Of a DNA stretch of 27,503 nt, positions 1-27,503 are shown piece by piece. Source of the stretch: a virus; the IMG/VR virus record IMGVR_UViG_3300044614_002276, positions 1-27,503 of that record; one strand, 5' to 3'. The notes under the pieces are model-generated. The model was given only the letters and a program-made list of their open reading frames with translations, was not told the origin of the DNA and searched no databases. Made by a program: the position numbers and the translations under genes. Numbering within the stretch: position 1 is the stretch's first letter; every line of letters starts with the position of its first letter.

Positions 1-1789
1 GAACAGTAAATCTGTAACCGTTGGAGACAATAACATCACCAGGAGCGATTTCGGTCTGGAAGGCGGTTCCTACACCAGTTACGTTACCACTTGAGATGGC
101 GATGGTGCCTGTTAGAGCGATATCAGCCAGTTCAGGGCGGATGTAAGGAGCACCAGCCTGGGATACCAGAGTGGAAACCTTGTGACCGTTGTTAGGAACG
201 TAAGTTGTACCAGAAACGTTAGTTCCGGAGCTTACAGCCTCAACAGTGTAGTAACCGTCGAGTTCCTTCTCTACAAGGATGTTGTTGATCTCAGTGACAA
301 GGCCGGTAGTCAGTTCGTCAGGAGTAGCTCCGTTGACGATAATGGCGCGATCCTCACCAGCAACGTTTACGTAGAATACCTGGACGGAGTCAGGAAGGTA
401 TCCAGTACGAGTTGTTGTTAATCCGCTGACAGTAACGTCTCCGCTGGGAACAACATCTACCCCACCGCTTTGGATCTCGGAGAAGGTTGTTGTGCCTAGA
501 TCATAACGCCAGTAGGAAGCGTCTGCGTCAGCCCACTTCAGGGGAGCAGCGTATCCTGTGGTCAGGTCCTTCGACACAGCCACAATCTTGTCGTCTGGGA
601 TCACTGAGGCCGATGCGTAAACGTTCTGGTCTACAAGGAAGGCCTTGATGATAGCGGATTGCTCGGAAGCGGGATTGTAAGCGATCTTACGAACGGTTAC
701 GCTGGCACCAGGAGCTCCAGAGAAGTCAATAGCAAGACCTCCGGAAGTCAGCGAGAGCTTGATGTCGTTGCCAGACTTGTTCACCACATAGTAGACAGTG
801 TTGAAACTTAGGTTACCCAGGGTACCGATCGCTGTGCCTTCGAGAATGACTTTATCGCCATTGGCTAGTCCTGTTGAGGAGGCCAGAGTGATGGTGTCGG
901 CAGTTGCGTTAAATCCAGCAATAGCTGCTGTGTAAGCCGTGGAGCTCTCGAGCAGGAAGGCGCTAATCGCGCTTCCAGAAACATGTTTAATCGGCTCTCC
1001 AGTAGAAACTTCACGAGATACGCAACGGAAGTTCATCTCCTTGACGGAGGTGTAGAGCTTTACAACAGTCTGGTTATCCAGGTCCAGAGGGGAGGCGTAG
1101 CTAGAACCATTAAATTGATACGCTACAAAACGATCAACCTGGGGTAGGTTTCTAGTATCGCGAGAGAAGATTCTGAACTTACCCGCGGTGGCCTCAACAG
1201 CATCTTGCTCGATTCTGTAGTAATCGGCGAAACTGTCACCATTGCCAGAGAGGAAAGCGTAGAGGTCGCGAGCGTTATCAACCTGATCTAGAGCAGTGGT
1301 TGTGATAACTTTGATCTCGTCTCCGTCAGGATCGTTTGCTCCGATAGGAGTTCCGAAATAACGACCATTGATTTTGAGTGCAAAGGCGTTGTAATTAACT
1401 CCTGCGGAGGAGGCTCCGAGATCGATTACGGTCTCAGGAGTCGGGGATACACGGGTGAAGTAGAGGATACCATTAGCACCAACGTTATCGAAGAAGGCTC
1501 TCACGGAGTCGTAAGAGGCCAGGGCTCCTTTGTTACCAACAGGAACAACCCCACCAACCTTCTCTACAAAATCGGCAACTGAACCGATCTGTGTTGGTTT
1601 GTAGGGCTCGAGAACGGAGTACGCGTCAAGAGCATCCTCCCCGTAGTAATCCTCAGTTGGCGTGGTGCCGAAAAGGTAACCCACAGCGTGAGTGGCCAGA
1701 GGTTGAGGCAGACCACCTGTAGAGGCTTGGGTTACGAAAACACCGGGCCGATTCAATGTCGCAGCATTGATTCTGATTGGATTGGCCAT
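1..1789 (-). CDS. Contractile tail sheath protein (N-terminal 596 residues; C-terminus off the left edge)
   Basis: The reading frame is open from ATG at 1789 to the window edge. The N-terminus contains LNRPGVFVTQ, the usual opening of phage tail sheath subunits, followed by AVGYLFGTTPTE. Sheath subunits polymerise around the tail tube and contract on infection. Around residues 290-340 there is an inserted module (LASSTGLANGDKV, then NTVYYVVNKSGND) of a type common in cyanophage fibres. The last visible residues (GTIAISSGNVTG, then GDVIVSNGYRFTV) resemble a module in the 4836-5708 protein. The conserved sheath C-terminal domain is not in view, so the call rests on the N-terminus and on tail-gene neighbours. 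A variant late box lies 34 bases upstream. It is the last visible gene of a minus-strand tail cluster. Confidence 0.8.
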   Translation of the reverse strand, partial: MANPIRINAATLNRPGVFVTQASTGGLPQPLATHAVGYLFGTTPTEDYYGEDALDAYSVLEPYKPTQIGSVADFVEKVGGVVPVGNKGALASYDSVRAFFDNVGANGILYFTRVSPTPETVIDLGASSAGVNYNAFALKINGRYFGTPIGANDPDGDEIKVITTTALDQVDNARDLYAFLSGNGDSFADYYRIEQDAVEATAGKFRIFSRDTRNLPQVDRFVAYQFNGSSYASPLDLDNQTVVKLYTSVKEMNFRCVSREVSTGEPIKHVSGSAISAFLLESSTAYTAAIAGFNATADTITLASSTGLANGDKVILEGTAIGTLGNLSFNTVYYVVNKSGNDIKLSLTSGGLAIDFSGAPGASVTVRKIAYNPASEQSAIIKAFLVDQNVYASASVIPDDKIVAVSKDLTTGYAAPLKWADADASYWRYDLGTTTFSEIQSGGVDVVPSGDVTVSGLTTTRTGYLPDSVQVFYVNVAGEDRAIIVNGATPDELTTGLVTEINNILVEKELDGYYTVEAVSSGTNVSGTTYVPNNGHKVSTLVSQAGAPYIRPELADIALTGTIAISSGNVTGVGTAFQTEIAPGDVIVSNGYRFTV

Positions 1790-1823
1790 AGGGAATTGAA
1801 GACACTATATCTTTCACTATTAT

Positions 1824-1831
1824 CCTTAAAC
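1824..1831 (-). promoter_or_regulatory. Variant late-promoter box (GTTTAAGG) before the sheath gene
   Basis: On the minus strand GTTTAAGG lies 34 bases before the sheath ATG, in the 63-base gap after the 80-aa gene. It differs from the GTTTAAA consensus at one position. A weak hairpin (AAACGG/CCGTTT, 11-base loop, 1832-1854) overlaps the end of the preceding gene; it lacks a clear terminator-type T-tract. Confidence 0.35.
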
Positions 1832-1852
1832 AAACGGTCTTTTCAAACCCGT

Positions 1853-2095
1853 TTAGTCGGGTATATCAATCTTATAGAGTTGGAAAAGTTCGTTCATCAG
1901 CCAGTCCGGGCAGGAAACCGCGCCGCATCTCCTCGCTTCTAGAATCCTTATCGACTTCCTCAGTATCTTGTTAAAATCATTAGTGTCCACGTACCTAGCG
2001 TTTACACTGATAAAAGCTTTAAGCCCTGATATATCCTGCTTAAGGCAGATCGAGCACAGTATGAGGATAAGTTTCAGTCTTTCGGAGTCTGTCAT
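1853..2095 (-). CDS. Small protein of unknown function, 80 aa
   Basis: The ATG overlaps the stop of the upstream gene as ATGA (2092-2095), a classic translational-coupling arrangement that supports the start. The protein is predicted mostly helical, with an N-terminal hydrophobic stretch (LKLILILCSICL) and four cysteines. I do not recognise it. It sits between the chaperone-like gene and the sheath, so a tail-assembly role is plausible, but this is inference from position only. Confidence 0.65.
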   Translation of the reverse strand: MTDSERLKLILILCSICLKQDISGLKAFISVNARYVDTNDFNKILRKSIRILEARRCGAVSCPDWLMNELFQLYKIDIPD

Positions 2096-2544
2096 TCAGT
2101 GGGTTTGTTAATCGACTCTATCGCCTCCTTGTGCACTTGGATCATCGCGATAAATTTTGTCATTGGAACCTTTTCCATCAGTGCCAAGCTTGCAAAAGAT
2201 CCGTTTTGGATGTTATAGCATTGCTTCAGCCATGTGTACTTTGTCATGTAGTTGCAGAGAATATGCTCTTCGATAGCCTCGAAGAGCTGAATTATTATCC
2301 TCTGCGTTAGCTTTGTAAAATCTAGCTCTTTTACGCTTAGAGTAGTAAGTACCGATACAACATCGTCAAAGGACAGATGCTTTTTCTCGTCATCTCCACC
2401 CGCGTCTCCGATTAACCGATCTAGAAGCTCTAAATCCTCACCAGTGATGTCCCTAAAATCTATTTTTCGACCTTTTGCGTCGTGAACGCTGATCGTATAG
2501 TTATGGTTCCTTGTTACAGAGAAACCACTACTCTGCTGTTTCAT
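2092..2544 (-). CDS. Unknown tail-cluster protein, 150 aa
   Basis: The start overlaps the end of the chaperone-like gene by 17 bases and has AGGA 5 bases upstream of ATG on the minus strand. The end is ATGA-coupled to the next gene. The sequence has a short beta-type N-terminus (NYTISVHDAKGRKIDFRDIT), then mostly helix with acidic loops. A second small protein directly after a tail chaperone is common in Mu-like and lambda-like tail clusters, where the two are often joined by frameshifting. No slippery site is visible in this overlap, and a stop lies just upstream in the second frame. Function unknown. Confidence 0.7.
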   Translation of the reverse strand: MKQQSSGFSVTRNHNYTISVHDAKGRKIDFRDITGEDLELLDRLIGDAGGDDEKKHLSFDDVVSVLTTLSVKELDFTKLTQRIIIQLFEAIEEHILCNYMTKYTWLKQCYNIQNGSFASLALMEKVPMTKFIAMIQVHKEAIESINKPTE

Positions 2545-2884
2545 CCATTCCTAGCAACTCGTTGATAGCGTTACCGAGCAGTTTGAGTTGTTTGGGGCGA
2601 AGCTTCTTCGCTTCCTTTAGCGACAGTTTTCTTCTACCAGAGTCAGGAACGTGTAAGATGCAGATTGTCTGCAGAGTGGCTTCGATCTCGTCGATGTTCT
2701 TATTGTTAGAGATCTTGTTGATCTCGATGAGATCATTGGCAGTGGGTTCCTTTAGTGTCAGAAACTTGCCCGGGGAGATCTCAACGGGGATGATCTCGGG
2801 CTCCCCGAAGTCAAAAAGATCGTCCTCCTCGTCCACGTGAGATGCCGAGGCTGACACCTCGCGTGTCATTTTGCTTACCGCCAT
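2528..2884 (-). CDS. Putative tail assembly chaperone, 118 aa
   Basis: The middle reads VEISPGKFLTLKEPTANDLIEI, followed by a helical segment ending in KQLKLLGNAINELLG. The pattern of a strand, then LTLKEPT-x-x-DL, then helices resembles the tail assembly chaperones that keep the tape-measure protein soluble while the tube forms. I chose ATG 2884 because it lies 22 bases after the GTTTAAAG box, the same distance as in other genes here. ATG 2905 adds seven residues and has a GAGG upstream, but sits only one base from the box. The gene heads a minus-strand run that leads to the sheath. The family call rests on pattern reading only; the gene itself is well supported. Confidence 0.6.
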   Translation of the reverse strand: MAVSKMTREVSASASHVDEEDDLFDFGEPEIIPVEISPGKFLTLKEPTANDLIEINKISNNKNIDEIEATLQTICILHVPDSGRRKLSLKEAKKLRPKQLKLLGNAINELLGMDETAE

Positions 2885-2906
2885 GGTGTTTATGATGTGT
2901 CCCATT

Positions 2907-2914
2907 CTTTAAAC
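2907..2914 (-). promoter_or_regulatory. Late-promoter-like box GTTTAAAG, leftward half of a divergent pair
   Basis: A perfect GTTTAAAG on the minus strand lies 22 bases before the ATG at 2884. Six bases (CTCTTT) separate it from an opposite-facing copy at 2921, so the gap between the divergent genes is essentially this paired element. Confidence 0.6.
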
Positions 2915-2920
2915 CTCTTT

Positions 2921-2928
2921 GTTTAAAT
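2921..2928 (+). promoter_or_regulatory. Late-promoter-like box GTTTAAAT, rightward half of a divergent pair
   Basis: The perfect heptamer GTTTAAA lies 22 bases before the GTG start at 2951. It is the partner of the leftward box at 2907-2914. Confidence 0.6.
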
Positions 2929-2950
2929 TTATCTTAGAGACAGAGGTGCC

Positions 2951-3322
2951 GTGGCCGTAAACAATAATCCCTACGAGCGCTGGGAAGAGCTAAAAGCCTC
3001 CTCGGATTACAGATCCACGGACACTCAGATAACGTCACTTGTGCGCCAGCAACTTTCTCAGTCCGAGTACCTCAGAACATCGAACAGAGTCAATTCTGGT
3101 CCTTATAGGAACCTAAGGGCACAAGCCGCCGACTCTAAACCGCAGGTGCCGCATCCGCTTGGCTCTGAGGATATGTGGGGATGGCAGAGGTGGACGCAGA
3201 TGGATCCTTCGGGGCTTCAGGAGCCCGATCTAGCGGAGGACCTACTCGAGATAAACAGGGATTCTGAAGTGCCTGGAAAGACTTACGATCCTATCAGCGA
3301 AGTAGGTGGTGCTTCAACCTAA
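2951..3322 (+). CDS. Unknown protein, 123 aa
   Basis: The start is GTG, 22 bases after a late box and with a purine-rich GAGACAGAGG upstream. The protein is hydrophilic, with an N-terminus MAVNNNPYERWEELK and a tryptophan-rich centre (MWGWQRWTQMD). There is no signal peptide or membrane segment. I do not recognise the family. The late-type promoter groups it with the virion and assembly genes rather than with the dCMP deaminase cassette. It ends one base before the convergent 76-aa gene. Confidence 0.7.
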   Translation: MAVNNNPYERWEELKASSDYRSTDTQITSLVRQQLSQSEYLRTSNRVNSGPYRNLRAQAADSKPQVPHPLGSEDMWGWQRWTQMDPSGLQEPDLAEDLLEINRDSEVPGKTYDPISEVGGAST

Positions 3323-3323
3323 T

Positions 3324-3554
3324 CTAATAGTAGCACTCTGAGAAAAGCTTCAAGTACAGAGAGACGCCGCAGATAGCGATTCCCACCTGCACAGGACTTC
3401 CCTTGTTAATTCCGATATATAACGAGGCGTCTAACTTAAAGAATTCGTCAGCGTTTAAGTTTACGTGCAGAGCGGACCAGTTCTTTACACAAAAAAGAGA
3501 CAGGTACCACTCATGGCCAAAATCGTAGCAGTAACGGCAGTCTAACAGTTTCAT
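3324..3554 (-). CDS. Small aromatic- and hydrophobic-rich protein, 76 aa
   Basis: The gene is on the minus strand, convergent with its left neighbour and divergent from its right neighbour. It is rich in aromatic residues (YCYDFGHEWYLSLFCVKNW), with alternating strands near the C-terminus (VQVGIAICGVSLYLKLFSE). Short proteins of this look are common in phage genomes and have no known function. A perfect extended -10 promoter lies 14 bases before ATG and faces this gene, which supports it being real. Its promoter class suggests early or middle expression. Confidence 0.6.
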   Translation of the reverse strand: MKLLDCRYCYDFGHEWYLSLFCVKNWSALHVNLNADEFFKLDASLYIGINKGSPVQVGIAICGVSLYLKLFSECYY

Positions 3555-3568
3555 AGTTTTATGCGTTC

Positions 3569-3577
3569 ATTATACCA
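3569..3577 (-). promoter_or_regulatory. Extended -10 promoter TGGTATAAT
   Basis: On the minus strand TGG is followed directly by TATAAT, a perfect extended -10 for sigma-70-type RNA polymerase. I see no clear -35. It lies 14 bases from the 76-aa gene start, which implies a very short leader. Confidence 0.6.
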
Positions 3578-3585
3578 CTACTTGG

Positions 3586-3593
3586 GTTTAAAG
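3586..3593 (+). promoter_or_regulatory. Late-promoter-like box GTTTAAAG
   Basis: A perfect GTTTAAAG lies 20 bases before ATG 3614. It is back-to-back with the extended -10 promoter that serves the leftward 76-aa gene, so this short gap carries two promoter classes. Confidence 0.55.
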
Positions 3594-3613
3594 GGATTGT
3601 AGAGTCAGGAACC

Positions 3614-3820
3614 ATGGACAATCTCCCTAACTCCGTGTCAGCCTCCGAGCTCTCAAGCTGGAGGAAGTGGGCGGAAAAATCCTCCGCTAAGCCCAAGCAA
3701 CAGCAGCCTAATAACCTGGCTACTGGACTCACTCAAGGAAGCTGGGAGCAGATTCCATCTCCGATGAATAGATCACCTTACCAATCCTGCAGCTCTTGCC
3801 GCAGGGCGCGAAGACCATGA
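3614..3820 (+). CDS. Unknown small protein, 68 aa (possibly part of a frame-disrupted longer gene)
   Basis: The ATG follows a late box by 20 bases, with AGGA close upstream. The protein is polar (SASELSSWRKWAEKSS, then a glutamine-rich linker). The last residues after about codon 53 become Cys/Arg-rich and less protein-like. The frame one base back, by contrast, reads ITLPILQLLPQGAKT and runs on into the next gene. As read, the stop overlaps the next ATG as ATGA, so ordinary coupling also explains the layout. Function unknown. Confidence 0.55.
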   Translation: MDNLPNSVSASELSSWRKWAEKSSAKPKQQQPNNLATGLTQGSWEQIPSPMNRSPYQSCSSCRRARRP

Positions 3821-4056
3821 CAGCACCAAGACGCAGGACGTCGGCATCAAAGCCTATCGAGCTAGAGAACGAATCCGTAGAACCAACTGAGCTCGAAACT
3901 GAGGCTCCAGTGGAGGAGACTACGGAGCTTTTCGATCCGCCAACGCCCACAGGAAAAATCTTCCTTGGCGAGGAGGATAAAAGGATTCTTAAAAAGTTCA
4001 ACAAGCACATTGTGAATAAGTTAGGCCTCGGGGGCAATAGGTCCTTCAAGATCTGA
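3817..4056 (+). CDS. Unknown acidic-linker protein, 79 aa
   Basis: The ATG at 3817 overlaps the previous stop as ATGA. The N-terminus is basic (TAPRRRTSASK), followed by a Glu/Thr/Pro-rich acidic linker (about residues 14-40) and a basic helical tail (DKRILKKFNKHIVNK). This basic-acidic-basic layout suits a small nucleic-acid- or protein-binding adaptor, but I recognise no family. It may be the C-terminal part of one protein that begins at 3614. Confidence 0.55.
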   Translation: MTAPRRRTSASKPIELENESVEPTELETEAPVEETTELFDPPTPTGKIFLGEEDKRILKKFNKHIVNKLGLGGNRSFKI

Positions 4057-4062
4057 TATAAT
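4054..4062 (+). promoter_or_regulatory. Extended -10 promoter TGATATAAT before dCMP deaminase
   Basis: TGA followed by TATAAT is a perfect extended -10 motif. It begins at the very end of the preceding gene and lies 21 bases before ATG 4084. I see no -35. A host-type promoter fits a nucleotide-metabolism gene expressed before the virion genes. Confidence 0.6.
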
Positions 4063-4083
4063 TGTAGTAGAATCGGAAATTGT

Positions 4084-4494
4084 ATGAAGCCTGGATTAGT
4101 AAAAGCGTACATGGACATCGCCGAACGCTTCGCCCAGGTCTCCGAGTGCCAAAGGCTTAAGGTCGGCGCCATAGTGGTTAAGAACGGCTCTATTCTAGCG
4201 CATGGCTGGAACGGAACTCCAAGTGGATTTAAGACCAACGTCTGCGAAAGAGAGGACGGAAAGACGTCTCCGTTTGTCCTTCACGCCGAGCAGAACGTTC
4301 TGGTTAAAATGGCCAAGTCGACAGAATCCATCGAGGGGGCCGAACTCTTCTGCACCCACTCTCCGTGCCCCGAATGCTCTAAACTGATGGCCCAGAGCGG
4401 AGTAAAGAAAGTCTATTACAAGCATAAATACAGAATTACTGAAGGCCTTGACGTTCTCCAGGAACTTGGAGTTGACGTGGAGCAGGTCCAATGA
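4084..4494 (+). CDS. Deoxycytidylate (dCMP) deaminase
   Basis: It deaminates dCMP to dUMP, feeding thymidylate synthesis during phage DNA replication in the cytoplasm. The zinc site of the cytidine/dCMP deaminase fold is complete: H67-A-E69 (LHAEQNV) and P-C95-P-E-C98. The family signatures LKVGAIVVKNG and HGWNGTPSGF precede it. At 136 residues it is a compact full-length member. CGGAAA lies upstream of ATG, and an extended -10 promoter lies 21 bases upstream. The stop overlaps the next start (ATGA). The identity is clear; allosteric control by dCTP/dTTP, known in T4 dCMP deaminase, cannot be judged here. Confidence 0.93.
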   Translation: MKPGLVKAYMDIAERFAQVSECQRLKVGAIVVKNGSILAHGWNGTPSGFKTNVCEREDGKTSPFVLHAEQNVLVKMAKSTESIEGAELFCTHSPCPECSKLMAQSGVKKVYYKHKYRITEGLDVLQELGVDVEQVQ

Positions 4495-4853
4495 GCCTTA
4501 ATTCGGAACGCGAGAAAAGATCCCTAAAAGATTCTCTTAGAAACACTGAGAACCTTAAGGAGACTCTCGAGTGCCTAGAGCATATCCTGATACACAGGAC
4601 ACCGTTCGCTCTCTACGTGGCCACAGCGGATAGAACGGACTGTACTTGGGTGTTTGATCCGGACACCATATACGAGATGGTGGGAGGTAAGAATAAGTAC
4701 GACGATATTTTTGACTCTCTCTTCGTAACAGAGGAAGATAGAGCTACTGGGGTGGTATTTTTTATCTTTCGTAAAGTTGGCCCGATCTACTCCATCCGAG
4801 TTGACATCGAGCTCATCGACGAGATTATTAACGAGTTATACGACGAGCTTTAA
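4491..4853 (+). CDS. Unknown protein coupled to dCMP deaminase, 120 aa
   Basis: The ATGA overlap with the deaminase stop indicates co-translation from the same promoter. The first 35 residues form a charged helix (REKRSLKDSLRNTENLKETL). The rest alternates strands and helices (PFALYVATADRTDCTWVFD, then VVFFIFRKVGPIYSIRVDIE), suggesting a small globular alpha/beta protein. No family recognised. Its last 18 bases overlap the end of the convergent structural gene at 4836. Confidence 0.7.
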   Translation: MSLNSEREKRSLKDSLRNTENLKETLECLEHILIHRTPFALYVATADRTDCTWVFDPDTIYEMVGGKNKYDDIFDSLFVTEEDRATGVVFFIFRKVGPIYSIRVDIELIDEIINELYDEL

Positions 4854-5708
4854 GGTCCTGAGGGCAGCAATTATCTCGTTTATCTTCACCTTTAGATTGA
4901 GATCCTGACTGCGCTTGAATCGAGCGCCTGCTGTGACAGTCTTATTAGTCGGAGTTACAGTCATCACTGTGGCGGGGGTTGTGGTGTCAAATGAAGCCAC
5001 AGTAAATTCCACATCCTCTCCGGCCGATGTAGTGGCGATGAATACGTCACCTACGTCAAGCTGAGTGTCAAATGACGTGTTAGTGCCAGTGACGTTAGCG
5101 TTGGTAATTGCGATAGTGCCGGAGTAGTAGAAAGCGTTTGTGTCCGTTGCCAGCGCAGCAACCTGAGGAGATGTTGTAGTAGGAGTTTCGAGCGCTTTAA
5201 CTCTTACCTCGAGGTTCTGAACGCTGACGTCAGTAACAGCGACTTTCTCTGATAGATCTTTTTGAGTTAAGTTGAGTGTCTGGAGTTGCTCCTGGCCCGC
5301 GGCTAAGTTCTGCTGAAAATTCTCGCCAAGAGCGCCGATGTCGTCCTCTAGGAGCTGAAGAGTCGTCTCCAAGTTAGAGATGGACGTGGAGGTTGCTTCT
5401 GCCAGAGCTGCTTGAGCTGAAGCAATAGCTGTTGAGAAGATTTTGAGGTCTCTGGTCTTTGCGAATGTGCGATCCGCGTAACGAACATTGACCACTCCCA
5501 TCTCTGTTGTGGGATCGACGGCTTCGACCAAGCTCACTCCTAGCTTCAGTCCGCTCTTGGTTCCGGTGCCGTCCTCAACAAACAGAGTGCCCTCGGAAGT
5601 TAACCCGTCCTGGGCTAGAACTTCACCTGCAGTTGAGAGTTCTTGCCTGGCAACATTAAGAAGACCACCCGCGTAGTCCTCAATGAATCGGCTTCGTAAA
5701 TCAGCCAT
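4836..5708 (-). CDS. Coiled-coil virion structural protein of cyanophage type, 290 aa
   Basis: The N-terminus (RFIEDYAGGLLNVARQEL) and the following EGTLFVEDGTGTKSGLKLG resemble a conserved structural protein I recall from cyanophage genomes; this is from memory. Residues about 100-178 are heptad-like and probably coiled coil. Residues about 196-260 form a beta module (YYSGTIAITNANVTG, then LDVGDVFIATTSAGED) that also appears in the sheath protein. A basic helical tail ends the protein. It follows the LRR gene after an 8-base gap, so it is probably the last gene of the 10428-4836 operon. The exact place in the virion is unknown. Confidence 0.7.
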   Translation of the reverse strand: MADLRSRFIEDYAGGLLNVARQELSTAGEVLAQDGLTSEGTLFVEDGTGTKSGLKLGVSLVEAVDPTTEMGVVNVRYADRTFAKTRDLKIFSTAIASAQAALAEATSTSISNLETTLQLLEDDIGALGENFQQNLAAGQEQLQTLNLTQKDLSEKVAVTDVSVQNLEVRVKALETPTTTSPQVAALATDTNAFYYSGTIAITNANVTGTNTSFDTQLDVGDVFIATTSAGEDVEFTVASFDTTTPATVMTVTPTNKTVTAGARFKRSQDLNLKVKINEIIAALRTLKLVV

Positions 5709-5716
5709 TACCTATA

Positions 5717-6535
5717 CTAGTTATTATAGTAGTCTTTAATCAGGGAATCCTCAAGACTATTAGTGAAGAACGCGTACATGTGTGGTGGAATCACCGTGAC
5801 GGGAGGAGGATTGTCCCACAGCACGAGCCAGTTATTGCAGAGAAGCATGCGTATCTTGGACGCTACTCTTCTACTGGACCAGTCTATCTCGGTACCTCTA
5901 AGATCCACAAGCGTCTCGTATGTTTTTCTGAACATCGCGAAGTTTTTGTTAGAGGAAGCGGTTATTACGGGCCTGAAGTCCCTCAAAAGGCGTTCCTGAG
6001 CCACCGTGGGTAGGTTGCAGTTTCTAGCAAGCAAAGCTTTTAGTGACCTATTCTCTCCGAGGTTGATCACGTCCAGAGCAGCGCAGTTCGATACGTTAAG
6101 CACCTCGAGTTTTGGAGCCGACAGGACCATAACAGCCCTCATGTTGACATTACCTTCAAGATTGAGGTGAGTGAGTTCGGCTCTGTGTAGATTGAGATTA
6201 GCGTGAACTAACTTATTCTTCTGAAGGTTCAGTCTCTGTACGTAGGGGTCGACAAGAGCGTTGTCTTTACCCGATATCCAGTGATCCTCCCATGTCAAAA
6301 TCTCCTGGTTTGATAGCTTCATCTCAGGTATAATAATCGGCACTCTTTGATCCCTTGAGATCTCTAGAACGTAGGAATCATTCATTTGCTTGAAAAGCCC
6401 CGCGTTGCTATCCGAGAACGGGATCCCCTCGGTATTGAGCCGTATGTAATTAAAATGCTCCGGCGCCTTCAGTCCAAAGGACAGAGTCTTGGCGCCTTTC
6501 ACGGTCTTGAAAAATGTTTGGATTTTATGGTTCAC
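5717..6535 (-). CDS. Leucine-rich-repeat protein, 272 aa
   Basis: The start is ATGA-coupled to the stop of the 1298-aa gene. Residues about 99-175 show repeated LRR-like steps: RLNLQKNKL, ANLNLHRAELTHLNLEGN, LEVLNVSNCAALDVINLG, SLKALLARNCNL. The N-terminal 95 residues look beta-rich. The C-terminus has a Pro-rich segment (WDNPPPVTVIPP) and a tyrosine-rich tail. LRRs usually bind proteins. Being locked between two structural genes suggests a virion or assembly role rather than a cytoplasmic effector. I cannot name an orthologue. Confidence 0.65.
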   Translation of the reverse strand: MNHKIQTFFKTVKGAKTLSFGLKAPEHFNYIRLNTEGIPFSDSNAGLFKQMNDSYVLEISRDQRVPIIIPEMKLSNQEILTWEDHWISGKDNALVDPYVQRLNLQKNKLVHANLNLHRAELTHLNLEGNVNMRAVMVLSAPKLEVLNVSNCAALDVINLGENRSLKALLARNCNLPTVAQERLLRDFRPVITASSNKNFAMFRKTYETLVDLRGTEIDWSSRRVASKIRMLLCNNWLVLWDNPPPVTVIPPHMYAFFTNSLEDSLIKDYYNN

Positions 6536-9500
6536 TTGAGTCTACCTCCGGATAGGGTCGGAGGACAGAAGCTTAGTGAATACTGATCATCTAGCGGAGG
6601 AGAGAACCTCTTGCACTTCATGATATTCATGCAGATCTGGTAGTTAAATGGGGAGTCGAAGCTAGCGCAGTTGAATTCTGTTGTCTTCTCGAGTTTAGCT
6701 CGAATGAACTCTACTATAGCAAATTCTGTGCTGCCGTACTCACTCAGTTCTGGCCCGCCGGCCTCGTAGACAAGGGGATCCGAAAAGATGCTTGTAAGAA
6801 TCGGTTCGCCACTCTCCCCGATAAGAGTGGTGTCTGGAAGCAGGGACATATAAGCCGGCGGGGTGGTGTAAGACGACGTCGAAATAAGAGTTTCCGAGGG
6901 TTTGTACTCGGCAAATGTTCCAAGCGGTCTGTCAACTGGTACCGAGGACGCGGAAAGGCCGGGAACTTGGGAGTATGTCTCTGGGAACAGAGCTTTGTTA
7001 AACGCCCCCGCGCATCTCTCCTGCGAGTTGGCGTACAGTTCCTCGCAATTATCCCCACCGAATTTTTTGCATGATTCAACCGGATCGAATAGTGGCACTT
7101 CGGGGCCATAAAGCCCAGCGTCTGCGCTTTCTTTCGATATGTAATTTGCTCCTAGCGTAGACGCTCTGAGATCAGGATTGCCCTCCAGTTGCTTGTATAG
7201 ATCTACTACAGTGTAAGGTTTACTCTGAGGAACCACCCTGTTCTCAGTTAACTCGTACTTAGTTGCTGGGGTGAAAGAGATTTTCCTAGACTTAGAGGAT
7301 ATTAACCCGACAGTTTCGTCGGTGAGAGCAACGTTATTTGCCAGGGTGTTTCCGTCCGAGAACTTGATGTACTTACTCACAAGGCTACCAGGAATCTCGG
7401 AAATTATTCCCAGCTCTCTCATCTGAGATGTAGACTCGAAGATCTGCTGAGCCTGCTCAGGAGTTACGGAGTTAAGCACTGGCACTCTGTTAGGAACTCT
7501 GGAGTTTCCTATTCCCGGACTCTCGGCGATAGGCGCGGATGCTGCGAGCGAAGTCTGCCCAGAGATGCTACTCCCTTGCGCTCTTGAGGAGATAAGTTGA
7601 GGTATCGTCTCAAAGGTTTTATTCTGTGAGTAGATTAGAGGCTGCAAACTGCTAGCAAACTCCGTGTCCGTAGTAACTGTGTAGTTAAGTCTAGAGCTGA
7701 AAATAGTCCTGATGATAGAAACGGAGTCTATAAGACCGTCAATAGTTTCCACCAGTTTTGGCATGGCGTAAAATTCGGAATTCTCGGAGACTTTGAAATT
7801 ATCCACTTGGTACGAGTTCTTGTAAAATCCGAGTTTAAGCCCCAGGCCAGAGAGACTGGCGTACCTTAAGAAACTAGCAAACGATCCGCCACTGAACCCG
7901 TCGATAACAGCCCCGAAGCTATTAGGAGAGTTGGGCATATTGAGAATGGTTGCAAGTTCTTTTGGAGTGAGTCCTTGAGCCCTGTCGTATAGGTTTTCTA
8001 CTATCGACTTAGAGTCTATTCTCCCGAGATTGTTTCCTATGATTTCGGTCCACTGCTTGAGCGCTATAGGCACCTGAGAGTCAGCCTGATCGTAGTTTAT
8101 TGTAGGTGATGAGAAGGGATCGTCCGCATAGACACCTGTAATCATCTGCTCTACAAGAGGCTGGATGAAGTTAACATCCTCCCTGTTTTTGATTATAGTG
8201 CTCTCTCCGTTCTGATACAGGAACGAAATCGACTCAAGTAGGGTGAGATTGTTTTGCCCTAGGATCTCGTTAAATTTAACTAATTGAGTCGGATCAACGG
8301 CGTACGTAAGTCCAATGAGCAATCCGATGAGCTTGGGATACCTGCTTATGTTAATATACGTGGCTTTTGACTTATCTTTCTGCGACAGACTCAGGATGTT
8401 CAGAAGCGAATCCAGAGGGTTTTTGGCGTACAGGAAAGACAGGTAAGCGTCAACTCCTGCCTGCCCTCCGAATTCGTATATCAGCTGAGCTAATTCGTAG
8501 CCCTTGAAAAACGACTTAAGATCCGAAGAGTCGGAGAGAGGGGCAAAGTTTGTGATAAGTTGGGAGAAGTCCTCCGCTTCTATGAGTTTGTTTATCTCGT
8601 AGTCTCTGAATCCCAAAGAACTTAAGTACGAGATAACTCTTCGGTCATTAGCTTCGAAAGACTTAAACGAGAGATTCGGGATGAAGGCCGAGGTCGTTAC
8701 CCCGAGCCTCTTAATCAGGTCACTAACCTCCTCCAATTTACCAGTTATCCTCTCCACCCATGGCCCAAAGAATTCCAGCGAGTCACCAGGAAGGAGCGGA
8801 TTTATGACCGCTTTTGAGAACCTTGAGTAGTTATTCAGAAGGTACCTGATTGCTCCTGTGAATCCGGCAAGAGTTTTGTTAGTATTGTTAGTATCTAACA
8901 TGTACGTTGTAGGAGGGAAAACTCTCTGGAACTCGTCCATCTGAGTTTTCACTGATCCAAGACCCTCGTACCCTGGAACTTTTCCAGTAGAATCCAGTGT
9001 GTTAGACAAAGCGGCGATTGTATCGCCCACAACCAATGATCTTTTATAAAGGCTCTCTATGGCGAATAGAAGTAGATCCACTCTCGCCTGCTCAACGTAA
9101 GTCAAAGGCTCAGCGAGCAATCTATACCGATCCTGGATGCCGGCAGAGAACTGGGAGTAGACAGGGTTGTAGATTACTTTACCGGAGGAGATTGGAGTTC
9201 CTTGCGGTAGCTTCTGCCTTTGAGTAAAAGATCTCAAAGCGCCAAAACTATCCAAAAATTTGAGTCCTGGAATTTTATTTGTCTTTATTCCGGACTTGAA
9301 GAGAATATCGAATTTGCCAAATACGGAGTCACCGTCGTAAACATCATATACCTCCGGCAAGTCCCTTCCAAACGCCACTGTGAGAAGGTATTCGGAGAAG
9401 CTGGCAATATACTCAACTCCACCAACAGGTGAACCTTCGTATCCCCCGAAAGCTTCGGAGACACCTCTGAGTCCTCTGATGGAGTCTAAAATCTGCTTTC

Positions 9501-10428
9501 CAGCTCCGCCAAAAGTCGATGGGAGGAGCTTTTCGTCAACGAAAATTTCCTTAGAATACCTAGTAATGTTGGAGTCGGATGTAACGGAGTTAACATCAAA
9601 CCCTATGTTAGTCACTTTAGAGAAAGCGGAGCGAATTTTTGACTCGTAGACGACTCTAAAAGATTTTGAGCTGTCAAACCTTCTGGAGGAGTACTTTACC
9701 CACTGCTCTGGGTCAAAATACGAGCGACTTGGCTCTGAAATCCCTGGTTTTAATTTATAGAGTTGCCCGTCATAGACTATCAGGCTCTCGTAGATGATGG
9801 GTATCGAGTACTTGGACAGACCGATCTTGGAGGCGATCCGGTTGTAGCTTAGTGGAGAGTAGGACGTAACTGCTGTTAATGCCTGGTACTCCTCCCAGTA
9901 CCTGCTGCCAGGAAACAAGGTGTATATGGCCAGAGTTTCTTCGTTTATCTCGTCTGGCACAAGTGCGTAAAGTTTCTCTGAGTACTGGTACTCAGGTTGC
10001 TCCTGTATGATATCTAGAGCGCTGGAAGACGCGTAGAACGAGTAATTGTTGATGTTCTCAGAGAACAGGATGAAGTAGCTATCTAGAATCCTGGTGAAGT
10101 TGGCGTCGTAGTTGGGTTTTGATTTTATAAACGAACTTAGACTAGACTTAAGATACGGAAGAAGACTCTCCACAGTCTCTACATCAAACTCAAGCTCGAA
10201 TAGAATCTGAAGCAGAATCTGCTTGAATGGGATTACGGAGATCTCCTCATCGCCCTCGATACGATCTAGCACGAGGCTAAGTAGCTCTATTCCCGTATCA
10301 AGAAATCTCTGCTTAACAACGTCAATTTTGAACTTACCAAAGTCCCTCTCGTAAGCGGAAACGCTCTCCGAGACGAGTTTTTGCAGACCGATACGGATTT
10401 CCTCGAAAAGCTGTAGAGTCATAGACAT
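6532..10428 (-). CDS. Very large virion-type structural protein, 1298 aa
   Basis: This is the first gene of a three-gene minus-strand operon. The ATG at 10428 has a second in-frame ATG at 10422 that lies exactly 22 bases from the late box, so the true start may be two codons later. The N-terminal two thirds look mainly helical. A Ser/Pro/Gly-rich linker lies roughly two thirds of the way along, and the last 180 residues carry several cysteines (CKKFGGDNCEELYANSQERC, then FNCASF, ICMNIMKCKRF). No transmembrane segment is evident. It lacks obvious tape-measure character. Size, late promoter and neighbours suggest a baseplate or other large virion component, but I do not recognise the family. 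Confidence 0.7.
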   Translation of the reverse strand: MSMTLQLFEEIRIGLQKLVSESVSAYERDFGKFKIDVVKQRFLDTGIELLSLVLDRIEGDEEISVIPFKQILLQILFELEFDVETVESLLPYLKSSLSSFIKSKPNYDANFTRILDSYFILFSENINNYSFYASSSALDIIQEQPEYQYSEKLYALVPDEINEETLAIYTLFPGSRYWEEYQALTAVTSYSPLSYNRIASKIGLSKYSIPIIYESLIVYDGQLYKLKPGISEPSRSYFDPEQWVKYSSRRFDSSKSFRVVYESKIRSAFSKVTNIGFDVNSVTSDSNITRYSKEIFVDEKLLPSTFGGAGKQILDSIRGLRGVSEAFGGYEGSPVGGVEYIASFSEYLLTVAFGRDLPEVYDVYDGDSVFGKFDILFKSGIKTNKIPGLKFLDSFGALRSFTQRQKLPQGTPISSGKVIYNPVYSQFSAGIQDRYRLLAEPLTYVEQARVDLLLFAIESLYKRSLVVGDTIAALSNTLDSTGKVPGYEGLGSVKTQMDEFQRVFPPTTYMLDTNNTNKTLAGFTGAIRYLLNNYSRFSKAVINPLLPGDSLEFFGPWVERITGKLEEVSDLIKRLGVTTSAFIPNLSFKSFEANDRRVISYLSSLGFRDYEINKLIEAEDFSQLITNFAPLSDSSDLKSFFKGYELAQLIYEFGGQAGVDAYLSFLYAKNPLDSLLNILSLSQKDKSKATYINISRYPKLIGLLIGLTYAVDPTQLVKFNEILGQNNLTLLESISFLYQNGESTIIKNREDVNFIQPLVEQMITGVYADDPFSSPTINYDQADSQVPIALKQWTEIIGNNLGRIDSKSIVENLYDRAQGLTPKELATILNMPNSPNSFGAVIDGFSGGSFASFLRYASLSGLGLKLGFYKNSYQVDNFKVSENSEFYAMPKLVETIDGLIDSVSIIRTIFSSRLNYTVTTDTEFASSLQPLIYSQNKTFETIPQLISSRAQGSSISGQTSLAASAPIAESPGIGNSRVPNRVPVLNSVTPEQAQQIFESTSQMRELGIISEIPGSLVSKYIKFSDGNTLANNVALTDETVGLISSKSRKISFTPATKYELTENRVVPQSKPYTVVDLYKQLEGNPDLRASTLGANYISKESADAGLYGPEVPLFDPVESCKKFGGDNCEELYANSQERCAGAFNKALFPETYSQVPGLSASSVPVDRPLGTFAEYKPSETLISTSSYTTPPAYMSLLPDTTLIGESGEPILTSIFSDPLVYEAGGPELSEYGSTEFAIVEFIRAKLEKTTEFNCASFDSPFNYQICMNIMKCKRFSPPLDDQYSLSFCPPTLSGGRLK

Positions 10429-10444
10429 GGCGTATCTGCCTAAA

Positions 10445-10452
10445 CTTTAAAC
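10445..10452 (-). promoter_or_regulatory. Late-promoter-like box GTTTAAAG, leftward half of a palindrome
   Basis: The minus strand reads GTTTAAAG, 16 bases before ATG 10428 or 22 before ATG 10422. Together with the copy at 10458-10465 it forms a perfect inverted repeat with 8-base arms and a 5-base centre (TTTGA). Confidence 0.6.
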
Positions 10453-10457
10453 TTTGA

Positions 10458-10465
10458 GTTTAAAG
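10458..10465 (+). promoter_or_regulatory. Late-promoter-like box GTTTAAAG, rightward half of a palindrome
   Basis: A perfect GTTTAAAG lies 22 bases before ATG 10488. It faces away from the leftward box, so one 21-base palindrome could serve two divergent virion operons. Confidence 0.6.
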
Positions 10466-10487
10466 CTATTGGAACATGAAATAGGTT

Positions 10488-10988
10488 ATGCAATCTAAGA
10501 TCTCAGTGATCCTGCTTAAGAGCAAAGCCGTGGACAACTCGTCCGACCTCAACAAGATGGCCGTGCATCTCGAGCAAGTGCTGACGGAAAAAGACGGAGT
10601 GGACTTGAAAGTACGCCAGAGCGTCACCGAGGCCTCTGCTAAATCCTCGGACTTTATCATCTTCTGCGGGTACGACACTTTCACACTCTCAGAGTTTTTC
10701 AAAGCCCTCTCCGTGGTGGAAGGGATGGAAGGCTCAGACGGCCCTATGATCTTTCTGTACGAGGAGCCCGGGCAATCTCCGTGGGAGCGGCTCAACTACG
10801 TGCTTATGGACGGCATGGATATTGGCCGAGTAAGTCCTAAAGTATTTAACAAAATCATTGACACCTGGTCCTACCGTGATATAATCAGTACTATAGACGT
10901 ATCTCTACGCCGCCTTGGAACTGGACCAGCTGATAACACTGACACCGCATCTAAACGAGCAGCTGCTGGACCGGCTGCTAGAGCATGA
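10488..10988 (+). CDS. Rossmann-like small protein, 166 aa (LOG- or deoxyribosyltransferase-like, tentative)
   Basis: The pattern is strand-helix-strand: KISVILLKS, a helix at about residues 18-33, VDLKVRQS, then SDFIIFCGYDTFTLSEFFKAL, then PMIFLYEEPG. The segment CGYDT-FTLSE recalls, in degenerate form, the PGGxGT-xxE loop of LOG/SLOG proteins. The order also resembles nucleoside deoxyribosyltransferase-like folds. Both are low-confidence fold guesses, and the catalytic residues of neither are complete. The C-terminal 25 residues are Ala/Pro/Gly-rich and overlap the next gene by 74 bases. It is the first gene of the portal operon. Confidence 0.65.
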   Translation: MQSKISVILLKSKAVDNSSDLNKMAVHLEQVLTEKDGVDLKVRQSVTEASAKSSDFIIFCGYDTFTLSEFFKALSVVEGMEGSDGPMIFLYEEPGQSPWERLNYVLMDGMDIGRVSPKVFNKIIDTWSYRDIISTIDVSLRRLGTGPADNTDTASKRAAAGPAARA

Positions 10989-11886
10989 TCGCTGGAAACT
11001 AGAGGCAACTTTTGCCCACGAGATTCGGCTCGAAGAGCTTAGAATCGCCTCAAGGCGAGGAGGCGGATCATCCGCCAGGCTTCCAGAATCGGTGCAAGGG
11101 GGCATAACTGACGAGGACCGGAAGTTCAATGAATTGACGTCCTACGGAGCATGCACCGACAAGCAAATTGGCCTGATCTCCAAGACCAAAGTCTGGGAGG
11201 GAGCGAGCGATCGCTCCTCCAAACTATTCGAGCAATGGTACGCACACATCCAGGATAACAATGTTGTTCCTGTAAAAGATCTCAAGGAGGGACGGATTAA
11301 GACTCTTCTCCTCGCCTTCCTATGGGCCAGCGGATGTGGTCACCGAGTCGCTAAATGGCCAGAAGCGAATGATGTTCACCTTGTAGAGACGCTCAAAAAG
11401 GACTTAAAGGACCGCTTCTCCAAGTTCTCAAAGCACAGCATTACCGCAGCTTACGAGTCACTGAAAGTGTTCTGGAAGGAGATCAACGACTACGAGTCGT
11501 GTCCGTTCAACTCCAGTCTGATCGCTGAGGTACTCGACGAGTCGTACTTCTATGTCTCCCAGAAAGCCGAAGAGGAGTCCAAAGTAGACATAAAGAATTC
11601 CCCGCTCTTCTCAGAGTTTGAGAAGAACTTCCCGCACGTCTCGCTAGAGACACTCGAGAGGTACTACGTTAAAAATCGTTTTAACTTCATCGCTGCGGGT
11701 GTGGGAGCTCTTCGTAAAGCATTCACAACCACTTGCCCTTCCGAACTAGAGCATAAGTTCTCAGAGAAGGAATGGCCTAAGAAGTGGCACATCTATCTCT
11801 CATCCTACGAACCCAAATGGAAGACACAATTAGAGACGATTCAGCACTCATCGAGGGAGGCCCAGCAGAAGTGGAAAGAGGAGTGA
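10915..11886 (+). CDS. Unknown protein in the portal operon, 323 aa
   Basis: The only available start in this frame is TTG 10915, without a visible ribosome-binding site and inside the previous gene. The frame is open only from a TAG about 24 bases upstream. From its first residues the protein is plausible helix (LNEQLLDRLLEHDRWKLEATF). The rest is helical and charged, with tryptophans (FLWASGCGHRVAKWPEAND) and a Gln/Lys-rich C-terminus. It lacks Walker motifs, so it is not a large terminase. It may be read by +1 frameshifting from the 166-aa gene. It ends in a GTGA overlap with the next gene. Confidence 0.7.
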   Translation: MELDQLITLTPHLNEQLLDRLLEHDRWKLEATFAHEIRLEELRIASRRGGGSSARLPESVQGGITDEDRKFNELTSYGACTDKQIGLISKTKVWEGASDRSSKLFEQWYAHIQDNNVVPVKDLKEGRIKTLLLAFLWASGCGHRVAKWPEANDVHLVETLKKDLKDRFSKFSKHSITAAYESLKVFWKEINDYESCPFNSSLIAEVLDESYFYVSQKAEEESKVDIKNSPLFSEFEKNFPHVSLETLERYYVKNRFNFIAAGVGALRKAFTTTCPSELEHKFSEKEWPKKWHIYLSSYEPKWKTQLETIQHSSREAQQKWKEE

Positions 11887-12074
11887 ATATAGTCACCAAC
11901 TCCCAGCCGGTTATCGTCGATGGAGCGGAAGAAGCCATAGAAAGATACAATAATGGCGAGATAAGCGCCCAGGAATTGTATGATCTGATACTGGACGCGG
12001 ATGTGGTGTACATTGATCGGTCTAACGCTTCCGAGTTTAAAGAATCAAAAGACACTAGTAGCTCCGAAGAGTAA
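11883..12074 (+). CDS. Small acidic protein before the portal, 63 aa
   Basis: I chose GTG 11883 because it overlaps the previous stop as GTGA and has GGAAAGAGGA just upstream. ATG 11817 or GTG 11784 in the same frame would lengthen it but overlap far into the previous gene. It contains a helix-loop-helix-like stretch (AEEAIERYNNGEISAQELYD), then VVYIDR, then a Ser/Glu-rich tail. The tail's DNA carries the box that precedes the portal gene. Function unknown; a head-assembly adaptor is possible from position. Confidence 0.55.
   Translation: MNIVTNSQPVIVDGAEEAIERYNNGEISAQELYDLILDADVVYIDRSNASEFKESKDTSSSEE
12035..12042 (+). promoter_or_regulatory. Late-promoter-like box inside a coding end, before the portal
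   Basis: GTTTAAAG is embedded in codons of the small acidic gene, 37 bases before the portal ATG. The following bases (TCAAAAGACAC, then ACTAGTA) closely match those after the box at 18451, which suggests a shared element longer than the heptamer. Confidence 0.5.
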
Positions 12075-12079
12075 ACCGC

Positions 12080-14026
12080 ATGGCTGAGGACCGCGCCGTA
12101 GCAAAGCAAGTAAAAGTAGGCTACTTCGATAGGTACTTCAGCCTAGGAGTGTCCCAGGGCAGCCTAGCAGGCTACAAAGCGGATCCTTACGCCTTTACAG
12201 CGACTCCCTACCTCAACTCTGGCACGATCCTACCTCGCCGCGATGACATCCTCATCGAGGAGGGTGGCGGCGGACCCAGGGCCATTGAGAAGTACATGCG
12301 GCTGTTCAACGACAGCCACATCATCGCTGCTTGGGAGAAACTGACTGGGGAGATCGTGCAGCGCAAGTGGGAAGTAGATCCCGCTAGTCCCTCGGATAAG
12401 GACGAGGAGGTTGCCGAGTTTGTCCGCCAAGTGCTTAAGCGCATGGGTACTAACACCCGGCAGGCTTACGGCAAGGAGATGCTCGTTACATCCAACTCCG
12501 CGTTCGATACGTTTATCCGCGGTATGTGCGAGTCGGTGATCCTAGGCATCTCCATAGGGGAGATCTGCTGGATGCGCCAGGGCAACTACATCGTGCCTTC
12601 CGAGATCAAGATTCGTGACCCGCGCAGGTTCCAGTTTGTCCTTAACGAGGACGGAACCATCTCACCGAGACTGATGACGGTGGATTCGCCCGTGGAAGGC
12701 ATTCCGCTTCCTCTGCGCTCTATGGTAATCCATAGGCACTGGTCATACAGCAACTTCATGGACCCGTATGGCACAGGTCTGGGACGCCAACTCTATAGCC
12801 TCGTGGAATTCAGACGGACCCTCATGTCCTTCTGGCTTCAGTACGCGGATAAGCATACCACCCCCACAGCGGTGGGTAAGTTCTCGCTCGGAACCCCCGA
12901 TGAGGAGGTTCAGTCACTCTTCACAGCGCTTCAACGTCTGGGTCAGGAAACCGCCATTGTCATCCCAGACGAGATGGATATTAGCTGGCTGGAGAGCCAG
13001 GGCCGCTCCGAAGTTTACGAGAAACTCATCGAGTATGTTGATCAGCAGATCAGTTTTGTTATCAATGGCGAGAACACAGTCGGCCAGGAGACAGGAAATG
13101 TTGGATCGTACGCCCGTGACCAGATCTCCGATTCGGTTCGCATGCGTAAAGCTAAAGCGTTCTCTGAGGAACTCGACGAGACGATTAACGCTACTATTAT
13201 ACGCTGGATTGTTGAGCTTAACTATCCGGGCGCAGCTGTTCCTAGACTTCGTAGAAACTTTGATGATCTAGAGCAGCGAGATGATCCCGTTAAGATCGTG
13301 CAGATGCTCACTCAGCTTCAGGCCATCGGCTACGAGGTCAAGGACCTTGACTGGGTGAGAGACAAGCTCGAGATCCCGTCCCTGGGCAAAGTGGACATGA
13401 GTGCCATGATGGGAGGAGCTCCAGGGGCCCCAGGAGCGCCTGGCGGCGCCGCTCCTATGGCCGAACCTAAGGACCTGAGCGGCCCGGATAAAGCCGCTGA
13501 CGGTGCTCAGGGGGCTTTCGGAGCTGACCAGGGAGACCTACTCAGCCTGTTCGATTTTGCCGAGAGCGAGTATGACGAGGTCGGTGATGAGTCGGATAAG
13601 ACTCGTAAGGACAAGATCGCCAAGATCATCGCGTCCAAGTTCGATGGCACGCTCGATGATGTCGGGTTCCAGCGTATTGTCTCCGACAATGGCGATTCGG
13701 AAGCCTCAGCGTCCCGCATCCACATCAATGAGTACACCTCGCCAGGCGACATCTCCCACGGTTCCCGCCGGCTTATCGAGGAGGTTAAGAAAGTGGCTTA
13801 CATTAATCCCGAGCAATCGATGAATCTGAGCGCTCTGGACGGCGAGCTTCACACCTTCGAGAACATGATCCGCATTGATGATCTCAAGGCATGCGACACT
13901 GCCAAGCTTATAGAGCTCTACGAGCGCATCTATCGTCTCAACCGTTCTGTAGTGCACAAGGAGTGCGTTGTCATCGATTGCAGAAGGGCCGGTTACTGGA
14001 AGTGGTTCGCTCCGTACTTTATGTAA
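12080..14026 (+). CDS. Portal protein, Mu gp29-like (DUF935 type), 648 aa
   Basis: The portal is the dodecameric ring at one capsid vertex through which DNA enters and to which the tail joins. Residues about 70-430 follow the DUF935 pattern: SHIIAAWEKLTGEIVQRKWE near the start, MDPYGTGLGRQLY, then TTPTAVGKFSLGTP, ETAIVIPDEMDISWLE, GNVGSYARDQISDSVRMRKA and IRWIVELNYPGAAVPRLRRN. A Gly/Ala/Pro-rich linker (about 440-475) separates this from a C-terminal domain of about 170 residues that I do not recognise. T4 and typical T4-like cyanophages instead use the gp20 family, so this marks a different lineage. ATG lies shortly after GAAGAG. Confidence 0.85.
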   Translation: MAEDRAVAKQVKVGYFDRYFSLGVSQGSLAGYKADPYAFTATPYLNSGTILPRRDDILIEEGGGGPRAIEKYMRLFNDSHIIAAWEKLTGEIVQRKWEVDPASPSDKDEEVAEFVRQVLKRMGTNTRQAYGKEMLVTSNSAFDTFIRGMCESVILGISIGEICWMRQGNYIVPSEIKIRDPRRFQFVLNEDGTISPRLMTVDSPVEGIPLPLRSMVIHRHWSYSNFMDPYGTGLGRQLYSLVEFRRTLMSFWLQYADKHTTPTAVGKFSLGTPDEEVQSLFTALQRLGQETAIVIPDEMDISWLESQGRSEVYEKLIEYVDQQISFVINGENTVGQETGNVGSYARDQISDSVRMRKAKAFSEELDETINATIIRWIVELNYPGAAVPRLRRNFDDLEQRDDPVKIVQMLTQLQAIGYEVKDLDWVRDKLEIPSLGKVDMSAMMGGAPGAPGAPGGAAPMAEPKDLSGPDKAADGAQGAFGADQGDLLSLFDFAESEYDEVGDESDKTRKDKIAKIIASKFDGTLDDVGFQRIVSDNGDSEASASRIHINEYTSPGDISHGSRRLIEEVKKVAYINPEQSMNLSALDGELHTFENMIRIDDLKACDTAKLIELYERIYRLNRSVVHKECVVIDCRRAGYWKWFAPYFM

Positions 14027-14044
14027 TTTGGCCAGGTGGGCTTA

Positions 14045-14052
14045 GTTTAAAT
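14045..14052 (+). promoter_or_regulatory. Late-promoter-like box GTTTAAAT before the tube-like gene
   Basis: The perfect heptamer GTTTAAA lies in the 57-base gap after the portal gene, 31 bases before ATG 14084. Confidence 0.55.
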
Positions 14053-14083
14053 ACTGGTTAGATATTAGTGTAGCTATCCTGCC

Positions 14084-14512
14084 ATGCTCTCTTACAAGCC
14101 GGTAACTCAGTCGCAGTTCTGGATCCAAGCGTCCCCCTTCCAGCACTACTTCACCAACTTCAGCGGAATCCGTGATACCGCCGGGACATCCCAGTACGCC
14201 GACGGCGTTCGCGGACGTATCTTCAACCTTCGCGGCCCTCGCACACTCTCCGAGGTAACAGTGACTGTGCCTTTCGATCCTGAGAAGCACGCCGACATCG
14301 TCGACTTCTGGAAGGCTTACGGTTGCGAATTTGTGACCCTGACCATCACTCCTGTCTCCTGCGGAGAGGATCCCCAGCCCGTCGGCCAGCGCACGATCAC
14401 TATCCCTGATGCTCAGATGACAAGCCTGAACTTCGGAGCCGCTGACCGTACCTCCTCTAACGTTTCCACTCTCGAACTAACGTTCGTGATGGATACCTTC
14501 ACATACAACTGA
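14084..14512 (+). CDS. Putative tail tube (or tube-like virion) protein, 142 aa
   Basis: The size and all-beta look fit tube proteins: RTLSEVTVTVPFDPEKHADI, then FVTLTITPVSCG, RTITIPDAQM and a closing LELTFVMDTFTYN. The polymer of such a protein forms the channel inside the sheath. No strong ribosome-binding site is visible before ATG, but a late box is. A tube gene directly after the portal would put it about 12 kb from the sheath and on the opposite strand, which is unusual. Alternatives are a head-tail joining protein or a fibre-base protein. Confidence 0.55.
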   Translation: MLSYKPVTQSQFWIQASPFQHYFTNFSGIRDTAGTSQYADGVRGRIFNLRGPRTLSEVTVTVPFDPEKHADIVDFWKAYGCEFVTLTITPVSCGEDPQPVGQRTITIPDAQMTSLNFGAADRTSSNVSTLELTFVMDTFTYN

Positions 14513-14535
14513 TCCTAACACGGTGAGGTTGAAGT

Positions 14536-15597
14536 ATGACGCTCTCCAACCTCTACTTTAGGGGGTGCTTTGAGCAACCCTCGGAAGATCAGAAGGACGC
14601 CATCGAGGAGGCTGGTGGGATAGCCGAAGTGGCGGATAAGAGCTGCTCCAGAGCAAGTATTAACACTTGCGGCATGAGCATCGAGCGGCTCTTTAGCACT
14701 TACAGTATTTACAATCCGCAGAAAGGACTATATAAGTCATGGGGGGACATCGAGTTCCCCTGGCAGATTAGTAGTCTAACACCTAACCTTCTGCTGTCAG
14801 GGACAGACGATAAGTGGAGCGTCGCGCAGTACAGAGCTTTAGTGGCGTATACCGAGGGATCAAGAGTCCTGCTCATAGAAGACGACGGGTACAGAGTAAG
14901 CCTTTACGAAGCGGACGAGGACATCCTCGCGATTACCGGAGCGTTCGACTACTCCAAATGGAATAAAATCTGCCACGTGGAGACGACGGAACCGGCTGGG
15001 GTGCCCTCCATCGAGGAACTGCTGGAGCGCTACGATTTCTACGAGTTAAAGCTTTTTGATACCGAGTGGGGAAAATATAGCCGGAGTTGGGACGAAGCGC
15101 TTAAGACCCAGAGCCTTGAATCCTGCGTGCAGCAGGGTCTGACTCTAAACGATCTGCAGAACTGCCTCGATCTAAAGTCCTCGGATGAGTGGGACAGCGC
15201 TAGGATCCGCAGGGACTTCTTCTACAGGGCTGGAGACATCGTCCTAGTCAGCGGGGAATGCGAGGATGTCATCTGCGTCTATATTGCTAAGCAGAACATC
15301 CCGGCTACTGAGGAAACTCTGAGAACCCAGTCCGTCTTCGATCCTAGAAGCACTTTGTGGCAGAAGATCTACTGCGCACCTACAGGGCGTAATAAGTGCC
15401 TCGAGTACCAGAGGAAGAAGGAGCCTGCGCTAGGTTACGACGTGGTTGAGATTGGGTCTAAAGGCCACTTTGTCGAAGTCCCAGTCCCCTACAGACTGAA
15501 GCCTCAAACGCAGTCACTTAACGAAAAAGTGGAGGTAGTAGCACCTCCTAGAGTCCTAACACAGGCGGAAATAGACGCCCTAAACCAACCACAATAG
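14536..15597 (+). CDS. Unknown virion-associated protein, 353 aa
   Basis: A GGTGAGG sequence precedes ATG. The protein is mixed alpha/beta with many tryptophans and cysteines (KSCSRASINTCGMSIERLFS, ESCVQQGLTLNDLQNCLDLK). A repeated pattern of a tryptophan motif followed by a beta hairpin is hinted at (TDDKWSVAQYRALVAYTEGS; RRDFFYRAGDIVLVSGECED), which recalls carbohydrate-binding modules, but I cannot assign a family. A Pro-rich C-terminus may be a linker. It stands first in the fibre cluster and is 12 bases from the next fibre gene, so a baseplate-to-fibre connector is plausible. Confidence 0.65.
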   Translation: MTLSNLYFRGCFEQPSEDQKDAIEEAGGIAEVADKSCSRASINTCGMSIERLFSTYSIYNPQKGLYKSWGDIEFPWQISSLTPNLLLSGTDDKWSVAQYRALVAYTEGSRVLLIEDDGYRVSLYEADEDILAITGAFDYSKWNKICHVETTEPAGVPSIEELLERYDFYELKLFDTEWGKYSRSWDEALKTQSLESCVQQGLTLNDLQNCLDLKSSDEWDSARIRRDFFYRAGDIVLVSGECEDVICVYIAKQNIPATEETLRTQSVFDPRSTLWQKIYCAPTGRNKCLEYQRKKEPALGYDVVEIGSKGHFVEVPVPYRLKPQTQSLNEKVEVVAPPRVLTQAEIDALNQPQ

Positions 15598-15609
15598 GAG
15601 GATTAGTAG

Positions 15610-16449
15610 ATGGCAAAAGTATTCGGAGGTGGAGGAAGTAGCTCATCCTGCGGTGATAGCGGAATCAGTCGCGTTCTACCTACCTCCCAGGAAGCGCTTA
15701 ATACCTCACAGACCCAGTCCTTCTCATCGAGTCCTAACGTCTACTCCAAGACTCGCTCGGCCACGGGCGAGGCAAACCTACAGGATTTTTACACCAAATC
15801 CGATATCCATCGCCTGCTCAAGACTAAGGCGGATATCTCTTCGGTATACACCAAAGCCGAAGTGGACGCCAAGTTCGCCGACCTGGAGTCGGAGATCGGC
15901 GTTTCTCTAGTTCAGTTTATTACTGAGGCCGAGGTGGATGCGAAAGTCTCAGCTTCGTACGATAGCATCCTCTCCTACCTTGCTCAGAACTACTATAATA
16001 GATCCCAGACATACAGTAAGAGTCAGGTAGATACGCTCATCGCCTCTGTTGAGGTAGGCGACGGATTCGTTCTTAAGCAACCAGCCTCAACAGCCGATAA
16101 CACCATCTCCCCTGGGGCCAATGAGGCCGTCCCTCTCACCCTCATCGCCTCAACCGACTCTGACATTACCACCATCCAGCACTGGGTAGACAATCAGTCC
16201 AATTCGGTTGGTCGAGTGAGAACGTCGGGCCGAGTGGAGTTCTATGGTCACCTGGTGGTAGGGCAGAACATCGAGAGCTGGAGACCTGCTCTTGACGCCA
16301 ATATCCGCCGGATTAGTGGCGTGGCCGACCCCATCCACCTTCTAGACGCTGTGAACAAGAAGTACATGGAGGATTATATTGTCGAGGTTATCGATAACAT
16401 CCAGCAGGGCGAGGATGACGCTTACGACATCGACTGCCTTGTTTACTAA
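15610..16449 (+). CDS. Slender tail fibre protein, 279 aa
   Basis: A strong AGGAGG precedes ATG. The N-terminus is Gly/Ser-rich (VFGGGGSSSSCG). Residues about 58-145 carry the xYTKxEVDxxx units of trimeric phage fibres: FYTKSDIHRLLKTK, VYTKAEVDAKF, FITEAEVDAKV and TYSKSQVDTLIAS. Near the end, VADPIHLLDAVNKKYMEDY matches the usual close of a fibre shaft. It probably trimerises and links to a larger receptor-binding fibre. The last residues (GEDDAYDIDCLVY) form a short acidic tail that may bind the next subunit. Confidence 0.8.
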   Translation: MAKVFGGGGSSSSCGDSGISRVLPTSQEALNTSQTQSFSSSPNVYSKTRSATGEANLQDFYTKSDIHRLLKTKADISSVYTKAEVDAKFADLESEIGVSLVQFITEAEVDAKVSASYDSILSYLAQNYYNRSQTYSKSQVDTLIASVEVGDGFVLKQPASTADNTISPGANEAVPLTLIASTDSDITTIQHWVDNQSNSVGRVRTSGRVEFYGHLVVGQNIESWRPALDANIRRISGVADPIHLLDAVNKKYMEDYIVEVIDNIQQGEDDAYDIDCLVY

Positions 16450-16479
16450 GCCAGGGCGGTTCTAGGGTTAAAGTAAGAT

Positions 16480-18456
16480 ATGACTCAGACTCCCACTCCC
16501 CCACGCGACAAGGTTCGCCTAAGACGCTCGCCCGTCTTCACTAAGCGTCCTCAGGTCTATGACTTGGAGGATGGTGAGTTAGCCGTAAACTTCAACACTA
16601 ACGAGCCGGGGCTCTTCATCCGCGACCTCGACGACCAGGGGAATAGGCGGATTAGGAAGATTGGGCCCATCCACTTCGGTTCAGCGGCTCCTAACTCCAC
16701 GGCTAGCAATTACGGGTTTCCAGTGGCGCTGTCTAACGGCGAGGCCTGGGTGGATACTTCGGCCGGGGTGGATAAGTACCTGCTCAAAGTGTGGAATCAA
16801 GCGGCAAACTCCGGAGCGGGCGCTTGGATCGAGGTTGGAGATGTGTACGGTAGAGTGGACGATTACCTCGATCAGTTCAAGGACGCAACTGACGGATCGG
16901 ATTACATCCACACTGATCGCACTCGCCTCAAGATCAATAACAAAACCGCCCTTCGTGGTCTGTCGACCATTTCAGGAAACCGACTCATAATAAACGAGGG
17001 AAACGAGTTCGCCAATGGCGTAACCGTCAACGCCGCTCAGTTGGATGTAAGCTCGAGTGGAGTGAGCCTGGTCTCCCAGACCATGACTCCCTTCCAGACC
17101 GACTCTGTCACGAGTAACGTCTTCACGTACGTAGCCCATGGCATGTTCAGTGGCGAGAGGGTGTATGTGTACCCGGAGCTGGCCGATGAGACTACACCCA
17201 GTCCCGTGGCGACAGGCGACTACTACATCCTCAACGCCACCAACGACACCTTCCAGCTCAGCTCCAACGGTTCTACCGCAATCACCTCTACCGGAAACGT
17301 CTACCTCGCCCCGTACGAGGAGATCGAGATTGACGCTGAGGCAAACTACTTCGCCACTGGGAATTTTGCGTACAAGGATCTGAGATTTGCTCCCGCGGAC
17401 GGGCAGATCGAAGATGGCCATTGGGATGTGTATCATAACCCGGTAAATGGTAACCTTCGCATCTTTGCCCGCAATGGCAACACTCTGATAGAGCCGGAGG
17501 GACCCGGTTTGTCTATCGAGGCTAAGAACTCCTCTACTACTGAGGCTATTCCAGCTGGGTCGCCGGTGTACGTGGTAGGGTACGATGCTCTGAGCAAAGT
17601 GGCCAAAGTCGGCCTGTCGAAGAGCAACGATCCTGCCACCATGCCCGCTGTCGCGGTAGCCAAGGAGGCTATCGCACCAGGCGCTAAGGGTTATGTTGTG
17701 TTTCTAGGGCGTATAGATAACCTCAACACGGCATCTCTCCCCGGCTCGAACGGAGCTTCACCAGCCGATGAGGGCAGAGTGCTCTACGTCGGAGCTAATG
17801 GCGGTTTGACATTTACGCCTCCTCCGGCTGTTGGGGAGGGCATTCAGGCCATCGCAGTTTTGGTCCGACAGAACGCAACTCTTGGCTCCGTCGTAGTAAA
17901 CAACCCGTCAGCGTTTACGGGTCAGCCTCCTCTGCCGGAAGGGTACGTGTGGGTGGGGGACAGTGACAATATCGCCACTGCCCACCGCCTCGACTACGAC
18001 TCATTCCAGATCAGAGTTGCGGCCGGGGGCATTCTGGAGCTAGCTCTAGCCTCTAACGTAAAGTTTGGAGGGTACGAGTTTCTCTACGATGGTAACGCAA
18101 ACTCCAAAGTACAGAATAAAGTCTCCACAGCAGCCGTTGGATCCACTATCTTCGATCCTGTAGTGGTGGCCAGCTTTGACGCTCTGTCCTACCGCTCCGC
18201 AAAGTTCCTGGTGCAGATATCCTGCCTCATTCCCAACGACGACTACGAGGTCTCGGAGATACTCATCGTCCACAACGGTACCATAGCTCATCTCACACAG
18301 TACGGCACGGTGAGCACGAGGGAAGCAGCTGAGAGATTCGGCGAGTTTGATGCTCAGATCATGCCCGGAGGTGAGTGCAGACTGACGTTCCGTAAGCATC
18401 CCTGGATACCCAATAACGTCTCGATCAGATCCCTCCGAACCGCGATATTAGTTTAA
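16480..18456 (+). CDS. Large tail fibre protein, 658 aa
   Basis: The N-terminal segment RRSPVFTKRPQVYDLEDGEL, followed by LAVNFNTNEPGLFIRD, is the common virion-attachment start of cyanophage fibres. Around residue 210 there is a module with VTSNVFTYVAHGMFSGERVY and DYYILNATNDTFQL, which resembles the insert in the sheath. The C-terminus (YRSAKFLVQISCLIPNDDYE, then EILIVHNGTIAHLTQYGTVS) has the look of a terminal beta domain seen in other cyanophage fibres. There is no S74 chaperone at the end. The stop codon is part of the next late box. Confidence 0.8.
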   Translation: MTQTPTPPRDKVRLRRSPVFTKRPQVYDLEDGELAVNFNTNEPGLFIRDLDDQGNRRIRKIGPIHFGSAAPNSTASNYGFPVALSNGEAWVDTSAGVDKYLLKVWNQAANSGAGAWIEVGDVYGRVDDYLDQFKDATDGSDYIHTDRTRLKINNKTALRGLSTISGNRLIINEGNEFANGVTVNAAQLDVSSSGVSLVSQTMTPFQTDSVTSNVFTYVAHGMFSGERVYVYPELADETTPSPVATGDYYILNATNDTFQLSSNGSTAITSTGNVYLAPYEEIEIDAEANYFATGNFAYKDLRFAPADGQIEDGHWDVYHNPVNGNLRIFARNGNTLIEPEGPGLSIEAKNSSTTEAIPAGSPVYVVGYDALSKVAKVGLSKSNDPATMPAVAVAKEAIAPGAKGYVVFLGRIDNLNTASLPGSNGASPADEGRVLYVGANGGLTFTPPPAVGEGIQAIAVLVRQNATLGSVVVNNPSAFTGQPPLPEGYVWVGDSDNIATAHRLDYDSFQIRVAAGGILELALASNVKFGGYEFLYDGNANSKVQNKVSTAAVGSTIFDPVVVASFDALSYRSAKFLVQISCLIPNDDYEVSEILIVHNGTIAHLTQYGTVSTREAAERFGEFDAQIMPGGECRLTFRKHPWIPNNVSIRSLRTAILV

Positions 18457-18458
18457 AG
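18451..18458 (+). promoter_or_regulatory. Late-promoter-like box overlapping a stop codon
   Basis: GTTTAAAG includes the TAA stop of the large fibre gene and lies 46 bases before ATG 18505, the longest distance in the set. TCAAAAGACAC and ACTAGTA follow, as they nearly do after 12035. TATATAG lies 17 bases after the heptamer. Confidence 0.55.
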
Positions 18459-18504
18459 TCAAAAGACACACTAGTATATAGTTCGGGGGAACTGTGAACC
18501 CACT

Positions 18505-18735
18505 ATGGCGACAAATCGTAAGTTTAATGTCCGGCACGGACTGAGTGCTGGAACGGGTACAACTCAGCGCGACATTGTAAGTGACGTAGGTGAGGTGTTG
18601 GATGTGGGAGTGCTCACTAATCTCACCACGCTGACAAAGATAAACGCTGTAGCGGCGATCAATGAGGTTAATACTAAAGCTTCTAACGCCGCGACAATCG
18701 ATGACATCATCGCGTTAGCGATCGCGTTGGGCTGA
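18505..18735 (+). CDS. Short fibre-related protein, 76 aa
   Basis: The N-terminus NRKFNVRHGLSAGTGTTQRD resembles the head of many cyanophage fibres, but the protein stops after 76 residues with a helical end (INAVAAINEVNTKASNAATI). It could be a detached attachment domain, a small fibre cap, or what is left of a longer fibre. The frame is intact, and the next gene follows after 25 bases with a good AAGGA. Function inferred only from resemblance and place. Confidence 0.65.
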   Translation: MATNRKFNVRHGLSAGTGTTQRDIVSDVGEVLDVGVLTNLTTLTKINAVAAINEVNTKASNAATIDDIIALAIALG

Positions 18736-18760
18736 TAGGGTAGAGAAGGAAATATAACTC

Positions 18761-19141
18761 ATGGCAAATACATTCAAAGCCTACTCTAAAGCGTCAGTAG
18801 GCACTACACCAACAACGGCTTACCAGGTTGAGTTGGGTGCGGCGACAGGTAAAACCGCTATCGTGATCGGCATCTCCCTGGCTAACAGAGCTGCAACACC
18901 CATCAACGTGGACGTGCAGATCGATCGGCCTGCCGCTGGCACTACGGCAGCGCCTTCGGATGACGTCTATCTCGCCAAGGCCATCCCCATTCCTAGCGGG
19001 AGCACCCTGGAGGTTATGGCTGGTCAGAAACTTATCCTGGAGTACAATAGCACCGCGGTGGCAGGGGATAAGATCGTGGTTACATCGGACACCGCTTCGT
19101 CACTTGATGTGATCGTAAACGCACTAGAAATCACTTCGTAA
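18761..19141 (+). CDS. Small beta-rich virion protein, cyanophage type, 126 aa
   Basis: AAGGA precedes ATG. The sequence is typical of a small beta-sandwich structural protein that I recall as common near cyanophage fibre genes: TAIVIGISLANRAATPINVD, then KAIPIPSGSTLEVMAGQKLI and DVIVNALEITS. There is no signal peptide. It is likely a decoration or fibre-base component. The exact role is unknown. Confidence 0.7.
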   Translation: MANTFKAYSKASVGTTPTTAYQVELGAATGKTAIVIGISLANRAATPINVDVQIDRPAAGTTAAPSDDVYLAKAIPIPSGSTLEVMAGQKLILEYNSTAVAGDKIVVTSDTASSLDVIVNALEITS

Positions 19142-19161
19142 GGTAGGGAGTAGTACTTATT

Positions 19162-22100
19162 ATGGCGTATCTTGGCAACGACGTAGACGCAATTTTTATC
19201 CCTGGGAGCGTTAACACCTCAACAAACTTGACTATCACAGGAGGGGCGCTTACCCAGACCGGGGGCGATGTCAACTTCGATAGCGGGACTCTGTTTATTG
19301 ACGAGGATGTTAGTCGAGTTGGCATTGGCACCACGTCTCCTATCTCTTCGCTTCACGTAAGAGCTGCCTCTAATGGTGGGATCAGTGTTGATGCGGGTTC
19401 GGGCTATCCAGCGATCTGGTGGTCGGAAAATGGAGTCAACAAATGGAGCGTAACAAGCAATCTAAACGCTGATAGCGCCTTTGTAGTACGTGAGAGCGGA
19501 GTTGCTGATCGGCTTAATATAAAGATCGGTGGAAATGTAGGCATTGGTACTACGAACCCAGAGGAAAAGCTTCATGTACAAGGTGTTGGTATAATTACCT
19601 CCACTCTATATGTTGGAGGAACTTCATCGTCATCTAATTCTTTAGAAATATCTAATTCTGGTCAAGATATTCTTCGGCCTGGTGGTCGAATTTTACTCAG
19701 AGGTGGTGGAGGTCAAAGTACAAGAAACAGTATTGAATTAACAAATAATGCCGGAATTATAATTGACGGTGGAAGCGGAGAAACCTATGGTGTGGAGATA
19801 AAAGGCGGTGGGGGTCCAGTAAAAATTACGCAGGGAAATGTTGGCATAGGCACAACCAATCCTACCTCGCGATTCGAGACCCAAGAGGATACCACCTCTA
19901 ACACCGATCTGACAATCACCAACGCGAATACTGGCGTCAACACCACTAAAGGGGCCAGAATCAGGTTTAGGCTTACGGATACTGTAGGAACGCGAAAGAA
20001 CGTAGCTTTTATCTCGGCGTACTCCTACAACCAGGATTCTTCAGCCGGAAATTATCTCACTTTCTCCACCAGAACTACAGACTCCGATCCCACGGAGAAG
20101 GTGCGGATCACAAACACGGGTAACGTTGGCATTGGCATAACAAACCCATCTGACACTCTCCACGTCTCTGGGACCATAAATGCCACCTCTGATATGAGTT
20201 TGGGGGGTGAACTTAACTTCTACAATGTTAGCGATAAATTCGTAGATTTCTACACCAACACCGGTCAAACAGCTAATCTGAGACTAGTGGATTCTGGAAG
20301 TACTTCCTTCCATAGCGCGGTAAGGCTGATCCGGGGTGGAGCGGTTGAGCTCTATCATAATAACACGAAGCGACTCGAAACCACCTCGAGCGGTATACTT
20401 ATTTCCGCACCCAATCTAGGAGCCAATATCGGCGACACGGTTACACTGGCGGATTTTGTACATAATAATGGTGGCAACGTTTCCTACCTGCGAGTAATCT
20501 CGCGCAGGAACTCTTCCACGCAGAACTGGACTGGTGCGTCAACTAAGATCGTAAACGTAACCGACGTAACCTACCAGGGGTACATCGAATTCAACGCTGA
20601 CGGGGCTCCAAGTAGTATCGCGCTAGGTCAGGGAGGTTCCGAGTACGTTAGAGTGGTAAGTAACGGCAATGTTGGCATTGGCCGTACAAATCCCGAGTCA
20701 ACTTTACATGTTGCTGGGACCTTTAGATCGACTTTAAACTCCGGTGCTGGAGGAGATACACTACTAAGTTCTATTAACGGCGTTAGTAACGGATATATCA
20801 CATCTGTAGATACTAGTAACAATATCACCTACAGATGGAACACCGGGAGTAATAACCAAGCGATGATGATTGATGCCTCCGGTAATGTTGGCATTGGAAC
20901 AACTCCAGCGTACAAGTTCGATGTTGGAGGAGGAGTGGCTAATATTGCCTCAAGGACAAAGGCTACAACGGGGGAGAGTCTCAGGCTCTCTACCACCGAC
21001 TCCACCGACAGAATGGAGTTGTTATTCTCCCACGCCACAAACTCCTACTGGAGGATCCAGGCCGTGGAACAGAGCGTTTCCTACAGGCCTCTGGTACTAA
21101 ATAACGATGGCGGAAACGTCGGAGTCGGAACAACAGCCCCCGGAACTAAGCTTCATATCTACGACAACACTGACAGCAGCTCTGTCACATACACCCAAAA
21201 CGCGAGTACTGGGACCAATGCTTTCTCCGCGTTCACAATAAGAGCCGGAAGTACCCAAGCGTGGTGGTGGGTGAATTCGCAGAATAGAAGCGCCGATGGA
21301 GGAGTATCCACCTCCACACTGAGAAACGACGGAGGGTCGCTACGGCTCCAAGCCACAAGCAACGATGGCATCTTTATTAAGGGCGGGGCTACACATGTAG
21401 GAATCGGCACGGAAAATCCTGTAACAACTCTGGATATCAGAGGCAGTACCGCTGAATCCCTATACATCCGTAGATCGGATATCGCCAACATCTACGGATT
21501 TATGGGAGTTTCCACATCTAATACGTTCCGCATAGGATCTTATATTACCGGAACTGGGTGGGGGAATATTATTATCAACGACGGTGGGGGTAATGTCGGT
21601 ATAGGTACCACCAACCCCACAGTAAGGCTCCAGGTCGATGGGGCGGTGGCAGCCTCTAGTACCGGAGGGTTCCTAAACACCACTTTTGCCATCAATGCTA
21701 GAAACCCCATCTGGAGATTCGGCAACGCCGACGCCTACGGCCTCAGCTACTTCCAAGGCACAGCGGGCGTAAGCCCTTCAGCTGGCGGGGATACTATCGG
21801 CTTCCACTTCGGCACCGCGACCGCCGCTGCCTCCCTCCTCCAGATAAACGCTGGGCGGGGAATCGTTGTCAATGGCGCACAGGATAACATTATCGCCTCG
21901 GAGAGCGGGACTTCCAACGCCTGGAGGGGAGTGATCAGATCGACCAACTCCTCGGCGGATAGGACCTCGTTCCTGGGGACGTACGCCGGGGTGGGTGGTG
22001 TGTTCTGTCATAACCACGCCTTTAGCGCTTGGGCGGATCTTTACGTCAATACGGTGGATGGAACCAGTGGAGGACGGACGATAATAGCGAATACCACCTC

Positions 22101-23793
22101 TGTTCTGACCACTTTAGGAACGCGGACTAACGGCACGACCTACGGAGGCAATACTGCCGGCCTCACGCTCAACTCCGTAGCCGAGGTCCGTAGCGCTCAG
22201 ACCGCTAACCCTCCGGCCCTAACATTCCACTATGAAGGCATCGCCACAAGGCACCTACTGCTGAACTCCAGCGGTCAGTTTAATTTTGTCTCTCCGACAA
22301 GCGAGAATTCCGGCGTTGCTGTTGTTCTAGTCAACGGAAACACCGTCTGGCATGCCGGTAACGATGGGGCCCTATTCAACAATATGGGCGCGACTCACAC
22401 CGCTAGATCGAGTTTTGACGCCACGTCCCCCAGCTACGGGTTTGGCTACCGGTACGTGCAGGGAGCGACTAATGGTCCGGGGACAGGAGGTACTCAGTTC
22501 TACTCTTGGTACATCGGTCTAGGGTCGGATTACGGGCCAACCGGCGCCACTTCCTACGGCGCCATGTTCGCTGTTGATAGGAACGTGGCGGTACCTTACC
22601 TATCTGTGAGGTATAATGAGGGAAATAACTTTACATCCTGGAGAAAGATTAGCGCGGGATTCGCCGATAGTTCCTCTAGATTGTACTCCACTGATAGCGT
22701 TTATAGTTACGGTTCCTCTAACCCGTACTACGGGTACCTGACTTATATCGGCGGGAATAGTAGGTGGAGATTCCAGGTAGCTCCCGCCACCCCCGCGGCC
22801 GTAGAGGTCGCCTACGCTGATTATGCTGGAGGTGCAGCTTCTACTCCCTATCCAGTCTTCTCCGGCGACTCGGTCGATGTTGCGAATATAACTTCAAGAA
22901 TAGACTCCGGCTTTTACCAGCAGAGCAGTCCAACTACGGCAAATGGCTGGCCTTACAATGGAAGCTGGGCGCACCTACTCGCGTGCACTCACGCCAACGA
23001 CGCAAACTACTACTCCATGCAGTTTGCCGCTAGCTTCTACGCCAACGATTTGTACTACAGATCGACCAACGGAAACGGAGGCACTGGGTGGTCGAGAGTA
23101 GCTCTCTATAACAATAGCTTCTCAGGTGACCTGTACGCGAACGTTTTCCGCGATTCCAACGATCCGACCAATTATTACTTAGATCCTAACGGCTCGTCAC
23201 AATTGTACAGGGTAAGAGTCGGTCCGTATGCTGGATCTACAAGCAATGGAAACCAAGCAGGTCTTGAGATGCTGAACTCTGGTGGTACTGGAGATGGCAA
23301 CGTAGCAGCGATATCCTTCCATTGCGCAGGCAGCTATGGAGTCCACCTGCATCTCCGCCACGACGGTTACTTCGGTGCCGGCGGATGGTCCGCTTCGACC
23401 TGGCGCTGGTACGTTAACATGACAAACGGCGACATGACCGCTGCTGGTAACGTCACCGCGTACTCCGACATCAGACTCAAGGAGGAGATCGAGCCTCTGC
23501 AAAACTCCCTAGAGAAGCTGATGCAGATAAACGGGGTGTCCTTCAGGTGGAAGGACCTGCCCGAAGTTGTCGGCCATCCGGGTAAGAAGGACTTCGGAAT
23601 CATCGCGCAAGAAGTCGAAAAAGTATTCCCCGAGGTAATCCACCAGTCGGCTCACGAATCTCCGGATGGGGATCCGTACAAGACGGTGGCGTACGATAAG
23701 CTCGTTCCTGTTCTCCTGGAGGCGATTAAGGAGCAACAGAAGCAGATCGATGAGCTCAGGGAGGAGATTAAACAGATCCGGGCTGGGAGATAG
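19162..23793 (+). CDS. Giant receptor-binding tail fibre with S74 intramolecular chaperone, 1543 aa
   Basis: AGGGAG lies upstream of ATG. The N-terminus (MAYLGNDVDAIFIPGSVNT) is a probable attachment head, sharing MAYLG with the fibre at 26155. Nine VGIGTT-P-type units occur between about residues 53 and 815, each starting a beta module. The central part has modules such as WHAGNDG and FRDSNDPTNYYLDPNG. The last 109 residues are a peptidase S74/endosialidase chaperone: S1435-D-I-R-L-K1440 gives the expected Ser-Lys pair, followed by KKDFGIIAQEVEKVFPEVI and a C-terminal coiled coil. In this family the domain assists trimer folding and then cleaves itself off before the Ser. Residues about 143-230 are encoded by unusually AT-rich DNA. 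Confidence 0.9.
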   Translation: MAYLGNDVDAIFIPGSVNTSTNLTITGGALTQTGGDVNFDSGTLFIDEDVSRVGIGTTSPISSLHVRAASNGGISVDAGSGYPAIWWSENGVNKWSVTSNLNADSAFVVRESGVADRLNIKIGGNVGIGTTNPEEKLHVQGVGIITSTLYVGGTSSSSNSLEISNSGQDILRPGGRILLRGGGGQSTRNSIELTNNAGIIIDGGSGETYGVEIKGGGGPVKITQGNVGIGTTNPTSRFETQEDTTSNTDLTITNANTGVNTTKGARIRFRLTDTVGTRKNVAFISAYSYNQDSSAGNYLTFSTRTTDSDPTEKVRITNTGNVGIGITNPSDTLHVSGTINATSDMSLGGELNFYNVSDKFVDFYTNTGQTANLRLVDSGSTSFHSAVRLIRGGAVELYHNNTKRLETTSSGILISAPNLGANIGDTVTLADFVHNNGGNVSYLRVISRRNSSTQNWTGASTKIVNVTDVTYQGYIEFNADGAPSSIALGQGGSEYVRVVSNGNVGIGRTNPESTLHVAGTFRSTLNSGAGGDTLLSSINGVSNGYITSVDTSNNITYRWNTGSNNQAMMIDASGNVGIGTTPAYKFDVGGGVANIASRTKATTGESLRLSTTDSTDRMELLFSHATNSYWRIQAVEQSVSYRPLVLNNDGGNVGVGTTAPGTKLHIYDNTDSSSVTYTQNASTGTNAFSAFTIRAGSTQAWWWVNSQNRSADGGVSTSTLRNDGGSLRLQATSNDGIFIKGGATHVGIGTENPVTTLDIRGSTAESLYIRRSDIANIYGFMGVSTSNTFRIGSYITGTGWGNIIINDGGGNVGIGTTNPTVRLQVDGAVAASSTGGFLNTTFAINARNPIWRFGNADAYGLSYFQGTAGVSPSAGGDTIGFHFGTATAAASLLQINAGRGIVVNGAQDNIIASESGTSNAWRGVIRSTNSSADRTSFLGTYAGVGGVFCHNHAFSAWADLYVNTVDGTSGGRTIIANTTSVLTTLGTRTNGTTYGGNTAGLTLNSVAEVRSAQTANPPALTFHYEGIATRHLLLNSSGQFNFVSPTSENSGVAVVLVNGNTVWHAGNDGALFNNMGATHTARSSFDATSPSYGFGYRYVQGATNGPGTGGTQFYSWYIGLGSDYGPTGATSYGAMFAVDRNVAVPYLSVRYNEGNNFTSWRKISAGFADSSSRLYSTDSVYSYGSSNPYYGYLTYIGGNSRWRFQVAPATPAAVEVAYADYAGGAASTPYPVFSGDSVDVANITSRIDSGFYQQSSPTTANGWPYNGSWAHLLACTHANDANYYSMQFAASFYANDLYYRSTNGNGGTGWSRVALYNNSFSGDLYANVFRDSNDPTNYYLDPNGSSQLYRVRVGPYAGSTSNGNQAGLEMLNSGGTGDGNVAAISFHCAGSYGVHLHLRHDGYFGAGGWSASTWRWYVNMTNGDMTAAGNVTAYSDIRLKEEIEPLQNSLEKLMQINGVSFRWKDLPEVVGHPGKKDFGIIAQEVEKVFPEVIHQSAHESPDGDPYKTVAYDKLVPVLLEAIKEQQKQIDELREEIKQIRAGR
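19590..19850 (+). other. AT-rich insert-like module inside the giant fibre gene
   Basis: I counted 20, 24 and 25 G+C per 60 bases in the lines at 19621, 19681 and 19741, against 32 of 60 at 19861. The frame is intact and the edges lie next to VGIGTT repeats. The composition differs from the rest of the gene, suggesting a recently acquired fibre module. Confidence 0.6.
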
Positions 23794-23803
23794 CCTTAAA
23801 ATG

Positions 23804-23811
23804 GTTTAAAT
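23804..23811 (+). promoter_or_regulatory. Late-promoter-like box GTTTAAAT before the DUF7936-like gene
   Basis: The perfect heptamer GTTTAAA lies 28 bases before ATG 23840 and only 13 before ATG 23825. This supports the later start. TATATA follows four bases after it. Confidence 0.55.
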
Positions 23812-23839
23812 TACTATATACTCTATGCGCCGGTTGCAC

Positions 23840-24223
23840 ATGTCCATCTCGTATTCCTGGAAGATCATCAGTATTAAAAGAGTCGACACTTCGGACCTCC
23901 AGGGCGTTGTCTTCCAGATCGACTGGAAGAAGATCGGCACGGACGCAAGCGGCGATACCGGGGAATTCCTAGGTACCACCAACTTCGATCCTAAAACTGT
24001 CGATCCGGAGAACTTCACCGCGTTCGAAGATCTGACCGAAGAGCGGGTTCTTGGTTGGATCGAGGAGGTTGTTGTAGGTGACTACGAACGTCAGGTAAAC
24101 GCTCGTGTTGCTGAGCAGATCGAGAATAAGAAAATCATCATCCACCAGGTATCCGACGGAAAGTTCCCGTGGCAACCTACTGACGCCACCATAACTCCTG
24201 TCTTTACTCCTAGTGCGGAATAA
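23840..24223 (+). CDS. DUF7936-like fibre-cluster protein, 127 aa
   Basis: The ATG at 23840 is preferred over 23825 because it gives the usual family opening (YSWKIISIKRVDTSDLQGVV) and a normal distance from the late box. Other landmarks are QIDWKKIGTDASGDTGEF, FDPKTVDPENFTAFEDLTEE and VLGWIEEVVVGDYERQVNAR. I recall proteins of this pattern as frequent companions of cyanophage fibre genes; no biochemical role is known to me. Its TAA overlaps the next start as TAATG, so the two are probably co-translated. Confidence 0.75.
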   Translation: MSISYSWKIISIKRVDTSDLQGVVFQIDWKKIGTDASGDTGEFLGTTNFDPKTVDPENFTAFEDLTEERVLGWIEEVVVGDYERQVNARVAEQIENKKIIIHQVSDGKFPWQPTDATITPVFTPSAE

Positions 24224-25629
24224 TGCCCCTAGTATCGTCCGGTGAGATCAGTATTGGTGGCTCGACGACGAACCGCTCGATCAACCTCGAGTTGGGTAGA
24301 GCCGCAGGTGCCAACTCCTCGCTCAATGAGACCGCTCTGAGAAGCCTCGCTGGCATCAGTTCCGGCACTATATCGCTGAGCAACTTCTACGGTAAATCCT
24401 CCTTCACCCACACGTACTTCATACGTACGTACGGAAACTACGGCAACGGTACTGAGCTCGCAGCTGTTGCTAGGGACTCGTCAACAAACGTCTATTTAGC
24501 GGGTTCGGCGGGTAGTGAAAGTGCGGGGGCGTATATAGTAAAGGCCGATGCCAACGGAACTGTTCAGTGGCAGAGGTCCCTGGGCGCTTACACTGTTACT
24601 TGGGGCAATGGAGTAGGCTACGACGGCTCTGGTAACGTTTACGTTGCGGGTCAAGGAGGCAGTGATGTTTTACTGGTAAAGTATAACTCTAGTGGAACCC
24701 TCCAGTGGCAGAGGACTCTTAGCGGTCCGTATAACGACCTAGCTTTTAAACTAGCGGTAAGCTCTGCTGGTAACGTTTATTTCTCAGGGACAACTGAAGC
24801 TGCAGGAGCCAACAGTAACATACTGACCGCCAAGTACGACACAAATGGTAATCTTCAGTGGCAGAGAACCTTATCATCAGCTAGCTCGGAGTCCCTCTGG
24901 GATGCCACAATAGACTCTTCTGAAAATGTCTACATCTGCGGAGCCGGTTACGGTCTAAGCCCTGGAACCGCGTTTATTGCAAAGTATAACTCAAGCGGAA
25001 CTCTCCAGTGGCAGAGGAATTTTGGCTCCGGTAATGGTTGGTACTTTTTCTCGGTAGCAGCCGATGCTTCGGGGAATCTATACGCTAGTAGTAACGTTGA
25101 CACCATAGTTAAATATGACACTAACGGAAATCTGCAGTGGCAGAGAAGTTTAAGCGGTTGTAATTTTGGGGCTATAGCTGTGGACTCGAGTGGCAATTCC
25201 TACACTGCTGCACTAAGCGAGGTGACTGAGGGATCTACACTATACTACGTTCTTGTTTTTGCTAAAATTGATACAAGTGGAACCCTCCAGTGGCAGAGAT
25301 ACCTTAGAGACAATCAACCCTATTATATTACGGCAAGTTGGCTCGCAGCGGATATGTCAGTAGATTCCTCCTCTAATATGTACTGCGTTGCATTGTCATA
25401 TGATAGTAATTATAGTTCACAAGGTCTGTTTATTAAACTAAGAGGAGATGGGTCCGTAACCGGCACCTACGGAATCTATACTTATGCTGTAGCAAATAAA
25501 ACTTACTCTACTCCAAGTGCTACAAATGCTACAGCCACACTAACTGACGCGGCTGGAACATTGACCAGCGCTGCTTCTTCGTACGCTGACGCCGCTAGGA
25601 CTATCAGCCCAACGGTGACTACGTTATAA
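24223..25629 (+). CDS. Beta-propeller adhesin of the fibre cluster, 468 aa
   Basis: The N-terminus (LVSSGEISIGGSTTNRSINL, then LRSLAGISSGTISLSNFYGKS) is a virion-attachment domain common in cyanophage fibre and tail proteins. Next come six repeats ending in (T/N)(L/V)QWQR, with the tryptophan at residues 116, 162, 213, 263, 306 and 357, a period of 43-51 residues. Each is followed by a VDSSGNVY-like turn, as in SBBP/PQQ-type beta-propeller blades. A degenerate seventh blade may follow (GDGSVTG). The C-terminus is Thr/Ala-rich. It most likely displays a propeller for binding surface polysaccharide or protein. The DNA around 25381-25440 is AT-rich (18 of 60 G+C). Confidence 0.8.
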   Translation: MPLVSSGEISIGGSTTNRSINLELGRAAGANSSLNETALRSLAGISSGTISLSNFYGKSSFTHTYFIRTYGNYGNGTELAAVARDSSTNVYLAGSAGSESAGAYIVKADANGTVQWQRSLGAYTVTWGNGVGYDGSGNVYVAGQGGSDVLLVKYNSSGTLQWQRTLSGPYNDLAFKLAVSSAGNVYFSGTTEAAGANSNILTAKYDTNGNLQWQRTLSSASSESLWDATIDSSENVYICGAGYGLSPGTAFIAKYNSSGTLQWQRNFGSGNGWYFFSVAADASGNLYASSNVDTIVKYDTNGNLQWQRSLSGCNFGAIAVDSSGNSYTAALSEVTEGSTLYYVLVFAKIDTSGTLQWQRYLRDNQPYYITASWLAADMSVDSSSNMYCVALSYDSNYSSQGLFIKLRGDGSVTGTYGIYTYAVANKTYSTPSATNATATLTDAAGTLTSAASSYADAARTISPTVTTL

Positions 25630-25652
25630 TAGAAACCCTATCAATCAAAATT

Positions 25653-26108
25653 ATGCTTTGCTACTATGCCAGAATAGAGAACAACGAGGTCGTTGAGTTT
25701 CCGATCTATCAAGGAGATCTCAAAGTCCTTGCTGGATTCGACGACGCCAGCGGTCAGGAGTTCACTCCGCCCGAAGGCTACGTTGAGGTGGAGGACGCGC
25801 CCTTTCCGGAAGTTCCTCAGGACCACACAAAGATACTTAGGGAAAAGCCTCCGGCTCAGATTGAGGGGGTTTGGACGCGGGTCTGGGCGATCGAGGATGC
25901 CACTGAGGCGGAACTACAGTTCAGGACTCAGAGAAAATCCGACGAGGTACGTAAGCAGAGAAACGAGCTTCTCGCCACCTCCGACTGGACACAACTCGCT
26001 GACGCGCCTGTAGACGCCAGCGTATGGGCCACGTACCGGCAGCAGCTTCGCGACGTTCCCGGTCAGAGTGGGTTCCCGTGGCAGGTGGAGTGGCCCGTAG
26101 CCCCCTGA
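25653..26108 (+). CDS. Phage tail (fibre) assembly chaperone-like protein, 151 aa
   Basis: The N-terminus (LCYYARIENNEVVEFPIY) and the C-terminal half are typical of phage tail assembly chaperones. The latter contains EVRKQRNELLATSDWTQLAD, then YRQQLRDVPGQSGFPWQVEW. Such proteins assist folding or attachment of the neighbouring fibre. It sits between the propeller adhesin and the last fibre, so either could be its client. No clear ribosome-binding site is visible. Confidence 0.8.
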   Translation: MLCYYARIENNEVVEFPIYQGDLKVLAGFDDASGQEFTPPEGYVEVEDAPFPEVPQDHTKILREKPPAQIEGVWTRVWAIEDATEAELQFRTQRKSDEVRKQRNELLATSDWTQLADAPVDASVWATYRQQLRDVPGQSGFPWQVEWPVAP

Positions 26109-26122
26109 TCAAGACCGGAAGG

Positions 26123-26130
26123 GTTTAAAG
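26123..26130 (+). promoter_or_regulatory. Late-promoter-like box GTTTAAAG before the last fibre
   Basis: A perfect GTTTAAAG lies 24 bases before ATG 26155. A TATAATA at 26143 is only 5 bases from ATG, too close to act as a usual -10, so the GTTTAAAG box is the better candidate. Confidence 0.55.
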
Positions 26131-26154
26131 GTGTAGTAGGAATATAATAAACGC

Positions 26155-27503
26155 ATGGCCTATTTAGGACGTAATCCTGCTGTTGGAACACAGAAAATGC
26201 TGGACTCAATCGAGTCTCAGTTTAACGGCGTCCTAACCACCTTTGACCTGCGTTATGGTGGAGTACCCACCTACCCGACACTCTCCGAGTCACTGATCGT
26301 TAGCCTTGGAGGTGTGCTACAGGAACCCGGGCAGGCCTATTATGCATCATCGGACACAATTGTGTTTTCCGAGGCACCGCAGACAGGCACCGAGTGCTGG
26401 ATCCTGCTCTATAGCGAGTACGGTGCGGGCATAGGCTCCTCCCAGCAGGGTGACTTGGGCGCCAATAACCTAACTCTCACCGGCCAACTTCGTGGCCCCA
26501 GCACCTTCATCATCGACCCAGCGACAGTGGGTGATGATACGGGCGACGTGGTTATTAAGGGCAACCTGACCGTCCAGGGCGCTACCACCACTATTAACTC
26601 CACAACGCTGACAGTTGACGATAAGAATATCGTCCTTGGTGATTCAGCCTCGCCGACCGATGCCCTAGCAGATGGAGGTGGCATCACGCTGAAAGGCGCT
26701 ACGGATAAAACTATTAACTGGATCGATGCCACGGACGCTTGGACCAGCAGTGAGCGATTTAGTTACCCTTTAGGTAGCGCTGCAGCTCCGGCGCTAACTT
26801 TTACCGGTGACCCCAACACCGGCATCTACTCCCCCGGCGCAGATCAGCTAGCTCTCAGCACCGCCGGCACGGGGCGGTTGTTTGTGGATGCGAGTGGGCG
26901 CTTGGGGGTGGGGGCTTCTGTGCCTGCTGATGCACTGCATTTAGCATCCGGTAATTTTAGGCTTACAAATGGTGCAGCTTTTACCACAGCAAACTCTTTA
27001 ATTAGAAGCGTTAGTTCTTTTGCTGGTTCTGCCAATCAGTTTGAAACAACAAGAATTTCATTTATTACCGGAGCTTTTGTAAACAGAGGTGAAATTGCAT
27101 TTAGTACTGGAGATGATACCTCTGCTTGTGTTGAAAAAGTTCGCATTGATTACCTTGGCCGCGTCGGCATTGGTACCACTGGGCCTAATGTCCCACTTCA
27201 AGTGATCGGTGGGTCAACTGTCACGGATCCTGTTATCCGTGCAACCAATAGTGGGGCTACGCAATCAATGGCGCTGATGTCTGGTGGTCTGCGCATGGAC
27301 GGTGGCGCACCAATTCAGATTTATCAAGGCGGAACTGAAGTTGCCAGGATCGACGCAAGTGGCGGCTTCCAGTTCAAAGGCGCTGGCACCGCAGGCGTCA
27401 CTCAAGCCGTCAGCTTCAACGGCAGCGCACCTGTTAATAGCCTTGTCATCGACTCCAGTGGCCGCTTGGGGGTGGGGACTTCTAGCCCTAATCAAAAGCT
27501 AGA
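26155..27503 (+). CDS. Tail fibre protein (N-terminal 449 residues; C-terminus off the right edge)
   Basis: The frame is open from ATG 26155 to the edge. The N-terminus MAYLGRNPAVGTQKML is an attachment head. It is followed by LGANNLTLTGQLRGPSTFII, then LTVDDKNIVLGDSA, then the cyanophage hallmark TGDPNTGIYSPGADQLALST. Later units SGRLGVGASVPADAL, GRVGIGTTGPNVPLQ and SGRLGVGTSSPNQKL are beta-module starts. It is probably a second receptor-binding fibre. An S74 chaperone is to be expected beyond the window but cannot be seen. Bases about 26935-27130 are AT-rich compared with their flanks. Confidence 0.85.
   Translation, partial: MAYLGRNPAVGTQKMLDSIESQFNGVLTTFDLRYGGVPTYPTLSESLIVSLGGVLQEPGQAYYASSDTIVFSEAPQTGTECWILLYSEYGAGIGSSQQGDLGANNLTLTGQLRGPSTFIIDPATVGDDTGDVVIKGNLTVQGATTTINSTTLTVDDKNIVLGDSASPTDALADGGGITLKGATDKTINWIDATDAWTSSERFSYPLGSAAAPALTFTGDPNTGIYSPGADQLALSTAGTGRLFVDASGRLGVGASVPADALHLASGNFRLTNGAAFTTANSLIRSVSSFAGSANQFETTRISFITGAFVNRGEIAFSTGDDTSACVEKVRIDYLGRVGIGTTGPNVPLQVIGGSTVTDPVIRATNSGATQSMALMSGGLRMDGGAPIQIYQGGTEVARIDASGGFQFKGAGTAGVTQAVSFNGSAPVNSLVIDSSGRLGVGTSSPNQKL
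26893..26919 (+). repeat. 27-base direct repeat, left copy, in the last fibre gene
   Basis: It matches 27457-27483 at 25 of 27 bases, with the shared core CGCTTGGGGGTGGGG. It encodes the start of an SGRLGVG module. The copies are 564 bases apart (188 codons), so recombination between them would keep the frame. Confidence 0.8.
27457..27483 (+). repeat. 27-base direct repeat, right copy, in the last fibre gene
   Basis: Second copy of the repeat at 26893-26919, in the same reading frame, with two mismatches. The AT-rich segment at about 26935-27130 lies between the copies. Confidence 0.8.

What the first reader, a model, noticed from the sequence alone, without database searches (positions are those of the whole stretch)
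12080..14026. Mu-type portal in a phage with cyanophage-style contractile tail genes
The portal follows the DUF935/Mu gp29 pattern, whereas the best-known cyanophage myoviruses use a T4 gp20-type portal. It also has an extra C-terminal domain of about 170 residues after a Gly/Ala/Pro linker. This suggests a separate lineage of cyanophage-like myoviruses, or module exchange of the head-packaging genes.
Basis: partly seen in the sequence, partly recalled or inferred. Interest (0 to 1): 0.6.

Follow-up and report, generated by a model that had tools for sequence, protein, structure and literature searches.

The report
Mu-type portal of TIM5-like cyanophage
This gene encodes the ring protein through which a virus of ocean cyanobacteria loads its DNA; it is built like the one in phage Mu rather than the one in the usual T4-like cyanophages, which is already a feature of the known S-TIM5 lineage, but it carries an unexplained extra helical piece found in no other viral or bacterial protein searched here.

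Summary
The 648-aa ORF at 12080-14026 is a Mu gp29/DUF935 portal (Pfam Portal_Mu, E=1.7e-77, residues 72-432); the T4 gp20 profile finds nothing in relatives' genomes but finds T4 and S-PM2. The lineage is not new: the portal is 64% identical over 99% of its length to that of cyanophage S-TIM5 (Aurunvirus), with the same gene order, and TIM5-like cyanomyoviruses have been recognised since 2012. In that lineage the whole head set (portal, Mu-like protease, Phage_Mu_Gp36 adaptor, major head protein) groups with Mu/RcapMu/B3-type and Nodularia phages. The sheath groups instead with Leptolyngbya/Anabaena cyanomyoviruses, which have other head proteins. So a head module exchange is supported, shared with S-CBWM1. 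The C-terminal extension (~150 aa beyond a G/A/P linker) is conserved, under purifying selection, predicted as a helical bundle, always fused to this portal, and found nowhere else. Mu-type portals generally have a linker plus helical tail; Mu's last 124 residues are absent from its virion structure, presumably cleaved. An invariant [PG]M[ASG]E motif in the linker fits a prohead-protease site. Best reading: an internal assembly tail, probably removed at maturation (inferred, not shown).

The parts
12080..14026 (+). portal protein, 648 aa, Mu gp29/DUF935 type
12293..13375 (+). portal core, residues 72-432 (Pfam Portal_Mu)
13385..13549 (+). Gly/Ala/Pro/Met-rich, indel-rich linker, residues ~436-490
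13451..13465 (+). invariant linker motif APMAE (residues 458-462; [PG]M[ASG]E in all TIM5-like portals aligned): candidate prohead-protease site (inferred)
13547..13564 (+). conserved LFDFAE motif (residues 490-495) at the start of the C-terminal region
13604..14023 (+). C-terminal domain, residues ~509-648; helical bundle 555-643 predicted with pLDDT mostly 80-94 (last helix lower)
   Evidence: sequence relatives only in TIM5-like portals
14084..14512 (+). tail tube protein directly downstream of the portal
   Evidence: (phrog_5102), 83% identical to S-TIM5 homologue; within 300 b downstream in 118 of 124 TIM5-like loci
2..1789 (-). tail sheath, N-terminal part, cut by the window end
   Evidence: phrog_17610, E=1.5e-145
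6532..10428 (-). homologue of S-TIM5 virion structural protein gp140

Best explanation
The gene encodes the dodecameric portal of a TIM5-like cyanomyovirus. Its core (residues ~61-433) is a Mu gp29-type portal that nucleates head assembly, threads DNA and binds a Mu gp36-type adaptor. It belongs to a Mu-type head set (portal, protease-scaffold, major head protein, adaptor) combined with a contractile tail whose sheath is related to those of freshwater cyanomyoviruses. The C-terminal ~150 residues hang on a flexible linker inside the prohead, form a helical bundle, act during assembly (probably by contacting the scaffold or protease), and are probably cut off at the conserved [PG]M[ASG]E site by the Mu-like protease at maturation. 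Shown: family, lineage, mosaic gene relationships, and conservation and confinement of the domain. Inferred: location inside the prohead, assembly role and cleavage.
For: Family. Not gp20. Lineage and synteny. Mu-type head set: PF10123 protease in S-TIM5 and TIM5-like contigs above cut-off (S-CBWM1 below it), absent in T4 and S-PM2; PF07030 adaptor above cut-off in S-TIM5 and S-CBWM1, below it in two contigs, absent in T4 and S-PM2; major head protein nearest YPCBV-1/RcapMu/RR1-B/Nodularia. Sheath nearest Lbo402, Nostoc N1 and A-1(L); the portals of Lbo402 and A-1(L) are phrog_145 with no Portal_Mu match. Portal tree: TIM5-like + S-CBWM1 clade 100/98. C-terminus: purifying selection, dN/dS ~0.03-0.11 in most pairs with finite dS; helical bundle. 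Mu gp29 lacks its last 124 residues in the virion structure, read there as probable cleavage by protease I (PMC11915804). Invariant linker motif, 36/36 against a shuffled mean of 9 and 12/12 in the most distant group, at the place of the FAE-like motif in B3-type portals.
Against: No proteomic or structural data on cleavage in TIM5-like virions were seen. The motif was chosen after looking at the alignment; similar FAE/FSE strings in the proteases lie partly in conserved helices and need not be cleavage sites; Mu gpI has none under the pattern used. The C-terminal domain is not detectably homologous to the tails of B3/Mu portals (hhalign probability 0.2%). The full-length AlphaFold model was poor (mean pLDDT 44), so no placement on the portal could be modelled. 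Mu gpT itself is not detectably related to the S-TIM5 major head protein, so 'Mu-type' for the head set means the RcapMu/B3/YPCBV-1 branch rather than Mu proper.
Confidence: 0.6

Rival explanations
1. The C-terminal domain stays in the mature virion as a permanent internal crown or barrel extension that organises packaged DNA or holds internal proteins.
For: The crown domain of the JBD30 portal stays inside the capsid (PMC11445458); long helical barrels exist in other portals (own knowledge, P22). The domain is conserved and predicted to fold.
Against: Mu loses or does not order its last 124 residues; a long flexible, indel-rich linker with an invariant motif is unlike a rigid barrel.
Confidence: 0.25
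2. The C-terminal domain is a fused accessory function replacing the MuF minor head protein, which follows the portal gene in Mu-type phages.
For: A MuF-type gene follows the portal in Mu and RcapMu; PF04233 is not found in S-TIM5, S-CBWM1 or two TIM5-like contigs, while Mu rings at 1.6e-34.
Against: S-CBWM1 lacks MuF too and has no such domain; no sequence or fold similarity of the domain to any MuF was seen.
Confidence: 0.1
3. The portal alone was swapped into a T4-like cyanophage.
For: Host group is shared with T4-like cyanophages; the S-TIM5 sheath has distant similarity to T4-like cyanophage sheaths.
Against: Protease, adaptor and major head protein are also Mu-type; the Portal_T4 profile finds nothing in S-TIM5; the sheath is much nearer to Lbo402/A-1(L) than to S-PM2 or T4.
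Confidence: 0.03

Closest known systems
Cyanophage S-TIM5 portal (YP_007006089.1; Aurunvirus, TIM5-like cyanomyoviruses)
   Same: 64% identity over 99% of the length, same C-terminal domain, same gene order around it
   Different: 619 vs 648 aa; C-terminal domain only ~42% identical; shorter linker
Phage Mu gp29 and JBD30 gp32 portals (taken to be PDB 9khx and 8rka)
   Same: Portal_Mu core; linker and tail after the core; Mu's last 124 residues absent from the virion structure
   Different: Distant in sequence; tail shorter and not detectably homologous; a MuF gene follows the portal in Mu
Synechococcus phage S-CBWM1 portal (Aokuangvirus)
   Same: Groups with TIM5-like portals in the tree (100/98); shares head set, terminase and sheath type
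   Different: 459 aa, no C-terminal domain, portal gene beside the protease gene rather than beside the tube gene
Portals of RcapMu, RR1-B, YPCBV-1, PM105 and Nodularia vB_NpeS-2AV2
   Same: Same portal family by similarity; related major head protein and/or protease in most of them
   Different: Several are siphoviruses or transposable phages; shorter tails; sheath, where present (YPCBV-1), of another type
T4 gp20 / S-PM2 portal (PF07230)
   Same: Same role
   Different: Different sequence family; no match

Membership tests
Portal_Mu (PF06074, DUF935, Mu gp29) | Score above the curated cut-off over the whole profile | tested here: met
   261.5 bits vs 23.9, profile positions 4-336 of 336
Portal_Mu (PF06074, DUF935, Mu gp29) | Genome also carries the Mu-type protease and gp36 adaptor | tested here: met
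   Tested in S-TIM5 and TIM5-like contigs, since the head operon lies outside the window; (adaptor below cut-off in the two contigs)
Mu-type head operon | MuF gene (PF04233) after the portal | tested here: not met
   None in S-TIM5, S-CBWM1 or two long TIM5-like contigs; found in Mu. A feature of the Mu operon, not of the portal family
Portal_T4 (PF07230, gp20) | Profile match | tested here: not met
   Not among hits of the portal; absent from S-TIM5, present in T4 and S-PM2
TIM5-like cyanomyoviruses (Aurunvirus relatives) | Homologous structural genes in the same order as S-TIM5 | tested here: met
   Window ORFs match S-TIM5 from sheath to fibres in order
TIM5-like cyanomyoviruses (Aurunvirus relatives) | Infects Synechococcus | not testable with these tools
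   Window is a virus contig without host data
Protease-processed Mu-type portal | C-terminus removed in the virion | not testable with these tools
   Candidate site conserved; needs virion proteomics

The most novel reading that the evidence does not exclude
The C-terminal bundle is a new, lineage-specific assembly domain: a portal-tethered factor, released by the prohead protease, that recruits scaffold or protease to the portal vertex and so helps ensure one portal per head.
Probability: 0.25. Interest if true: 0.5.

Novelty: new member of a known kind. Interest (0 to 1): 0.33.

Why it matters
It places a widespread group of ocean cyanophages by parts: a head set shared with Mu/B3-type and Nodularia phages, and a contractile tail shared with cyanomyoviruses of filamentous cyanobacteria. 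The conserved linker motif and tail make a testable statement about portal processing across the Portal_Mu family.

Tried and rejected
Match of the C-terminal domain to a mycobacteriophage CRB2 'portal' (E=0.7): the match is on the strand opposite the gene, so chance. Pfam, PHROG and PDB sequence searches with the domain: only weak, inconsistent hits. Fold searches with the domain model: generic three-helix bundles and, in the viral library, only the S-TIM5 portal itself. Homology of the domain to the tails of B3/Mu portals: hhalign probability 0.2%. Full-length portal model: low confidence, only broad portal resemblance. Domain sought in bacterial and archaeal genomes: none confirmed. Standalone copies sought in the fetched loci: none. 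PF07230 and PF07068 searches first had no positive control; PF07230 was repeated with T4 and S-PM2, PF07068 was not, so the lack of a Gp23 match is not used as evidence. The original S-TIM5 paper is not held.

Full report
Observation. The ORF at 12080-14026 (+) is 648 aa. It matches Pfam Portal_Mu at 1.7e-77 over residues 72-432 and PHROG 113 portal at 2.5e-85. Its only significant sequence relatives in the PDB are two portals, 8rka and 9khx, which I take from length and the structure papers to be those of JBD30 and Mu. The T4 gp20 profile finds nothing in S-TIM5 but finds T4 and S-PM2 in the same search.

Lineage. tblastn against phage records gives S-TIM5 and three close relatives at ~64% identity over 99% of the protein, then S-CBWM1 at 36% over 61%, then RcapMu-like phages at ~32%. 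The window's genes follow S-TIM5's order from the sheath to the tail fibres. The taxonomy line for S-TIM5 is Aurunvirus. [quoted passage not shown] 2012 (PMC4928673); TIM5-like cyanomyoviruses are counted as a lineage in ocean surveys (PMC8975747). The separate lineage is therefore known. IMG/VR holds at least 65 relatives of this portal.

Head and tail have different relatives. In S-TIM5 the protease matches Mu-like_Pro and the adaptor matches Phage_Mu_Gp36, both above cut-off; the gene at the end of that operon matches phrog_209 at 1.7e-4. T4 and S-PM2 have neither Mu profile. The order protease, major head protein, gp36-type adaptor is as in Mu. The major head protein's nearest relatives outside cyanomyoviruses are Chromohalobacter YPCBV-1, Rhizobium RR1-B, RcapMu, phiSHP3 and Nodularia phages, largely the same phages as for the portal and protease. 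The sheath's nearest relatives are instead Leptolyngbya Lbo402-yong5, Nostoc N1 and Anabaena A-1(L): E=4e-57 and 1e-47 for Lbo402 and A-1(L), against 1e-12 for S-PM2 and nothing within E=10 for Mu or YPCBV-1. The portals of Lbo402 and A-1(L) are phrog_145 and do not match Portal_Mu. The small trees agree but have long branches. S-CBWM1 shares head set, terminase and sheath type with S-TIM5, so the combination probably predates their split. Terminase relatives are spread over many phages and do not point to Mu. The head operon itself lies outside this 27.5-kb window; these statements rest on S-TIM5, S-CBWM1 and long TIM5-like contigs.

The C-terminal extension. After the core, 215 residues follow here, 187 in S-TIM5, 38 in S-CBWM1, and 64-126 in RcapMu, Nodularia, Mu and B3-type portals. 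The extension has an indel-rich linker (~436-490) and a conserved part. Identity between the two main TIM5-like groups is ~79% in the core and ~42% in the last 143 residues; pairwise dN/dS in the C-terminal part is mostly 0.03-0.11 where dS is finite and not tiny, higher than in the core (~0.01-0.03) but strongly purifying. AlphaFold on 42 C-terminal sequences gives helices at residues ~555-570, 577-598, 604-624 and 634-643, mean pLDDT 71, most of the bundle above 80. In 131 of 131 loci with the domain it is in an ORF with the portal or in an ORF cut by the contig start; profile-guided scans of viral contigs and of 84,980 genomes found it nowhere else, within the sensitivity of those scans, which keep only the best 80 loci. 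PDB fold matches are generic helical bundles.

How it probably works. B3- and Mu-type portals also have a Pro/Ala/Gly-rich linker, often an FAE-like motif, and a helical-looking tail. In the Mu virion structure the last 124 residues of gp29 are absent, which the authors take to support cleavage by protease I (PMC11915804); the last residue implied, 388, aligns with window residue 417, before the linker. In TIM5-like portals the linker carries [PG]M[ASG]E in 36 of 36 aligned sequences, with a looser form of the motif expected in a mean of 9 after shuffling each linker, and in 12 of 12 of a third, more distant group the same kind of motif is present. A similar string follows the protease domain in S-TIM5, S-CBWM1, RcapMu and YPCBV-1. 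T4's prohead protease cuts after L/I-x-E (own knowledge). I infer that the motif is a prohead-protease site and that the domain acts before cleavage. This was a post-hoc choice of motif, some FAE strings in the scaffold lie in conserved helices, and no direct evidence of cleavage was seen. A permanent crown extension is the main rival.

Verdict. An ordinary member of a described but little-studied lineage. The mosaic of a Mu/B3-type head set with a freshwater-cyanomyovirus-type sheath, and the lineage-specific portal tail with an invariant linker motif, are worth a note; I found no statement of either in the papers I searched, but the original S-TIM5 paper was not available and the search for S-CBWM1 did not return its original description.

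Noticed in passing
L100:4481-4771 (-), also L099: A 96-aa ClpS (Clp protease adaptor, Pfam E=1.7e-20) gene lies between portal and tube genes in a TIM5-like contig.
   Followed up: partly
L007:7944-8711 (+): A 255-aa ORF with a NUMOD3 motif, likely a homing endonuclease, sits between portal and tube genes.
   Followed up: partly
window 19162-23793 (+): 1543-aa fibre-like protein ending in a Peptidase_S74 intramolecular chaperone (E=1.9e-17).
   Followed up: partly
window 24223-25629 (+): 468-aa protein with beta-propeller repeats (PQQ_2, SBBP) among the tail-fibre genes.
   Followed up: no
window 4084-4494 (+): dCMP deaminase gene set among structural genes, as in S-TIM5 (74% identical).
   Followed up: no
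window 14536-15597 (+): 353-aa protein aligning to the N-terminal ~280 residues of a 485-aa S-TIM5 virion protein; the rest does not align.
   Followed up: no
L201-L280: S-CBWM1-like portals are common in IMG/VR (at least 80 loci); those printed end in acidic low-complexity tails, and none of 72 tested has the tube gene just downstream.
   Followed up: partly
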